Source of the DNA: Mesorhizobium loti
GTDB lineage: Bacteria > Pseudomonadota > Alphaproteobacteria > Rhizobiales > Rhizobiaceae
Direction: 5' to 3'
DNA: 64,000 nt
Assembly: GCA_002356515.1 (NCBI GenBank)
Contig: AP017605.1
Coordinates: forward strand, 6,867,020 to 6,931,019
A model generated the notes under the pieces. That model did not search any database. It was not told the origin of the DNA and worked only from the letters and a program-made list of their open reading frames with translations. Position numbers and translations under genes: made by a program. Each line of letters begins with the position of its first letter. Within the stretch, counting starts at the first letter, position 1. Of this stretch, positions 1 to 64,000 are shown piece by piece.

Positions 1-2
1 TC

Positions 3-845
3 GGCGCGCATGTCACCGAGGGTCTTGGCGCTGGTTCGCTGCCCGAGATCGGCCGGGCCGCGGCCGAGGAATCGCTCGACGAGATCATGGATCATCTGGC
101 CGGCACGCATATGTGTTTCGTCACCGCCGGCATGGGCGGCGGCACGGGAACCGGCGCCGCCCCGGTCATTGCCCAGGCAGCGCGCAAGGCCGGCATACTG
201 ACGGTGGGTGTCGTCACCAAACCTTTCACCTTCGAGGGCCGGCGCCGCATGCAGATGGCCGAGGAAGGCATCGAGCGGCTGCGCGAAGCCGCCGACACGG
301 TGATCGTCATCCCGAACCAGAACCTGTTCCGCATCGCCGATGCCAAGACCACCTTCGCCGACGCCTTCGTGATTGCAGACCGGGTGCTTTATTCCGGCGT
401 CAGCTGCATCACCGATCTCATCGTCAAGGAAGGTCTGATCAATCTCGACTTCGCCGACGTCAAATCGGTCATGCGTGGCATGGGCCGCGCCATGATGGGG
501 ACCGGCGAGGCGTCGGGCGAAAGCCGGGCGATGAAGGCGGCGGAAGCCGCGATCGCCAACCCGCTGCTCGACGAAGTGTCGATGAAGGGCGCCAAGGGCG
601 TGCTGGTCTCGATATCGGGCGGCCGCGACATGACCCTGTTCGAGGTCGACGAGGCTGCCACCCGCATCCGCGAGGAGGTCTACGAGGACGCCGACATTAT
701 TGTCGGCGCCATCTTCGATAAGAGCATGGAAGGCCGCTTCAGGGTTTCGGTGGTGGCGACCGGCCTCGATAGGGCGATCGCCGATGCCGATGCCGGCATC
801 GCCCATGACCGTTCAATGCCCCCCGTCGCACGGATTTTACAGTAG
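3..845 (+). CDS. ftsZ: FtsZ-like cell division GTPase, 5' end outside window
   Basis: This is a tubulin-like GTPase that polymerises at the division site. The frame is open from base 3. The tubulin signature [10 protein letters not shown] and the T7-loop stretch [11 protein letters not shown] are both present, and the core ends at VVATGLD. Only about 23 residues follow the core, so the long linker and conserved C-terminal peptide that bind FtsA and other partners in canonical FtsZ are missing. That matches the short second FtsZ (FtsZ2) known from rhizobia rather than the main ftsZ of the dcw cluster. The next gene is a LacI regulator of a sugar operon, which also argues against the dcw cluster. 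The N-terminal nucleotide-binding part lies outside the window. Confidence 0.9.
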
Positions 846-959
846 GCCTTTTCCCTTTGAGTTGACGGAGCCTCGGGCAGGCGGCCTGCAGAACAACGCA
901 GGCGCGCCGCGTTTGCTCGCGTTCCGTACCCGGCTGACATCACCTCCGATCGAAATTTA

Positions 960-998
960 AAACGTTTGCATTTTTGCAAAAGGCAATTACAAACGTTT
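960..998. promoter_or_regulatory. Candidate LacI-family operators: two AAACGTTT boxes
   Basis: The palindrome AAACGTTT occurs at 960-967 and again at 991-998, 31 bases apart, or about three helical turns on one DNA face. Between them, TTTGCA (965-970) and TGCAAA (975-980) form another inverted repeat. The boxes lie just before the LacI-family gene that starts at 1022, so autoregulation by a looping repressor is likely. The binding is inferred. Confidence 0.5.
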
Positions 999-1021
999 CA
1001 AACTCGCCTGAGGGAGGATCG

Positions 1022-2065
1022 GTGACCACCCGCGTCATCACGCTGAAGGAGCTCGCGGCAAGCCTGGACCTGTCGATCACGACGGTTTCGCGGGCGCTTG
1101 CCGGCCATGAGCAGATCGCGCTCAAGACGCGTGAGCGCGTCGCGCAGGCGGCGCGCCAGGCTGGTTATGTGCCCAACACCGCGGCGCGCACGCTTGTCTC
1201 GGGTCGAAGCGGCTTCGTCGGCCTCGTCCTGCCGATACGCGGCCCCAACCTCGTCGATTCCTTCCTCGGCGAATTCGTCACCGGGCTTGGCGAAGGGCTG
1301 GTCTCGCATGGCGCCGACCTCATCCTGGCGACGGCCGCGCTTGGCCATTCCGAGCTGTCGGTGCTGCGCCATGTCGTTGAATCCGGGCGCGCCGACGGCG
1401 TCGTCGTCACCCGCATCGCCGAGACCGACGAGCGCCTTGCCTATCTGCGCGAGCGTGGCTTTCCGTTTGTCGCTCATGGCCGGCTGCTCGACAGCGACTT
1501 CGGCTACAACTGGCTCGACACCGATGGCGCGCACGCCTTCGGCGAAGCCTTCGACATGCTCTATGATCTCGGCCACCGCCATTTCGGCCTGGTGACGATC
1601 TCCGAAGCGATGACCTTTCGTCATCTGAGGCAAGATGGCCTCGCGGCGGCCATTGCCCGGCGGGGCGACCCCTCGGTGCGGCTCGACGTGGTGACGGCGC
1701 CGCGCTTCGACCAGCAGGCGCGCATCGAGGCCGTCAACCGGATGCTTCGAGGCCCCGACAGGCCGACGGCCATCGTCGCTTTGTTCGACGAACTGGCGCT
1801 GACCGTGATGGAGGAGGCTGTCCGTGCCGGGCTCAGCGTGCCGCGCGACCTGTCCGTCATCGGCTTCGACAACATCGCTGCGTCGGCCTATGCGCCGCCG
1901 GGCCTCACCACCTTCGACGCCTCGATCCGGCAATGCGCGCGCGAGATCGCCGACATGCTGCTCACCATCATCGCCGAGAAGCCCGGCAAGCCGCTGACGC
2001 GGCTGATCCGGCCGACACTGGTTGCGCGGGCAAGCCATGGACCGGCGCCACGGACAAAAAGCTGA
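1022..2065 (+). CDS. LacI-family transcriptional regulator
   Basis: This is a sugar-responsive DNA-binding regulator of 347 residues, the usual family length. The N-terminal helix-turn-helix covers about residues 7-26 (TLKELAASLDLSITTVSRAL), followed by the hinge and a periplasmic-binding-protein-like effector domain (GFVGLVLP onward; VIGFDNIAASAYAPPGLTT near the end). I chose the GTG at 1022 because GAGGGAGG lies just upstream. The in-frame ATG at 974 would add 16 residues before the HTH and would bury the operator-like boxes. It is followed 36 bases later by the ABC importer genes it probably controls. The effector cannot be read from sequence. Confidence 0.9.
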   Translation: MTTRVITLKELAASLDLSITTVSRALAGHEQIALKTRERVAQAARQAGYVPNTAARTLVSGRSGFVGLVLPIRGPNLVDSFLGEFVTGLGEGLVSHGADLILATAALGHSELSVLRHVVESGRADGVVVTRIAETDERLAYLRERGFPFVAHGRLLDSDFGYNWLDTDGAHAFGEAFDMLYDLGHRHFGLVTISEAMTFRHLRQDGLAAAIARRGDPSVRLDVVTAPRFDQQARIEAVNRMLRGPDRPTAIVALFDELALTVMEEAVRAGLSVPRDLSVIGFDNIAASAYAPPGLTTFDASIRQCAREIADMLLTIIAEKPGKPLTRLIRPTLVARASHGPAPRTKS

Positions 2066-2101
2066 CGCCGCAATGCCGGCGCATATCCAGGGAGGAAGAT
2101 C

Positions 2102-3373
2102 ATGATGAAAGCATTGAAGATATTGGCAGGGGCCGCGCTGGCACTCTCGGTCGCCGCCGGTGGTGCGCAAGCCCAGCAGGTGCTGTTCTGGTCGACGCAG
2201 GCGCGCCCGGTCGAAGAGACGCAGAAGATGCGCGACGAGGTGCTGAAAGGCTTTGAAGGCGCGGTCGACTATCAGGTTGCCGAGGACGGTCCCTGGCTCA
2301 CCCGCCTGCAGGCGGAATTGCAAGCCGGCTCCGGCACGATCGGCCTGCTTGGCGGCCTGCACGGCGATTTCTCCACCGTCGGCGCCAGCCTTGTCGACCT
2401 GTCGGCTGTCAATGTCGGCGGGGTCAAGGTCAACGAGGCCTACAAGAAACTCGGCCTGCTCGGCACCGGCGAGCAGAAATACATGCCCTGGATGCAGGCC
2501 ACCTATCTGATGGCGGCCAACAAGCAGGCGCTGCAATATCTGCCGGCGGGCACCGATCTCAACACCATCACCTATGACCAGCTGATCGAATGGTCGAAGA
2601 ATATCGCCGAGAAGACCGGCTCGCCGAAATTCGGTTTTCCGGCTGGTCCCAAAGGACTGAAGCATCGCTTCTTCGAAGGTTTTCTCTACCCATCCTACAC
2701 TGGTTCGATGGTCACGAAATTCCGCTCGGCGCAAGCCGAGACGGCGTGGAACAAGTTCAAGGAATTGTGGCAGTACACCAATCCGAACTCGACCAACTAC
2801 GCCTTCATGCAGGAACCGCTGCTTTCGGGCGAAGTCTGGGTCGCGTTCGACCATGTCGCGCGGCTCGCCGATGCGTTCAACAAGAAGCCGGATGAGTTCG
2901 TTGCCTTTCCCGCACCAGCCGGTCCTGCCGGCCGCGGCTTCATGCCTGTCGTGGCCGGTGTCGCCATTCCCAAAACCTCGCCGGACCCGGAGAAAGCCAA
3001 GGCGCTGGTCGCCTATATGCTGAAGCCGGAAACGCAGATCGCCACGCTGAAGGCGACCAATTTCTTCCCTGTCGTCGACGTCAAATTGCCCGACGACATG
3101 CCGGCTTCGGTGAAGGCCTTCGGCCCGGCGATCGCCACCATGACCGGGGCTCCTGACGCACTGCCGGCGCTGCTGCCGATGGGGCTCGGTGACCTCGGCG
3201 GCAAGTTCAACCAGGTCTACACCGATAGTTTCGAGCGCATCGTGCTCGGCGGTGAGGACGTGCATGGCGTGCTCGAACAGCAAGCGGCCGCGCTCAAGGC
3301 GATCATCGACCAGGCGAAGGCGCCGTGCTGGGCGCCCGACAAGCCATCCTCGGGCGCTTGCCCGGTGGAATAG
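2102..3373 (+). CDS. ABC sugar importer, periplasmic binding protein
   Basis: This is the extracellular solute-binding protein of a carbohydrate importer, 423 residues. It starts with a clear Sec signal peptide (hydrophobic core LAGAALALSVAAG, cleavage near AQAQ) behind a GGGAGGAAG ribosome binding site. The mature part has the family-1 binding-protein look, with aromatic sugar-stacking residues and a C-terminal lobe ending GACPVE. It heads the operon with two permeases, an ATPase and a GH63-type hydrolase. An inverted repeat separates it from the first permease, which would favour extra binding protein. The substrate is inferred only from the linked hydrolase. Confidence 0.88.
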   Translation: MMKALKILAGAALALSVAAGGAQAQQVLFWSTQARPVEETQKMRDEVLKGFEGAVDYQVAEDGPWLTRLQAELQAGSGTIGLLGGLHGDFSTVGASLVDLSAVNVGGVKVNEAYKKLGLLGTGEQKYMPWMQATYLMAANKQALQYLPAGTDLNTITYDQLIEWSKNIAEKTGSPKFGFPAGPKGLKHRFFEGFLYPSYTGSMVTKFRSAQAETAWNKFKELWQYTNPNSTNYAFMQEPLLSGEVWVAFDHVARLADAFNKKPDEFVAFPAPAGPAGRGFMPVVAGVAIPKTSPDPEKAKALVAYMLKPETQIATLKATNFFPVVDVKLPDDMPASVKAFGPAIATMTGAPDALPALLPMGLGDLGGKFNQVYTDSFERIVLGGEDVHGVLEQQAAALKAIIDQAKAPCWAPDKPSSGACPVE

Positions 3374-3398
3374 GCCGCCAACCAGAATCCTCCCGAGG

Positions 3399-3431
3399 GG
3401 GCGTCCGGAGTTTGTTGCACTCCGGGCGCCC
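3399..3431 (+). other. Intercistronic hairpin between binding protein and permease
   Basis: GGGCGTCCGGAGT (3399-3411) can pair with ACTCCGGGCGCCC (3419-3431) around a seven-base loop, with one G-T wobble. No T-run follows, so it is more likely an mRNA-stabilising or partially attenuating hairpin than a full terminator. Such structures commonly set a high ratio of binding protein to permease. A similar hairpin sits at 17710-17744. Confidence 0.55.
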
Positions 3432-3458
3432 AGACCGCGGTTTCGAAGGACAACAAAA

Positions 3459-4304
3459 ATGCACGGCAAGGCTCTGCCCTATCTGCTGCTGATGCCGGCG
3501 ACCTTGTTCCTGTGCATCTTCTTCCTCTACCCATTCGCGCTGGTCGCCTTCGAGGCTGTCACTCGTGACGGCGCCTTTACCCTCGACAATTTCCGCACCA
3601 TGGCTGGCAGCTGGAAATTCCCGGTCACCATCCGCAACACGCTGCTGCTGGCCGCGATCGTCGTGCCGATCCAGCTCACCATGGCGTTGCTGATGGCAAG
3701 CGTCGTGTCGCGGCTGGAGACCGGGCGCAGTGCAGCGCTCTACATCTTCGCCATCCCGCTCGGCATTTCCGATCTCGCCGCCGGTCTGATCTGGCTCGCC
3801 ATCTTCGACCAGTCCGGCTTCCTCAACACGCTGCTTTCGAGCTTAGGCGTCGTCGACAGGCCGGTCATGTTCCTCGGCTACCAGAGCAAGCTGACCATCT
3901 TCATAGCCGTGGCGCTGGCCGAGATCTGGCGGGCGACCGCAATCATGATGGTCATCCTCGTCGCCGGCATGGGGCTGATCCCCAAGGAATATTACGAGGC
4001 GGCGGAAGTGTTCGGGGCAAGCCCCTGGCAGCGCTTTGTGCGCGTCACGCTGCCGCTGCTGCGCCCCTCGCTGCAGACGGCGATCATCCTGCGCGTCATC
4101 CTCGCTTTCGAGGTCTTCGCCGTGGTCGCGGCCCTTGGCGGCACCAATCTGCCGGTGCTGATGGGCGAGACCTATAATTGGCAATTCACGCTGCAGGACC
4201 GCAATGTCGCCGCCGCCTCGGCGCTGCTCATCCTCGCCATCTCGATCGGCTTCACGCTGTTTTTCCTCAGGGTGCTGCGTGTTCCCAAGGAGGCATGGAT
4301 ATGA
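3459..4304 (+). CDS. ABC sugar importer, permease (MalF type)
   Basis: This is an inner-membrane permease of 281 residues with about six hydrophobic segments, the first right at the N-terminus (ALPYLLLMPATLFLCIFFLY). The cytoplasmic EAA loop that docks the ATPase is visible as YYEAAEVFGASPWQRFVRVTLP. I chose the ATG at 3459, preceded by GAAGGA; longer frames to the left overlap the binding-protein gene. Its stop overlaps the start of the second permease (ATGA), so the two are translationally coupled. Confidence 0.9.
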   Translation: MHGKALPYLLLMPATLFLCIFFLYPFALVAFEAVTRDGAFTLDNFRTMAGSWKFPVTIRNTLLLAAIVVPIQLTMALLMASVVSRLETGRSAALYIFAIPLGISDLAAGLIWLAIFDQSGFLNTLLSSLGVVDRPVMFLGYQSKLTIFIAVALAEIWRATAIMMVILVAGMGLIPKEYYEAAEVFGASPWQRFVRVTLPLLRPSLQTAIILRVILAFEVFAVVAALGGTNLPVLMGETYNWQFTLQDRNVAAASALLILAISIGFTLFFLRVLRVPKEAWI

Positions 4305-5146
4305 GCGCCGTTGCCGAAACGCCGGTTGCGGCGGTCGCCGACGCGCGCAAGGCCGGCGACTGGCTGCTGATTGCCACCGCCCTTCTGCTTTGCGTCTGGG
4401 TGCTGCTGCCGATCTATCTCTTGATCGTCAACGCCCTGTCGTCGCCCGACCAGGTGACCGCTTTCCCCAAGCGCTTCTTCCCGTCCTTCGACCTCGGCAG
4501 CCTTTCCTTCTTCATCAATTTCGCCGGCGTCGCCCGGGCGCTGTGGAATTCGGTGCTCGTCGCCACGCTGACAATGATCCTGGCCATCGGCTTCGGCGCG
4601 CCGGCCGGTTACGCGCTGTCGCGCTTCGATTTTCCGGGGAAGGGCACGTTCCGCTTCCTGGTGCTGATGACCCGCGCCTTCCCGCTGCCGCTTCTGGCGC
4701 TGCCGCTGGCGGTGATGTTCATCCGCACCGGCCTCGACGACACCGCCATCGGGCTGGCGCTGGTGCACACCACGCTGGCGCTGCCGTTCGCCGTGCTGAT
4801 CACCTTCTCGCTCTTCTCGGGTATTCCCGTCGAGCTCGAGGAGGCGGCCTGGACGCTCGGCTGCACGCGCTGGCAGGCGTTCCGCAAGGTGATCCTGCCG
4901 CTGGCGCTGCCCGGCATCGCCGCCTCGGCGGTGTTTGCCTTCACCATCTCCTGGAACGAGGTGTTCGCGGCTGCCGTGCTCACCATCGAGAACCGTACGC
5001 TGACCGCCTTCCTGCTGCAGAGCCTTGGCGAGTCGCCGCTCTATCTCAAATTCGCCGGCGGCGCGGCGCTGGTCGTGCCGGCGCTGATCTTCATCTTCGC
5101 CGTCCGCAAATACCTTTTCGCCATGTGGGGGATCGCCAACCGATGA
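4301..5146 (+). CDS. ABC sugar importer, permease (MalG type)
   Basis: This is the second inner-membrane permease, 281 residues with about six transmembrane segments. The EAA loop is LEEAAWTLGCTRWQAFRKVILP. Two ATGs are close together, at 4295 and 4301. The second has AAGGAGG at normal spacing and forms an ATGA overlap with the preceding gene, so 4301 is preferred. It forms the translocation pore with the product of 3459-4304. Confidence 0.9.
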   Translation: MSAVAETPVAAVADARKAGDWLLIATALLLCVWVLLPIYLLIVNALSSPDQVTAFPKRFFPSFDLGSLSFFINFAGVARALWNSVLVATLTMILAIGFGAPAGYALSRFDFPGKGTFRFLVLMTRAFPLPLLALPLAVMFIRTGLDDTAIGLALVHTTLALPFAVLITFSLFSGIPVELEEAAWTLGCTRWQAFRKVILPLALPGIAASAVFAFTISWNEVFAAAVLTIENRTLTAFLLQSLGESPLYLKFAGGAALVVPALIFIFAVRKYLFAMWGIANR

Positions 5147-5167
5147 CGCGCTACACGGAGACGGCCC

Positions 5168-6208
5168 ATGGCTGAGATCGCAATCAAGGGCGTGGCCAAG
5201 CGCTTCGGCGGCTTCACCGCGCTGCACCAGGTCGACCTCACCATAGCAGACCAGGAATTCATGGTGCTGCTCGGCGCCTCGGGCTGCGGCAAGACCACGC
5301 TGCTTCGGATCGTCGCCGGGTTGGAGACGCCGAGCCAGGGTGAGGTCTGGATCGGCGGCCGCCGTGTCGACCAGCTGCCGCCGCGCGAGCGCGGCATCGC
5401 CATGGTGTTCCAGAACTATGCCGTCTTCCCGCATCTGACCGTGTTCGAGAACATCGCCTTCGGCCTGCGCATGAAGAAATTGCCGCAACAGGAGGTCGAG
5501 CGCCGCGTCAACCGCACCGCCGAGCTCATGCATATCGAGCAATTGCTGAAGCGCTATTCCGGCCAATTGTCCGGCGGCCAGCGCCAGCGTGTCGCCGTCG
5601 CTCGAGCGCTCGCCATGGAGCCCGACGTCATCCTGATGGACGAGCCGCTGTCGAACCTCGACGCGCTGCTGCGGCTGGAAATGCGCGCCGAGCTCAAGAG
5701 CGTGCTGGCCGCGTCGAAGACCACCACCATCTATGTCACCCACGACCAGGTCGAGGCGATGAGCCTCGCCGACCGCATCGCCGTCATGCATCAGGGCCGC
5801 ATCGTCCAGGCGGCCTCGCCGGTCGAGGTCTACCGCAATCCGGCCGCGCGTTTCGTAGGCTCCTTCATCGGCAATCCACCGATGAATTTCATCCCGGCGA
5901 CCAAGACCGCGAACGGCAGCTGGACCGTTGCCGAACTGACGCTGCCCGGCCCCAAGTCGGACAAGCCAAGAATAGAATTCGCCATCCGTCCCGAGGATGT
6001 CGATGCCGGCGGCGAGGGCTTGCACGCCACGGTGCGCGTCATCGAGCCGCTCGGGCCGCACACGCTGGTCACTTGCGATGTTGAGGGTGGGCTGTTTCGC
6101 GCCATTCTGGACTCCAACGCCAGCGTTCAGGTCGGTGACAGCCTGCGCCTGGCGCCCAAGCCCGACCGCATCCGCTGGTTCGATCCTGAAACCACCAATG
6201 CCCTTTGA
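5168..6208 (+). CDS. ABC sugar importer, ATP-binding protein (MalK/UgpC type)
   Basis: This cytoplasmic ATPase energises the importer; it has 346 residues. All catalytic elements are intact: Walker A GASGCGKT (36-43), Q-loop Gln82, signature LSGGQ (134-138), Walker B with Asp158 and Glu159, and switch His192. The C-terminal third is the regulatory OB-fold (TOBE) domain typical of sugar importers (RPEDVDAGGEGLHATVRVIE). It lies 21 bases after the second permease. The next gene, a hydrolase, begins at or just after its end. Confidence 0.93.
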   Translation: MAEIAIKGVAKRFGGFTALHQVDLTIADQEFMVLLGASGCGKTTLLRIVAGLETPSQGEVWIGGRRVDQLPPRERGIAMVFQNYAVFPHLTVFENIAFGLRMKKLPQQEVERRVNRTAELMHIEQLLKRYSGQLSGGQRQRVAVARALAMEPDVILMDEPLSNLDALLRLEMRAELKSVLAASKTTTIYVTHDQVEAMSLADRIAVMHQGRIVQAASPVEVYRNPAARFVGSFIGNPPMNFIPATKTANGSWTVAELTLPGPKSDKPRIEFAIRPEDVDAGGEGLHATVRVIEPLGPHTLVTCDVEGGLFRAILDSNASVQVGDSLRLAPKPDRIRWFDPETTNAL

Positions 6209-7511
6209 CGCCGAAAGCCCTGAAACGCCCATGACTGCTTCCGCCACCAGTGACATCATCGCCCGCGCCGTCGAGGTGCTCAGGGAGAACGACCAGGGCG
6301 CCTACACCATTCCGACAAAGGGTCTCTATCCCTTTCAGTGGAATTGGGATTCCTGTCTGACCGCGCTCGGCCTTGCCCATTATGACGAGGCGCGTGCCTG
6401 GACCGAAATGGAGACCTTGTTTGCGCATCAGTGGCCGGACGGCATGGTGCCGCACATCGTCTTCCATGTCTGGAACGACGGCTATTTTCCCGGCCCCGAG
6501 ATCTGGCGGACCGGCCGCCCGACGGCGACCTCCGGCATCACCCAGCCGGCGGTTGCCGGCTTTGCCGCGCGCCGCCTGTTCGACCGGGCGAACGACAAGA
6601 AACTGGCGGCGGAGCGGGCTCGCGCATTGGTGCCGAAGATCGATGCATGGCACCGCTGGTTCTACGCGAACCGCGACCCCAGGGGGGAGGGGCTGGTTGC
6701 CATCATCCATCCCTGGGAGTCCGGCCGCGACAATTCCATCGACTGGGACGACGCCTTCGAACGCGTGCCGACCGAGGGCGTCGAGCCCTACACGCGCCGC
6801 GACACCTTGCACGCCGACCCGGCGCATCGCCCGACGCGCGAGCAGTATGACCGCTATATCTGGCTGGTGCAGCATTTTCGCGGGCTTGGCTGGGACAATG
6901 CCAGGCTGCACGACGCCTCGCCCTTCCAGGTCGTCGATCCCGGCTTCAATGCCATTCTGATCCGCGCTGCGGGTGATCTTGCCGATCTCGCCGAAGAACT
7001 GGGCGAAACCGAGATCGCCGCCGCCAACCGCGCCCGCGCGCAAAAGGGCCTGGCGGCCATGGAGCGGCTGTGGAGCGATGCGCATGGCCAGTATCTCTGC
7101 CTCGACCGCGTCACCGGCGCGTTGATCGACAGCGCGTCGGTCGGCGGCATCCTGCCGGCCTTCGCGGCCATCCCCAAGCCTCGTGCCGCCGCAATCGCCG
7201 CAACCGTCGAACGGCTTGCCGGCAAGGCACGCCATGTCGTGCCGTCGCATGATCCCGGCGATCCGCGCTTCGATGCCAAGCGCTATTGGCGCGGTCCGGT
7301 CTGGCTGGTGGTCAACTACATGATATCAGACGGGCTGGCCGCCGCCGGCCACGGCCAGGTCGCGCAACGCATCACCCAGTCCAGCCTCGATTTGATCCGG
7401 GAAAGCGGCTTTGCCGAATATTACGACCCGCTCACCGGCGAGCCGCTTGGCGGCGGCCGCTTCACCTGGACGGCGGCAATGGTGATAGAGTTTCTGCGCA
7501 ACGCCAGTTGA
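6198..7511 (+). CDS. GH63-type glycoside hydrolase, glycosylglycerate hydrolase-like
   Basis: This is a cytoplasmic (alpha/alpha)6-barrel hydrolase of about 437 residues with no signal peptide. The fold-defining stretches are YPFQWNWDSC near the N-terminus, HPWESGRDNSIDWDD in the middle and EYYDPLTGEPLGGGRFTWTA near the end. In GH63 and the related GH37 family, the Asp of ESGRDN serves as general acid and the Glu of EYY as general base; both are present. The size and motifs fit bacterial mannosylglycerate/glucosylglycerate hydrolases better than trehalases, which are longer. An intracellular hydrolase linked to an importer suggests uptake and cleavage of a compatible-solute glycoside. The start is uncertain: ATG 6198 overlaps the ATPase gene by 11 bases, and ATG 6231 is the alternative. 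Confidence 0.8.
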   Translation: MPFDAESPETPMTASATSDIIARAVEVLRENDQGAYTIPTKGLYPFQWNWDSCLTALGLAHYDEARAWTEMETLFAHQWPDGMVPHIVFHVWNDGYFPGPEIWRTGRPTATSGITQPAVAGFAARRLFDRANDKKLAAERARALVPKIDAWHRWFYANRDPRGEGLVAIIHPWESGRDNSIDWDDAFERVPTEGVEPYTRRDTLHADPAHRPTREQYDRYIWLVQHFRGLGWDNARLHDASPFQVVDPGFNAILIRAAGDLADLAEELGETEIAAANRARAQKGLAAMERLWSDAHGQYLCLDRVTGALIDSASVGGILPAFAAIPKPRAAAIAATVERLAGKARHVVPSHDPGDPRFDAKRYWRGPVWLVVNYMISDGLAAAGHGQVAQRITQSSLDLIRESGFAEYYDPLTGEPLGGGRFTWTAAMVIEFLRNAS

Positions 7512-7622
7512 GTGCTTGCAGCCCGCTGTATCGACCTCTATCCCTCTGTTGCTACAAGAATCCGTCATATCGGGCCATCTATACTGGCAACCGGAATTCG
7601 TTCGAGCGACGGGAGGCGCGGC

Positions 7623-9020
7623 TTGGAATTTGACTTGAAGACCATCGAAGCGCTCGCGCCCGACCAGGCGTCGTTGAGCGCGGCTTCCAAGTTGACCAGG
7701 CAATCGAACTGGCCCCGGCTCGAAAAGAACGAAGAACTGGCGCTTATCTGGGGCGAATGCCAGGGCTCCGGCTCCAATCCCTACCGCGTCGTCGTCGACA
7801 CCGGCGACCACGGCTACAAATGCACCTGTCCGTCGCGAAAGTTCCCCTGCAAGCACACTTTGGCGCTGATGTGGATCGCCACCACCGCGCCGGCGAGTTT
7901 CACCGCCGCAGGCTCGACGCCGGAATGGGTGAACGATTGGCTCGGCCGTCGCCGGAAGACCACGTCACAACCGGCCGCACCGGCGCCCGGCGCGGCAGGC
8001 AAGAGCATTGGCGAGGCGTCGCGCGACGACGAGAGCGCTGTCGTCGAAGATGCCGCCGCGATCGAGCGCCGCGAGGCCGCACAGCGCAAGCGCGCCGAGG
8101 ATACGCGGTCCTCGGTCTCGGCGGCTTTGGACGAACTCGATCAATGGATATCGGATCAGCTGCGGCTCGGCCTTGCCGGCTTTGTCGACAACAGCAGCGA
8201 TCGTTGCCGCCGCATCGCGGCACGGTTGGTCGACATGAAGGCGACGGCGCTAGCCGGCCGCATCGACGAGATTCCGTCACGGCTCATGGGACTGCGCAGC
8301 GAGGAACGCCCGGACGCGGCGATCCGCGAACTCGGCAAGCTTGTGCTGCTGGCCAAGGCTTGGCGCTCAACGCCTGACGACGCCGAACTGAAGCGGCTGG
8401 TGTCGACGTCCGAAAGCCGCGAGCAGGTGATCGCCAATCCCGATGCGATCCAGGTCGAAAGCCTCTGGGAGGTGCTTGGCGAGAAGATCGAAACGCGCCG
8501 CGACGGCCTTGTCAGCCATTCGACCTGGCTGCTCGATCTGAACAGCGCCGCCCCGCAATTTGCTCTGCTGCTCGACTATTTCCCCGCCTCTGCCGGCCGC
8601 CGGTCGAACGCCTTCACGCCGGGCGATCGCTTCGATGCAAGGCTGGTCTTTTATCCGGCGCGACAGCCGCTGCGGGCGCTCGTGGTCGAGCGCAAGGGCG
8701 ATGTCTCGTCGAGGGAATGGCCGGATTTCGGCTTTGACAAAGCCGATCCGCTCGCCGCCCATGTCGCTCACCAGGACACGGCGCCCTGGCTCACTGATTG
8801 TCCCGTCATGCTGCCTCCCGGTGCGATCCTGCTCGACGATCGCGGCGAGGCCTGGTGGCAGTCCACTGACAATCCGCATGGCATCGCCTTGCCGATCGCC
8901 GATACCGTCAACCCGACGCTGCTTGGGCTGGACCTCGCGGCAACGGCAGCACTCTGGAGCGGCAGCCGGCTTCATTTGCTGGCGGCGCAGAGCGGCTTCG
9001 GGAGGCTTGATCTGTCGTGA
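7623..9020 (+). CDS. SWIM zinc-finger protein (YehQ-like)
   Basis: This protein of 465 residues has an N-terminal SWIM zinc finger, Cys67-x-Cys69-x6-Cys76-x-His78, in the context YKCTCPSRKFPCKHTLALMW. SWIM domains bind DNA or protein partners. The rest has long charged and Ala-rich segments without a recognised catalytic motif. I chose the TTG at 7623 because GGGAGG lies at 7611-7616; the longer frame from 7512 runs into the preceding gene's end with no ribosome binding site. It is the first gene of a five-gene unit and its stop overlaps the next start (GTGA). Its role in the cluster is unknown. Confidence 0.8.
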   Translation: MEFDLKTIEALAPDQASLSAASKLTRQSNWPRLEKNEELALIWGECQGSGSNPYRVVVDTGDHGYKCTCPSRKFPCKHTLALMWIATTAPASFTAAGSTPEWVNDWLGRRRKTTSQPAAPAPGAAGKSIGEASRDDESAVVEDAAAIERREAAQRKRAEDTRSSVSAALDELDQWISDQLRLGLAGFVDNSSDRCRRIAARLVDMKATALAGRIDEIPSRLMGLRSEERPDAAIRELGKLVLLAKAWRSTPDDAELKRLVSTSESREQVIANPDAIQVESLWEVLGEKIETRRDGLVSHSTWLLDLNSAAPQFALLLDYFPASAGRRSNAFTPGDRFDARLVFYPARQPLRALVVERKGDVSSREWPDFGFDKADPLAAHVAHQDTAPWLTDCPVMLPPGAILLDDRGEAWWQSTDNPHGIALPIADTVNPTLLGLDLAATAALWSGSRLHLLAAQSGFGRLDLS

Positions 9021-10444
9021 ACGAGATCGAGCAGACGGGTCTCGCGACCATGCGCGATTGCTGGATCACCGGCGGAACCAGCTTTGAGCTGGCCCCGGCC
9101 GCCTGGAAGGACATCGCCGCCGGTGCCAACCCCGACGAGCGTGAGCGCCGGCTGCTGGCGATTGCCGCGCAAGCCCTCGAAATTGCCTTGCGGCCGGCAG
9201 CACCAAAGACGCTGAAGCGGCGCCCGCCGCTGCCTGAACTTGCCCTGCCTATGCTGCCCGAGCGGCTGCGGCCGCTGTTGCGAGCAGCGCTGAAACATGC
9301 CGCCGACGCAAGGAGCAAGTCGCGCGTGGTGGCACTCGTTGCCAGCCGCGGCTTCGTGCTGCATCCGATGGACTGGATGCCGGCCGCGTCGGATCAGACC
9401 AGCCCGGATGTCTATGCGCCCTGGATCGACTGGCAGGCGGGCGTCGACGGCGAAAAACATACGAGCCGGGAGCAACTAACGGCGCAGAATTGGGACGAAT
9501 TCTATCCCGCCGCGCGCCGCACAGCGCTGGCCGATATGCGCCGCACCGCGCCGGCCCTAGCCCGGCAGTTGATCGAAACCAAGGGGGCCAGCGAGCCGGC
9601 GGAGGTCAGGCTTGCGCTCATCGCACTCATGCATTTCGCCCTGGGGCCCGATGACGTGCCTTTCCTGAAAAGCCTGTCCGCCGATCGCTCGGGCAAGGTG
9701 CGCGAACTCGCCGGCCGGCTGCTGGCGCGGTTGGGGCAGCACGGCAAGCCAGGCGATGGCGGGCCGGAAGACCCCATATCCGAACTGGCCGCCTTCATCA
9801 CTGAAGGCAAATCCGGTTTCATCCGCCGCCGCACCACCTACGCGCCGACGAAGCTGAAATCGCCGGCGCAGGAACGACGCCGCGCTGAACTGTTCGAGAC
9901 CTGCAATTTGGTCGACCTTGCCGACCGCTTCGGCGTCAGCGAGTCTGATTTCATCGGCGCGTGGCAGTTCGGCGCCGACAACAATGTCGATATCCTTGTC
10001 GCCCGCATGGTCGCCGCGTCCGGCAGCGATGCCGCGGTCACGCACATGGCCGATACGCTTGTCGCCGAGGGTGGCAAGCCGGCGCTTTTCGTCCTGCATT
10101 TGATGCCGCGTCTGGACAGTCGCAGGCAACGCGTCCTGATCAGGCTGATCCTAAAGGACACGCAATATCTTGGCGCGCTCAGTCTGGCCGAGGGCGTCGA
10201 AGCAGGCTGGCTGGACTGGGCCGACCTGACCAACGGCAAGACGCTGCCGGCACTGCGCACCGCTGTCGCGGGCAACGATGACGCCGTGAAGCGTGGCGTC
10301 GACCAGCTTCTGGAAACGCTGGGCTTTCTCGCCACCGCGGAGGCGGCGGAAAAATTGATCGGCGATGTCGTCGCGGCCGGCATGGCGCCGGCAGCACCTT
10401 CGCTCGCTCTTCTGCGCCTCAACGCGTGCCTTACCAGGCCTTGA
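9017..10444 (+). CDS. DUF5691-like protein of the MoxR/VWA cluster
   Basis: This is a protein of 475 residues of unknown function, placed in the DUF5691 type by its position and by stretches such as RGFVLHPMDWMP and ELAGRLLARLG. It appears mostly alpha-helical, with HEAT-like features (VRLALIALMHFALGPDDVPFLKSLSADRS) and no enzymatic motif that I recognise. It starts with GTG overlapping the SWIM gene stop by four bases, so the two are probably coupled. The position between the SWIM protein and the MoxR ATPase is the main clue that it belongs to the same machine. Confidence 0.7.
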   Translation: MNEIEQTGLATMRDCWITGGTSFELAPAAWKDIAAGANPDERERRLLAIAAQALEIALRPAAPKTLKRRPPLPELALPMLPERLRPLLRAALKHAADARSKSRVVALVASRGFVLHPMDWMPAASDQTSPDVYAPWIDWQAGVDGEKHTSREQLTAQNWDEFYPAARRTALADMRRTAPALARQLIETKGASEPAEVRLALIALMHFALGPDDVPFLKSLSADRSGKVRELAGRLLARLGQHGKPGDGGPEDPISELAAFITEGKSGFIRRRTTYAPTKLKSPAQERRRAELFETCNLVDLADRFGVSESDFIGAWQFGADNNVDILVARMVAASGSDAAVTHMADTLVAEGGKPALFVLHLMPRLDSRRQRVLIRLILKDTQYLGALSLAEGVEAGWLDWADLTNGKTLPALRTAVAGNDDAVKRGVDQLLETLGFLATAEAAEKLIGDVVAAGMAPAAPSLALLRLNACLTRP

Positions 10445-10475
10445 ACCAACACATGATCAATCCGGAGAACAGCCA

Positions 10476-11555
10476 ATGAACGCAGCCATCCGTCTTCCGG
10501 TCGAGCAGGCCTACGCCGCCGAATTGCAGGCGCTCTCGCGCAATGACGATCGGCAAAGGCCCGCCGGCTGGAGCCTGTCGCCAAAGGCGGTGCTGACCTA
10601 TCTCCTTGGCGGAAAGGCTGACGACGGCACGCTGATCACGCCCAAATATGTCGGCCGCCGCCGATTGATGGAGACCGCCGTGGCGACGCTCGCCACCGAC
10701 CGCGCGCTGTTGCTGCTCGGCGTTCCCGGCACCGCCAAGTCCTGGGTATCGGAGCATCTCGCCGCCGCCATCATGGGCGACTCGACGCTGATCGTGCAGT
10801 GCACGGCCGGGACTGACGAGAACCAGATCCGTTACGGCTGGAACTACGCGCAGCTTCTGGCCAAAGGCCCGAGCCAGGAGGCGCTGGTGCCGACGCCGCT
10901 CTACCGCGCCATGCAGGACGGCAAGCTCTGCCGTCTCGAGGAACTGACGCGCATGGGTTCTGATGTGCAGGACACACTGATCACCGTGCTGTCAGAAAAG
11001 ATGATGCCGATCCCCGAACTCAACACCTCGATCTACGCGCAGCGCGGCTTCAACATCATCGCCACCGCCAACAACCGCGACAAGGGCGTCAACGAATTGT
11101 CCTCGGCGCTGAAACGCCGCTTCAATGTCGTCGTGCTGCCCTTGCCCGAAGACATGGCGGAGGAAGTGGCGATCGTCTCCAAGCGCGTCGGCGAGATGGC
11201 CGGCGGTCTCGACCTGCCCGTGCCGAAGAATGTCGGTGAGGAGATCGCCCGGGTACTGACCATTTTCCGTGAGCTGCGCTCGGGTGCAACGGCGGATGGC
11301 AAGGTGACGCTGAAGACGCCGTCGGGCTCGCTGTCCACGGCCGAAGCGATCGCCACCATGGTTGGCGGTCTCAGCCAGGCGGCCTGGTTCGACAGCGGCA
11401 AGCTTGGCGCAGAAGGCCTTGCCGCCAGCCTTGTCGGCGCGATCGTCAAGGATCCGGTGCAGGACAAGCTGGTGCTGGAGGAATATCTGGAAACCGTGCT
11501 CAAGAAGCGGCCCGACTACGCCGGCTATTACGCCGCCTTGAATGCCGCGATCTGA
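10476..11555 (+). CDS. MoxR-family AAA+ ATPase (YehL-like)
   Basis: This is a chaperone-type AAA+ ATPase of 359 residues. MoxR proteins typically work with VWA-domain partners to remodel target complexes. Walker A is GVPGTAKS (82-89). The Walker B region reads CRLEELTR, giving Glu155-Glu156 where most AAA+ proteins have Asp-Glu. Sensor-1 Asn is in IIATANN (about 195-200) and an arginine-finger region KRRF follows at about 213-216. I chose the ATG at 10476, preceded by CGGAGA; the frame from 10365 overlaps the upstream gene. It is flanked by the DUF5691-like and DUF5682-like genes. Confidence 0.9.
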   Translation: MNAAIRLPVEQAYAAELQALSRNDDRQRPAGWSLSPKAVLTYLLGGKADDGTLITPKYVGRRRLMETAVATLATDRALLLLGVPGTAKSWVSEHLAAAIMGDSTLIVQCTAGTDENQIRYGWNYAQLLAKGPSQEALVPTPLYRAMQDGKLCRLEELTRMGSDVQDTLITVLSEKMMPIPELNTSIYAQRGFNIIATANNRDKGVNELSSALKRRFNVVVLPLPEDMAEEVAIVSKRVGEMAGGLDLPVPKNVGEEIARVLTIFRELRSGATADGKVTLKTPSGSLSTAEAIATMVGGLSQAAWFDSGKLGAEGLAASLVGAIVKDPVQDKLVLEEYLETVLKKRPDYAGYYAALNAAI

Positions 11556-11559
11556 CGCC

Positions 11560-13803
11560 ATGGCGCTTAGCGACGTTTCCTATTTCGGCATACGCCATCA
11601 CGGGCCCGGCTCCGCCGACAGCCTGATGCAGGCCTTGCAGGAGTTGAAACCGGTCGCTGTGCTGATCGAGGGACCGGCCGACGCGTCGGCGCTGCTGCCA
11701 TTGCTCGCCCGTCCCGAAATGCAGCCGCCTGTGGCACTGCTGTGCTATCCTGAGGACGATCCGGCCTCGACCAGCTTCTGGCCCTTTGCCGAGTTCTCGC
11801 CGGAGTATCAGGCCACGCTCTGGGCTGTCGCCAACAAGGCGGCAGTGCGCTTCATCGACCTGCCGTCTTCGGCGCGGGTAGCCCCGGTTGAAGCCGCGGA
11901 AAAAACCGATGGAACGGAAGTCCCTGTCGAGGCTGAGACGGCGCCGCATCTGCGCGACCCGATCGGCACGCTGGCGCAGGCCGCCGGCTATGAGGATGGC
12001 GAGAGCTGGTGGGCCGACATCATCGAGCAGAACCCTGAGCCCGGCCCGATCTTCGCGGCAATAGCTGACGCGATGACGACGCTGCGCGAAGGCGAAGGAC
12101 CGCTTGCCGAATTCGAGGCAAAGCGCGAAGCCTATATGCGGCTTGAAATCGCGGCCGCGTGTAAGGAATTCGACGGACCGATCGCCGTCGTCTGTGGCGC
12201 CTTCCATGTGCCGGCACTGCAGGCGACACGTCCGCTCAAAGAGGACCAGGCCATCCTGAAAGGGCTTGCCCGGCGCAAGGCCACGATGACCTGGGCGCCA
12301 TGGACCGGCCCGCGCCTGGCGCTCGGCTTTGGCTATGGCGCCGGCGTCGTGGCACCGGGCTGGTGCAAGCATCTGTGGCGCACGCGAGGCCGGCATGACG
12401 CGGCGACGCTGTGGCTCGCCATGATCGCTGCGGTGCTGCGGGCAAAGGGGCACATGGTATCGACCGCCTCGTTGATCGAGGCCGAGAGGCTGGCCCGCAC
12501 GCTGGCCGTGATCCGCGAGCGGCCAAAACCCGGTTTCGAGGAATTGCGTGATGCCGCGATCGCGGCCCTGTTCAACGGCGAGGCGGTGCTGTGGGCGTTG
12601 GTCGAAGCCGAACTGCTTTTGGGCGCCGATGTCGGTGAAATTCCGCCCGACACTCCACTGGCGCCGCTGATCGAGGATCTGCAGCGCAACCAGAAGGCGG
12701 CGCGGCTGAAGCCGGAGGCGCTGGAGCGCGAATTGTCGGTCGATTTGCGCAGCGAAAGCGGGCTGTTCCGCTCGACCTTGCTGCACCGCTTGAACGTGCT
12801 TGGTGTGCACTGGGGCAAGCTCACCGACGCTGGCCGCAGCCGCGGCACGTTTCGCGAGCGCTGGACCCTGTCGTGGGAGCCGGAATATGCCGTTCGCCTG
12901 GTCGAGAACCTGGTCCACGGGCCGACGATCGAAAAGGCCGCCAACGGCCGGCTGATCCAGATGATTGGTGCCACGACATCGCTCGATGCGCTGGCGGCAC
13001 TGGTCCAGGGCGCCATCACGGCCAATTTGTCGGAGGCCTCGACGGCCGGCCTGGCGGCACTGGAGGAACGCGCGGCGCGCAGCAGCGAATGCCTGGAAAT
13101 CCTGGCATCGGTGCCGCCGCTCGCCGACATCATCCGCTATGGCGAAGCCCGCAAGACCGAAACGGCTCGCCTGTCCGGGCTGCTGGAGCGGCTGATCGTC
13201 GAAGGCGGCATCGCGCTGCCCTACGCCGCGCGCGACCTCGATGCCCAGGCTTCGACGGCGCTGGTCGCCGCCATGCGCAAGGCCGACGAGGCGATCAAGC
13301 TGGTCGAGCCCGAACAGGACGTTCTGGACGCCTGGCGCAACGGATTGGCGGCGGTGCTGGACGGATCGCGATCGACCGCGCTGGTGGCCGGCTGTGCCGC
13401 GCATCTGCTTTACGAGGCCGGCCACCTGGCCGCCGACGCTGCAGCGGGTTTGATCGCGCGGCGCCTGTCGCCGGGAACACCGGTCACCGAGGCCGCCGGG
13501 TTTTTCGAGGGTTTCTTCAGCACCGCCGGTCAGCGGCTGATCTATGACGAAGGCCTGCGCGGAGCCGTCGATGCCTGGCTCAAATCGCTCGACGAAGACG
13601 CTTTCATCGCGCATCTGCCGTTGCTGCGCCGGGTCTTTTCGCATCTCGACTCGATGGAGCGGCGGCGGTTGATCGAAGCGGTCCTTGGCCGCTCCAGGCG
13701 CCTGCCGGCCGGGCTGACGCCGACGCCCGGCGGTGACGAGGCCTGGCGCCGGCATCTGGAACGGCTTGCACCTCTGCTGATGGGTGGGAACGGCAATGGA
13801 TGA
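11560..13803 (+). CDS. DUF5682-like protein (YehM-like)
   Basis: This is a protein of 747 residues of unknown activity. The N-terminus, YFGIRHHGPGSADSL followed by VAVLIEGPADA, carries a His-His pair and an acidic EGP turn. These recall the ChaN/EreA/TraB superfamily of putative metal-dependent hydrolases; that relation is my inference. A second cluster, VVCGAFHVPAL, lies near residue 210. The C-terminal half looks helical and Ala/Leu-rich. ATG 11560 follows the MoxR stop by four bases; an earlier ATG at 11542 would overlap MoxR. The gene ends overlapping the VWA gene. Confidence 0.72.
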   Translation: MALSDVSYFGIRHHGPGSADSLMQALQELKPVAVLIEGPADASALLPLLARPEMQPPVALLCYPEDDPASTSFWPFAEFSPEYQATLWAVANKAAVRFIDLPSSARVAPVEAAEKTDGTEVPVEAETAPHLRDPIGTLAQAAGYEDGESWWADIIEQNPEPGPIFAAIADAMTTLREGEGPLAEFEAKREAYMRLEIAAACKEFDGPIAVVCGAFHVPALQATRPLKEDQAILKGLARRKATMTWAPWTGPRLALGFGYGAGVVAPGWCKHLWRTRGRHDAATLWLAMIAAVLRAKGHMVSTASLIEAERLARTLAVIRERPKPGFEELRDAAIAALFNGEAVLWALVEAELLLGADVGEIPPDTPLAPLIEDLQRNQKAARLKPEALERELSVDLRSESGLFRSTLLHRLNVLGVHWGKLTDAGRSRGTFRERWTLSWEPEYAVRLVENLVHGPTIEKAANGRLIQMIGATTSLDALAALVQGAITANLSEASTAGLAALEERAARSSECLEILASVPPLADIIRYGEARKTETARLSGLLERLIVEGGIALPYAARDLDAQASTALVAAMRKADEAIKLVEPEQDVLDAWRNGLAAVLDGSRSTALVAGCAAHLLYEAGHLAADAAAGLIARRLSPGTPVTEAAGFFEGFFSTAGQRLIYDEGLRGAVDAWLKSLDEDAFIAHLPLLRRVFSHLDSMERRRLIEAVLGRSRRLPAGLTPTPGGDEAWRRHLERLAPLLMGGNGNG

Positions 13804-15031
13804 CGAAATCGACATCGGCGAAACGGAGCCCGCCGGCGACGGCCGGGAGCGTCGCTGGCGCCTGGCGATCGGCGCCGATGACGAGGCTTCGTCGGCGTTG
13901 TCCGACAATGACAAGCGGCTGTCGGCAGCGCTCGATGCACTCTACGGCGATGGCGCCGGCGATGCGGCGGCCGATCCGCGCAAGCGGCGCGGCGGGCTCG
14001 GCCGCTCGGCGCCGAAAGTGGCTCAGTGGATGGGCGATATCAGGTCGTTCTTTCCCGCGCAGGTCGTTCAGATCGTCCAGAAGGATGCGTTCGAGCGGCT
14101 CAACCTGAAGCAGATGCTGATGGAGCCGGAATTCCTCAAGGCGATCGAGGCCGACGTCAATCTCGTCGCCGACCTGATCTCGCTGCGCTCGGTCATGCCG
14201 GCCAAGACCAAGGATATCGCGCGCACCATCATCGCCGATATCGTCGCCAAGCTGATGCAGCGGCTGGAGCAGAAGACCGCCGAGGCGATCCGTGGCGCGC
14301 TCGATCGGTCGCAGCGCACCAACCGCCCGCGCCAGCGCGACATCGACTGGCCGCGCACCATTTCGGCCAACCTTCGCCACTACCAGGCCGAGCACAAGAC
14401 CATCGTGCCGGAGAAGCTGGTCGGCTTCATGCGCAAGCAGCGCAGGCTGGTCGATCTCGACGAAGTCGTGCTCTGCGTCGACCAGTCGGGCTCGATGGCA
14501 AGCTCGGTGATCTACGCCTCGATATTCGCCGCCGTGATGGCGTCCTTGCCGGTGGTGCGCACCAAGCTCGTCTGCTTCGATACGACGATCGTTGACCTGA
14601 CCGAGGAGCTCAGCGATCCGGTCGAAGTCCTGTTCGGCGTGCAACTTGGCGGCGGCACCGACATCAACCAGGCCGTCGCCTATTGCGCCGATCGCATCGA
14701 GCGGCCGACCAAGTCGCATATGGTGCTGATCACCGACCTCTATGAAGGCGGCAACGGCCAGGAATTGCTGCAGCGGCTGGCAGGGCTGGTTCGCTCCGGC
14801 GTCAATGTCGTGGTGCTGCTGGCACTGACCGATCAGGGCAGGCCGGGCTATGACCCGAAGATGGCCGGGTCGGTGGCGGCACTCGGCATTCCGGTCTTCG
14901 CCTGCACGCCGGACTTGTTTCCCGACATGATGGCGGCGGCCTTGCGACGGGAAGATGTCGGCGCATGGGCAGCAGGCGCCGACATCAAGCTGGTTCGCGC
15001 CGAGGACGACAGTCCGGCGGCCGACGCCTAA
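13796..15031 (+). CDS. VWA (von Willebrand A / MIDAS) protein, YehP-like
   Basis: This is a protein of 411 residues with a C-terminal von Willebrand A domain. The metal-ion-dependent adhesion site is complete: DQSGS (Asp229, Ser231, Ser233), Thr288 in GGGTD and Asp314 in LITDLYEGG. VWA proteins are the usual partners of MoxR ATPases and bind targets through the metal site. The N-terminal 200 residues are helical and charged. ATG 13796 overlaps the end of the DUF5682-like gene, and a GTG at 13784 is an alternative. It is the last gene of the five-gene unit; the next gene is an unrelated regulator about 200 bases on. Confidence 0.87.
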   Translation: MDDEIDIGETEPAGDGRERRWRLAIGADDEASSALSDNDKRLSAALDALYGDGAGDAAADPRKRRGGLGRSAPKVAQWMGDIRSFFPAQVVQIVQKDAFERLNLKQMLMEPEFLKAIEADVNLVADLISLRSVMPAKTKDIARTIIADIVAKLMQRLEQKTAEAIRGALDRSQRTNRPRQRDIDWPRTISANLRHYQAEHKTIVPEKLVGFMRKQRRLVDLDEVVLCVDQSGSMASSVIYASIFAAVMASLPVVRTKLVCFDTTIVDLTEELSDPVEVLFGVQLGGGTDINQAVAYCADRIERPTKSHMVLITDLYEGGNGQELLQRLAGLVRSGVNVVVLLALTDQGRPGYDPKMAGSVAALGIPVFACTPDLFPDMMAAALRREDVGAWAAGADIKLVRAEDDSPAADA

Positions 15032-15213
15032 GCCGCGCTCAACTCGGCGTTGTCAAAAGCGGCAATCCAAAACCTGGCTTGAACAGCCGGCAATGCTGAT
15101 CTGCACGCCGGATGGGGGGCCGCGCGTATCGCCATTAACGGACATCGCCATGTCGCGATTTGCACAGGGGTTGCTTGACTCCGATCGCCCGTTGTGAAAA
15201 ATTTTGCAGCAAC

Positions 15214-15227
15214 TGATAAAAATATCA
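15214..15227. promoter_or_regulatory. Palindrome before the EryD-like gene, candidate operator
   Basis: TGATA-AAAA-TATCA is a perfect 5-bp inverted repeat lying 11 bases before the SorC-family start. A TTGACT hexamer at 15175-15180 may be a -35 box. The reverse complement of the left ten positions, TGATATTTTT, recurs at 29437-29446 in front of the DeoR-type eryR gene at the other end of the locus. A shared regulator site is possible but not shown. Confidence 0.4.
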
Positions 15228-15237
15228 TAGGGTGGAA

Positions 15238-16212
15238 ATGGTAGGGTTCGGCAACGGTCTCCTGCGCGACGATGAAACCAGCATGGCGACGCGTGCCGCC
15301 TGGCTTCACTATGCCGGCGGGCTGACCCAGTCCGAGGTCGCCAAGCGGCTGGGGCTGACCAGCCTCAAGGCCCATCGCCTCATCACCAAGGCCAACCAGG
15401 ATGGGCTGGTGAAGGTCTATATCGACGGCGAAGTCTCCGAATGCGTCGAGCTCGAGGACGAACTGTCCCGCCGCTACGGCCTCGATTATTGCGAGGTGGT
15501 TCCGGACTTCGATTCCGAGGATTTGCCGCTCAAGGCGCTCGGCATTGCCGGCGCGCAGTTCCTCAAGCGCGAAATCGAGCGTGGCGAGGAGGCGCTGATC
15601 GGTGTCGGCCATGGCCGCACTCTGGCCGCTTGCGTCGAATACCTGCCGCGCACCTCGACCGACAAGATCCGCTTCGTCTCGCTGCTTGGCGGCCTGACGC
15701 GCAAATTCTCGGCCAATCCGCACGATGTCATTCACCGCCTGGCAGAACGCACCGGCGCCGAGGCCTACGTCATGCCGGTGCCGATGTTCGCAAACACGGC
15801 GGAGGACCGCACCGTCCTGCTCGGCCAGAAGGGCATCAGCGAGGTCTTCGATCTCGCCCGCTCCGCCGACCTGTTGTTCGCCGGTATCGGCACCGCCGAA
15901 CGCGAGGCGTCGCTGGTCGCCACCGGCATGATCGAGAAGGGTGAGATGGAGGAGATCCGCCGCAATGGCGGCGTCGGCGAATTGCTCGGCCATTTCTTCG
16001 ACGAAGCCGGCAAGGCGGTGGCGACGACCGTTTCCAACCGGGCGCTGGCCTTGACGCGTGAGGACATTGCCAGCCGCCGGATCGTCGCCGTCGCCGGCGG
16101 CAAGATCAAGGTTCGCGCCATCAAGTCGGTGCTCGAAGGCCGCTATCTCAAGGGCCTGATAACAGACGAGCGGACGGCGCGATCGCTCGTGGAAGAGACG
16201 CCGGTCGGGTAG
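15238..16212 (+). CDS. eryD: SorC-family regulator of the polyol locus, EryD-like
   Basis: This is a sugar-phosphate-responsive regulator of 324 residues. The N-terminal winged HTH reads AAWLHYAGGLTQSEVAKRLG and LTSLKAHRLITKANQDGLVK. The rest is the SorC/DeoR-C effector domain with GVGHGRTLAACVEYLP and LLFAGIGTAEREA. Length, sequence style and position at the head of a polyol operon match EryD, the repressor of the Brucella and Sinorhizobium erythritol genes. I chose ATG 15238, just after AGGGTGG; the GTG at 15232 has no ribosome binding site. Identification as EryD rests on the whole neighbourhood. Confidence 0.8.
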   Translation: MVGFGNGLLRDDETSMATRAAWLHYAGGLTQSEVAKRLGLTSLKAHRLITKANQDGLVKVYIDGEVSECVELEDELSRRYGLDYCEVVPDFDSEDLPLKALGIAGAQFLKREIERGEEALIGVGHGRTLAACVEYLPRTSTDKIRFVSLLGGLTRKFSANPHDVIHRLAERTGAEAYVMPVPMFANTAEDRTVLLGQKGISEVFDLARSADLLFAGIGTAEREASLVATGMIEKGEMEEIRRNGGVGELLGHFFDEAGKAVATTVSNRALALTREDIASRRIVAVAGGKIKVRAIKSVLEGRYLKGLITDERTARSLVEETPVG

Positions 16213-16257
16213 CCGGCAACGTTTTAGTTGAAACTACCCTGTGGAGGAGAAGACGAA

Positions 16258-17703
16258 ATGCATGAGAAAGAGAAAGACCTCATTGACGCCTTCCTGCGCG
16301 GACAAGTTGACCGTCGCGGGCTGATAAAGGGCCTCGGTGCCATGGGCCTTGCCGCCGGCACAGCCGGCACGCTGCTCAATCTGGGGCAGACCCGCGCGCT
16401 CGCCGCGGACTTCGACTGGCAGGCGCACAAGGGCAAGACCATCAAGCTCCTGCTCAACAAGCATCCCTATGCCGATGCGATGATCGCCGATCTGGAAAAC
16501 TTCAAGAAGCTGACGGGCATGAATGTCGTCTATGACGTGTTCCCGGAAGACGTCTATTTCGACAAGGTCACGGCGGCCCTTTCGGCAAGCTCGCCCGAAT
16601 ACGACGCCTTCATGACCGGCGCCTACATGACCTGGACCTATGGTCCCGCCGGCTGGATCACCGACCTCAACGAATGGATCAAGGATCCGGCCAAGACCAA
16701 CCCGAACTATGCCTGGGACGATTTCCTGCCCGGCGTGAAGAATTCCTGTGCCTGGAATGGCAAGCCGGGCGGCGCGCTGGGTTCGGAAGATGCCAAGCAG
16801 TGGTGCATTCCGTGGGGCTTCGAACAGAACAACATCACCTACAATAAGGCGATGTTCGACAAGGCCGGTGTCACCATTCCCGGCAACATGGATGAGATGG
16901 TCGCTGCCGCGGCCAAGCTCACCAAGGATGTCGGTGGCGGCGTCTACGGCATCGGCGTGCGCGGCTCGCGCTCCTGGGCGACGATCCATCCCGGCTTCCT
17001 GTCGGCTTACGCCAATTTTGACCAGAAGGACCTCAACGTTTCGGCCGACGGAAAACTGTCGGCGGCCATGAACACCGCCGAATCTAAGGCCTTCCACAAG
17101 CAGTGGGTGCAGATGATCCAGGAGAGCGGCCCCAAGGACTGGTCGACCTACACCTGGTATCAGGTCGGTACCGATCTTGGCGCCGGCGCCTCGGCGATGA
17201 TCTTCGACGCCGATATCCTCGGCTACTTCATGAATGGCGGCGACAACAAGATGGCCGGCAAGCTCGCCTTCGCAAGCTTCAAGGCCAATCCGGCAGCCAA
17301 GGCGGCGACCCCCAACATCTGGATCTGGTCGCTGGCAATGTCCAATTTCTCCAAGGACAAGGACGCCACCTGGTACTTCATGCAATGGGCCTCCGGGCCG
17401 GAGCACGGGCTGTTCGGCGCGACCAAGATGGACTTCGTCAATCCGGTCCGCCAGTCGGTGTGGAAGGACGAGATGTTCCGCGAAAAGCTGAACAAGAGCT
17501 ATCCCGGTTATGTCGAGATGTTCGACGCCTCGGCGCCCGGCGCCTCGATCAAGTTCACGGCGCAGCCGCTGTTCTTCGATCTCACCACCGAATGGGCGGC
17601 GACGCTGCAGAAGATGGTGGCCAAGGAAGTGCCGGTCGACGAGGGCCTCGACAAGCTCGCCGAAAGCATCAACGGTCAGCTCAAGGAAGCCGGTCTCGGC
17701 TAA
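16258..17703 (+). CDS. ABC polyol importer, periplasmic binding protein
   Basis: This is the extracellular binding protein of 481 residues, long for the family, as in polyol/glycerol binding proteins. The N-terminus contains DRRGLIKGLGAMGLAAG, a twin-arginine pair before a hydrophobic core, so export may use the Tat route. A GGAGGAGA ribosome binding site precedes ATG 16258; the longer frame from 16228 is not supported. Five transporter genes follow in the order binding protein, permease, permease, ATPase, ATPase. That layout resembles the mpt polyol importer of S. meliloti and the glp glycerol importer of R. leguminosarum. Confidence 0.87.
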   Translation: MHEKEKDLIDAFLRGQVDRRGLIKGLGAMGLAAGTAGTLLNLGQTRALAADFDWQAHKGKTIKLLLNKHPYADAMIADLENFKKLTGMNVVYDVFPEDVYFDKVTAALSASSPEYDAFMTGAYMTWTYGPAGWITDLNEWIKDPAKTNPNYAWDDFLPGVKNSCAWNGKPGGALGSEDAKQWCIPWGFEQNNITYNKAMFDKAGVTIPGNMDEMVAAAAKLTKDVGGGVYGIGVRGSRSWATIHPGFLSAYANFDQKDLNVSADGKLSAAMNTAESKAFHKQWVQMIQESGPKDWSTYTWYQVGTDLGAGASAMIFDADILGYFMNGGDNKMAGKLAFASFKANPAAKAATPNIWIWSLAMSNFSKDKDATWYFMQWASGPEHGLFGATKMDFVNPVRQSVWKDEMFREKLNKSYPGYVEMFDASAPGASIKFTAQPLFFDLTTEWAATLQKMVAKEVPVDEGLDKLAESINGQLKEAGLG

Positions 17704-17709
17704 GTCGCA

Positions 17710-17744
17710 ACGAGGGCCGGCCTGCCTGGCGTGCCGGCCCTCGT
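17710..17744 (+). other. Strong intercistronic hairpin after the binding-protein gene
   Basis: ACGAGGGCCGGC (17710-17721) and GCCGGCCCTCGT (17733-17744) form a perfect 12-bp stem with an 11-base loop. It is followed by the weakly T-rich ATACCTTTTC. Located between the binding protein and the first permease, it probably limits read-through or protects the upstream message, so that binding protein exceeds permease. Confidence 0.65.
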
Positions 17745-17862
17745 CATACCTTTTCAAGCTTGCGATGCGGTGCCGGAAGGTGACCGCGATTTCGCCCGAC
17801 CGGTCGCCTTGCTCCCTTGGGCGGCCGGCAGGGCGAAGCGACAGAGACAACGGAGCAACTCG

Positions 17863-18786
17863 ATGACTGCGGTGGTATCGCACAGGCCCAAGCCGTCCGG
17901 CTTCAGGATCAGCAAGCGGGTGCTGCCCTATGTGCTCAGCCTGCCGGCCTTGCTCGTCTGCATCGGCATCCTGATCCCGTTCCTGACCTCCGTCGTCTAT
18001 TCCTTCCAGCGCTACCGGCTGAGCCAGCCCTGGGCGCGGCAGTTCAACTGGGGCGACAACTACATTTCCTTCTTCACCGACCCGAAATTCTGGAACACGC
18101 TCAAAGTGTCGCTGCTCTATGCCGGCACCACCGTCGTGCTCGAACTGCTTCTCGGTCTTGCCATCGCCTTGCTGCTGCAGAAGCGCTCGACGCTGAACAA
18201 TTTCATCTCGATCATGCTGTTGATGCCGCTGATGACGGCGCCGGCGCTCGCGGCCCTGATGTGGAAGCTGATGACCAATCCCGGCTTCGGCGTGCTGAGC
18301 TATCTCGCCAGCCTGATCGGGCTGCAGGATTTCCGTTGGGCCTCGTCGCCGTCGACGGCGCTGTTCACCGTCGTGCTCGTCGACATCTGGGTCTACACGC
18401 CCTTCATCATGATCTTGCTGCTCGCCGGCCTGCGCAGCCTGCCGACGCAGCCCTTCGAGGCGGCCGCACTCGATGGCGTGCCGCGAAGCTTCGTCTTTTT
18501 CCGCATCACGCTGCCGATGCTGACGCCCTACATCCTGACGGCGACTTTGTTCCGGCTGCTGGATTCCATCCAGCAGTTCGACATCATCTATGCCATGACG
18601 CAAGGCGGACCGGGCGACACGCTGACCGTCTTCCAGGTCGAGGCCTATCTCAACTTCTTCCAGTCGACCAATGTCGGCCGCTCGGCGGCGCTGATGATCA
18701 TCCTGTGGGCGATCACCTATTTCCTCTCCAACATCTTCATCAAGAATTGGCTGCGGCTGCGCGAACGCGCCCGTGGCCAGGCATAG
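17863..18786 (+). CDS. ABC polyol importer, permease 1
   Basis: This is an inner-membrane permease of 307 residues with about six hydrophobic segments (first: VLPYVLSLPALLVCIGILIPF). The EAA loop is PFEAAALDGVPRSFVFFRITLP. I chose ATG 17863, preceded by CGGAGC; the frame from 17731 would run through the hairpin region. It is followed nine bases later by permease 2. Confidence 0.9.
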   Translation: MTAVVSHRPKPSGFRISKRVLPYVLSLPALLVCIGILIPFLTSVVYSFQRYRLSQPWARQFNWGDNYISFFTDPKFWNTLKVSLLYAGTTVVLELLLGLAIALLLQKRSTLNNFISIMLLMPLMTAPALAALMWKLMTNPGFGVLSYLASLIGLQDFRWASSPSTALFTVVLVDIWVYTPFIMILLLAGLRSLPTQPFEAAALDGVPRSFVFFRITLPMLTPYILTATLFRLLDSIQQFDIIYAMTQGGPGDTLTVFQVEAYLNFFQSTNVGRSAALMIILWAITYFLSNIFIKNWLRLRERARGQA

Positions 18787-18795
18787 GAGGCCGGG

Positions 18796-19653
18796 ATGGA
18801 ACACACCTCGCTTCTCGAACGCATCCTGCGTGGCATTGCGCTCACGCTCGTCGTGATCTTCTTCATGTTCCCGATCGTCTGGATCTTCATGATGTCGTTC
18901 CAGACCAACGAGACCATCCTGCGCATTCCACCACAGCTGATCTTCGAGCCGACGCTCGCCAATTACACGGCGCTGATCACCGGCAAGCTGATGACCGCCG
19001 CCGGGACGCTCGACATCGCCTTCATGCGCAACCTCGGGAATTCGGTGTTCCTCTCGGTGACCTCGGTGGCGGTCTCGCTGCTGCTCGGCGTCCCGGCGGC
19101 CTACGCCTTCGCCCGGCACAAATTCCGAGGATCCGAGGACATCGCCTTCACGCTGCTGTCGTTCAAATTCGCGCCGGCACTGCTGGTGCTGTTGCCGCTC
19201 ACCCTCTATTTCCAGAAGCTTGGGCTCGCCAACACCTATATCGGGCTGATCTGGGTCTACCAGCTGATCTGCCTGCCGCTGATCCTGTGGATCGTGCGCG
19301 GCTATTTCGAAGATATTCCGGCCGACATCGAATATGCCTACCGCATTGGCGGCCATTCCTGGTTCGCCACGTTCCGCAAGATCGCGCTGCCGCTCGCCGG
19401 CCCCGGCATCGCCGCCGCCGGCCTGCTCGCCTTCATCTTCGCCTGGAACAATTTCGTCTTCGCGCTGGTGCTGGCCTCGGCCGACAAGCAGCCGGTGACG
19501 GTCGGCGCGCTCGCCTTCATCACTTCCTCCGGCATACAGTACGGCCAGATTTCGGCGGCCATCGTGCTCTCGATCACGCCGACGCTAGCGCTCGCCCTCT
19601 ATGCGCAGCGCTATCTCGTCGAAGGCCTCTCGCTTGGCGCGGTGAAAGGATAG
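18796..19653 (+). CDS. ABC polyol importer, permease 2
   Basis: This is an inner-membrane permease of 285 residues. The first segment is GIALTLVVIFFMFPIVWIFM. The ATPase-docking loop reads DIEYAYRIGGHSWFATFRKI, where the usual EAA is altered to EYAYRIGG, as is common in the second permease of this class. AGGAGG precedes the ATG. The ATPase gene starts two bases after its stop. Confidence 0.9.
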   Translation: MEHTSLLERILRGIALTLVVIFFMFPIVWIFMMSFQTNETILRIPPQLIFEPTLANYTALITGKLMTAAGTLDIAFMRNLGNSVFLSVTSVAVSLLLGVPAAYAFARHKFRGSEDIAFTLLSFKFAPALLVLLPLTLYFQKLGLANTYIGLIWVYQLICLPLILWIVRGYFEDIPADIEYAYRIGGHSWFATFRKIALPLAGPGIAAAGLLAFIFAWNNFVFALVLASADKQPVTVGALAFITSSGIQYGQISAAIVLSITPTLALALYAQRYLVEGLSLGAVKG

Positions 19654-19655
19654 AT

Positions 19656-20774
19656 ATGGCCAGCCTCGAACTCAGAAATATCGTCAAGCGCTACAAGAGC
19701 CAGACCGTCCTCGACAATCTGTCTCTGACCGTCGCCGATGGCGAGACCCTCGTGCTGTTCGGCCCGTCCGGCGCCGGCAAGACGGTGCTGCTGCGGCTTG
19801 TTGCCGGCGTCATCGACCCGGACGAGGGCAAGATCTTCATCGGCGGCGAGGATATGACCGATGTCGATGCGGAGTTCCGCGGCGTCGGCATGGCGTTCCA
19901 GAACTTCGCGCTGTTTCCGCATATGACCGCGTTCGACAACATCGCCACGCCGCTGGAGGCCAAGCGTTCGTCGCAGGGCGCCATCAAGGCCGGCGTCGAG
20001 AGCGTCGCCAAGCTGTTGAAGATCGCCCATGTGCTCAGCCACAAGCCGCGCGCGCTCTCCAACGGCCAGAAGCAGCGCACCGCACTGGCCCGCGCGCTGG
20101 TCGGCTCGCCGCCGCTTCTGCTGCTCGACGATCCCTTGCGCAATGTCGACGCCAAGCTGCGTTTCGAGATGCGGCTCGAACTGCCGCGCCTGCTCGCCGA
20201 TCGCGGCGCCACCGTCGTCTACGTCACCCAGGACTATAAGGAAGCCATGGCGCTCGGCGACCGCATCGCTGTCATGTCGCAAGGCGTCATCAGGCAGCTC
20301 GGCACGCCCGAGCAGATCTATCGCGAGCCGGCCAATATCGAGATCGCGCGGCTGTTCGGCGACCCGACCATCAACCTGCTCGACGTCAAGCCCGCGCGGG
20401 ATAGCAGGGGCATTTATGTCGGCCTCTCCAATGTCCAGGTTCATCTCGCCGGTGCTTATGACACGGCGGTCGGCCGCGACTGTGTGATCGGCCTGCGGCC
20501 TGAAGCGCTGAGCTTCGTCGAGGAGGGCATCCCGGGCGCCATTCCGGTGACGGTCGAGGCCGAGACGCCGCTCAACGAAAAGATCGTCACGCTGGTGCGC
20601 ACCGTGCGCGGCCGCGAAATCCTGGTCTCGCGCCCGGCCGGAACGCCGGGCCGCAGCGAGGGCAAGGCCCATATCGCCGTCGACGGCAAGAGCGCCTTGC
20701 TGTTCGATCACGCCAGCGGCGACCGCATCGGTTCCAAGAACGTCGTCGCCTTGCGCAATGGAGAAGCGGCATGA
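19656..20774 (+). CDS. ABC polyol importer, ATPase subunit A (degenerate catalytic residues)
   Basis: This MalK-type ATPase has 372 residues. Walker A GPSGAGKT (36-43) and Q-loop Gln82 are normal. The signature is LSNGQ (134-138) instead of LSGGQ. The Walker B Asp158 is followed by Asp159 where the catalytic Glu should be, and position 192 is Gln (VTQD) in place of the switch His. Site A is therefore predicted to hydrolyse ATP poorly. It pairs with the neighbouring, nearly canonical ATPase to give an asymmetric dimer, as in glycerol-type importers with two different ATPases. The C-terminal TOBE domain is present. Confidence 0.9.
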   Translation: MASLELRNIVKRYKSQTVLDNLSLTVADGETLVLFGPSGAGKTVLLRLVAGVIDPDEGKIFIGGEDMTDVDAEFRGVGMAFQNFALFPHMTAFDNIATPLEAKRSSQGAIKAGVESVAKLLKIAHVLSHKPRALSNGQKQRTALARALVGSPPLLLLDDPLRNVDAKLRFEMRLELPRLLADRGATVVYVTQDYKEAMALGDRIAVMSQGVIRQLGTPEQIYREPANIEIARLFGDPTINLLDVKPARDSRGIYVGLSNVQVHLAGAYDTAVGRDCVIGLRPEALSFVEEGIPGAIPVTVEAETPLNEKIVTLVRTVRGREILVSRPAGTPGRSEGKAHIAVDGKSALLFDHASGDRIGSKNVVALRNGEAA

Positions 20775-21895
20775 GCCAGAGCGCACTCACCATTTCAGGC
20801 GTCGACAAGTTCTATGGTCCGATCGACCGGGGCGTGCACGCCGTCAAGAACCTGACGATGGACATCGCCAAAGGTGAGATCGTCGCCCTGCTCGGTTCGT
20901 CGGGCTGCGGCAAGACCTCGACGCTGCGCATGATCGCCGGCTTCGAGGAGGTCTCGCGTGGCGCCATCTCGGTCGGTGGCCGCCAGGTTCATACCTTGCC
21001 GCCGGTCAAGCGCAATGTGGCGATGGCCTTCGAAGGTTACTCGCTCTATCCGCCGCTCACCGTGCGCGAGAACATGGCTTTCGCGCTGAAGGCGGCGCGG
21101 TTGCCGAAGAGCGAGGTCGACGCCAAGGTCGCCAGCATCGCCAAACTGCTCGAGATCGAGGACATACTGGAGCGCTACCCCAGCTCCATTTCCGGCGGCC
21201 AACAGCAACGCGCCAGCCTCGGCCGGGCGTTGATCCGCGAGGCTGATCTGCATCTGCTCGACGAGCCGATGGGGCAGCTCGAACCGCAGCTGCGCGCCGT
21301 GCTGCGCGGCCGCATCAAGCATTTCATCAAGGAGCGCGGTCTGACCGCGATCCTGGTCACTCACGACCAGACCGAGGCCAATGCGCTTGCCGACCGCATC
21401 GCGGTGATGGAAGGCGGCGTGCTGCAGCAGTTCGACACGCCGGACCGGATCAAGGAGCGACCGGCGAACCTGTTCACCGGCACCTTCGTCGGCGAACCGC
21501 CGATGAACGTCTTCGAAGCCTATGTCGGCGCGACCGCCGGCCGGATCAATCTCAAGCTGCCCGACGGCCTGTCGCTCGACTACGACAAGGACGCCTTCAG
21601 CGCGCCGGTGCGCGATCAATTGCTCAGCCGCGAGCGGGTCGTGATCGGCATCAGGCCTTATGCGGTCCGGCGTTCGAAGGAGGGTGTTCCCGCCAGGGTT
21701 TCTGCCAATCAGTGGCTTGGCGACCAGACCCATATCGCCGCCGACTTTGCCGGCGGTTCGCTGGTCCTGGTCGAACATGACCGCACCCGCCTCGACCTGG
21801 GTGCGCCGATCAATGTCAGCATCGATCCGAAGAACCTGCACGTCTTCGACCAGGCCAGCGGCGAGGCGATTTCGCACGGCATGGAGCTTGCCTGA
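20771..21895 (+). CDS. ABC polyol importer, ATPase subunit B
   Basis: This is the second ATPase, 374 residues, overlapping the first by four bases (ATGA). Walker A is GSSGCGKT (42-49), the signature ISGGQ (140-144), Walker B has Asp164-Glu165 and the switch His198 is present. The Q-loop position is Glu88 (AFEGY) instead of Gln. It thus keeps the catalytic residues missing in subunit A. A C-terminal TOBE region follows. Its stop overlaps the kinase start by one base, tying transport to metabolism. Confidence 0.92.
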   Translation: MSQSALTISGVDKFYGPIDRGVHAVKNLTMDIAKGEIVALLGSSGCGKTSTLRMIAGFEEVSRGAISVGGRQVHTLPPVKRNVAMAFEGYSLYPPLTVRENMAFALKAARLPKSEVDAKVASIAKLLEIEDILERYPSSISGGQQQRASLGRALIREADLHLLDEPMGQLEPQLRAVLRGRIKHFIKERGLTAILVTHDQTEANALADRIAVMEGGVLQQFDTPDRIKERPANLFTGTFVGEPPMNVFEAYVGATAGRINLKLPDGLSLDYDKDAFSAPVRDQLLSRERVVIGIRPYAVRRSKEGVPARVSANQWLGDQTHIAADFAGGSLVLVEHDRTRLDLGAPINVSIDPKNLHVFDQASGEAISHGMELA

Positions 21896-23448
21896 TGCGT
21901 GACATATTGATCGGCATCGATGCCGGCACCTCCGTCATCAAGTCCATCGCCTTCGACATAGCGGGCCGGCAGATCGCCGCCGCAGCACTCCCGAACCACT
22001 ATGAAACGCTGCCGGGCGGCGGCGCCGAACAGGATTTGGCGCGAACATGGAGCGATGCCGCCACGACCCTGCGCCAGCTCGCCGACAAGGTGCCGGACCT
22101 CGCCAGCCGGACGGTGGCGATCGCGGTCACCGGGCAAGGCGACGGCACCTGGCTTATCGACGACAGGGGCGAGCCGGTGGCCAAGGGCTGGCTCTGGCTC
22201 GACGCGCGCGCCGCCGGCGTCGTCGAGGAGATCCGCGCGCGGCCCGAGGATCGGCTTCGCTTCGAGAAGACCGGCAGTGGGCTCGCCGCCTGCCAGCAAG
22301 GTTCGCAATTCGTCTTCATGAAGCGCACCATGCCCGCAATGCTCGGCAAGGCGGCAACCGCGTTCCACTGCAAGGACTGGCTCTATTTCAAGCTGACCGG
22401 CGAACGCGCTACCGATCCGTCCGAGGGCACCTTCACCTTCGGCGATTTCCACACCCGCGACTACAGCGACGAGGTGCTCGACGTGCTTGGCGTCGCCGAT
22501 CTCAGGCATCTGCTTCCGCCGATCGTCGATGGCACAAGGCACAGCACCGCTCTGTCGCAAGCTGCGGCCGACGCCACCGGCATGCTGGCCGGCACGCCGG
22601 TCGTGCTCGGTTATGTCGACGTCGTCTGTACCGCGCTCGGCGCCGGCCTGCTCGACCGCGAGCGCAAGCCGGGTTGCTCGATCATCGGCTCCACGGGCAT
22701 GCATATGCGGCTGGCCGAAACTCCCGACGACGTGCAGCTCAACGAAGCGGCGACCGGTTATACGATGGCGATGCCGGCGCCCGGCGTGTTCGCGCAGATG
22801 CAGTCGAACATGGCGGCGACGCTCAACATCGACTGGGTGCTTGGGCTTGCCTCCGGCATTCTCGCCTCGCAAGGCATCACCCGCAGCAATGGCGAGATGA
22901 TCGCGCTGGTCGATGCCTGGATCGCGGCCGCGCAGCCGGCCTCGTTGCTCTATCAGCCCTATGTGTCGGAAGCGGGGGAGCGGGGGCCGTTCGTCGATGC
23001 CAATGCCAGGGCCGGCTTCGTCGGCATTTCCTCGCGGCACGGTTATGCCGATCTCGTGCGCGCCGTCTTCGAGGGCCTGGCCTTCGCGGCGCGCGATTGC
23101 TACGCCGCCATGGGGCCGCTGCCGCGCGAAGTCCGCCTCACCGGCGGCGCCGCCAGAAGCCCGGCGCTGCGCAAGATCCTGGGGGCGGCGCTGGGCGCCG
23201 ACATTCGCACCAGCGCGCGCGAGGAGGCGGGCGCGGCGGGCGCCGCGATGATCGCCGCGGTCAGCGTCGGCCTTTACAAATCAATGGACGAATGCGTCGG
23301 CGAATGGGTGACGCCGCTGCTTGGCGAGGCCGAGCCGAGCGACCGCAACCTCGCCGCGATCTACGACAAGATGACCCCGTCCTACATGTTGGCACACCAG
23401 GCGTTGCGGCCGGTCTGGCGCGCAATGGCGGCATCGCAGGCAAATTGA
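21895..23448 (+). CDS. eryA: FGGY-family polyol kinase, EryA-like
   Basis: This cytoplasmic sugar/polyol kinase has 517 residues, the length of EryA, which phosphorylates erythritol to L-erythritol 4-phosphate. The N-terminal ATPase motif IGIDAGTSVIKSIAFD and the C-terminal FGGY signature region, LTGGAARSPALRKILGAALG, are both visible. The start overlaps the stop of the preceding ATPase gene by one base. The family covers several polyols, so erythritol specificity is inferred from the linked eryB, eryC, eryH and eryI genes. Confidence 0.85.
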   Translation: MRDILIGIDAGTSVIKSIAFDIAGRQIAAAALPNHYETLPGGGAEQDLARTWSDAATTLRQLADKVPDLASRTVAIAVTGQGDGTWLIDDRGEPVAKGWLWLDARAAGVVEEIRARPEDRLRFEKTGSGLAACQQGSQFVFMKRTMPAMLGKAATAFHCKDWLYFKLTGERATDPSEGTFTFGDFHTRDYSDEVLDVLGVADLRHLLPPIVDGTRHSTALSQAAADATGMLAGTPVVLGYVDVVCTALGAGLLDRERKPGCSIIGSTGMHMRLAETPDDVQLNEAATGYTMAMPAPGVFAQMQSNMAATLNIDWVLGLASGILASQGITRSNGEMIALVDAWIAAAQPASLLYQPYVSEAGERGPFVDANARAGFVGISSRHGYADLVRAVFEGLAFAARDCYAAMGPLPREVRLTGGAARSPALRKILGAALGADIRTSAREEAGAAGAAMIAAVSVGLYKSMDECVGEWVTPLLGEAEPSDRNLAAIYDKMTPSYMLAHQALRPVWRAMAASQAN

Positions 23449-23458
23449 GAAGTTGAGT

Positions 23459-24499
23459 ATGCGTAAGACAATAGCGATCATTGGCGACAACTTCATGCTT
23501 CCGCAGGTGTTCCGTGCGGAAATCGAGAAGGCCGCGAGCGGCGACCTCGACATCAGGACATTGCAGACGGCCTGGCCCGACGAGCCGATGGAGTTCGGCA
23601 ATCCGGTGCTCGGCCTCGACAAGGTCAAGGAGTATTTCGGCCACCCGGACGAGGTCGTCGATTTCATCGGCGATGCCGAAATCCTCGTCACCCAGCTGGC
23701 GCCCCTGTCGGACGGCATGATGCGGCGCCTGCCGACGCTTAAGCTGGTTGCGGTTTCCCGTGGCGGACCGATCAACATCGACATGGAGGCGGCCAAGGCG
23801 CACGGCATCACCGTGGTCAACGTGCCCGGCCGCAACGCGACGGCCGTTGCAGAGTTCACCCTCGGCGCCATCCTGGCCGAGACGCGGCTGATCCGGGTCG
23901 GCCACGAGGCCTTGCGCAAGGGCGAATGGCGCGGCGATCTCTACCGCGCCGACCGCACAGGCCGCGAGCTCAACGAAATGACCGTCGGTGTCATCGGCTA
24001 CGGCAATATCGGCACCAAGGTCGTCCGCCTGCTGCGCGCCTTCGGCTGCCATGTTCTCGTTTGCGACCCTTATGTCCAACTGAGTGCCGAAGACCGCAAT
24101 GCCGGCGTCGAACTCGTCGCGCTGGACGATCTCCTGTCCCGCTCCGATGTCGTTACGCTGCATCCCCGGGTGACCGAGGAGACGCGCGGCATGATCGGCA
24201 AGGACACCATCGCGCGGATGAAGCCGGGAGTGGTTCTCATCAACACCGCGCGCGGACCGCTGGTCGACTATGACGCGCTCTACGAGGCACTCGTTTCAGG
24301 CCAGATCGCCAGCGCCATGCTGGAGACGTTCGCGGTCGAGCCGGTGCCATCGGACTGGCCGCTGCTGCAGCTTCCCAATGTGACGCTGACGCCCCACATC
24401 GCCGGCGCTTCGGTGCGCACCGTCACCTATGCCGCCGAACAGGCCGCCGAAGAGGTGCGCCGCTACCTCGCCGGCTTGCCCCCGGTCAATCCGTGCTGA
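23459..24499 (+). CDS. D-isomer-specific 2-hydroxyacid dehydrogenase family protein
   Basis: This is an NAD-dependent dehydrogenase of 346 residues. The Rossmann nucleotide-binding motif is VGVIGYGNIGTKVVRLL. The catalytic-domain signatures include MKPGVVLINTARGPLVDYDALYEAL, giving the active-site Arg, and LTPHIAGAS with the active-site His. The family includes phosphoglycerate, glyoxylate and other hydroxyacid dehydrogenases. It sits between eryA and eryB, where the Brucella operon, as I recall it, has no such gene. It may oxidise or reduce a side product or serve a second substrate; the real substrate is unknown. ATG 23459 follows a weak ribosome binding site, and a TTG at 23453 is possible. 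Confidence 0.85.
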   Translation: MRKTIAIIGDNFMLPQVFRAEIEKAASGDLDIRTLQTAWPDEPMEFGNPVLGLDKVKEYFGHPDEVVDFIGDAEILVTQLAPLSDGMMRRLPTLKLVAVSRGGPINIDMEAAKAHGITVVNVPGRNATAVAEFTLGAILAETRLIRVGHEALRKGEWRGDLYRADRTGRELNEMTVGVIGYGNIGTKVVRLLRAFGCHVLVCDPYVQLSAEDRNAGVELVALDDLLSRSDVVTLHPRVTEETRGMIGKDTIARMKPGVVLINTARGPLVDYDALYEALVSGQIASAMLETFAVEPVPSDWPLLQLPNVTLTPHIAGASVRTVTYAAEQAAEEVRRYLAGLPPVNPC

Positions 24500-24543
24500 G
24501 GCAGTGGCCATGACTTTTCAAATCGACATCGAGGCCAAGCGAC

Positions 24544-26061
24544 ATGAATGGCGGCCCTGAAATCGTCGACCTCTTCGTCATCGGCGGCGGCGTCAACGGC
24601 GCCGGCATTGCCCGCGACGCCGCCGGCCGCGGCCTGTCCGTCATCCTGTGTGAAAAGGACGATCTCGCCGAAGGCACCAGTTCGCGCTCCGGCAAGCTCG
24701 TCCATGGCGGCCTGCGCTACCTCGAATATTACGAATTCCGCCTGGTGCGCGAAGCGTTGATCGAGCGCGAGGTGCTGCTGGAATCGGCGCCGCACATCAT
24801 CTGGCCGATGCGCTTCGTGCTGCCGCACAGCCCTGACGATCGGCCGGCCTGGCTGGTGCGGCTCGGCCTGTTCCTCTACGACCACCTCGGCGGCCGCAAG
24901 CGGCTGCCGGCGACCCGCACGCTCAATTTGCGCACCGCGCCCGAGGGTGCGCCGATCAAGGACGCCTTCCGGCGCGGTTTCGAATATTCCGACTGCTGGG
25001 TCGACGATGCCCGCCTCGTTGTCATCAACGCGCTCGACGCCGCCGAGCGCGGCGCCAGGGTTTTCACCCGCACCGCCTGCACCGCCGCCCGCCGCGAGAA
25101 CGGCCTGTGGCTTGTCGAGTTGCAGGACGGCAGGACGGGCGTCAGGACGGTGGTTCGGGCGCGTGCGCTGATCAATGCCGCCGGCCCGTGGGTCAACGAC
25201 ATCGTCAACCGCGTCGCCGGCCAGAACTCCACGCGCAATGTGCGCCTGGTCAAGGGCAGCCACATCGTCGTGCCGAAATTCTGGGAAGGGCGGCAGGCCT
25301 ATCTCATCCAGAACAGCGACAAGCGCGTGATCTTCATCAACCCCTACCAGAACGATCTCGCACTGATCGGCACCACCGACATCCCCTACGAGGGCCGGCC
25401 CGAAGACGTGGCGGCGGATGAGAGCGAGATCGATTACCTGATCAAGGTGGTCAACCGCTATTTCAAGCGCGGCCTTGCACGCGGCGATGTCGTCTATTCG
25501 TTCTCCGGCGTCCGGCCGCTCTATGACGACAATGCCGACAACCCAAGTGCCGTCACCCGCGACTATATTTTCGAACTCGACGCGCCGGATGCGCAGGCGC
25601 CGCTACTCTCCGTCTTCGGCGGCAAGATCACCACCTTCCGCAAGCTGGCCGAGCATGCGCTGGACAGGATCGCGCCGTTCTTTCCCAAAATGGGCAAGCC
25701 CTGGACAGCGAAGGCGCATCTGCCTGGCGGCGACATCGCCAATGCCGATTTCGAACAGTTTCTCGGCGATCTCGGACGCGAATATCCATGGATGACGGCA
25801 TCGCTGCTCAAGCATTATGGCCGGCTCTACGGCACCAGGACACGGGCTTTGGTCGGCGCGGCGCGTTCGCTCGATGAACTCGGCCGCTGCTTCGGCAAGG
25901 ATTTCTTCGAGCGCGAGGCCAATTATCTCTTCGACCGGGAGTGGGCCGTGACATCGGCCGACATTCTCGAACGGCGCACCAAGCATGGCCTGCATCTGTC
26001 CGCCGAGGAGAGGGCGGCCTTCGAGCATTGGTGCGCGAACCGGCTGGCGAGGGCAAGCTGA
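24544..26061 (+). CDS. eryB: GlpD-family FAD dehydrogenase, EryB-like
   Basis: This FAD-dependent dehydrogenase of 505 residues is homologous to aerobic glycerol-3-phosphate dehydrogenase. The N-terminal dinucleotide motif is VIGGGVNGAGIARDAAGRG, followed by TSSRSGKLVHGGLRYLEYYE, which is characteristic of the family. In erythritol loci the EryB member oxidises L-erythritol 4-phosphate to L-erythrulose phosphate and passes electrons to the membrane quinone pool. Its stop overlaps the next start by one base. Without the neighbours it would be called glpD. Confidence 0.83.
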   Translation: MNGGPEIVDLFVIGGGVNGAGIARDAAGRGLSVILCEKDDLAEGTSSRSGKLVHGGLRYLEYYEFRLVREALIEREVLLESAPHIIWPMRFVLPHSPDDRPAWLVRLGLFLYDHLGGRKRLPATRTLNLRTAPEGAPIKDAFRRGFEYSDCWVDDARLVVINALDAAERGARVFTRTACTAARRENGLWLVELQDGRTGVRTVVRARALINAAGPWVNDIVNRVAGQNSTRNVRLVKGSHIVVPKFWEGRQAYLIQNSDKRVIFINPYQNDLALIGTTDIPYEGRPEDVAADESEIDYLIKVVNRYFKRGLARGDVVYSFSGVRPLYDDNADNPSAVTRDYIFELDAPDAQAPLLSVFGGKITTFRKLAEHALDRIAPFFPKMGKPWTAKAHLPGGDIANADFEQFLGDLGREYPWMTASLLKHYGRLYGTRTRALVGAARSLDELGRCFGKDFFEREANYLFDREWAVTSADILERRTKHGLHLSAEERAAFEHWCANRLARAS

Positions 26062-27119
26062 TGGCGCATACGGGCGACAACCACTCCAGCGAATTCTGCA
26101 TGCTGCGCTCCTTATCCGCCAGCATCGGCGCCGACCCGCTTCTGGTCCAGGGCGCCGGCGGCAACACCTCCGTCAAGCAGGCCGGCGTGCTGTGGATCAA
26201 GGCCTCCGGCACCTGGCTGAAGAACGCGCGCGACGACGAGATCATGGTGCCGGTCGCGCTGGCGCCGTTGCTCGATGCCGTGGCGCAGCGCAGCCCGGCG
26301 GCCGAGGCAGCCGGACAGTTCACGCTGGCGGATCTCAACCCTCGCCAGCTCAGGCCCTCCATCGAGACGACGGTGCACGCGCTGCTGCCGCAGAAGATCG
26401 TCATCCACGTCCATTGCGTCGAGACGATCTCGATCGCCGTGCAGGCCAACACCGAAGCCCTGCTGGAGGAGCGCCTGCGCGGGCTCGATTGGGCCTTCGT
26501 GCCCTATCGCCGGCCTGGCCTGCCGCTGGCGCAGGCGATCGCCGAGCGGCTGAAGCCCGCGACCAATGTGCTGGTGCTTGGCAATCACGGGCTGGTGGTC
26601 GCCGCCGACACGGTTGCCGAAGCGGCCTTGCTGCTGCAACGGGTGACCGGGCTGCTCGCACGGTCGCCGCGGCCGGCCCCGCCGCCTGATCTCGACGCGC
26701 TGCTGCGGCTCGCCGCCGGCAGCGACTACCGGCTGCCGGCCTCGGCCGCCGCCCATGCCGTTGCGACCGATCTCGCCAGTTGCCGCATCGCCGCTTCCGG
26801 CAGCCTCTACCCGGATCATGTCATCTTCCTCGGCGTCGGCTCGGTGATCGCCGGCCCCGGCGAGAATGCGGCTGCGGTCGTCGCCCGCACCGCCACCGCG
26901 CCGACATCGATCCTCTTTCCCGGCAAGGGCGTGCTGATGCGCCGGGATGCCAATGCTGGCGCCGAAGCGATGGCGCGCTGCCTGGCCGACGTCGCCCAGC
27001 GCATCGATGGCGCGGCGCGCGTCAACTATCTCAGCCCGAAGGAGAATGCAGAGCTCTTGAACTGGGACGCTGAAAAATACCGCCAGCAACTCAACCGCGA
27101 GGGGGTGACGCTGCAATGA
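26061..27119 (+). CDS. Class II aldolase/adducin-type protein
   Basis: This is a class II aldolase family protein of 352 residues, longer than a simple L-fuculose-phosphate aldolase. Recognisable motifs are QGAGGNTSVKQAGVLWIKASG, the zinc-ligand pair in IVIHVHCVETISI, and LGNHGLVVAADT with another metal His. Members cleave or decarboxylate sugar phosphates to DHAP or a similar C3 unit. The length and motif spacing resemble the N-terminal half of RhaD-type bifunctional enzymes. I do not recall an aldolase in the standard erythritol pathway, so its substrate is open. The start overlaps the eryB stop (TGATG). Confidence 0.8.
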   Translation: MAHTGDNHSSEFCMLRSLSASIGADPLLVQGAGGNTSVKQAGVLWIKASGTWLKNARDDEIMVPVALAPLLDAVAQRSPAAEAAGQFTLADLNPRQLRPSIETTVHALLPQKIVIHVHCVETISIAVQANTEALLEERLRGLDWAFVPYRRPGLPLAQAIAERLKPATNVLVLGNHGLVVAADTVAEAALLLQRVTGLLARSPRPAPPPDLDALLRLAAGSDYRLPASAAAHAVATDLASCRIAASGSLYPDHVIFLGVGSVIAGPGENAAAVVARTATAPTSILFPGKGVLMRRDANAGAEAMARCLADVAQRIDGAARVNYLSPKENAELLNWDAEKYRQQLNREGVTLQ

Positions 27120-27154
27120 CGGCATCTGTCGCCACCAAGCTGCGCCAGCGCTGA
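27116..27154 (+). CDS. Possible 12-codon coupling mini-ORF before eryC
   Basis: An ATG overlapping the aldolase stop (ATGA) opens a 12-residue frame, MTASVATKLRQR. It ends in a TGA just before, and partly fused with, the GAGGAGGG ribosome binding site of the TTG-started eryC-like gene. Ribosomes finishing here would be placed at the eryC start, so a translational-coupling role is plausible. It may equally be chance or the vestige of an older gene start. Confidence 0.25.
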   Translation: MTASVATKLRQR

Positions 27155-27168
27155 GGAGGGAACGCGCC

Positions 27169-28110
27169 TTGGCTTTTACGCTCTCCCTCAACACCAATCC
27201 GCTGGTAAACCGTTTTGCTGATCCGGATGACCTGATCGACACCATTGCCTATGACATCGGCATCAGGGACGTGCAGCTCACGCATGAATTCGTCAATCCC
27301 GGCTGGCCGGCGGCGACGATCGTCAAATTCGTCCGCCTGTTTCGCGGCGCGCTCGCCCGCACCGGCGTGCGCGTGACGTCTGGCATGACCGGTCCTTACG
27401 GCCGGCTCAATCATTTCGGCCATCCCGACGCCGATGTGCGCCGCTACTATGTCGACTGGTTCAAGACCTTTGCCGACATCTCGGCCGAGCTCGGCGCCGG
27501 CGGCATGGGCACGCAATTCGCCATCTTTACCCATCGCGACTTTGACGAGCCAGCGCGCCGCGAGCGGCTGTTCGATATCGCGCTGGACTGCTGGCGCGAG
27601 GTCGCCGAGCACGCCAGGGCGGCCGGCCTGACCTACCTGTTCTGGGAGCCGATGTCGGTCGGCCGCGAATTCGGCCACACCATCGAGAACTGCCGGCTCC
27701 TGCAAGGCGCGATCGACGCCGCCGGCATGGCCATTCCGCTGGAGATGATGGTCGACATCGATCATGGCGACGTCACCTCGAGCAATCCCGCCGACATCGA
27801 TCCCTATGCCTGGGCCGAGGCCTTTCCCCGGAAGTCGCCGATCATCCACATCAAGCAGTCGTCGATGAACAAGGGCGGCCACTGGCCGTTCACGTCGGCC
27901 TACAACAAGGACGGCCGCATCACCCCGGAAAAGCTGCTGGAGACGGTGCGGCGCGGCGGCGGCACAGACAACGAGATCTGCCTCGAGCTATCGTTCCGCG
28001 AGCGCGAGCCGGTCGACCATCAGGTCGTCGCCATGATCCGCGAGTCCGTCGACTATTGGGCGCCGTTCATCGAGACCGGCAGGTCCGGTCTTCTGCCAAA
28101 GGCCGAATGA
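27169..28110 (+). CDS. eryC: TIM-barrel sugar-phosphate isomerase, EryC-like
   Basis: This xylose-isomerase-like TIM-barrel protein has 313 residues. In Brucella, EryC converts L-erythrulose phosphate to its D form on the way to D-erythrose 4-phosphate. Candidate metal ligands lie in FWEPMSVGRE, EMMVDIDHGD, IIHIKQSS and ICLELSF, as expected in this family. The start is TTG 27169 behind GAGGAGGG; no ATG fits. It is the last rightward gene of the block and ends at a strong terminator shared with the convergent fba. Confidence 0.83.
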   Translation: MAFTLSLNTNPLVNRFADPDDLIDTIAYDIGIRDVQLTHEFVNPGWPAATIVKFVRLFRGALARTGVRVTSGMTGPYGRLNHFGHPDADVRRYYVDWFKTFADISAELGAGGMGTQFAIFTHRDFDEPARRERLFDIALDCWREVAEHARAAGLTYLFWEPMSVGREFGHTIENCRLLQGAIDAAGMAIPLEMMVDIDHGDVTSSNPADIDPYAWAEAFPRKSPIIHIKQSSMNKGGHWPFTSAYNKDGRITPEKLLETVRRGGGTDNEICLELSFREREPVDHQVVAMIRESVDYWAPFIETGRSGLLPKAE

Positions 28111-28112
28111 AA

Positions 28113-28145
28113 AACGGGCAGGGGCCGATGCGGCTCCTGCCCGTT
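28113..28145. terminator. Bidirectional terminator between eryC and fba
   Basis: AACGGGCAGGGGCC (28113-28126) pairs with GGCTCCTGCCCGTT (28132-28145) at 13 of 14 positions around a five-base loop. A run of A precedes it on the plus strand and would give U-rich RNA for the leftward fba transcript. It sits between two convergent genes. Confidence 0.8.
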
Positions 28146-28175
28146 GAACATCTTCAGATTGAAGTCGCCAGAAAC

Positions 28176-29240
28176 TCAGCCGAATTTCGGATCGAGGCTG
28201 CCCGACTTGTAGCGCTTGGCCATTTCCGAGACCGGCAGCGGCTTGATCTTTGGCGCGTTGCCGGCGGTGCCGAACTGTTCGAAACGCTCCTTGCAGAGCT
28301 TGCGCATCGCCGCCATCGCCGGCGTCAGATATTTGCGCGGATCGAATTCGCTCGGGTTTTCCGTCAGCACCTTGCGGATCGCGCCGGTCAGCGCCATGCG
28401 GTTGTCGGTGTCGATGTTGATCTTGCGCACGCCATGCTTGATGCCGCGCTGGATCTCTTCCACCGGCACGCCCCAGGTCGGCTTCATCTGGCCGCCATAT
28501 TTGTTGATGATCTCCTGCAGGTCCTCCGGCACCGAGGACGAACCGTGCATGACCAGATGCATGTTGGGCAGGCGGCGATGGATTTCCTCGATCACGTTCA
28601 TCGCCAGCACTGCGCCGTCGGGCTTGCGCGAGAATTTGTAGGCGCCGTGGCTGGTGCCCATCGCCACCGCCAGCGCATCGACATGGGTGTCCTTGACGAA
28701 CTCCACCGCCTGTTCCGGATCGGTCAAGAGCTGGTCGTGGCTGATCGCGCCTTCGACGCCATGGCCGTCTTCCTGCTCGCCGCCGCCGCTCTCCAGCGAG
28801 CCGAGCACGCCGATCTCGCCTTCGACCGAGACACCGCCCCAATGCGCCATGTCGACGACGCGCTTGGTGATGCCCGAATTGTAGGCGTAGTCGGCCGGCG
28901 ACTTGCCGTCTTCCTTCAGCGAGCCGTCCATCATCACCGAGGTGAAACCATACTGGATCGCGGTGACGCAGGTGGCTTCGTTGTTGCCATGGTCGAGATG
29001 CATGCAGACCGGGATGTCGGGATGGATTTCGACCAGCGCATCGATCAGCTTGGCCAGCACAACGTCATTGGCATAGGCGCGCGCACCGCGGCTTGCCTGC
29101 AGGATGACAGGCGATTTGGTCTCTTCCGCCGCCTCCATGATGGCGAGGCCCTGTTCCATGTTGTTCATGTTGAAGGCCGGCACGCCATAGCCGTATTCGG
29201 CGGCGTGGTCGAGCAATTGTCTCAATGTGATGCGAGCCAA
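28176..29240 (-). CDS. fba: Class II fructose-1,6-bisphosphate aldolase
   Basis: This zinc-dependent aldolase has 354 residues, the Calvin-cycle (CbbA-like) subtype length. The zinc and active-site motifs are [28 protein letters not shown] and [10 protein letters not shown]. It interconverts fructose 1,6-bisphosphate with DHAP and glyceraldehyde 3-phosphate, and this class can also use erythrose 4-phosphate to make sedoheptulose 1,7-bisphosphate. The start is TTG 29240, behind GGGAGA; the frame to 29366 lacks start evidence. It faces the ery genes and shares a control region with eryR, suggesting it handles carbon leaving the erythritol pathway. Confidence 0.9.
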
Positions 29241-29436
29241 CGAATAGTCTCCCGTATCTGGTTTCAAACCTGGTGGTTGCGGACTGTCCGCGCATCGTCC
29301 AGCCCACCGATGCTTCTGGCCGGATTTCGGCGCAACCGCAACCGTGACAGACCGTCCCGGCAGCAATTCTTGTTACAGCGCCGCGACCAGGGCAAGCGGA
29401 ATATCCCAAGAAATTATCCCATTATCACAAAAGATT

Positions 29437-29446
29437 TGATATTTTT
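29437..29446. promoter_or_regulatory. TGATATTTTT motif in the fba/eryR divergent control region
   Basis: The intergenic stretch 29241-29513 turns sharply AT-rich near 29410-29475, as expected for divergent promoters. TGATATTTTT at 29437-29446 is identical to one side of the palindrome at 15214-15227 before eryD. DeoR-type autoregulation from this region is likely; this exact site is a guess. Confidence 0.3.
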
Positions 29447-29513
29447 GCGACGATAGCTGTTATATCTACGATCCCATCAAGGAGCCACGCTTCGGCGTTT
29501 TCGGTCAGCGGTG

Positions 29514-30284
29514 ATGAAGCGCGACATCAGGCGGCAAGGCATCATGGAGTTTCTGATGGACGCCGGTCAGGCCGGCGTCGATGACCTCGCCTTGCGCTTT
29601 GGCGTCTCGAAGATGACCGTGCACCGCGACCTCGACGAGCTCGAGGAAAGCGGTTTCCTGCGCAAGGTGCGCGGCGGCGCTTCGATCCAACCGAGCAGCC
29701 TGTTCGAAAGCGATTTCCGCTACCGGCAGAAGCAGGCGACCGAGGAAAAGCAGCGTCTGGCCGCGGCCGCCATCACCATGATCGAACCCGGCCAGACGGT
29801 GATCATCGACGACGGTTCGACGGCGGGCGGCATTGCGCGCCATCTCGCCGACCTGCGGCCGCTGACGGTGATCTCCAACAATCTCTCCGTCATCCAGGAC
29901 CTGTCCGGCGCCGGCGGCATCAACCTGATCGCGCTCGGCGGCCAATACAGCAAGAAATTCCACGGCTTCTTCGGCCTGCTGGCCGAGGCTTCGCTCAAAT
30001 CGCTGCGCGCCGACGTCGCCTTCCTGTCCTCATCCGCCATCCATGGTGCTTCCGCCTTCCACCAGGACCAGGAAGTCGTGCAGGCCAAGCGGCTGATGAT
30101 GGCGGCGGCGACCCGCAAATATCTGTTGGTCGATCATGGCAAGTTCGGCCGCACGGCGCTGCATTTTCTCACCGACCTCAGCGCATTCGACACCGTCTTC
30201 ACCGGCCGTGCGCCCGAGCCGGGAATGCGCGCGGCGCTGGATGCCGCCGGCGTTTCGCTGACGGTTATCGACAAGGGATCATGA
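29514..30284 (+). CDS. eryR: DeoR-family regulator, EryR-like
   Basis: This regulator has 256 residues. The N-terminal HTH (RRQGIMEFLMDAGQAGVDDL and FGVSKMTVHRDLDELEESG) matches the DeoR pattern, and the C-terminal sugar-phosphate domain includes IIDDGSTAGGIARHL and LVDHGKFGR. It is directly followed by the Tpi-like and RpiB-like genes, the same order as the deoR-eryH-eryI group of Brucella and the eryR-tpiB-rpiB group of S. meliloti. The start is either GTG 29511 or ATG 29514; neither has a strong ribosome binding site. Confidence 0.85.
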   Translation: MKRDIRRQGIMEFLMDAGQAGVDDLALRFGVSKMTVHRDLDELEESGFLRKVRGGASIQPSSLFESDFRYRQKQATEEKQRLAAAAITMIEPGQTVIIDDGSTAGGIARHLADLRPLTVISNNLSVIQDLSGAGGINLIALGGQYSKKFHGFFGLLAEASLKSLRADVAFLSSSAIHGASAFHQDQEVVQAKRLMMAAATRKYLLVDHGKFGRTALHFLTDLSAFDTVFTGRAPEPGMRAALDAAGVSLTVIDKGS

Positions 30285-30331
30285 TCCCGGAAATCGGCGG
30301 ATCGTGATCAACAAAGCTAGGAGCAATACGC

Positions 30332-31090
30332 GTGGTTTACTGGGTCGGTACAAGCTGGAAGATGAACAAGACGCTCGCCGAGGCGCTTGATTTTGCGGAG
30401 CGCATGGCCGGCTTCATTCCCGGTTTCGATGACCGCATCCAGCCATTCGTCATCCCGCCCTTCACCGCGGTGCGCGAGGTCAAGCGGGCACTGTCGTCGA
30501 CGCGCATCAAGGTCGGCGCCCAGAACATGCATTGGGCCGATGCCGGCGCCTGGACCGGCGAGATCTCGCCGCTGATGCTGAGGGACTGCGGGCTCGATCT
30601 GGTCGAACTCGGCCACAGCGAGCGGCGCGAACACTTTGGCGAGACCGACCGCACCGTCGGCCTGAAGGCGGCTGCGGCGGTGAAGCACGGCTTGATCCCG
30701 TTGATCTGTGTCGGCGAGACGCTGGCCGAGCGCGAAGGCGGCGAGGCCGACGCCGTGTTGAGCGCCCAGGTTGAGGGCGCGCTGCAATTCCTCGAAGGCG
30801 AGGCGAAGGGCGCAAAAATCCTGTTCGCTTACGAGCCGGTCTGGGCGATCGGCGACAAGGGCATTCCGGCCAGCGCCGACTATGCCGACAAGCAGCAGGC
30901 ATTGATCAAGACGGTGGCTGGCAACCTGCTGCCATCCGTGCCGCCGGTGCTCTATGGCGGCAGCGTCAACCCCGGCAATGCCGCCGGACTGCTCGGCCAG
31001 CCCAATATCGACGGCCTCTTCATAGGTCGCTCCGCCTGGCAGGCGGATGGCTACATCGACATCCTCGGCCGCGCTTCGGCGGCGATCTGA
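30332..31090 (+). CDS. eryH: Triose-phosphate-isomerase-like tetrose isomerase, EryH-like
   Basis: This TIM-barrel protein of 252 residues carries every catalytic residue of triose-phosphate isomerase: Lys in TSWKMNKT, His in LGHSERRE, Glu in AYEPVWAIG and the phosphate loop YGGSVNPGN. In Brucella the paralogue EryH (TpiA2) acts on erythrulose 4-phosphate in the erythritol route. Position after eryR and before an rpiB paralogue supports this over the housekeeping tpiA. The start is GTG 30332 behind TAGGAGC. Confidence 0.87.
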   Translation: MVYWVGTSWKMNKTLAEALDFAERMAGFIPGFDDRIQPFVIPPFTAVREVKRALSSTRIKVGAQNMHWADAGAWTGEISPLMLRDCGLDLVELGHSERREHFGETDRTVGLKAAAAVKHGLIPLICVGETLAEREGGEADAVLSAQVEGALQFLEGEAKGAKILFAYEPVWAIGDKGIPASADYADKQQALIKTVAGNLLPSVPPVLYGGSVNPGNAAGLLGQPNIDGLFIGRSAWQADGYIDILGRASAAI

Positions 31091-31117
31091 AATCATCCAA
31101 ACACGAAAGGGAAAACC

Positions 31118-31561
31118 ATGAAAATAGCCATTGGAGCCGACAGCGCCGGCAAGCCGCTTCTCGATGTCATCGCCGCGCACCTTGCCACCAAATCCGGCTT
31201 GACGGTCAGCGATCTCAGCCAGGCGGGCTACTATGCCGACCTGTCGCAAAAACTCGCCCAGACCATCATCGACGGCGAGAACGATCGCGGCATCCTGTTC
31301 TGCGGCACCGGCATCGGCGTCTCGATCTCGGCCAACAAGGTGCCGGGCATCCGCGCCGCACTCACCCACGACACCTATTCGGCCGAGCGCGCGGCAAAAT
31401 CCAACAATGCGCAGATCATCACCATGGGCGCCCGTGTCATCGGCCCGGAACTGGCCAAGGCGATCGTCGATACGTGGCTTGCCTCGGAGTTCGACGAACA
31501 AGGTCCGTCGGCCGGCAATGTCCAGGCGATCAACAGGCTCGATGCGGCCAAACCTGCATGA
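31118..31561 (+). CDS. eryI: RpiB-like tetrose-phosphate isomerase, EryI-like
   Basis: This is a ribose-5-phosphate isomerase B family protein of 147 residues. The active-site Cys is in [15 protein letters not shown], and [16 protein letters not shown] carries the active-site His and the binding residues. In Brucella, EryI yields D-erythrose 4-phosphate, which enters the pentose phosphate pathway. GAAAGGGAAA precedes the ATG. It ends the rightward eryR-eryH-eryI unit. Confidence 0.87.
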
Positions 31562-31565
31562 TCCG

Positions 31566-31581
31566 CGCAGGCAAGCCTGCG
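31566..31581 (+). terminator. Short hairpin after eryI, weak terminator candidate
   Basis: CGCAGGC-AA-GCCTGCG is a perfect 7-bp inverted repeat five bases after the eryI stop. The two-base gap would open one or two pairs. No T-run follows, so it may be a weak or Rho-assisted terminator between convergent genes. Confidence 0.4.
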
Positions 31582-31639
31582 GCATAGGCTGAGAAAAGTC
31601 CGACCCGGGCTTGCCGGGCCACGTGCGGCGATGCCGGTT

Positions 31640-32410
31640 CTATTTCTGCCTGCCGAGCCTAGCCGCGAGGGAACGCCGTACGTCCTCTTCCGCTCCGTCC
31701 AGCAGGTCGATCAGCACCTTGCTGGTGGCTGCCGGGTCGCGCTTTTCGATGCTCTCGACAATCTGCCGGTGCAGGCTGAGCGAGTGGCGCTGACCGTCTG
31801 GATTGTCGTCCGAAAGCCTGAAGCTGATCACCAGCGCCGTTTCGATCAAGGCCGCCAGCGAACCGATCAGCTCATTGCCCGACATGTGCAGGATCGCCTG
31901 GTGGAAAGCCAGATCCGGTACCGCGAAGCGTTCGCCGTCATCGCCGGCCTGTTCCATCTCCTCCAGGAGTGCCCGCAATTCGGCGATCTGCTCCGGGCTG
32001 GCACGCTCCGCCGCTAGGGCTCCGGCCGTCGGCTCGATCGCGCGGCGCAGCTCGAACAGAGAGCGCGCCTCCTCGGCCGTCGTTCTCGAGCCGAAACGCC
32101 ATAAGAGCACATCCGGGTCGAGGAAATTCCAATCCTTGCGTGGGCGCACCCTGGTTCCGGTCCGGGGACGCATTTCCACCATGCCCTTGCCCGCCAGCAC
32201 CTTGACGACTTCCCGCAGCCCGGTGCGGCTCGCGCCATAGGAGGCGCTCCAATCGTCGCCATTCGGCAGCTGGTCACCCGGGATCAATTCGCCGCGCACG
32301 ATGCTGAGGCCGATTTCGTTGAGCAGCCTGGCGTGGAGGCCGGAATGGGACGAGCCGGCCATGTGTGACGTCATCCGGGATGCCCTGGAGCGGGGCGCTA
32401 TATTCTTCAT
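31640..32410 (-). CDS. FadR-subfamily GntR transcriptional regulator
   Basis: This regulator has 256 residues. The N-terminal winged HTH includes LNEIGLSIVRGELIPGDQLP and SYGASRTGLREVVKVLAGKG, followed by the acidic linker DWNFLDPDVLLWRF and an FCD ligand-binding domain with metal-binding His candidates (FHQAILHMSGN, LHRQIVESI). FadR-type members with this linker often respond to sugar acids. I chose ATG 32410, preceded by GGGAATAGT; an ATG at 32428 is also possible. It diverges from the autotransporter gene and may control it. Confidence 0.83.
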   Translation of the reverse strand: MKNIAPRSRASRMTSHMAGSSHSGLHARLLNEIGLSIVRGELIPGDQLPNGDDWSASYGASRTGLREVVKVLAGKGMVEMRPRTGTRVRPRKDWNFLDPDVLLWRFGSRTTAEEARSLFELRRAIEPTAGALAAERASPEQIAELRALLEEMEQAGDDGERFAVPDLAFHQAILHMSGNELIGSLAALIETALVISFRLSDDNPDGQRHSLSLHRQIVESIEKRDPAATSKVLIDLLDGAEEDVRRSLAARLGRQK

Positions 32411-32623
32411 ACTATTCCCATTATTCATACGATTGTCACGTGCTCGCCCTAGTGAGCACATCGTTGAACTCCCCGCCAGAGCGATCGACGAACCACAGCG
32501 CAGATAGCACCCGAAGAACCACAAAATCTCGAGTCTTGCCATCGCCGACGGCCGCAACCGTCGTTGGTCGATGTCGTGCGCGTCGAGCCGTCGATCATAA
32601 ACACCAACAGGAACGAGCCAGAA

Positions 32624-34549
32624 ATGTCTCCCAAGATGACTGACCACGCCAGCAAAGCCGCCCTGAAGGGAACGGCTCTCATTCCGAAAACCATTAGCAC
32701 CTGCATCTTTGTGTCCAGCGCGCTTGCCATGACATCGGTGCCGGCGCTTGCCGTCGAGCCCTGGATCATGGTCGAGAAGACGACCTTCACCGGCAGCGCC
32801 ATATCCTCAAAGCAGCAGGGCGTGACGACGGACGGTACGAACTGGTACTTCTCCGGCACCAATATTCTCGAGCGCACGGACAGGAACTACAATCCGTCGC
32901 TGCGGGTCTCGCCCGCCATTCCCGATGCCCTCAAGCTTCCGTCCCAATATTCCGACATCGGCCTGAACCATATCGGCGACATCGATTATGCCGACGGTCT
33001 TCTCTACATCTCGCTGGATTCGAGCCAGCGTGACCCCGTCACCGGCGGCAAGTACGAAAACCCGGTTTTCGCGGTGTATCGCGCGAGTGACATGAGCTTC
33101 ACCGGCCAGGCCTTTTCACTCAATCCGCCTCACGGCATCCATGACATCGCCAGCTGGGTGGCCGTCGACGCCAAGAACGGCCTGGGCTACGGCATGGCCT
33201 ATGAGAACGCGACGGAGATAGCGGTCTACAATCTGTCGGACTGGAGCTTCAAGGAATACATCCCGCTGACGCAAACCATCGACCAGGCACAGGGCGGCAA
33301 GCTGCTCGACGGCTGGATGTATTTTTCGACCGACAATGACGGCAAGATCATTTACCGGGCGAACCTCAACACCGGCGAGGTCGAGAATCTCGGCAACCTG
33401 AAGATCGATCGCGAGCAGGAGGTCGAAGGGCTTTCCTTCAACCAGACGAAGGATGGCTGGTCGATGTACATCCTCAATCGGGAAGCGCTGGAGGACAATC
33501 CCAACGAGGAGGCCGTCGGCTTTTACCGTTATCTGCGCCCCTATGGCAACGCGCTCTCCGGCGAGATCCACGCTGATATCAATGGCGCGCTTGTCGAGGA
33601 CAGCCGCTTCGCGCGGGATGCCGCCAACAGCCGGATTCGCTCCGCCTTCGATGCGGTCTCCGCGCCCGTTCTGACAACCGCCAGTATCGACACCGAAGGC
33701 ATGCACGCCGCGCCCTCTAATGCCGATGGCATCGTGATCTGGAGCCAGGCACTGGCAATGACGGGCAATACGAACGGCTCCGGCGATGCCGCTGCCTTCG
33801 GCCGCAACACGGCAGGATTCATCGGCGGCGCCGACGCACCGGTCGGAAACTGGCGGCTCGGTGTGCTCGGCGGCTACAGCCATTCGAATTTCGATGTCAC
33901 CGACCGCGCGTCATCCGGCTCGAGCGACAACTACAATCTCGGTCTCTATGCCGGCACGCAATTAGGCCAGTTCGGTTTCCGCGCCGGGGCGATCTATGGC
34001 TGGCATGACATCGAGACCAGGCGCAGTGTCGTCTTCCCCGCCTTCAGCGAACAGCTCTCCGCCGACTACAATGCCGCGACGGCGCAGGCTTTCAGCGAAC
34101 TGGCCTACCGGTTCGACATCGGCCGCAATGCCTTCGAACCCTTCGCCAACCTCGCTTATGTCCATCTGAACACCGACGGCTTTGCCGAGACCGGCGGCGC
34201 GACTTCGGCGCTCACCGCACAGAAGACGACGACCGAAAACACCTTCTCGACATTTGGCGTTCGCGCTTCGACCCAGTTCGACGCAGGGACGACCAAGACC
34301 GCCCTGCACGGCATGCTGGGGTGGCAGCACGCCTATGGCGACGTCGATCCAACTTCCGGTCTGGCCTTCAATACCGGGGCATCCTTCACCATCTCGGGGG
34401 TGCCGATTGCGAAGGACGCGCTTGCGGTCGAAGCCGGACTGGATGTCTCCCTGTCGTCCAACGCGACGCTCGGCGCGTCCTATTCCGGGCAGATCGCCAA
34501 GGACGCCCAGGGACATGCCTTCAAGGTCAGTTTCGATTTGAAGCTATAG
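32624..34549 (+). CDS. Autotransporter-like outer-membrane protein
   Basis: This protein of 641 residues begins with an extended N-region and a signal sequence ending TSVPALA-VEP. The middle (about residues 45-330) has repeated WYFSG, DIDYADGLLYIS, WVAVDAKNGLGYGMAY and LLDGWMYFST units, which suggest a beta-propeller-like passenger. From about residue 370 the alternating pattern GNWRLGVLGGYSHSNFDV to the end looks like an autotransporter beta-barrel (LGLYAGTQLGQFGFRAGAIYGW). It ends KVSFDLKL. I chose ATG 32624 with AGGAACGA upstream; the TTG at 32564 is doubtful. Its 3' end overlaps the convergent dhaL by six bases. The passenger's function is unknown. Confidence 0.72.
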   Translation: MSPKMTDHASKAALKGTALIPKTISTCIFVSSALAMTSVPALAVEPWIMVEKTTFTGSAISSKQQGVTTDGTNWYFSGTNILERTDRNYNPSLRVSPAIPDALKLPSQYSDIGLNHIGDIDYADGLLYISLDSSQRDPVTGGKYENPVFAVYRASDMSFTGQAFSLNPPHGIHDIASWVAVDAKNGLGYGMAYENATEIAVYNLSDWSFKEYIPLTQTIDQAQGGKLLDGWMYFSTDNDGKIIYRANLNTGEVENLGNLKIDREQEVEGLSFNQTKDGWSMYILNREALEDNPNEEAVGFYRYLRPYGNALSGEIHADINGALVEDSRFARDAANSRIRSAFDAVSAPVLTTASIDTEGMHAAPSNADGIVIWSQALAMTGNTNGSGDAAAFGRNTAGFIGGADAPVGNWRLGVLGGYSHSNFDVTDRASSGSSDNYNLGLYAGTQLGQFGFRAGAIYGWHDIETRRSVVFPAFSEQLSADYNAATAQAFSELAYRFDIGRNAFEPFANLAYVHLNTDGFAETGGATSALTAQKTTTENTFSTFGVRASTQFDAGTTKTALHGMLGWQHAYGDVDPTSGLAFNTGASFTISGVPIAKDALAVEAGLDVSLSSNATLGASYSGQIAKDAQGHAFKVSFDLKL

Positions 34550-35188
34550 ATCCGAAGCCAGACCCTTGCGCATCGCGCCGATGACCGTGACGGCCGATGC
34601 CGCGCCCGGGTCCATGTGTCCGAGTGATCGCTCGCCGAGCCGCGAGGAGCGGCCTTTGGCGGCGATCATCTCCTTGGTCGCTTCAGCACCGGACTCGGCG
34701 GCGGCAAGGGCCGCCTCGAGGCTCTGAGCCAGGGTCTTGCCGGCTGCACAGGCCGCGGCGGCCGCTTCGGCCGCCGGTTGCCAGGCATCGACCATCGTCT
34801 TTTCGCCCGGCTCCGCCTTGCCGCGATCCTTGATGCCTTGCGCCATGGCCTGGAACAAAGCGATGAAGTCCGCCTCTGCCAGCGTCGCCTTGCCCTTGAC
34901 GGCGGCGCCGCCGCGCATGAAGGCCGTCGCATAGAGCGGGCCTGACGAAGCGCCAACGGCATTGAGGAATGACTTCGCCGCCGTGTTGAGCAGCGCCGTC
35001 GGTTCGGTCGCCACAAGGTCGAGCGAGGCCAGCGCATCGCGCACCGCGCCGAAGCCGAGCGCCATGGCGATGCCGTGATCGGCGTCGCCAATGACGCCGT
35101 CGAGCTGGCAGAGCCTGTCCCGGTCGGCCTCGATCGCCACCGCGATCGTATCGAACATTCTTTTCAGGTCAGCGGCGTCGATGGTCAC
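34544..35188 (-). CDS. dhaL: Dihydroxyacetone kinase ADP-binding subunit DhaL
   Basis: This is the nucleotide-binding subunit, 214 residues. The magnesium/ATP motif is LDGVIGDADHG, with Asp30, Asp35 and Asp37, followed by SSGPLYATAF and RSSRLGERSLGHMDPGA. With DhaK it phosphorylates dihydroxyacetone or related ketoses. It lies 15 bases downstream of dhaK. No DhaM phosphotransferase protein is seen here. The operon is headed by an FMN riboswitch and ribH2, which raises a flavin-linked role. Confidence 0.9.
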   Translation of the reverse strand: MTIDAADLKRMFDTIAVAIEADRDRLCQLDGVIGDADHGIAMALGFGAVRDALASLDLVATEPTALLNTAAKSFLNAVGASSGPLYATAFMRGGAAVKGKATLAEADFIALFQAMAQGIKDRGKAEPGEKTMVDAWQPAAEAAAAACAAGKTLAQSLEAALAAAESGAEATKEMIAAKGRSSRLGERSLGHMDPGAASAVTVIGAMRKGLASDL

Positions 35189-35203
35189 GGGAACGCTCCT
35201 TCG

Positions 35204-36217
35204 TCAGCCGGCACGGAACATCCCGCAATCACAGGGGTGGTCGAGCATGGTCTGCAATTCCTCATCGAGATGAAAAAGCGTCACCGAGGCGCCGGCCATT
35301 TCCAGCGACGTGCAGTAATTGCCGACCCAGGTCGCGTGGATGGAAACACCGATGTCATCGAGCCGCTGCTTGACCCGCCGGTTCATGATGTAGAGTTCCA
35401 TCAGCGGCGTCGAGCCGAGTGAATTGACCAGCACCGCGACCTTGTCGCCGCGCTTCGGCGCCATCTCGGCAAAAATCTTGTCCAGCATCTCGTCGGTGAT
35501 TTCGTCGGCGGTCCTGAGCTTGCCGCGGGCGATGCCGGGTTCGCCATGGATGCCCATGCCGATCTCCATCTCGTCGGCGCCGATCTCGAAATTCGGCCAC
35601 CTTGTCTGCGGTAGCGAGCAGGGCGACAGCGCGACGCCCATGGTGAAAGTGTGGTCGTTGGCTTTGCGCGCGATGCGTTCGACCTCGTCCAGGGAGAGCA
35701 TGCGGTCGCAGGCCGCACCGGCCGCCTTGAAGATGAAGAAATTGCCGGCGACACCACGGCGCTTCTGCCGCTGGTCGCGCGGTGCCGAGGCGACGTCGTC
35801 GGTGGTCAGCACGGTGCGCACCTCGATGTCGTCCATCGCTGCCATTTCGGCCGCCATGTCGAAATTCATCACGTCGCCGGCATAGTTGCCGTACATGAAC
35901 AGCACACCGGCGCCGCCGCTGACGGCCTTGGCGCATTCCAGGATCGGATCGGGCGGCGGCGAGGCGAAGACGTTGCCGATAGCCGCCGCGTCCGCCAGTC
36001 CCTTGCCGACAAAGCCGAGAAAGGTCGGCTCATGGCCGGAACCGCCGCCGATGACGAGGCCGACCTTGCCGGGCCGTGGCCCGTCACGGGCGATGATCGA
36101 GCGCGGGCTGCCGTCCACGCTCCTGAGATGGCGAGGATGCGCGGAGAGGATCCCTTCGAGCATCTCGTCGACGGCACGGTTGCCGTCATTGATGATCTTC
36201 TTGGTCTGCACCGGCAT
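35204..36217 (-). CDS. dhaK: Dihydroxyacetone kinase substrate-binding subunit DhaK
   Basis: This is the substrate-binding subunit, 337 residues. It carries His62 in IGGGSGHEPTF and His224 in MGIHGEPG; the latter position is the His that binds the substrate carbonyl covalently in known DhaK proteins. Other conserved stretches are LFMYGNYAGDVMNFD and VAVLVNSLGSTPLMELYI. ATG 36217 directly abuts GGGAGG, an unusually short spacing; a TTG at 36235 is an alternative. The gene lies 62 bases downstream of ribH2 on the same strand, so co-transcription is likely. Confidence 0.9.
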   Translation of the reverse strand: MPVQTKKIINDGNRAVDEMLEGILSAHPRHLRSVDGSPRSIIARDGPRPGKVGLVIGGGSGHEPTFLGFVGKGLADAAAIGNVFASPPPDPILECAKAVSGGAGVLFMYGNYAGDVMNFDMAAEMAAMDDIEVRTVLTTDDVASAPRDQRQKRRGVAGNFFIFKAAGAACDRMLSLDEVERIARKANDHTFTMGVALSPCSLPQTRWPNFEIGADEMEIGMGIHGEPGIARGKLRTADEITDEMLDKIFAEMAPKRGDKVAVLVNSLGSTPLMELYIMNRRVKQRLDDIGVSIHATWVGNYCTSLEMAGASVTLFHLDEELQTMLDHPCDCGMFRAG

Positions 36218-36279
36218 CCTCCCGACTTTTCGCAAATACTACCGAGTGTTATCGCGATTTCCACCCGGCCGGGAAGATT

Positions 36280-36975
<696 letters not shown>

Positions 36976-37079
36976 ATTAACGCGGCTTGTATGAAAGGGC
37001 AGGGCGCGGCTGTCAACCGCATGACAGGCCGGTGGCCAATCACGTTCTGTCGACTGGAGCAATGGCGCGAAAAACCGCT

Positions 37080-38255
37080 TTATCGTGTGCGCCACGCCGC
37101 TGCCGCCGCGGCAACCAGCATCAGCAGTGCCGCAACCATCGCGCAGATGGCAAAGCCGAAGCTGGAATAGATCGGCCCGAAGCCGGTGGTGCCGATAAAG
37201 ACCGCCAGATAGGTCACCGAGCTGTTCAGGCCCATGATCGTGCCGCGCCGTGAGGGATCGAGCGCGGAGAGGCGCATCACCAGGACATTCAATCCGAAAT
37301 GATTGGCAAGTCCCCACACTGCCACCATGGCCAGCGTCAGGCCGAAACTGTCAGTCGTCGCGGCAATGGCGACATAGACGGCGGCGACAAGAAGATAGGC
37401 GAACGGCATGACGCGCCGCGCACCAAGCCGGTCGATCACGCCATCGAGCAGAGCAGCCGTGCCGAAACCGATGCCATAGGCGAGTGCGGCCCAGCCATTG
37501 GCGCTTACCGGCTTGCCCAGCCCAGTGTGAAGGTGATCGCCGAGATAGCCGTAGACCCCGTAGAAGGCGGTCATGAAGGCCGCACAGGCAATCAGAAGCG
37601 GCACAATGCCGGGAATGCTGAGCGCCGCCAGCGGTGTGGGTGCCGGGCCGCTCTTCCTGACGTCGCTCAGCGACGTCATGGTGAGGCTGGCCAGCGCCAG
37701 CATTGCAAGCACCGCGACGGCTGCGAAGACGGCGCGCCAGTGCACGAGGTCGGCAAGCACGGCCGACAGCGAGACGCCGGCCACCATGCTGAGCGTCCAT
37801 CCGGTCAATACGACGCCGATGGTGCCGCTTTCGCGGCCGGGCGGCGCGATCGCCGCCGAACTGGCATAGATCGCGGGCATGGCGACGCCGGCGGCGATGC
37901 CGGCGACCAGCTGGGCCGCGACCAGCATGATCAGGATCGGTGCGGCCGCACTGGCAGCCAGGGCAATGGCCAGCAACAGCAATGCCCCTTGCAGCATCCG
38001 GCGGGCGCCGAGCCGGTCTATATAGCGGGCCAGGAACAGGGCGCTCGCCGAGGTTCCGAGGCCAAAGGCGGCCGCCGCGATCATGACGGTCGGCACGCTG
38101 CTTTCGAAGGACGCGGCCACGGCCGGAGCTATCGGCCCCAGCACCAGCGAATTCGAGCCGATCACGGCGATGCATCCGGTCAACAGATAGGCGAGGGCCG
38201 GGATCGGCGGCCTGGCATCGGCTTGTAGCGCTGTGGCTTGATTGCTGTTCGACAT
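37080..38255 (-). CDS. MFS transporter
   Basis: This is a major facilitator permease of 391 residues with about 12 hydrophobic segments. The cytoplasmic loop motif between helices 2 and 3 is ARYIDRLGARRMLQG, and a matching loop DGVIDRLGARRVMP occurs in the second half, as expected for a duplicated six-helix fold. It is likely an efflux or uptake carrier of the drug/sugar-efflux group. It diverges from an Lrp/AsnC regulator 48 bases away, which probably controls it. The substrate is unknown. Confidence 0.88.
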   Translation of the reverse strand: MSNSNQATALQADARPPIPALAYLLTGCIAVIGSNSLVLGPIAPAVAASFESSVPTVMIAAAAFGLGTSASALFLARYIDRLGARRMLQGALLLLAIALAASAAAPILIMLVAAQLVAGIAAGVAMPAIYASSAAIAPPGRESGTIGVVLTGWTLSMVAGVSLSAVLADLVHWRAVFAAVAVLAMLALASLTMTSLSDVRKSGPAPTPLAALSIPGIVPLLIACAAFMTAFYGVYGYLGDHLHTGLGKPVSANGWAALAYGIGFGTAALLDGVIDRLGARRVMPFAYLLVAAVYVAIAATTDSFGLTLAMVAVWGLANHFGLNVLVMRLSALDPSRRGTIMGLNSSVTYLAVFIGTTGFGPIYSSFGFAICAMVAALLMLVAAAAAAWRTR

Positions 38256-38303
38256 ATCATCATAATGGCCGTATTAAATTCTGTGGCAATCGGGATTGTC
38301 GAT

Positions 38304-38843
38304 ATGGATGAAGAAACAGATACCATTCCGCGGAACACGCCGGCACCCCGCGATGTCGACGCGATTGACCGAAAAATATTAGGCGTTCTCGTCGACGACG
38401 CCACGGTCAGCTATGCCGAACTCGGCGATCGGGTCGGCCTCTCGCCGCCAGCCGCCCATGAACGGGTCAAGCGCCTTCGGCGCAGCGGTGCCATTCGCGG
38501 CACCATGGCCATCATCGACCCCAAGGCGGTGAAGAAACCGCTGCTCGCCTTCGTGCACATCGACACCAGGGGCTGGGGCAAGACCCCGGAGCTGATGGCG
38601 GTTTCGCAGTATCCGGAAGTCGAGGAGATCCACACCGTCGCCGGTGACACCTGCATGTTGCTGAAGGTCCGCACCGAAGATACGAGAGCGCTGGAAGGCC
38701 TGCTCGCGCGCCTCTACGAAACGCCCGGCGTCACCTCGACCCGCAGCTATGTGGTGCTGTCGACCTATCTCGAGCGTCCGGTGCAGCCTGGCGTCACCGA
38801 GACGTGGCCGACGCCCAACCACATGAGCAAGCCGCTGTATTAA
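38304..38843 (+). CDS. Lrp/AsnC-family transcriptional regulator
   Basis: This regulator has 179 residues. The N-terminal HTH is DRKILGVLVDDATVSYAELG and RVGLSPPAAHERVKRLRRSG. The C-terminal RAM domain that binds amino-acid effectors includes VEEIHTVAGDTCMLLKVRTE. I chose ATG 38304; the frame from 38238 would extend into the divergent promoter. It faces away from the MFS gene, an arrangement typical for Lrp-controlled amino-acid exporters. Confidence 0.88.
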   Translation: MDEETDTIPRNTPAPRDVDAIDRKILGVLVDDATVSYAELGDRVGLSPPAAHERVKRLRRSGAIRGTMAIIDPKAVKKPLLAFVHIDTRGWGKTPELMAVSQYPEVEEIHTVAGDTCMLLKVRTEDTRALEGLLARLYETPGVTSTRSYVVLSTYLERPVQPGVTETWPTPNHMSKPLY

Positions 38844-38855
38844 CCGGCATCGGCG

Positions 38856-39950
38856 CTATCCGCGCTCCGGGAACATCGCCTTCAAGCCCTCGCGCGAGGC
38901 TTTGGCGACGCCGCGTTCGGTGATCAGCCCGGTCACCAGTCGCGCCGGGGTCACGTCGAAAGCCGGGTTCGCGGCCGGCGTCGCTTCGGGTGAGATTCGC
39001 ACCTGGGCGATTTCGCCATCGGCGGTCTTGCCCCACACCAGCGAGACCTCGTCGGCCGAACGCTGCTCGATCGGAATCTCGTTCAGCCCATCATGCACCG
39101 TCCAGTCGATGGTCGGCGAGGGCAGCGCGACATAGAACGGCACATCATTGTCGGCGGCGGCGAGCGCCTTCAAATAGGTGCCGATCTTGTTGCAGACATC
39201 GCCGTCGGCGGTGGTCCGGTCGGTGCCGACGATGACCATGTCGATCGCGCCGCGCTGCATGAGATGGCCACCGGCATTGTCGACGATGAGCGTGTGCGGC
39301 ACGCCGTGGCCGGCCATCTCCCAGGCGGTGAGCTGAGCACCCTGATTGCGCGGCCGCGTCTCGTCGACATAGACGTGGACCGGGATGCCGGCTTCCGTTG
39401 CCAGATAGATCGGCGCGGTGGCGGTGCCGTAGTCGACGGTCGCCAGCCAGCCCGCGTTGCAATGGGTGAGAATGTTGACGGTCTCGCCGGGCTGCTTGCG
39501 GGCGGCGATCGCCTTGATGATGGCGAGACCATTCTCGCCGATGGCGCGATTCAGCCCGACATCCTCGTCGGCGATCTCGGCCGCCCGCCGATAGGCGGCC
39601 GCGGCGCGTTGTGCTGTCGGCAGCGGCTTGAGGAAGCGCCGCATCTCATCAAGCGCCCACCGCAGATTGATCGCCGTCGGGCGCGTCTCGTGCAGCGTCT
39701 CCCAGACGGCATCGAGCGCCGCGTCGGACGGATCGTCCGCCATCTGCATGGCGACGCCATAGGCCGCCGTGACGCCGATCAGCGGCGCGCCGCGCACCCA
39801 CATGTCGCGGATCGCCGTGGCAATGCCGGTGACAGTGCGGATCGTCTCGATGCGGAAATCATGCGGCAGCCAGCGCTGGTCGATGATCTCAACCGAACGT
39901 CCGTCGTCGCTCAGCCAGATGGTGCGATAGTGGCGCTCGCCGACGTTCAA
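38856..39950 (-). CDS. mtnA: S-methyl-5-thioribose-1-phosphate isomerase
   Basis: This enzyme of methionine salvage converts methylthioribose 1-phosphate to methylthioribulose 1-phosphate; it has 364 residues. The catalytic Cys is in [12 protein letters not shown] and the catalytic Asp in [32 protein letters not shown] is also typical. Its start overlaps the mtnK stop by four bases. The later salvage genes mtnB, mtnC and mtnD are not in this window. Confidence 0.94.
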
Positions 39951-41218
39951 ATGCTGCTCTCCTGTTCGATCAACGCGGCCAGGGTGTTGACCTCGTCGAT
40001 GCTGTGAATCTGGCGCCGGTTGACGGCGATGTGACGGCCGAATTTCAGCGCCTTCGCCTCGCAGGAGGCGCGCAGATCCTCGTCGGCGATGGTCTCGAAA
40101 TCGGCATTGTGGGCGAGGCCGAGGATGCGCCGATGCACCTCAATGCCGGCAAAGCCGAGCAGATCGGTCCAGATCTGGTGCAGTACATGGTCGAGCGCCT
40201 GTTCCGCACCCAGCCTGTCGCCCTGATCCTCGAACAGGCTTTTTTGATAGAGCATACCGGTGCGCTCGCTGCGCCACAGATGCGAGAACTCGGCGCGGAA
40301 CACCATCCATGTCTCTGCGGTGACCCCAAGCAGATAGGCACGCATAGCATCGCGTTTGCCCTCCTGTTCGTGTCCGCGCTGTGAGAAGAAGGACATCCAG
40401 AAATTGGCGAGCAGCATGCCGACATCGAACGCCATCGGTCCGTAGAAGGCGAACTCCGGATCGATCATCCGGGTCTCCTGGTCGGTGACCATGATCGAAC
40501 CGGAATGCAAATCGCCATGCAGCAGCGTTTCGGCATTGGCGGCGAAGATGTGCTTCAGCCGTTGCGCCTCGACCTTGAGGTCGCGGTCGGCGCGCAGTTC
40601 GGTGACGAGGCCGTCGAGCTGCGGCGTATGCCGGTTCATCTTGGCGTCGAAATAGGGATCGGAAAACACCAGGTTCTCGGTGATGTCGCAGAGGTCGACA
40701 TTGTCGGCGAACAGCGCCAGATCGGCCTTGCGATCCTTGGTCACCATCGACAGGTCGGAACCACGAAACAAAGTGCGGGCCATGAACAGGCCGATATCCC
40801 TGGCGATGTTCGGCAGCTGGCGTCCCTCGATCAGGGCGCGCCTGAGAATGATATGCGGCGGCGCCAGATACTCCATGATGATCAGCGCCTGGCCTTCATC
40901 GAAGTAATAGATTGCCGGCACGGAGCCGGGTGCGCGCGCCTCTTGCCTGGTCAGCGCATGATATTCGAAGAAGGAGCGCTTCAGCGGCAGCGGCCAGCTG
41001 TCGCCGACCAGGCGGACATAGGGCAAGGCCTGCTTGATCACAGCCGCACCACTGGCGCCTTCGACGATGAAGACGAGGTTCAGATTGCCGTCGCCGACCT
41101 CGCGGACCTTCCAGTGTGTGGTGTCCCGGCCGATCTTGGCGCACAGCGCCTCGTTCGCTCCGAGGCGCGTTGCAAGCGTCTCCACCGACAGTGCTTCGAA
41201 CGGCAATTTCCCAGTCAT
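39947..41218 (-). CDS. mtnK: 5-methylthioribose kinase
   Basis: This kinase of 423 residues phosphorylates methylthioribose to the 1-phosphate. The kinase catalytic loop is [13 protein letters not shown] and the metal-binding DPE is [33 protein letters not shown] is typical of the family. ATG 41218 has AGAGG at good spacing; ATG 41224 touches that site and is less likely. It is divergent from a ribose-type ABC importer, which probably brings in methylthioribose or a similar pentose. Confidence 0.93.
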
Positions 41219-41289
41219 CGTCATCCTCTCGCTTATGCGCTCCGAACATAACGGAGGCATGGCGGCCGGGCCAAGCTAGGAAGCGATCT

Positions 41290-41318
41290 GGCAATTGTCA
41301 ATCGTGTTGACAATTGCC
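41290..41318. promoter_or_regulatory. Perfect 12-bp inverted repeat in the mtnK/ABC divergent promoter
   Basis: GGCAATTGTCAA (41290-41301) and TTGACAATTGCC (41307-41318) are perfect inverted copies with a five-base spacer. Each arm contains TTGACA reading outward, at 41307-41312 on plus and 41301-41296 on minus. Candidate -10 boxes are CATAGC (41329-41334) on plus and TAGCTT (41279-41274) on minus. A repressor bound here would block both divergent units at once. No regulator gene is adjacent. Confidence 0.75.
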
Positions 41319-41354
41319 GACGTAGCCCATAGCGTCATGGTCAGGGAGGAACGC

Positions 41355-42866
41355 ATGGTCGGCAATGCCGTGTTCCGTGTAGAGGGACTGAGGAAATCCT
41401 TTGGCCGCAACGAGGTGCTTGGCGGCATCTCGCTCGAGCTGCATTCCGGCGAAGTCACCGTGCTGATGGGCGCCAACGGCGCCGGCAAATCCACCCTCGT
41501 CAAGATCATCAGTGGCGTCTACGAGCGTGGCGGCGGCACCATGACGCTTGCCGACCAGGACTTCGCGCCGAACACGCCGGCGGAGGCGATCCGCGCCGGT
41601 GTCGTCACCGTGCACCAGAACATCAATGACGGTGTCGTGGCCGACCTCGATGTCGCCACCAATCTGACGCTCGATAGGCTGAGCGGCAAGGGCGTGCCGA
41701 CCCTGTTCAATCCGGCCCGCGTGCGCCGCGAGGCCAAGGCCGTCGCCGACCGCATGGGTCTGGCCATCGATCTCAAGGCCCGCGTCAACGACCTTTCGCT
41801 GGCCGATCGCCAGATGGTGGCGATCGCGCGTGCACTGGCGCATCAGCCGAAAGTGCTGATCCTCGACGAACCGACCTCCTCGCTCTCCAGCGCCGAGGCC
41901 GACCGGCTGTTCGCGCTGGTCGACCGGCTGCGCGAGCAAGGCGTGGCGATCCTCTACATCTCGCATCGTATGTCTGACATCAGGCGGCTTGCCGATCGCA
42001 TCGTCTCGATGCGTGACGGTGTCATCTCCGGTGTCTTCGACACCAAGCCGCTCGACTATGAAGGCGCGGTCAACGCCATGCTCGGTCGCAAGATCCATCT
42101 CGACCAGATCGTTGCCCGGAGTTCCGCCAAACCGGTCCTGACGGTCGAAGGCCTGCGAATCGCGCAGGGCGCCAGGCCGATTTCGCTGACGCTGGGCGAT
42201 GGCGAGGTCGTCGCCATCACCGGCCTCGTCGGCGTCGGCAAGACAGCACTTGCCGAAACGCTGTTCGGCGTGCGCAAGCCGCTCGCCGGCGCCATGACGA
42301 TGAACGGCAGGCCCTACGCGCCGCGCTCGGCGGGCGATGCAATCGCCGCCGGGGTGTTCCTCGTCGCCAAGGATCGCGCCACCAGCGGCATCGTCGGCGG
42401 CTTCAACATCGAGCGCAATGTCAGCCTGCCATTCCTCAAGCGCATGTCGAATCTGGGGGTGCTCAAGCGCCGCCTCGAACGCGCCACAGCGCGCCGGCAG
42501 ATCGAGGAACTCAACATCGTCTGCCGCTCCGAGAAGGACGAGATGTCGGCTCTGTCCGGCGGCAACCAGCAGAAGGTCATGGTCGCCCGCTGGATGGCGC
42601 AGAATGCCGCGCTGTTCATTCTCGACGAGCCGTTTCAGGGCGTCGACATCTCGGCCAGGCGCGACATCGCCGCCAAGCTGAGGGCAAGCGCCCATGGCCG
42701 CGCGACGCTTTTGTTTGTCACCGAACTCGACGAGGCGCTGGAGACGGCCGACCGCATTTTGGTGATGTCGGAACACACGATCGTCGGTGAACACCGCAAC
42801 GCTGATGTCGATCTCGACCGCTTGCTGGCCGAGGTCGCCGGTGGGCCGCTGCACAGCGCCGCCTGA
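41355..42866 (+). CDS. Ribose-type ABC importer, dual ATPase (RbsA-like)
   Basis: This protein of 503 residues has two tandem ATPase domains. The first has Walker A GANGAGKST, LSLADRQMVAIARAL as signature region and LILDEPTSSLS. The second has the altered P-loop GLVGVGKTA, with LSGGNQQKVMVARWM and FILDEPFQGVDI. That asymmetry is normal for RbsA/XylG proteins. AGGGAGGA precedes ATG 41355. It heads a three-gene importer divergent from mtnK-mtnA; methylthioribose or a 5-deoxypentose is the inferred cargo. Confidence 0.92.
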   Translation: MVGNAVFRVEGLRKSFGRNEVLGGISLELHSGEVTVLMGANGAGKSTLVKIISGVYERGGGTMTLADQDFAPNTPAEAIRAGVVTVHQNINDGVVADLDVATNLTLDRLSGKGVPTLFNPARVRREAKAVADRMGLAIDLKARVNDLSLADRQMVAIARALAHQPKVLILDEPTSSLSSAEADRLFALVDRLREQGVAILYISHRMSDIRRLADRIVSMRDGVISGVFDTKPLDYEGAVNAMLGRKIHLDQIVARSSAKPVLTVEGLRIAQGARPISLTLGDGEVVAITGLVGVGKTALAETLFGVRKPLAGAMTMNGRPYAPRSAGDAIAAGVFLVAKDRATSGIVGGFNIERNVSLPFLKRMSNLGVLKRRLERATARRQIEELNIVCRSEKDEMSALSGGNQQKVMVARWMAQNAALFILDEPFQGVDISARRDIAAKLRASAHGRATLLFVTELDEALETADRILVMSEHTIVGEHRNADVDLDRLLAEVAGGPLHSAA

Positions 42867-42900
42867 GCGTGGCGGCGGATAGAATTGGAATGGAGAGACT

Positions 42901-42951
42901 ATGGGTTCGAGTTGGGTAAAATGGGCAGCGGCGCTGGGGTGCGCTGAATGA
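42901..42951 (+). CDS. Possible 16-codon leader ORF before the permease
   Basis: ATG 42901 has its own good ribosome binding site (GGAGAG). It opens a 16-residue frame, MGSSWVKWAAALGCAE, whose TGA overlaps the permease ATG (ATGA). The permease itself has only a weak site (GGGGTG). The layout suggests that translation of the small ORF loads ribosomes onto the permease. Whether the peptide has any role is unknown. Confidence 0.4.
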   Translation: MGSSWVKWAAALGCAE

Positions 42952-43943
42952 CGTTGCGCGACTACGCCATCCGCTACGGTTTCATTGTCCTGTTATTCGG
43001 GCTGGTCGCCTATTTCGCGATCGCCGCCGATGGGTTCGTCTCGCCGCAAAGTGCCGTCTTCATCTTCCAGTCGGTCGCCATCACCGGCGTGCTGGCGCTC
43101 GGCGTCACCGCCACGCTGGTCGTCGGCGGCTTCGACCTGTCGATCGGCTCGGTCGCCACGTCGGCCATGATGGCGGCTGCCTATGTCATGGTGGTGCTGG
43201 AGCAGAATGCGGTCGTCGCCGTCGTCGTCTGCCTGCTCATCGGTGCCGTGGTCGGCCTGATCAATGGCTGGCTGATCGTCTATATGCGCGTGCCCGATCT
43301 CCTGGCGACGCTCGGCATGATGTTCCTGCTGGTCGGCCTGCAGCGCATCCCGACCGAGGGCCGATCGATCGCCACCGGCATGACGATGCCGGACGGCTCG
43401 GTCGCCAATGGCAAGTTCGGCGACGCCTTCCTGGCGCTTGGCCGCCACCGCTTCGACTTCTTCATCCCGAACCTCATTCCGGTGTCGGTTGTCGTGCTGC
43501 TGGTGCTGGCCGTGCTGATCTGGTTCTTCCTCGAATATACCCGCTTCGGCCGCATGATGTATGCGGTCGGCTCCAACGAGCGCGCCGCCGAACTCGCCGG
43601 CGCGCCGGTCAAGGCATACAAGATCTGGGCCTACGTCATTTCAGGCGTCTTCGCCTCGATCGGCGGCATCTTGCTCGCCGCCCGGCTCGGGCGCGGCGAC
43701 ATCGCCTCGGGCAACAATCTGCTGCTCGATGCGGTTGCCGCGGCGCTGATCGGCTACGCGGTGCTGGGTGCCGCCAAGCCGAACGCCTTCGGCACCGCCG
43801 TCGGCGCGCTGTTCGTCGGCATCCTGCTGCAGGGCCTGACGATGATGAACGCGCCTTATTACACGCAGGATTTCGTCAAGGGCGTGGTTCTGGTCGTCGC
43901 CCTTGTCTTCACCTTTGCCCTCTCGGGCAGGGGCAGGGGGTAG
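42948..43943 (+). CDS. Ribose-type ABC importer, permease (RbsC-like)
   Basis: This is a hydrophobic permease of 331 residues with about eight to ten membrane segments. The RbsC-type motif GVTATLVVGGFDLSIGSVATSAMM is followed by GLINGWLIVYMRVPDLLATLGMM and YAVGSNERAAELAGAPVKAYK. It forms the channel for the ATPase at 41355-42866 and the binding protein at 43991-45043. Confidence 0.92.
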   Translation: MTLRDYAIRYGFIVLLFGLVAYFAIAADGFVSPQSAVFIFQSVAITGVLALGVTATLVVGGFDLSIGSVATSAMMAAAYVMVVLEQNAVVAVVVCLLIGAVVGLINGWLIVYMRVPDLLATLGMMFLLVGLQRIPTEGRSIATGMTMPDGSVANGKFGDAFLALGRHRFDFFIPNLIPVSVVVLLVLAVLIWFFLEYTRFGRMMYAVGSNERAAELAGAPVKAYKIWAYVISGVFASIGGILLAARLGRGDIASGNNLLLDAVAAALIGYAVLGAAKPNAFGTAVGALFVGILLQGLTMMNAPYYTQDFVKGVVLVVALVFTFALSGRGRG

Positions 43944-43990
43944 TCCGACCGGACAGGATTTTGGGTTCAACAAGAGTGGAGGAAAACAAG

Positions 43991-45043
43991 GTGAACATCA
44001 CAAGACGACTTCTGGGGAAGGTGGCGCTCGGACTGGCCGGCGCAACCATGCTGATGCAGGTTCCGGCTTTTGCTGCGGACAAGCCGGCGCCGTTCGACAA
44101 ACCCGGCGTCAAGATCGCACTGGTGCGCTATCTCTCGACCGGCGACTTCTTCCAGGCCTATCTCTCGGGTGTCGAGGCGCAGTCGAAGGCGCTCGGCATT
44201 GACCTGCGCGTGCTCGACAGCCGCCAGGACGCAGCGCTCCAGTCCGACATGGTCGACCAGGCCATCGCGCTTGGCGTGCAGGGCATCATTATCCAGCACG
44301 GCCTGACGGAATCGATGAAGGACGCCGCCCAGCGCGCGGTCGACGCCGGCATCAAGGTGGTGGCGTTCGACGTCAATGTCGAAAACCCCAAGATCCCGCA
44401 GATCGAACAGTCGGATAAAGACCTGGCGCGCCTGGCGCTCGAGCAGGCGGTCAAGGACAATGGCGAGAGCTGGAACGCCGGCTACGTCTATGTCGCCGGC
44501 ATCGCGCCGCTCGACCGCCGCAACGAGACCTGGGTCGACGTGAAGAAAAAATATGCCGGCATCAAGGAAGTCGCGATGTTCGGCACGCTCGACAACCCGA
44601 TCGCCAACTCCGTCGCCAACCAGGCGCGTTCGGTGCTGTCGGCCCATCCCGATATTAAGGTGATGTTCGCCCCCTATGACGAGTTTGCCAAGGGCGTGAA
44701 GATCGCCGTCGACGAAGCCGGCCTGAACAAGGGCATCAAGATCTATTCGGCCGACATCTCGACCTCGGACATATCGGCGATGCGCGAGCCCGATAGCGCC
44801 TGGGCGGCGACCGCCGCGACCAACCCGGCCGTCGTCGGCCAGGTCTCGGTGCGCGCGCTGGCGCAACTGCTCGCCGGTGAAGACCCCGGCCACAACGTCA
44901 TCGTGCCGCCGACGCTGATCACCCAGAAGGAGCTGATCGACAAGGACATCAAGAACATGGAAGACCTGTCGGCCAAGCTGCCGCAGTTCGCCCATGCCGA
45001 TGTCGCCATGCCGGCCTGGATGCCGAACCCGAACGCGAAGTAA
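43991..45043 (+). CDS. Ribose-type ABC importer, periplasmic binding protein
   Basis: This binding protein of the ribose/galactose class has 350 residues. The signal peptide includes ITRRLLGKVALGLAGA, cleaved near AFAAD; the twin Arg is followed by a hydrophobic core, so Sec or Tat export are both possible. The mature part starts VKIALVRYLSTGDFFQAYLS and has the class motif VDQAIALGVQGIIIQHG. I chose GTG 43991, preceded by GGAGGAAAA. The unit ends at a clear terminator. Confidence 0.9.
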   Translation: MNITRRLLGKVALGLAGATMLMQVPAFAADKPAPFDKPGVKIALVRYLSTGDFFQAYLSGVEAQSKALGIDLRVLDSRQDAALQSDMVDQAIALGVQGIIIQHGLTESMKDAAQRAVDAGIKVVAFDVNVENPKIPQIEQSDKDLARLALEQAVKDNGESWNAGYVYVAGIAPLDRRNETWVDVKKKYAGIKEVAMFGTLDNPIANSVANQARSVLSAHPDIKVMFAPYDEFAKGVKIAVDEAGLNKGIKIYSADISTSDISAMREPDSAWAATAATNPAVVGQVSVRALAQLLAGEDPGHNVIVPPTLITQKELIDKDIKNMEDLSAKLPQFAHADVAMPAWMPNPNAK

Positions 45044-45063
45044 GGTCAGGCAGATCGAAAAGG

Positions 45064-45093
45064 AAAGAGCGGCTCTCGGGTCGCTCTTTTTGT
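45064..45093 (+). terminator. Rho-independent terminator after the ABC importer
   Basis: AAAGAGCG (45064-45071) pairs with CGCTCTTT (45082-45089), followed by a T-run (TTTTTG). It ends the rightward importer transcript just before the island-linked ddl remnant. Confidence 0.85.
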
Positions 45094-45116
45094 TTGTCCG
45101 CGATGAGCTCTCGCTC

Positions 45117-45419
45117 TCAGCCCGGTCGCCCGGGGCGCGCCAGCCCATGCGCCACCAGCCGGTCGATGACTTCCGCATAGCTGACGCCGCTTGCCGCCAT
45201 CGCCTTGGAATACATGCTGATGTCGGTAAAGCCGGGAATCGTGTTGATCTCGTTGACCAGGAACTGCATGTCCGGCATCAGGAAAAAGTCGACGCGCGCC
45301 ATGCCTTCGCAGCCGACCGCGCGGAAGGCCTTTGCCGCCAATGCGCCCATGGCATCCTCGACCTCCGGCGGCAGGTCCGCCGGCACGATCAAGGCCGCGC
45401 CATTCTTGTCGATGATCAT
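45117..45419 (-). pseudogene. ddl: C-terminal remnant of D-alanine--D-alanine ligase
   Basis: The 100-residue frame matches only the last third of a D-Ala-D-Ala ligase: GAALIVPADLP, GCEGMARVDFFL and VNEINTIPGFTDISMYSKAM, the last with metal-binding Glu and Asn residues. The N-terminal and central ATP-grasp parts are missing, and they are not found on the far side of the island at 48900. Homology stops where the low-GC island begins. The frame opens with an ATG overlapping the stop of the 806-residue gene (ATGA), so it could still be translated, but no ligase activity is expected. Confidence 0.8.
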
Positions 45420-47836
45420 TCCCGACCCGTTTCGCTTGCCGTCGAACCGACGTTGCCGTCCTCTCCATATTCGTGCTTACGCAGTTCGATACTTTCAGTT
45501 GCCCTCCTGCGTTCCTCCTCTGAGATCTGTTTGAGCGCCTTTATGAAACGGCGGCCAAAGTCCCGAACTCTAGGCCTGTCATCATTTTCCCAAGGCCTTA
45601 ACGCTTCGATCTTCTCCTCATAAGCTTCAGCAAAGCCGAATTCCCCCGTTACGACTCCTGTAGATTGCAGCACAATGCTGACTTCAGTAGTGAGGCTGCT
45701 CTCTTCTGGTATGGCGGCAATGATTTCCTTGCAAATATCGTATAGAAACTTCTCTCCTTCGTAGTTTCTGAGTATATAAACGACAAATCGCAAGTATTTC
45801 TCAGATTTCAATCCAATGAAGTCGTATAACTTGTTCGCAAAGTTTTGGGGAAATTCTGGAAAGATAATTTTCAGAAGCCTCGCGCCGCCGTAAAAGAAGC
45901 CGTCTTCGTTCGTTTCGAACCAACCTCTGACCTCGTCGACGACGAGATCGAGTGACCTCCCGAGCGGCCTTTGGAGGCTATGGAAGCTAAACGGGATCGC
46001 ACTGTAGGATCTGTTCCTCGCGCGGCCGCTGAGTGCCAGTCTGCGATTAAAGAATTTAAGCACCTCAGCAGGGTTGCGCTCAGCAAGCGGCGTCAATACG
46101 TCCTCGGCGTGATAATCAATATCATCTAAGTGCAACAACCCGTTCAGAACTATCTCGCGGCCGGCCGCGTCCAGATCTGCGAAGACATGTTGCGTTGATC
46201 CTCTGTACCAGACTTCGTTTATCCAGCTGGCGTCGCCCAGCGACGCTGCAACTTTGATGGAAGGTAAGGCAAATTTGGGAATTAAAGCCGGTTGAGTAAG
46301 GTAGTTCGATGCTGCTGCGCCAACAATAAGGTTGAGCCCGGTTAGGTCCTGCCGTCCGGCATAGATTTCAAACAGCGACTGCATGAGGCCTTCGTCAACA
46401 TCCTTGTTGAGATAGAAGAGCTTCGTGACTGCGAAGAGGTCGCGGCCCTGGGTTATGCGAGCGATCAAGAGCTGCCGCAAGTTCTCCTTCCCAGAACTGG
46501 TCCATACTCCCCGAAAGATGGGAACCTCAAACTTCAGAATATCTTCGTGGTTTTCACGCAGAAGCGTTAAAGCGAGATCGGGGCGATGTTCCGCGAAGAG
46601 CTGCAGGAACTCATAAAACTTCGGGAACGTCGCTAAATCGTTCGACTGAGTTTGCGCGAAGGCGATGATCCTCTGCCGCCACCTCTCCCATGTGTCGTTT
46701 GTGATGCTAAGTGCGTATTCGCGTGCCTTCCGAGACCTATATTCCTCAACTGCCTGAAAATCCGGACCTGCTTCCCTCCTGTCTTCCCATCGTTCGAAAA
46801 TGCCATTGAAACCCACCAGATCGCGGTAAATGCCATATTCGGTAAGAGTATTAAGCCTATCGCGTATCTTGAGGGCAGCAGTCTCAACAGCCTTGGTTGG
46901 GGCATGATAAAAGCGCCAGAACACCTCATGTTCAAGCTTCTGCACAATCTGAAACGGCTCATCTGGCAATCGCGCGTAAAGAAAGTCGAGCACATCGACG
47001 GTATCGGTCGATATCATTTGCACGACTTCCTCGCCGTAACCTTTGTGATCTGGCAGGCGCGTCGCCTCCATCATTGCGTTGATAACTGACTCCTTCACCG
47101 CAACGGCTGTTGCATCCGCATAAATTTGTTGCAGGAGTTTCAATGAACGGTGCCGTACATTAACGACGTCAGGAACAGCCGGAACAGCACCGCTTTTCCA
47201 GGTCACACTTCGATAGTCTGATGAGGTACCAGTGATGTTTGGCGAGAGTAGGTTGCCACAGGCTGCTAATACCGCCCTGCTAAATTGGTTCAGAGTTGTG
47301 GTGGTCTGATCCTCCAGCCATGCCACCACTTCCATCTGAGGGCTCGCCCCAAGCCCGACGCGATCGGAGGTTGTGAAGAATACATCGATGTTGAACTCAG
47401 CTAGGTGACCGAGGCATTCCAAAGATTTATTAGCAACCATCTCATCGTTGTAAGCAGAAAATCGCACGAATATCTCGGTTATTTCGCGAGTGCGGAAGTA
47501 TCTAATTCGTGAAAGCAGGTCGAGGGCCGCCGAAATTAGGCGTTCCTTTGTTTCGTATTGAGCAACCAAAGGGCTATCTTGGCTACGGATGATGTCCAAT
47601 GAGTCTAGCCGGTGTAAAAAGCTACCGATGGATTGAACAGCTAAATCAGGTACCCGGAAAGCGAAAACGTCAAATAAATCTATCTGCTCACGCAGGGCCG
47701 CGAAGCGCGCGTCGCTTTCTAAGACTTCGATTATTTTCCTAGCTTCTCTCTCGAGAGATTTGTCCGACGTCTTCGCCGGTGTGCGAGCCAGTTGCCTTAG
47801 AAGCTTCATCTTTGAGGACACAGCCAGAGAACTCAT
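45416..47836 (-). CDS. Large helical-repeat-like protein of the low-GC island
   Basis: I do not recognise this protein of 806 residues. It is rich in short amphipathic helices such as ERLISAALDLLSRIRYF, LNQFSRAVLAACGNLL, HRSLKLLQQIYADATAVAV and ENLRQLLIARITQGRDLF, spread over the whole length. This resembles HEAT/ARM-type scaffolds. There is no signal peptide, membrane segment or visible catalytic motif. The start overlaps the stop of the upstream nuclease-like gene by four bases, so the two form an operon. Base composition is far lower in GC than the surroundings (25 G+C in the 60 bases from 47401). A sensor or scaffold partner in a defence-like pair is my inference. Confidence 0.75.
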   Translation of the reverse strand: MSSLAVSSKMKLLRQLARTPAKTSDKSLEREARKIIEVLESDARFAALREQIDLFDVFAFRVPDLAVQSIGSFLHRLDSLDIIRSQDSPLVAQYETKERLISAALDLLSRIRYFRTREITEIFVRFSAYNDEMVANKSLECLGHLAEFNIDVFFTTSDRVGLGASPQMEVVAWLEDQTTTTLNQFSRAVLAACGNLLSPNITGTSSDYRSVTWKSGAVPAVPDVVNVRHRSLKLLQQIYADATAVAVKESVINAMMEATRLPDHKGYGEEVVQMISTDTVDVLDFLYARLPDEPFQIVQKLEHEVFWRFYHAPTKAVETAALKIRDRLNTLTEYGIYRDLVGFNGIFERWEDRREAGPDFQAVEEYRSRKAREYALSITNDTWERWRQRIIAFAQTQSNDLATFPKFYEFLQLFAEHRPDLALTLLRENHEDILKFEVPIFRGVWTSSGKENLRQLLIARITQGRDLFAVTKLFYLNKDVDEGLMQSLFEIYAGRQDLTGLNLIVGAAASNYLTQPALIPKFALPSIKVAASLGDASWINEVWYRGSTQHVFADLDAAGREIVLNGLLHLDDIDYHAEDVLTPLAERNPAEVLKFFNRRLALSGRARNRSYSAIPFSFHSLQRPLGRSLDLVVDEVRGWFETNEDGFFYGGARLLKIIFPEFPQNFANKLYDFIGLKSEKYLRFVVYILRNYEGEKFLYDICKEIIAAIPEESSLTTEVSIVLQSTGVVTGEFGFAEAYEEKIEALRPWENDDRPRVRDFGRRFIKALKQISEEERRRATESIELRKHEYGEDGNVGSTASETGRE

Positions 47837-48705
47837 GCGTCCAACTCCTGCAAAAGTTCGCCCATCAGGCTGTCCGCTGCTTGCAGGCAGACCTCTTCAA
47901 CGATTGGGAGATAATGATTGTCAGTTACCTTGATCAGCCCAGCCTGCTCGAGGCGCTGCGCATTTAAGACCACAATATCATCCTGATGCCCCAGCTTGGC
48001 AATCCTACCATGAACCTCCGCCTTCGTGGCGGGGTCGAACCACCAACTATAGCCGAGCAGACGGCGGCGAACCTCTTCATCTTCGTGACTAAGCCCATGC
48101 AACGCGTCGTGAAGCGCATTGATGTTAGCGGGAGCCGCTGGAGGCGGCTGGGCAGGAGGGGTTGGCGGAGTGCTCTGGTCGTATCGGCGGGACAGCAATT
48201 CATCAAAATCTGGGGAGAATTCCTGTCCATCCACAAAGCCCGGGATGAGGTTCCTCAGAGCTGTGTTTGGTAGCGCGAGAATTTCCCTCTCCAGATGACC
48301 TAAAGTCCATATCACCAGATCGATATTGGGGTACCGTTCTCGAAGCTTGTGGAGGAGTTCATTCGCTTTAGCAGGCGTCTCTCTTTGATTGTGAACAAAA
48401 ATCCATCGTGTCATCCGGTTTCCGAAATGGGCACGGGCTCCCTCGAAATCCCTTTCAATCTTGCCCTCGACCTCCCGAGCGGCAAACTGCTCAGGGGCGT
48501 TGCATTGGAATACGGTTAGGGTCGATCGTCGATAACCATCGCATTTGAAGTCGCCGTATCTTCCCTGAGGTTTCCAAGGTTCAAAATCTTCGCCCCAGAT
48601 CTCGATCGCCGCCGATGTGAAAAATCGTTCGAACTCCGCGCCCTTCTTTTCAAGCAAGGCGGATTTTATCAGCAAGGAAAGCAGCAATCTGTCCGAGCCC
48701 GACAT
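47833..48705 (-). CDS. Putative restriction-endonuclease-like protein of the island
   Basis: This protein of 290 residues has three parts. Residues 1-150 show an acidic residue Glu24 (GAEFERFF), then GRYGDFKCDGY (Asp52, Lys54, Asp56), then TVFQCNAPE (Gln67), followed by an alternating strand-helix pattern (RWIFVHNQRE, NIDLVIWTLGHLE). This looks like a diverged PD-(D/E)xK nuclease fold, of a kind I associate with N-terminal modules of bacterial defence proteins; the usual final Lys is replaced. Residues 179-194 are a Pro-rich linker. Residues 195-290 look like a helical or winged-helix domain (NAQRLEQAGLIKVTDNHYLP). The fold call is inference. The gene is low in GC and overlaps the helical-repeat gene. 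Confidence 0.7.
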   Translation of the reverse strand: MSGSDRLLLSLLIKSALLEKKGAEFERFFTSAAIEIWGEDFEPWKPQGRYGDFKCDGYRRSTLTVFQCNAPEQFAAREVEGKIERDFEGARAHFGNRMTRWIFVHNQRETPAKANELLHKLRERYPNIDLVIWTLGHLEREILALPNTALRNLIPGFVDGQEFSPDFDELLSRRYDQSTPPTPPAQPPPAAPANINALHDALHGLSHEDEEVRRRLLGYSWWFDPATKAEVHGRIAKLGHQDDIVVLNAQRLEQAGLIKVTDNHYLPIVEEVCLQAADSLMGELLQELDA

Positions 48706-48927
48706 TCGCTTAAAGCGTCCCCTCCGTCGATCCCAAGCAGGTGCATACGGCGCCGTTGGGCCAGTGAGGCTCTTATCGCGCGAATCATATCTGGTAAAGG
48801 ACCGGGGCTACGCGGCCCGGTTATCGCCGTTTTCCAGTAGAGCTGCGAAACGGCTTCCGTCCGGAAACGCGTCAACATAAGAGGCGGTCCATCGTTGCGA
48901 GAAACGATGAACCGCTCAAAGTTTACC

Positions 48928-50982
48928 TCAACGCAGCGCCGCCGCGATGTTGCCGCCGTCGACCGTCGTCACGTCGGCGGTGGTGCGTTCGGCCAGCGCA
49001 TGGTGCAGGAAGGCCTGCGCCACATCCTGTGCCGTCACTTCCTGGCCGAGCAGATTGCCGGACATGTATTCCTTCTCCGACACGCCGCGCGCGCCGGAGC
49101 GGCTGGCGATCATGGCATCGGTCAAAATGCCGGAACGGATGCGGTCGGCGTTGACGGCGTTCGAACGGATGCCATGGGCGCCGTAGTCGAGCGCGTATTG
49201 CCTGGACAGGAACAAAGTCGCCGCCTTCGGCACGCCGTAGGCGCCGAATTTCGGACCAGGATTAACCGCCTGCTTGGAGGTGTTGAACAGAAGCACACCG
49301 CCTGTGCCCTGTTCCAGCATGATGCGCACGGCGTTCTGCGCCACCGACTGGTGGGCGAAGAAATTGAGCTCGAAACTCTTGCGTAGCAGCGCGTCGTCGA
49401 GCTCGCCGATCCGGCCTTCCCAGGCCGCGCCCGCATTGGAGACCAGAATGTCGACGCCGCCGAAGACGGCCACCGCCTTGTCGAAGGCGGCCCGCACCTG
49501 GGCCGGGTCGGTGATGTCGGCTGCGACGCCGATAGAATTGTTGCCGGCCTTCTTGGCGGCATCGGCGGCCTTGTCGCCATCGAGATCGACGACGACGGCA
49601 TGGGCGCCATTGTCGGCGAACAGCTTTGCCGTCGCGGCCCCGATCGCGCCGGCGCCGCCGGTGATCAGCACCACTTGGCCGGTCAGCGGCTTCGGCTTGT
49701 TGGAGGCAAGCTTGGCCTGTTCCAGCGACCAGTATTCCAGCGGGAACAAATCGGCCTTGGACAGTGGGTGGAAACGGCCGACCGCCTCGGCGCCGCGCAC
49801 CGCCTCGATCCACATTTCGCCGACATCGGAGGCGATCCTGGCATCCTTCAGCGTGCGGCCATGGCCAAACATGCCGAGCCCCGGTACCAGCGTCAGCCGC
49901 GGCATCGGGTCGAGCATGGTGCGCTTGACGTCGTCGAGCGCGTCATTGGTCTCGAAATAGGCGCGATACTCCTTGGCGAAGGCGTCGACATGGCTCTTAA
50001 TGACGGCCTTGTAGTCGCCAACCTTGTCGCCATCGGGCGCAGGCACCGCCATCGGCCCGGTCTTGATGCGGATCGAAAGATCCGGCGTCGACACGCCGCG
50101 GCTGGCATAGTCGGCAATCGCAGCCGAATTGATGAAATCGACAATCGCGTCCGACGTGCGGAAATCAGAGATCATACGGTCGAAGCGGCCTTCACCACGC
50201 GCCACCGCGACGGCGCCGCGCAGCATCGGCGCAATGGACGCCGGCGTCGCGAGCCTTGCCGGCAGCGTCGCCTTTGCAGACTTCGGCTTGGCGTTTTTGG
50301 CGACGTACTCCTCGGCGACGTTCACATAGTGGATCATCCGGTCGTAGGCCTGTCTGGCATCGTCGCCGAAGGTGAAGATGCCGTGCTTGTCGAGGATCAG
50401 GCCTTCGACCGACGGATCGGCATCGAACACATCGGCCGCCGCCTTGGCGAGGTCGAAGCCCGGCATGATGTAGGGCACGTAACCCATCTTGGTGCCGAAC
50501 ACCGTTTTCACCAGCGGCTTTGAGTCTTCCTGGTCGACGATCGCCAGGATGGCGGTCGAATGGGTGTGGTCGACAAATTTGTGCGGCAGGAAGGCATGCA
50601 GCAGCGTCTCGACCGACGGGTTGGGCGAAGAGGGGTCGATGAGGTTCGCCCGCTGCAGCGCCACCATGTCCTCGTCGGCGAGCTTGTCCAGCGCGCGCGC
50701 CTTGAGCAGGGCGCCCATCTTGACCGCCGGCAGGCCTTGCGGCTCGATGACGGCCATGTCCCAGCCGCTGCCCTTGACGCACAACACATCCCATTCATCG
50801 CCGACAAGGTCGGTCGCCTTGATCTTGCAGGAGGTGTTGCCGCCGCCATGCAGGACCAGCTGCGGCACGCCGCCCAAGAGCCGCGTCGTGTAGACGCGCA
50901 GCGCGAGGTCGCGGCCGACGCCTTTCTTCGCATAGTCGGCGACGAGTCTCTCGGCTGCGTCGTCGTTCCACAAATTCTTCAT
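48928..50982 (-). CDS. Bifunctional class II aldolase / short-chain dehydrogenase, RhaD-like
   Basis: This is a fusion of 684 residues. Residues 1 to about 410 form a class II aldolase domain (LVLHGGGNTSCKIKATDL, FVDHTHSTAILAI, LILDKHGIFTFGDD). From about 430 there is an NAD-binding short-chain dehydrogenase domain (VLITGGAGAIGAATAKLF, with YGVPK as the Tyr-x3-Lys pair). This architecture is RhaD of rhizobia, which cleaves rhamnulose 1-phosphate to DHAP and lactaldehyde and oxidises the latter. No other rhamnose gene is visible here; the neighbour is a SorC regulator. It could instead act on 5-deoxyribulose or methylthioribulose 1-phosphate. I chose ATG 50982; the ribosome binding site is weak. 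Confidence 0.83.
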   Translation of the reverse strand: MKNLWNDDAAERLVADYAKKGVGRDLALRVYTTRLLGGVPQLVLHGGGNTSCKIKATDLVGDEWDVLCVKGSGWDMAVIEPQGLPAVKMGALLKARALDKLADEDMVALQRANLIDPSSPNPSVETLLHAFLPHKFVDHTHSTAILAIVDQEDSKPLVKTVFGTKMGYVPYIMPGFDLAKAAADVFDADPSVEGLILDKHGIFTFGDDARQAYDRMIHYVNVAEEYVAKNAKPKSAKATLPARLATPASIAPMLRGAVAVARGEGRFDRMISDFRTSDAIVDFINSAAIADYASRGVSTPDLSIRIKTGPMAVPAPDGDKVGDYKAVIKSHVDAFAKEYRAYFETNDALDDVKRTMLDPMPRLTLVPGLGMFGHGRTLKDARIASDVGEMWIEAVRGAEAVGRFHPLSKADLFPLEYWSLEQAKLASNKPKPLTGQVVLITGGAGAIGAATAKLFADNGAHAVVVDLDGDKAADAAKKAGNNSIGVAADITDPAQVRAAFDKAVAVFGGVDILVSNAGAAWEGRIGELDDALLRKSFELNFFAHQSVAQNAVRIMLEQGTGGVLLFNTSKQAVNPGPKFGAYGVPKAATLFLSRQYALDYGAHGIRSNAVNADRIRSGILTDAMIASRSGARGVSEKEYMSGNLLGQEVTAQDVAQAFLHHALAERTTADVTTVDGGNIAAALR

Positions 50983-51068
50983 GTTCGCTTCGTCCAGTTG
51001 CTGTCTTGGGTGGTGAAACAGGAATGCCGCGACGCCTTGATGACAATGCGCCGGCGATGGGTTGCTTT

Positions 51069-52034
51069 TCAGGATGCTTTTTGTGATGCCGCTCCGGCAT
51101 GATCGAGCAGCCGCTGCGCCATATGCGCGCCGACCACCAGATGCGTGCAAAGCCCGCCGGCGAGTGCCGCCAGCAGCGGTTCGAACTTGCTGTCCTCCTG
51201 CACCACCATCAGGCGTTTTTCGATGGCACCGAGCGAGGCGAGTTCGGCCGAAATGACCCGGCGGTTGTAGCTGCAGTCGAGCGCCTCGCCCCTGGCGTCG
51301 ATGATCTGTCCGGCGATCACGCCGGCGGCACCGATGCCGCGCAGGGCGGCCATTTCGTCCGGGTTCAGCGCGCCGCATTTGACGACATGGCTGTCGGCGT
51401 CGACGGTACCGACCGAAAAAAGCGCGAGGTTGCAATCGCTGATGCCGGCCAACTGCTCACGGATCACCGGCTCGGCGCGCAGCGCACGCGCCAGCTCTTC
51501 GGTCGACAGCACCAGCGGCGCGTAGAAATTGAGCCCCTTGGCGTTGAGCCGGCGCGCGATTTCCATGGTGCACTGGTCTGGCCGATAGGAGTAGGGCGCG
51601 CCGAGATTGCCGCAGAGCTGGACCACCGTGACATCCTGCAGGTCGGCATAGGACATGATGTCGGCGATCATGTAGACGGTGCGGCCCCAGGCGACGCCGA
51701 TGCGGTCGCCCTTCTTGACCAGTTCGAGAAAGACGCTCGCCGCCAGCACGGCGATATCCGTCGACGGGTCGGGGATATGGCCGTTCTCCGGCGCGATCCA
51801 GACCGCGTCGAGTTTCAAGGCGTCCTCGAGTTTGCGCGCCATCACGTCGTCGGTGAACAGCTGGGTCGAGGTCGAGATGTTGACGATGCCGGTCTCGCGC
51901 GCCTTGCGCAGATACATCGCCACCGAAGCACGCGAAATGTTAAGCTGGCTTGCAACCTGGTCCTGCCGCAGGCCATGCGCATAATAGAGCCAGGCGGCTT
52001 TGTGAATGATTTGTTCTGCCGGTCGGATCGCCAT
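51069..52034 (-). CDS. SorC-family sugar-responsive regulator
   Basis: This regulator has 321 residues. The N-terminal HTH reads AAWLYYAHGLRQDQVASQLN and ISRASVAMYLRKARETGIVN, followed by the SorC effector domain (GDRIGVAWGRTVYMIADIM, LALFSVGTVDADSHV). GGAGG lies five bases before ATG 52034. It lies 86 bases upstream of the RhaD-like gene on the same strand and probably controls it. It is a different protein from the EryD-like regulator at 15238. Confidence 0.87.
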   Translation of the reverse strand: MAIRPAEQIIHKAAWLYYAHGLRQDQVASQLNISRASVAMYLRKARETGIVNISTSTQLFTDDVMARKLEDALKLDAVWIAPENGHIPDPSTDIAVLAASVFLELVKKGDRIGVAWGRTVYMIADIMSYADLQDVTVVQLCGNLGAPYSYRPDQCTMEIARRLNAKGLNFYAPLVLSTEELARALRAEPVIREQLAGISDCNLALFSVGTVDADSHVVKCGALNPDEMAALRGIGAAGVIAGQIIDARGEALDCSYNRRVISAELASLGAIEKRLMVVQEDSKFEPLLAALAGGLCTHLVVGAHMAQRLLDHAGAASQKAS

Positions 52035-52235
52035 GCCGCCTCCTTGGCTGACATTAGTCACGGCTCTCGACAAAAGTCAAATTTGGATGTGTGAGCGCGA
52101 TCGCCTCTCGGCAAGGTGCATCCGGGATCGCCATTCTACAAAGCCTGGATAGCATAGTATTTTCGGCCATTCAGGGGGATGGCCTGACGCGAGACCTAAG
52201 GTTAGAAAGCTCGAAAGGACTTTGGGGAGAACGGG

Positions 52236-53876
52236 ATGGGCAACCCTTACGAACAGGATCTGGACAGGAACGCGGCCAACCATCAGCCGCTGACGCCGCT
52301 CACCTATCTGGAACGCGCGGCAAAGACCTATCCCGACCACATCGCCATCGTCCATGGAAGCCAGCGCATCAGCTACCGCGATTTCTGGCGCCGCTCGCTG
52401 AAACTCGCCTCGGCGCTGCAAAAGCACGGCATCGGCAAGGGCGACACAGTCACCGTCATGCTGTCCAACACGCCGCCGATGCTGGAGGCGCATTTCGGCG
52501 TGCCGATGACCAAGGCGGTGCTGCACTCACTCAACACGCGGCTCGATGCCGCGGTCATCGCTTTCCAGCTCGACCATGCCGAAACCAAGGTGCTGATCGT
52601 CGACCGTGAATTCTCCGGCGTTGTCCGGCAGGCGCTCGATCTGGCCAAGGTCAAGCCGCTGGTCATCGACTATGACGATCCCGACTACGCCGCCGACGCA
52701 CCCTATCCGAAGGGGCAACGGATCGGCGCGCTCGACTACGAGGATTTTGTCGCCGGCGGCGACGAGGATTTCGCCTGGTCGATGCCGGACGACGAATGGG
52801 ACGCCATCTCGCTCAACTACACCTCCGGCACGACGGGCAATCCCAAGGGCGTCGTCTACCATCACCGCGGCGCGGCCCTGATGGCCTACACCAACACCAT
52901 CCATGCCGGCATGGCCAAGCATGCGGTCTATCTCTGGACGCTGCCCATGTTCCATTGCAATGGCTGGTGTTTTCCGTGGACGCTGGCCGTCCAGGCCGGC
53001 ACCCATGTCTGCCTGCGCTGGGTGCGGCCGAAGCCGATCTACGACGCCATCGCCGACCATGGCGTCACCCATCTCTGCGGCGCGCCGGTCGTGATGTCGG
53101 TGCTCATCAACGCCCGGGATGAGGACAAGCGCACGTTCGCCCAGACGGTGACCTTCAACACCGCGGCCGCGCCGCCGCCGGAAGCCGTGCTGTCGGGCAT
53201 GGCCGACGCCGGCTTTGCCGTCACCCATCTCTATGGCCTGACCGAAACCTATGGCCCGGCGGTGGTCAACGAATGGCATGGCGAATGGGACGCTCTCGCA
53301 AAGGGCGAGCGCAGCGCCAAGAAAGCAAGGCAGGGCGTGCGCTACGCCGCGCTCGAAGGCCTGACCGTCATGGACCCCGAAACGATGCAGGCGACGCCGG
53401 CCGACGGCGAAACCATCGGCGAGGTCATGTTCCGCGGCAACATCGTCATGAAGGGCTATCTGAAAAACCGCAAAGCCAGCGACGAAGCCTTCGCCGGCGG
53501 CTGGTTCCATTCCGGCGATCTCGGCGTCATGCATCCCGACGGCTACATCCAACTCAAGGACCGCTCCAAGGACATCATCATCTCGGGCGGCGAGAACATT
53601 TCCTCGATCGAGGTCGAGGACGCGCTCTACAAACATCCGTCCGTTGCTTCCTGCGGCGTGGTGGCACGCCATGACGACAAATGGGGCGAGGTGCCGGTTG
53701 CCTATGTCGAGCTGAAGCCGGGCAAGGCGGCGACCGAGGCCGAGATCATCGAGCACTGCCGCACGCTGCTTGCCCGCTTCAAAGTGCCGAAAGCGGTGAT
53801 TTTCGCCGAAATACCGAAGACGTCGACGGGCAAGATCCAGAAGTTCCGGCTGCGGGAAATGGCGAAGGGTACCTAA
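52236..53876 (+). CDS. Acyl-CoA synthetase (AMP-forming)
   Basis: This adenylate-forming ligase of 546 residues activates a carboxylic acid to its CoA thioester. Motifs are YTSGTTGNPKGVVYHHRG (phosphate loop), YGLTETYGPAV, DRSKDIIISGGENISSIEVE and the C-terminal catalytic Lys in PKTSTGKIQKF. The length and N-terminus (LTPLTYLERAAKTYPDHIAI) fit the medium-chain or general acyl-CoA ligase group. It is monocistronic and divergent from the SorC gene, with 200 bases between. The substrate is unknown. Confidence 0.9.
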   Translation: MGNPYEQDLDRNAANHQPLTPLTYLERAAKTYPDHIAIVHGSQRISYRDFWRRSLKLASALQKHGIGKGDTVTVMLSNTPPMLEAHFGVPMTKAVLHSLNTRLDAAVIAFQLDHAETKVLIVDREFSGVVRQALDLAKVKPLVIDYDDPDYAADAPYPKGQRIGALDYEDFVAGGDEDFAWSMPDDEWDAISLNYTSGTTGNPKGVVYHHRGAALMAYTNTIHAGMAKHAVYLWTLPMFHCNGWCFPWTLAVQAGTHVCLRWVRPKPIYDAIADHGVTHLCGAPVVMSVLINARDEDKRTFAQTVTFNTAAAPPPEAVLSGMADAGFAVTHLYGLTETYGPAVVNEWHGEWDALAKGERSAKKARQGVRYAALEGLTVMDPETMQATPADGETIGEVMFRGNIVMKGYLKNRKASDEAFAGGWFHSGDLGVMHPDGYIQLKDRSKDIIISGGENISSIEVEDALYKHPSVASCGVVARHDDKWGEVPVAYVELKPGKAATEAEIIEHCRTLLARFKVPKAVIFAEIPKTSTGKIQKFRLREMAKGT

Positions 53877-53879
53877 CGT

Positions 53880-54087
53880 CGTCATCCCTGGGTGGAGCAG
53901 TCGCGAAGCGACGTCGCGGAAACCTGGGATCTATACCGCGACCTCGCGGCCGTGCTCCAACGGTTGAGAATGGTTCGGCTTAGGAGCGTAAACCATTGAG
54001 TAACCACATTCTTTGACCAGGGTGCGGGAATGGGTCCTAGGGATCTGCGCCGGGTCGCTACGCTCCTTGCTTCGCTCTAGGATGACG
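53880..54087. repeat. Intergenic repeat-like element with CGTCATCC inverted ends
   Basis: The gap 53877-54251 has no gene. The stretch 53880-54087 begins with CGTCATCC and ends with GGATGACG. Both ends carry GAGC/GCGAAGCGAC-like palindromic blocks and CCTGGGATC or CCTAGGGATC segments. This is the style of the repeated intergenic elements common in rhizobial genomes. From 54090 to the TetR gene there is only its promoter and operator region. Confidence 0.55.
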
Positions 54088-54181
54088 AACTCACCGGAGC
54101 GGTCGCCAATCGCGAGGCCAGTTGTCGCGCCCGCCCACTGTCACCATCTGTCACCAATTATACGCGTACGTCGATTTCGCG

Positions 54182-54232
54182 TTGACATCCCGCCTTCTTC
54201 AATTTACGACTGACGAAAATTGAAATTCGTCA
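54182..54232 (+). promoter_or_regulatory. Promoter and TetR operator candidate
   Basis: TTGACA (54182-54187) with a possible -10 at TACGAC (54205-54210, 17-base spacing) precedes the inverted repeat TGACGAA (54211-54217) / TTCGTCA (54226-54232). The repeat sits over the predicted transcription start, 19 bases before the TetR ATG. Autorepression by TetR and co-control of the efflux genes is likely. Confidence 0.6.
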
Positions 54233-54251
54233 CTTGTCAAACGAAAGAGCT

Positions 54252-54857
54252 ATGTCCGAAGCCGCCAACATAGTGGTCGATGCCGCCAGGCAGGAGAATG
54301 TGACGCGCATTCTCGACTGCGCCGAGCGCCTGTTCCGGCACTATGGCTACGGCAAGACCAATGTTGCCGACATTGCGCGCGACCTCGGCATGTCGCCGGC
54401 CAACATCTACCGTTTCTTCGCCTCCAAGGTCGAAATCCACCAGGCGGTCTGCGGCCGGATGCTCGGCGCCAGCTACAAGATGGCCTACGAGATCATGCAC
54501 CTGCCGATCAGCGCGGAGGAGCGGCTGCGGCGCTACATTCACGCCCAGTACAAGATGACGCTCGAGACCATGCTCGATGAGCAAAAGGTCCATGAGATGG
54601 TCATTGTCGCGCTCGAACGCGACTGGGGCGTCATCGACAAGCACGTCAACAGCATCCACGACCTGTTCGCCGAGGTGATCCGCGAGGGCGTCGAGACCGG
54701 CGAGTTCAGGCAGCAGGATCACGAAGTTGCCTCGCGCTGCTTCGGCGCCGCCACCGTCATTCTCTGCCACCCGCAGATGGTGGCGCAGTGCCTTGCCAAG
54801 ACCAACCGGGCAATGCCCGACGAACTTATCGACTACGCCATCAGAGCCTTGAAATAG
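54252..54857 (+). CDS. TetR-family repressor of the efflux operon
   Basis: This regulator has 201 residues. The N-terminal HTH covers about residues 25-60: AERLFRHYGYGKTNVADIAR followed by LGMSPANIYRFFASK. The C-terminal ligand-binding domain is all-helical. I chose ATG 54252 with GAAAGAGC upstream; the TTG at 54234 is less likely. It lies 48 bases before the RND membrane-fusion gene, so it is probably its local repressor. Confidence 0.88.
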   Translation: MSEAANIVVDAARQENVTRILDCAERLFRHYGYGKTNVADIARDLGMSPANIYRFFASKVEIHQAVCGRMLGASYKMAYEIMHLPISAEERLRRYIHAQYKMTLETMLDEQKVHEMVIVALERDWGVIDKHVNSIHDLFAEVIREGVETGEFRQQDHEVASRCFGAATVILCHPQMVAQCLAKTNRAMPDELIDYAIRALK

Positions 54858-54905
54858 CCGCCGGTCGCCGGTGTCGACAGTCCGCCTCCAGTCGGGAGTA
54901 CCACG

Positions 54906-56048
54906 ATGTCTTTGTCCCATTCCATTATCCGCCGGTTGCCGGTCGCGGGCTTGGTCGTTGCAGGGCTCACGCTTGCCGGCTGCAGCCAGGAGAAGGCCGA
55001 GGTCAAGGAGATCATCCGCCCGGTCAAGGTCGTCGAGATCGCCCAGGCGCATGACACCCGCATGCTCTCCTATTCCGGCTCGGTGCGTGCCCGCACCGAA
55101 AGCGCCCTGGCTTTCCGCGTCAACGGCAAGATCACCGAGCGTCTGGTCGATATCGGCCAGCATGTGGCGCCGGGCGATGTGCTCGCCCGCATCGATCCCA
55201 CCGACTACGACCTCTCGGTCAAGAGCGCGCAGGCAGCCCTCGATGCCGCCGAACGGCAGGTCGAGACAACAGAGCTTGCGCGCAAGCGCGCCGAACAGCT
55301 CTTCGCCAAGAATTTTTCGCCGAAATCGCAGCTCGAACAGGCGACGCTGACCTATGACCAGGCGGTCGCCACGCGCGACTCCGCCCGCTCGTCGCTCGAC
55401 CAGGCCAAGAACCAGGTCGGCTATACCGATCTCAAGGCCGACAGGGACGGCATCGTCACCGCAGTGAACGCCGATGTCGGCCAGGTGGTCGGCTCCGGCA
55501 CGCCGGTGGTCACCGTTGCCGTCGACGGTGAAAAGGAAGTGCTGATCGCGGTGCCGGAAATGGAGATCGCCGAGTTCAAGCCGGGCAAACCAGTCAAGGC
55601 CGGCTTCTGGTCCGACACCACGCTGACGCTCGACGGCAAGGTCCGCGAGGTCGCAGGCAGCGCCGATGCGCAGTCGCGCACCTTCGCCGTCCGTGTCAGC
55701 CTGCCCAACGACCAGCGCGTGCTGCTCGGCATGACCGCCAATATCGAGGCCTCAGCGGCCAACGAAAAGCAACTCGTCTCGATCCCGCTGAGCGCGTTGG
55801 CGAAGCAGGACAGCCAATCGATCGTCTGGACCGTCGATCGTGGCGCCGACACCGTTCATGCCCGCCCTGTCAAGGTCGCCGAGTTCGCCGCCGATGGCGT
55901 GCGTGTCGCCGAAGGATTGAGGCCCGGCGATATCGTGGTCGCCGCCGGCACGCAGTTCATGACCGAGAATCTGAAGGTGAAGCTCGCCGGCGGCGTGGCG
56001 CAGCAGTCCGCCTCCGCCGAGGGCGAAGACGCCAGCCGGCTGCGCTGA
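54906..56048 (+). CDS. RND efflux membrane-fusion lipoprotein
   Basis: This periplasmic adaptor (HlyD/AcrA family) has 380 residues. The signal ends in a lipobox, LTLAGC, so it is anchored by a lipidated Cys. The lipoyl halves are visible as ESALAFRVNGKITERLVDIG and TDLKADRDGIVTAVNADVGQ, flanking a coiled-coil hairpin (about residues 95-165). It links the inner-membrane pump at 56289-59429 to an outer-membrane channel not encoded here. Confidence 0.92.
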   Translation: MSLSHSIIRRLPVAGLVVAGLTLAGCSQEKAEVKEIIRPVKVVEIAQAHDTRMLSYSGSVRARTESALAFRVNGKITERLVDIGQHVAPGDVLARIDPTDYDLSVKSAQAALDAAERQVETTELARKRAEQLFAKNFSPKSQLEQATLTYDQAVATRDSARSSLDQAKNQVGYTDLKADRDGIVTAVNADVGQVVGSGTPVVTVAVDGEKEVLIAVPEMEIAEFKPGKPVKAGFWSDTTLTLDGKVREVAGSADAQSRTFAVRVSLPNDQRVLLGMTANIEASAANEKQLVSIPLSALAKQDSQSIVWTVDRGADTVHARPVKVAEFAADGVRVAEGLRPGDIVVAAGTQFMTENLKVKLAGGVAQQSASAEGEDASRLR

Positions 56049-56288
56049 CAACAGACAGGTCGGCCGCGCGTTCCCGCGGCCGCAGGTTTCCGGGCGGCGA
56101 GCGCCCCGAAGGTCGAGACGTCAAGGGCCCGATGTACCCCCGCATCGATCCTAGCGTCCCACCGCGATGAGTGTCTCTCCACTTGGAAGGCCTCGCCGCC
56201 CGGAAGCCAGATCGAAGATGATTTCGTTTCGCGCGCCGCGCTTCTTCGAAGCATCAGGCGCCGGCAAACAGCAAAGTGGACCAGACCT

Positions 56289-59200
56289 ATGACGACCTCC
56301 ACTGAAGAAAAGCGGCCCTTTAACCTGTCGCGCTGGGCCATCGGCCATCCCTCCATCGCGCGCTTCCTGTTCGGGCTGATCATCATCGCCGGTGCGCTCG
56401 GCTTGATGCGCATGGGCCAGAAGGAAGACCCTGACTTCACCTTCCGGGTCATGGTCGTGCAGGCGATCTGGCCAGGCTCCTCGATCCAGGAGATGGAGGA
56501 CCAGGTCGTCAACAAGATCGAGCGCAAGCTGCAGGAAACGCCGCATCTCGACTTCGTGCGCTCCTTCACCCGCGCCGGCAGCGCCATCATCACCGTCCAG
56601 ATCAAGGGCGACACCAACGCAGCGGAGGTGACGGATGCCTTCTATCAGGTGCGCAAGAAGGTCGGCGACATCTCCGGCGACCTGCCGCAAGGCCTGCTCG
56701 GCCCCTATTTCAACGACGAGTTCGGCGATACCTTCATCACCCTGCATTCGATCAGCGGTGACGGCTTTTCCTATCCAGAGCTGAAGAAGTTCGCCATCCA
56801 GGCGCGCGATATGCTGTTGACGACGCCCGGCGTCGAGAAGGCGGTCATCATCGGCGACCAGCCGGAAAAGCTCTACATCGACGTCTCGTCCAAGGCACTG
56901 GCCGAGCGCGGCCTGACGCTGACCGACCTGCAGAACGCGATCAAGGGCCAGAACAATGTCGACCCGGCCGGTTCCGTCGACACCGGCGTCAATTCGGTGC
57001 GCATCTCCGTCGAAGGCGACGTCACCAAGGCCGCCGACATCAGGGAACTGCGCCTGCGTGCCGGTGGTCAGGTCACCCGTCTCGGCGACATCGCCACCGT
57101 GACCTCGGGGCTCGAAGATCCCTTCCAGCGCAAATACCGCTTCAACGGTCATGACAGTGTGCAGCTTGGCGTCGTCATGGCCAGAGGGTTCAAGGTCACC
57201 GACGTCGGCAAGGATGTCGAGGCGACCTACAAGCGCTTCGAGGAGGCGCTGCCCTATGGCGTGTCGGTCGACCAGATTTCCGACCAGCCGGGCGTCGTCA
57301 CCGATGCGGTGGCCGAATTCATGCATGCGCTCGGTGAAGCGCTGCTGATCGTGCTTGTCGTCTCGTTCCTGTCGATCGGCTGGCGTTCGGGCCTGGTCAT
57401 CGCCATCGCCATTCCGCTGGTTCTGGCCGCCACCTTCGCCATCATGTACGAGCTCGGCATCGACCTGCAGCGCATTTCGCTGGGCGCCCTGATCATCGCG
57501 CTCGGCCTGCTTGTCGACGACGCCATGATCGTCGTCGAGATGATGGAGCGCAAGCTGGAGGAGGGGCTGGTCAAGATCGAGGCCGCGAGCTTCGCCTATA
57601 CATCGACCGCTTTCCCGATGCTGACCGGCACGCTGATCACCACCGCCGGCTTCATCCCGGTCGGCTTCGCTGCCTCGACCGCCGGCGAATATGTGCGCAC
57701 CCTGTTCTATGTCGTCGGCATCGCGCTGATCGTGTCGTGGTTCGTCGCGGTCTATTTCACGCCGTGGCTTGGGCATATGATCCTCAAGCAGCGCAAGCAT
57801 GCCGGCACCCATCACGATGCCTTCGACACGCGCTTCTACCGTCGGCTGCGCTCGACCGTCGGCTGGGCGGTGCGCCATCGCATCATCGTGCTTGTGATGA
57901 CGCTGGTGACTTTCGGCACCAGCCTGTGGGCGTTCCAGTTCATCCCGCAGAACTTCTTCCCGCAATCGTCACGGCCGGAAATCCTGGTCGATCTCTGGCT
58001 CCCGGAAGGCACCAGCATCAAGGAGGTCGAGGCGCAGGCCAAGGCGCTCGAAACCAAGATGATGGACGACAAGGACAAGCGCTTCATCGCCACCTATATC
58101 GGCGAAGGCGCGCCGCGCTTCTTCCTGCCGCTCGACCAGCAGCTCACCAATCCGAACTTCGCCCAGATGCTGGTGATGGCCAATGACGAGCCGGCGCGCG
58201 AGCGGCTGATCGTCAAGCTCCGTACCGTTCTGGCCGAGGATTTCCCCTCGATCCGCGCCAAGGTCGACCGCCTGTTCCTCGGGCCGCCGACCGGCTGGCC
58301 GGTGCAGATGCGCGTCATGGGTCCCGATCGCCAGGAGGTGCGCCGCATTGCCGATCAGGTGAAGGCGAAGTTCCAGCAGAATCCTCTGCTCGGCGCCGTG
58401 CATGACGACTGGCTCGAACCCGTGCCGGCGATGAAGCTGGTGATCGACCAGGATCGTGCCCGGGCGCTCGGCGTCACCTCGCAGCGCATCCGCCAGATGC
58501 TGCAGGCAACCATGTCCGGCGCGCCGCTCGACAATTTCCGCGACGGCGAGGAGACGGTGTCCATTGTCGCCCGCGAGCCGGACGCCAGCCGCAGCCTGCT
58601 GTCCTCGGTCGACTCGGTCTATATCCCGACCGATTTCGGCGGCTTCGTGCCGCTGTCGCAGGTGGCCAAGGTGGTGCCTGTGCTGGAGCAAGGCATCGAG
58701 TGGCGCCGCGACCGACTGCCGACCATCAGCGTGCGGGCAACGTTGCCCGACGGTGTGCAGTCCAACGATGTCGTCACCAAGATGTACAAGGACATCCAGG
58801 GCCTGCGCGATGGCCTGGCGCCCGGCTACAAGATCGAGATCCAGGGCGGCGCCGAGGATTCGGCCGAAAGCCAGGCGTCCATCGCCGCCAAGGCGCCGAT
58901 CATGCTGGCCATCATCGTCGTGCTCCTGATGATCCAGCTGCAGAATTTCGGCAAGGCGATGCTGGTGCTGGCAACCGGTCCGCTCGGCATCATCGGGGCG
59001 GCCGCCGCCCTTCTGATCAGCGGCGCGCCGTTCGGCTTCGTCGCCATTCTCGGCGTCATCGCGCTGCTCGGCATCATCATGCGCAATTCGATCATCCTGG
59101 TCGACCAGATCGACCAGGACATCGCCAGAGGCATGGAACGCTCCGAGGCCATCATCGGGTCGGCCGTGCGCCGTTTCCGGCCGATCGTGCTGACGGCGAT

Positions 59201-59429
59201 GACGGCGGTGCTGGCACTGATCCCGATCTCGCGCGCCGTGTTCTGGGGCCCGCTGGCCTACGCCATGATGGGCGGCATCGTGGTCGCCACCGTGCTGACC
59301 ATCCTGGTGCTGCCGGCCGGCTACGCCCTGTTCTTCGGCCGCGAGCCGAAGAAGGTGGTGAACAGCGAGCAGGCACCCGAACCGGAGCTGTCCGCCGAGC
59401 GGCCGCAACTGGCGCTGGCCGCGGAATAG
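56289..59429 (+). CDS. RND multidrug efflux pump, inner-membrane transporter
   Basis: This is an AcrB-family proton-driven transporter of 1046 residues with 12 expected membrane helices and two large periplasmic domains. The proton-relay Asp pair is in LGLLVDDAMIVVEMM; other family stretches are VVSFLSIGWRSGLVIAIAIP and AILGVIALLGIIMRNSIILVDQ. The 240-base gap from the adaptor gene shows no gene and only a weak ribosome binding site (AGTGG). Substrates are unknown. Confidence 0.94.
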   Translation: MTTSTEEKRPFNLSRWAIGHPSIARFLFGLIIIAGALGLMRMGQKEDPDFTFRVMVVQAIWPGSSIQEMEDQVVNKIERKLQETPHLDFVRSFTRAGSAIITVQIKGDTNAAEVTDAFYQVRKKVGDISGDLPQGLLGPYFNDEFGDTFITLHSISGDGFSYPELKKFAIQARDMLLTTPGVEKAVIIGDQPEKLYIDVSSKALAERGLTLTDLQNAIKGQNNVDPAGSVDTGVNSVRISVEGDVTKAADIRELRLRAGGQVTRLGDIATVTSGLEDPFQRKYRFNGHDSVQLGVVMARGFKVTDVGKDVEATYKRFEEALPYGVSVDQISDQPGVVTDAVAEFMHALGEALLIVLVVSFLSIGWRSGLVIAIAIPLVLAATFAIMYELGIDLQRISLGALIIALGLLVDDAMIVVEMMERKLEEGLVKIEAASFAYTSTAFPMLTGTLITTAGFIPVGFAASTAGEYVRTLFYVVGIALIVSWFVAVYFTPWLGHMILKQRKHAGTHHDAFDTRFYRRLRSTVGWAVRHRIIVLVMTLVTFGTSLWAFQFIPQNFFPQSSRPEILVDLWLPEGTSIKEVEAQAKALETKMMDDKDKRFIATYIGEGAPRFFLPLDQQLTNPNFAQMLVMANDEPARERLIVKLRTVLAEDFPSIRAKVDRLFLGPPTGWPVQMRVMGPDRQEVRRIADQVKAKFQQNPLLGAVHDDWLEPVPAMKLVIDQDRARALGVTSQRIRQMLQATMSGAPLDNFRDGEETVSIVAREPDASRSLLSSVDSVYIPTDFGGFVPLSQVAKVVPVLEQGIEWRRDRLPTISVRATLPDGVQSNDVVTKMYKDIQGLRDGLAPGYKIEIQGGAEDSAESQASIAAKAPIMLAIIVVLLMIQLQNFGKAMLVLATGPLGIIGAAAALLISGAPFGFVAILGVIALLGIIMRNSIILVDQIDQDIARGMERSEAIIGSAVRRFRPIVLTAMTAVLALIPISRAVFWGPLAYAMMGGIVVATVLTILVLPAGYALFFGREPKKVVNSEQAPEPELSAERPQLALAAE

Positions 59430-59440
59430 AGCGGTTACAT

Positions 59441-59475
59441 CGCATCATCCGCCGCCGGCGATGGCGGATGATGCG
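59441..59475 (+). terminator. Strong hairpin after the RND operon
   Basis: CGCATCATCCGCC (59441-59453) and GGCGGATGATGCG (59463-59475) form a perfect 13-bp stem with a nine-base loop, 12 bases after the pump stop. There is no T-run, so termination may need Rho or the hairpin may protect the 3' end. Confidence 0.6.
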
Positions 59476-59618
59476 GCGTGACGGACCAGCTGTCACGCCG
59501 ATGAAAATGCTCCGCAGTGCCGGTTTTGCAAAACAGAATTCCTTCCCACCACCGCAAAGCGGTCCCATCCTGCGCTACACCGGAGCGGTAACGCTCGTTC
59601 TCATCAGGGTGTCTTCCC

Positions 59619-60974
59619 ATGGCAGAAAAACGGCAGTTGCGGCTCGGCGCCTTCATGCGCCCGGTCAGCTTGCACACCGGCGCCTGGCGCTATCCCGGCG
59701 CCTATCCCGACGCCAACTTCAACTTCGCGCATCTGAAGCGCTTCGCGCAGACGCTGGAGGCGGCGAAGTTCGACGCCTTCTTCATGGCCGACCATCTGGC
59801 CGTGCTCAACATGCCGATCGAGGCGCTGCGGCGCAGCCACACGGTGACCTCGTTCGAGCCGTTCACGCTCTTGTCGGCGCTGGCCGCCGTCACCGACCAT
59901 ATCGGACTGGTCGCCACCGCGTCGACGACCTTCGACGCGCCCTATCACATCGCCCGGCGCTTTGCCTCGCTCGACCATATCAGCGGCGGACGCGCAGGGT
60001 GGAACATCGTCACGACGTCCAACCCCGATGCAGCGCTGAACTTCGGGCTGGACGAACATGTCGAGCATGACGAGCGCTATCACCGGGCGCGGGAATTCTA
60101 CGATGTCGTGACCGGCCTGTGGGACAGTTTTGCCGACGACGCCTTCATCCGCGACGCCGAAAGCGGGCTCTATTTCGATCCGGCCAAATTGCATGTGCTG
60201 GACCACAAGGGCGAGCACCTCTCGGTGCGCGGCCCGCTCAACATAGCCCGGCCGGTACAGGGCTGGCCGGTCATCGTCCAGGCCGGCGCCTCGGAAGCCG
60301 GACGGCAGCTGGCCGCTGAAACGGCCGAGGTGATTTTCGCCGCCCATGGCGATCTCGCCGCCGGGCAGCGCTTCTTTGCCGACGTCAAGGGCAGGGCCCA
60401 AAAACTCGGCCGTTCGCGCGACGACATCAAGATCCTGCCTGGTGCTTTCGTCATTGTCGGCGACAGTGTCGAGGACGCACGGGCCAAGCGGGCGAAGCTC
60501 GACAGCCTTGTCTATTACGAGAGCGGTATTGCCTCGCTGTCGATCGCGCTTGGACATGACGCGTCGGCCTTCGATCCCGACGCCGCTTTGCCAGACATAC
60601 CGGAGACCAATGCCTCGAAGAGCAGTCGCGAGCGGGTCATTGAGCTGGCCCGGAGCGAGAACCTGACGGTGCGCCAGCTTGCCCAGAGGCTGGGCGGCTA
60701 TTCCGGCCTTGCCTTCGTCGGCACGCCGCAAACCATCGCCGACGAGATGGAGGAATGGCTGGTCACCGAGGGATCGGACGGCTTCAACATCATGTTCCCC
60801 TATCTGCCCGCCGGGCTCGACGATTTCGTCGAGAAGGTGGTGCCCGAGCTGCAGCGGCGCGGCATCTTCAGGCGGCAATATGAGGGATCGACGCTGCGCG
60901 AGAATCTCGGCCTGAAGCGGCCACCCAACCAGTTCTTCGAAGGCTCCCAAGCGGCCATTCGCAAGGCCGGCTGA
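59619..60974 (+). CDS. FMN-dependent LLM-class monooxygenase (NtaA/DszA type)
   Basis: This flavin monooxygenase of the bacterial luciferase-like family has 451 residues. The N-terminus RLGAFMRPVSLHTGAWRYPG and the stretches DHISGGRAGWNIVTTSNPDAA and NEXT-type core positions up to WPVIVQAGASEAGRQLAAE are typical of the NtaA/SnaA/DszA/SsuD-like group. These enzymes use reduced FMN from a partner reductase to oxidise aminopolycarboxylates, sulfur or other small organics. No reductase gene is next to it. It converges with the APC permease gene at a strong terminator; the substrate is unknown. Confidence 0.88.
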   Translation: MAEKRQLRLGAFMRPVSLHTGAWRYPGAYPDANFNFAHLKRFAQTLEAAKFDAFFMADHLAVLNMPIEALRRSHTVTSFEPFTLLSALAAVTDHIGLVATASTTFDAPYHIARRFASLDHISGGRAGWNIVTTSNPDAALNFGLDEHVEHDERYHRAREFYDVVTGLWDSFADDAFIRDAESGLYFDPAKLHVLDHKGEHLSVRGPLNIARPVQGWPVIVQAGASEAGRQLAAETAEVIFAAHGDLAAGQRFFADVKGRAQKLGRSRDDIKILPGAFVIVGDSVEDARAKRAKLDSLVYYESGIASLSIALGHDASAFDPDAALPDIPETNASKSSRERVIELARSENLTVRQLAQRLGGYSGLAFVGTPQTIADEMEEWLVTEGSDGFNIMFPYLPAGLDDFVEKVVPELQRRGIFRRQYEGSTLRENLGLKRPPNQFFEGSQAAIRKAG

Positions 60975-60993
60975 CGTCTCGGCGCAAAAAAGA

Positions 60994-61019
60994 AACGGGC
61001 GCGCCGAAGCGCGCCCGTT
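60994..61019. terminator. Bidirectional terminator between LLM and APC genes
   Basis: AACGGGCGCG (60994-61003) pairs perfectly with CGCGCCCGTT (61010-61019) around CCGAAG. An A-rich run lies on the left and a T-rich run on the right, so it serves both converging genes. Confidence 0.85.
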
Positions 61020-61036
61020 ATTATCGGTTGGCGGTG

Positions 61037-62746
61037 TCAGATGACAAAGTACCAGTTGGCGATCAGCATCACCGCCACGCCGGCGACCAGCGTCAGATAG
61101 GGCAGCATGCCCGCTTTTTTGACCGACAGGTCAGCTCCCGTCATGCCGAGATCGGCCAGCATGTGGTCGGGGAATTTGCCCTTGTCCTGGATGTAGTGGC
61201 GGAAGCAGAACACCGGGATGATCAGCGCCGCGGTGATCAGCCCGGCCCACAGCGCCATCGGGTTCCACACCTTGGCGCCGGCGCCCATGAAGATCGCATT
61301 GACATAGGCGAAGATCGCGCCGATCCCCAAGAGCCAGCTCGGCGCGCGCCATGGCCGCGCAATATGACCATTGTCGATGCGGTGGATCCAGCCAGCGTTG
61401 AGGTTGAGGAAGTTGAAGATGATGTAGCCGCAGTTCGACACGGCGAGGATGAAGAAGAAGCTCGTCGCGTCGGCCGAGGCGATCGCCAGAACGATCAGGT
61501 TGAAGACGAGATCGGTCCACATCGCCCGCGTCGGCGCGCCATGCTCGTTGACGTGGCTGAGATAGCGCGGCAGCCAACCATCGACCGAGCCCTGGTAGAG
61601 CGTGCGCGAGGAGCCGGCCATCGCCGTCATGATGCACAGCACCAGCGCAAGGATCATCAGCATCACCAAGAGGCTGTGGATGATCTTGCCGCCGCCGACC
61701 ATGCCGGCCAGCGCATCCGCCACGCCGGAACCATCGACGATCGGCGTCGCCAGCATGCCGTTGAGGCCCAGCACGCCCTGGAAGGTGAAGGGCACCAGGA
61801 TGAACAACAGCATACAGAGCAGGCCGGAATAGAAGATCGCCTTGAACGTGTCGGTGCCGGGATTCTTGAACTCGGAGGTGTAGCAGACGGCGGTCTCGAA
61901 GCCGTAGGTCGACCAGGCGGCGATGAACATGCCGCCGAGCACCAGCGTCCAGCCGGCGATGTTCCAGGCGCCGGGGTCCGGCGCATAGGCGGCGGCCAGC
62001 GGTACCAGCGGCGAGAAGTTGGCCCAGTTGATCTGCCCGGTGAAGATCGGCACGACGCCGACGATCAGCATCGGGATGATGACCAGCAGGCCGATATATT
62101 TCTGCACATTGGCGGTGCCGAGGATGCCGCGATGCTGGATCGAGAAGATGATCAGCATCAGCACCGCGCCGATGAAGAAGGTCGCATTGAACGTGAAGGA
62201 GACCGGGCCCAGCGTGTGGCTGTACAGCGTCCAGTTGCGGATGGCCGGCGTTGCGGCGGTCGTCACTGCGGCAATAGCGTCGGCGGGCGCCGTTCCGGCA
62301 TGCGCCGCTATATAGGCGACGACTTCCGCCGAGGTCTCGGTGAACAGCGGCACCGGCGCCAGAGCGTTGAGGATATAGGCGGCGGCGATCGAACAGCCGA
62401 GCGACAGCACCGGCGACCAGGCGAACCAGTTGCACCACACCGACAGCGGCGCGATGAACTTGGAATAGCGCAGCCAGGCGGTGGCGCCATAGATCGAGGC
62501 GCCGCCGGATTTGTTCGGGAACAGGCCGGCGATCTCGGCATAGGTGAAGGATTGCAGGAAACCCATGATCATGGACACCGTCCAGATCAAGAAGGCCAGC
62601 GTCCCCGTCGTGCCGGCGATGCCGCCGATCGAAAACAGGACCAGCGCCGGAACGCCGCTCGCCACCCAGAAGGCGCCGCGCCAGTCGATATGCCTGAGCA
62701 GCTTGCTTTCGGCAGGCTGCTCGAGGGCCGTGCTTATGGTGCTCAT
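61037..62746 (-). CDS. APC-family amino acid/polyamine permease
   Basis: This is an inner-membrane transporter of 569 residues with about 12-14 hydrophobic segments. The family start ALVLFSIGGIAGTTGTLAFL and the sixth-helix region AWSTYGFETAVCYTSEFKNP are recognisable as APC superfamily. SSRTLYQGSVDGWLPRYLSH matches the loop before helix 9. A GGGGAA site precedes ATG 62746. The likely cargo is an amino acid or amine, but the sequence does not say which. Confidence 0.88.
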   Translation of the reverse strand: MSTISTALEQPAESKLLRHIDWRGAFWVASGVPALVLFSIGGIAGTTGTLAFLIWTVSMIMGFLQSFTYAEIAGLFPNKSGGASIYGATAWLRYSKFIAPLSVWCNWFAWSPVLSLGCSIAAAYILNALAPVPLFTETSAEVVAYIAAHAGTAPADAIAAVTTAATPAIRNWTLYSHTLGPVSFTFNATFFIGAVLMLIIFSIQHRGILGTANVQKYIGLLVIIPMLIVGVVPIFTGQINWANFSPLVPLAAAYAPDPGAWNIAGWTLVLGGMFIAAWSTYGFETAVCYTSEFKNPGTDTFKAIFYSGLLCMLLFILVPFTFQGVLGLNGMLATPIVDGSGVADALAGMVGGGKIIHSLLVMLMILALVLCIMTAMAGSSRTLYQGSVDGWLPRYLSHVNEHGAPTRAMWTDLVFNLIVLAIASADATSFFFILAVSNCGYIIFNFLNLNAGWIHRIDNGHIARPWRAPSWLLGIGAIFAYVNAIFMGAGAKVWNPMALWAGLITAALIIPVFCFRHYIQDKGKFPDHMLADLGMTGADLSVKKAGMLPYLTLVAGVAVMLIANWYFVI

Positions 62747-62943
62747 GTCAGTGACTTCCCCTTTTGTAAGTGTTCCCCGCCGGCGATGCCTCGGCTTTGC
62801 GAAGCTTGCTCCCCGGCCAATGATCTCGACCGACGTGTTTCCACTCAGTCGTATTTTTTTCTTAGGAGTGAAGATTGATCCGGCGCGCTTTCACGTCAAG
62901 CGTTTTGTGGCGTCGTGCACATCACGCTTGTGCGCGCACGCTC

Positions 62944-63087
62944 TTCCCTTCTCCCCTTGAGGGAGAAGGTGGCCTCGCGAAGCGAGGTCGGATGAGGGGT
63001 GCTCCAGGGAACACCGACGTCTCACTCCGCCGGAACACCCCTCAACCGTCTCGGCGCTGCGCGCCGATCCCCCTTCTCCCACAAGGG
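62944..63087. repeat. Palindromic rhizobial-type intergenic element, truncated by IS
   Basis: The gap 62747-63146 has no host gene. In 62747-62943 I see only the upstream region of the APC gene. From 62944 a mosaic of palindromes begins: CCCTTCTCCCCTTGAGGGAGAAGG, CCTCGCGAAGCGAGG, then GAGGGGTG matched by CACCCCTC further on, and finally CCCTTCTCCCACAAGGGG, which would be expected to continue with AGAAGG. The last palindrome breaks off where the IS element starts. The style matches RIME-like elements of rhizobia. Confidence 0.6.
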
Positions 63088-64000
63088 GCCTGTTGCGTAA
63101 TTGGCTGGTTGTGATTCTCTGAGACATAAGCTCGGAGGACGAACCGATGGCGGTGAAGCGGACAGGTCAGTTGAGTCTGGTGGAGGGATTTCTGGGCGAC
63201 AAGCTGTCTGGTGGCTCCTCGCCGCTCGACCGGTTGTCTGGCCTTGTGAAGTGGTACCGCTTCGAGAAGCTGCTTAACCCTCTGCGCGATGGCGGACCGG
63301 GTCGGGCGGCTTGGCCGCCGCTGGTGCTGTTCAAGGCACTGCTGCTGCAATCGCTTTATGGGCTGTCGGATCGCGAACTTGAGGAGGCGCTCGGCGACCG
63401 GCTGTCGTTCCGGCGTTTTGCCGGGCTTGGGCTGGGAGAGAGCATTCCCGACCACACGGTGCTCTCGCGCTTTCGCAATCTGCTTGTCGGTGAAGGGCTG
63501 CTGGAGAAGCTGTTTGGCGAACTCGACCGGCAGCTGGAGAAGGCCGGCGTGATCCTGAAGCGCGGCACGATGCTGGATGCAACGCTGATCGATGCAGTCT
63601 CAGCGCCGCCGACAGCTGAGCGGCCTTCGAAAGATGCGGACGCCCGTGTCACCACGCGGCAGGGCAAGGGCGGTTTCACTTTTGGCTACAAGGCCCATGT
63701 CGGCGTGGATGAGGGCTCTGGCATCATCCGCACGGTGATCACCACACCGGCCAACGTCAACGACACGGTGATGGCCGATGACTTGATCCGCAGCGACGAG
63801 AAGACGGTGTGGGCCGATGCCGCCTACGACACGCACGCCCGGCGTGCCCGGCTCAAGGCCGAGGGCAAGAAGGTGCGCATCGCGCGCCGCCCCAACAAGC
63901 ATCATCCGGAGCTGCCGTTGCGGCTCAAACGCTACAATCGCCTCATCGCCAGGCGTCGGGCGGCGGTGGAGACCACCTTCGCCACGCTCAAGAACCGCAT
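63087..64000 (+). mobile_element. IS5-family insertion sequence, right end outside window
   Basis: The element seems to begin near GGGGCCTGTTGCGTAATTGG, about 60 bases before the transposase ATG, and runs off the window. The left boundary is placed by the break in the palindromic repeat. The matching right inverted repeat and target duplication cannot be seen. Confidence 0.7.
63147..64000 (+). CDS. IS5-family DDE transposase, 3' end outside window
   Basis: This frame is open to the window end (at least 284 residues). It starts at ATG 63147 behind CGGAGGA. The N-terminal DNA-binding part (VKWYRFEKLLNPLRDG, YGLSDRELEEALGDRLSF) is followed by DDE residues: Asp in GTMLDATLIDA, Asp in VWADAAYDTHAR and Glu in RAAVETTFATLK with the expected Y/R context. 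FGYKAHVGVDEGSGIIRTV is also typical of IS5. It looks intact as far as it goes. Confidence 0.92.
   Translation, partial: MAVKRTGQLSLVEGFLGDKLSGGSSPLDRLSGLVKWYRFEKLLNPLRDGGPGRAAWPPLVLFKALLLQSLYGLSDRELEEALGDRLSFRRFAGLGLGESIPDHTVLSRFRNLLVGEGLLEKLFGELDRQLEKAGVILKRGTMLDATLIDAVSAPPTAERPSKDADARVTTRQGKGGFTFGYKAHVGVDEGSGIIRTVITTPANVNDTVMADDLIRSDEKTVWADAAYDTHARRARLKAEGKKVRIARRPNKHHPELPLRLKRYNRLIARRRAAVETTFATLKNR

Follow-up and report, generated by a model that had tools for sequence, protein, structure and literature searches.

The locus studied here carries two overlapping genes of unusual base composition beside the remnant of a ligase gene, and the question is what the two do. The first-pass annotation took them for a possible undescribed defence module, an effector with a large helical partner. 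We analyzed the surrounding 64,000 nucleotides of Mesorhizobium loti contig AP017605.1 (the window). The leftward open reading frames (ORFs) lie where they had been annotated and overlap by 4 bases, and the low GC content attributed to them is real: the pair has 51.5% GC, against 64.2% in the rest of the window, where the lowest value among 541 (overlapping) stretches of the same size is 61.0%. The features are as follows.

45117-45419, minus strand: 3′ remnant (100 codons) of a D-Ala-D-Ala ligase gene (ddl) truncated by the island
45415..48816, no strand: island, with limits taken from homology breaks against 8 ddl-bearing sites
45416-47836, minus strand: α-solenoid (HEAT/ARM-like) gene, 806 aa, from the ORF call and a predicted model
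47237..47836, minus strand: solenoid residues 1-200, proposed effector platform, divergent in the fusion P0058 from L002 and L004
47833-48705, minus strand: effector-adaptor gene, 290 aa, with a restriction-endonuclease-type (REase) domain, linker and winged-helix (wHTH) domain
47839..48123, minus strand: winged-helix domain, residues 195-289, proposed dock, common to partners with different effectors
48124..48174, minus strand: low-confidence Pro-rich linker, residues 178-194, from the predicted model
48256..48705, minus strand: PD-(D/E)XK-type nuclease domain, residues 1-150, from alignment and predicted structure
48884..48915, minus strand: terminator-like hairpin that follows the dehydrogenase gene on the upstream side, a consensus match in a scan that gave 4 such sites against 4.6 expected from shuffles

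The island measures ~3.4 kb and contains only these 2 genes. A long Ddl ORF (355–438 aa as called) occupies the same place in 8 of 12 same-genus sites fetched, and the other 4 have no ddl match. Homology of all 8 ddl-bearing sites to the window ends at 45413 or 45414 and restarts at 48817-48820 in the longest-matching sites and at 48928-48932 in others. Judged by these alignments, the island stands where the front portion of an accessory D-Ala-D-Ala ligase gene used to be. The earlier claim of a disrupted housekeeping gene holds insofar as 100 codons of ddl are left in the window, but this is not the sole Ddl: the same genome has two other Ddl-like places (the nearer has an open frame of 362 aa, with 60% identity across the fragment), 4 of the 12 sites have no ddl match, and we regard it as an accessory copy. 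Neither a mobility gene nor a methyltransferase was found among the five adjoining genes scanned, in which the only ABC ATPase belongs to a sugar transporter operon.

For neither protein did Pfam, NCBIfam or PADLOC give a match above cut-off; none of the 5027 PADLOC models (2023) matched either one at E up to 1, and searches of the PDB by sequence and by profile returned nothing meaningful. The AF2 model of the 290-aa protein (mean pLDDT 85.8, pTM 0.56) predicts a PD-(D/E)XK-type nuclease domain and a wHTH domain. Its PD-(D/E)XK core α-β fold agrees with the restriction-endonuclease-like fold suggested initially, and the model also supports the Pro-rich linker (pLDDT < 50) and the winged helix (~195–289) proposed with it. 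Foldseek found no match below E 0.001 for this model, in a listing that mixes both domains, and the fold call needed a second look with VIA. Besides the protein itself, 42 homologues were listed, one of them (P0043) alike in the N-terminus only. The motifs GDFKCDG (51–57) and FQCNAPE (66–72) had been correctly placed, and D52, K54, D56, Q67 and K82 are invariant in all 31 rows of the REase alignment. The choice of Glu24 as a key residue was mistaken; that position is variable (A 12, E 8, G 7, D 4 of 31 rows), and the conserved glutamate of its helix is Glu26 (30 of 31). Q67 presumably occupies the position where Glu or Asp is usual in PD-(D/E)XK enzymes, and the active-site motif assignment is putative.

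The 806-aa protein, with 39 homologues listed besides itself, had been described as all-helical, and its model is a predicted α-solenoid of HEAT/ARM-like type. Foldseek and VIA matched this model to generic solenoids (CAND1, spliceosomal solenoids, importins, a designed armadillo protein), which inform on fold class only. A sequence search of the PDB with the solenoid profile gave no chain at E up to 1.

A same-strand gene lies directly upstream of the free-standing solenoid gene in 24 of 24 distinct loci, with −26 to +5 nt between the called ORFs (the solenoid ORF of L007 was originally called too long, and its start was set by profile match). Counts of these 24 loci, and of 18 fusion loci described below, leave out L019 (cut by a contig end), L026 (broken frames), L036 (a STAND fusion), L047 and L048 (partial), L041 (the window itself) and L040, which equals L003 in lengths and score and was taken as the same. 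The front halves of the 24 partners are of the PIN RNase (15), REase (4), SIR2 NADase (3) and HNH (1) types, plus one other with a weak wHTH match. Pfam families were matched above cut-off by the HNH partner (HNH_2), 7 of 7 PIN partners tested (PIN_12), 3 of 3 SIR2 partners (SIR2_2) and 2 of 2 RelA/SpoT fusions tested (RelA_SpoT). In the PIN partners E51, D156 and D179 are invariant (15 rows), and a sequence search of the PDB with PIN gave chance-level matches only. The one SIR2 partner tested, L012, matched KomC (3e-14), ThsA and DSR2 chains in the PDB, and its TTNYD and HGD motifs were aligned in the two alignments shown.

Behind these unrelated front halves, the partner ends in a recognizably homologous wHTH domain in 23 of the 24 loci. 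A profile built on the C-terminal 115 aa of 14 PIN partners and run against 3303 ORFs found the HNH partner (8e-16), 4 of 4 REase partners (3e-14 to 5e-12) and 2 of 3 SIR2 partners (1.5e-11 and 2e-5), all ahead of every non-partner (best E 2); it missed SIR2 partner L012. The REase-partner profile reached the HNH partner (2.6e-39), 14 of 14 PIN and 3 of 3 SIR2 partners, the weakest at E 0.0018 and the best non-partner at 0.19. The partner in L050 matched the wHTH profile weakly (E 0.048), and a profile built from the three SIR2 partners missed or barely reached 9 of the 21 other partners. In the solenoid tree (a quick method, SH-aLRT support only), one supported branch unites L004 (HNH), L002 (REase) and the fusion P0058 (Rel), at 61–63% identity, and DNA homology between L002 and L004 begins 83 codons before the partner stop, that is, within the wHTH. 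As read from these comparisons, the effector half of the small gene is swapped across solenoid loci and the wHTH is retained, a modularity that is a new point. Gene pairing, the common wHTH domain, effector exchange and the conserved catalytic-type residues are, like the predicted folds, computed here.

A further class carries the enzyme on the solenoid itself: 20 proteins, 18 of them encoded at loci and 2 taken from databases, begin with a RelA/SpoT synthetase fused to the solenoid. The DLAGxR motif is kept in 18 of the 20 and HAW in 19; the Tyr/His motif pattern of Rel enzymes was matched in 10 only. L020 is cut by the contig end and takes its Rel label from 75 residues. Upstream DNA is present for 16 of the 18 loci, L020 and L031 starting at a contig end, which makes their upstream regions invisible. 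No same-strand ORF of at least 150 aa lies close upstream in 14 of these 16, and the upstream ORFs of L023 and L024 (93 and 72 nt away) are not recognized by the wHTH profiles (best E 2.1). P0058 differs from its close relatives L002 and L004 in solenoid residues 1–200; it is a single 3.5-kb metagenome contig and could for that reason be an assembly chimera. The Rel fusions, with no wHTH gene found beside them, suggest where the wHTH would dock. A Rel fusion used as query matched a single Vibrio phage record, and this match was confined to the Rel part.

The family is rare, occurring in 1 of 61, 9 of 397, 2 of 398 and 4 of 385 genomes (the draws overlap, each counts the window genome, and 2 of the 9 are partial matches). 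In 22 of 24 other loci measured, fusions among them, the system has a lower GC content than its flank. Four of the copies examined are on plasmids, and phage genes lie near 4 of 5 IMG/VR loci: a terminase (L027), an integrase (L028), a minor tail protein (L029) and a phage DNA polymerase (L030). PHROGs was searched with 27 of the 33 neighbour ORFs from five viral contigs; when 10 viral-contig ORFs were rescanned singly, 5 had no match, including 3 of 3 downstream genes tested of L028 and the one L031 gene tested. Phage records contained no match for either window protein, scans of viral contigs that used the small protein or an alignment of it turned up no relative, and no further solenoid record could be confirmed from plasmid searches with three distant members. 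Clustering with known defence genes, one check on the initial proposal, was not seen around 21 loci: of 153 non-viral neighbours called naively as ORFs, 129 were scanned with PADLOC and Pfam after some short or doubtful ones had been dropped, and in counts taken without a control set no PADLOC enrichment was visible, with at most 2 of 129 ORFs per family among the 25 of 77 matched families listed. Two UvrD-like helicases were among the 129.

Such mobile settings, together with the tight bicistronic layout and the exchange of toxic-type enzymes of kinds known in toxin-antitoxin systems, would fit an addiction module that benefits the mobile element carrying it, with the effector acting as toxin and the solenoid as a large antitoxin or chaperone. 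We consider this unlikely, as an 800-residue conserved partner is far above the usual antitoxin size and none of the five adjoining genes scanned in the window is a mobility gene, and it is not exclusive of defence, since the two overlap. Much less probable is a restriction-like DNA cutter whose solenoid binds DNA or a modification and steers the nuclease to foreign DNA, sparing the host: REase and HNH partners exist and wHTH folds often bind DNA, but DNA is not the expected target of SIR2, PIN and RelA/SpoT partners, and a methyltransferase is missing from the adjoining genes scanned. That the wHTH gene is a transcription regulator next to an unrelated structural gene, its enzyme domains sensory or decayed, is scarcely credible given the invariant catalytic-type residues of the REase and PIN rows, the SIR2 motifs kept in L012, the Rel motifs kept in most fusions and the lack of a wHTH gene beside these.

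The reading that we prefer, with reasonable confidence, is that the pair is a version of an NTPase-free modular conflict system, probably anti-phage and abortive in its action, with the wHTH as dock. The defence reading of the first-pass annotation is supported, in the form of a modular effector and solenoid pair; an arrangement in which a long helical protein takes up different cell-damaging enzymes by way of one small adaptor is typical of antiviral defence, and the system is apparently undescribed. We infer docking, inhibition, sensing and the defence role as follows. The 806-aa solenoid would be the constant chassis, keeping the effector inactive and sensing an invader, most likely when one of its proteins or its nucleic acid is bound. 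The 290-aa protein would supply the enzyme that kills, in this case a PD-(D/E)XK-type DNase; a flexible linker would join it to the winged helix, which would dock it onto the N-terminal region of the solenoid. Infection would change the shape of the solenoid and so release or oligomerize the nuclease, and DNA would be degraded. Other bacteria would use this chassis and dock to bear an HNH nuclease, PIN RNase or SIR2 NADase; in the Rel versions we propose that the dock is unnecessary because the synthetase is fused straight to the solenoid. More tentatively, this may be an unnamed immune chassis, free of NTPases, in which the solenoid senses an invader component directly and triggers, by allostery, effectors of five or more unrelated classes (REase-type DNase, HNH, PIN RNase, SIR2 NADase, Rel synthetase), with the winged helix as universal plug and solenoid residues ~1–200 as a socket exchangeable with the effector.

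CBASS, Avs and Lamassu/ABC-3C are defence systems that trade effectors freely. If our reading is true, the solenoid would be a new chassis among them, one without an NTP-driven machine. The closest likeness is to ABC-3C/Lamassu (LmuABC), whose N-terminal REase-type effector domain is homologous to that of the window small protein: annotated ABC-3C proteins share 27–41% identity with it over 29–49% of its length (E down to 1e-19), and E26, D52, K54, D56, Q67, K82 and N106 are common to it and three of them. As outlined in PMC10586767, Lamassu/ABC-3C systems trade effectors freely, and ABC-3C combines an exchangeable N-terminal effector, a C-terminal part thought to dock and a separate sensor. 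The window pair differs in having no ABC/SMC ATPase and a solenoid as the effector's partner. The ABC-3C C-terminal domain (e.g., PF20275, CTD10), present on comparator L098, is absent from the window effector (no Pfam match at E up to 1). So is the middle component, nothing lying between the overlapping genes; MC6 was found in L098 by scan and is annotated in L037–L039. The proposed wHTH dock stands in place of the C-terminal domain, and the α-solenoid in the sensor position. The ABC-3C-like ATPase was assigned from Pfam DUF2326 in three genes scanned, one in each of three ABC-3C-type loci, and a Walker-A pattern had no match in six such loci. Genome G114 has the REase domain on both an SMC-type ATPase chassis and a solenoid chassis, and such a comparison would directly test how one effector is silenced and fired.

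DSR2 is similar in linking an effector to a helical solenoid, and the SIR2 domain of L012 matched DSR2 chains, among others, in the PDB by sequence (E 2e-11). As described in PMC11263360 and PMC11087589, the DSR2 solenoid binds the phage tail tube protein, which is the trigger. DSR2 is a single chain with one effector type, whereas the window effector is an REase encoded separately and the SIR2 partners L012, L016 and L021 are also genes separate from the solenoid. CapRel, a Rel-type toxin with a C-terminal phage-capsid sensor according to PMC9712102, resembles the 1000-aa fusions in placing a RelA/SpoT-type enzyme ahead of a sensor-type region; the fusions differ in the long solenoid behind the enzyme and in an effector exchangeable with unrelated enzymes. 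Unlike STAND/Avs proteins, neither the window pair nor 14 other partner or fusion proteins contain an NTPase family by Pfam, and the lack of a methyltransferase in the scanned neighbourhood sets the pair apart from type II restriction-modification.

Among the matches listed from the open-access literature (titles and abstract openings, most subscription papers being outside this scope), the system was not described, and the parts of PMC7159879 and PMC12839542 drawn on contain nothing bearing on a wHTH-solenoid pair. A family and motifs are now available for ~80 mostly unnamed proteins. In the plasmid searches, the query from the STAND fusion L036 also matched archaeal records in its NTPase part, and one of these matches extended into the repeat part.

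The two minus-strand genes, which overlap by 4 bases, are laid out in the window as follows:
45416-47836, minus strand: solenoid gene, 806 aa
47833-48705, minus strand: small-protein gene, 290 aa
Their GC content is 51.5%, against 64.2% in the remainder of the window, where 541 overlapping stretches of the same size went no lower than 61.0%; the description of the pair as a two-gene low-GC island in the first-pass annotation therefore holds. One side is flanked by a sugar ABC transporter operon, the other by an aldolase/dehydrogenase gene and a sugar-binding regulator. The solenoid gene directly adjoins the 3′ end (100 codons) of a D-Ala-D-Ala ligase gene, ddl. When 12 same-genus sites were fetched by coordinates, eight carried a long Ddl ORF at the same position. 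In all eight, the match to the window stops at base 45413 or 45414, and it restarts at 48817-48820 in the longest-matching relatives. The other four had no ddl match at the position, and further ORFs were present at several of the 12. The retention of ddl at eight sites, the shared end point and the four differing sites argue that a block of ∼3.4 kb took the place of the first ∼260 codons of an accessory ddl at a variable site. This site, variable in the genus, is the gap at window positions 45043-48930 that separates the dehydrogenase gene from those of the sugar transporter. The suspected gene disruption was right; the gene is an accessory ddl, two more Ddl-like places occurring elsewhere in the genome.

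Every one of 24 distinct free-standing solenoid genes has a same-strand gene directly upstream (that of L007 assigned by hand). In the reverse test on 397 genomes of the order, the full-length small protein was found only in the window's own genome and in G114, the two genomes with a free-standing solenoid gene. Six more matches were limited to the nuclease domain, and no solenoid was found in the 3.2-7 kb around them. Large partner genes beside such matches carry DUF2326 (3/3 scanned with Pfam), and locus L098, which also has MC6 and CTD10, is an ABC-3C system. G114 has the same REase domain type twice (contigs C26 and C74; L080 and L099), one with the solenoid and one next to a DUF2326 protein, the arrangement of ABC-3C loci.

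The N-terminal part of the upstream partner is REase in 4 of the 24 loci, HNH in 1, PIN in 15 and SIR2 in 3; that of L050 was not recognised. Pfam matches exceeded the cut-off for HNH (1/1), SIR2 (3/3) and all seven PIN partners tested, the other eight PIN assignments resting on alignment. E51, D156 and D179 are invariant among PIN partners and D12 is kept in 14/15. By profile searches, the last ∼100 residues are homologous across effector types. Profiles trained on PIN or REase partners ranked partners of other classes above every non-partner among 3303 ORFs, in which the PIN profile missed the SIR2 partner L012. The SIR2 profile, trained on three sequences only, gave E 2e-7 to 0.09 for seven PIN partners and for those of the REase and HNH types (0.37 for the best non-partner), and only E 1.4 and 2.3 for L032 and L007; it gave no match to L006, L014, L015, L027, L030, L033 or L050. 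The L050 partner (L050:3888-4694) has no Pfam match, and the PIN profile reached it only at E 0.048; its wHTH match is thus weak, and it represents another type of partner.

In 20 proteins (19 full; L020 cut at a contig end), a RelA/SpoT domain lies in front of the solenoid. The RelA_SpoT Pfam match was present in both fusions scanned, P0058 and P0082 carry RelA/SpoT as a precomputed domain, and the PDB matches of L017 are to GTP pyrophosphokinases (E 2e-7). Upstream sequence is visible for 16 of the 18 DNA-backed fusions, and none of these 16 showed a wHTH partner. Two further architectures were seen on plasmids. A Rhizobium rhizogenes fusion (L034:4891-8823) has an additional poly-gamma-glutamate hydrolase domain at its C-terminus (residues 1114-1286, E 8.6e-45), with a SIR2-family gene downstream, past a transposase. 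An Aulosira protein (L036:3037-6657) joins a STAND-like NTPase region to the solenoid family (residues 431-1204, E 8.8e-45); its NTPase and EAD10 Pfam matches fall below cut-off.

Effector labels cluster on a tree built from 44 solenoid cores (6 changes against a minimum of 5), so effector exchange is real yet infrequent. It shows most clearly on a well-defined branch (SH-aLRT support 96) uniting L004 (HNH), L002 (REase) and P0058 (Rel fusion), whose solenoids are 61-63% identical; L004 is also the row nearest to the window's solenoid. L002 and L004 DNA can be aligned only from within the wHTH onwards. Up to residue 240, P0058 is like the Rel clade (block means of 30-51%), and from residue 401 it is like L002/L004 (50-83% per block). 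Its residues 241-400 (about solenoid residues 34-207) have lost likeness to L002/L004 (18-29%), which places the break near solenoid residue 200. They are only slightly nearer the Rel clade, at 22-30% on average; the best of 19 rows reaches 32-42%, but taking the best value is biased towards the larger set. Solenoid residues 1-200 may have travelled with Rel. P0058 is a single protein, possibly a contig misassembly.

Comparators suggest how such a system might work. In Lamassu/ABC-3C, the effector N-terminus is described as variable (REase, HNH, SIR2 and others) and its C-terminus as thought to dock (PMC10586767). Accounts of DSR2 have the solenoid binding a phage tail-tube protein, which switches on a SIR2 NADase (PMC11263360, PMC11087589), and the CapRel C-terminal domain is reported to inhibit a Rel-type toxin and sense a capsid protein (PMC9712102). 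The present system unites these themes on one solenoid. We tested ABC-3C/Lamassu membership and rejected it: unlike those systems, this one has no hallmark ATPase, middle component or C-terminal domain. By analogy, the wHTH would dock the effector on the solenoid, a reading favoured mainly because the adaptor gene is unseen where effector and solenoid form one chain. The effector would be held inhibited until an invader is sensed, leading to abortive infection. The system would then work like a modular effector-sensor defence type; the effector-plus-sensor layout guessed at first is borne out and extended. Our boldest reading, that one solenoid senses the invader and fires at least five effector classes, with the wHTH as plug and residues 1-200 as socket, is tentative, with a little under an even chance; the uncertain linkage of residues 1-200 to Rel keeps it from standing higher.

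Among 61 genomes searched (36 of the others in the same genus), only the window's own has the solenoid gene. Counting that genome each time, matches occurred in 9/397 genomes of the order (two partial), 4/385 of the class and 2/398 of the phylum. A profile search gave 25 loci in genome contigs and five in viral contigs, and a plasmid search with the window's solenoid protein gave five places; four plasmid-borne copies were examined. Going by record titles, the hosts are found among the Pseudomonadota, Myxococcota, Nitrospirota, Acidobacteriota, Cyanobacteriota and others. The expected recurrence of the pair elsewhere was found (the 24 linked upstream genes), but not the expected company: PADLOC showed no clear enrichment of known defence genes among the neighbours of 21 loci. 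System GC is below flank GC in 22 of 24 other loci measured, fusions included, and phage genes (terminase, integrase, minor tail protein, phage DNA polymerase) lie nearby in four of the five viral contigs. In Sinorhizobium meliloti 4H41 the solenoid gene (L026:9887-11502) is split into several frames. P0043, a 179-aa database protein, joins the small protein's N-terminus to sequence with Pfam PF13276, a transposase-type domain; this make-up suggests an insertion in a relative.
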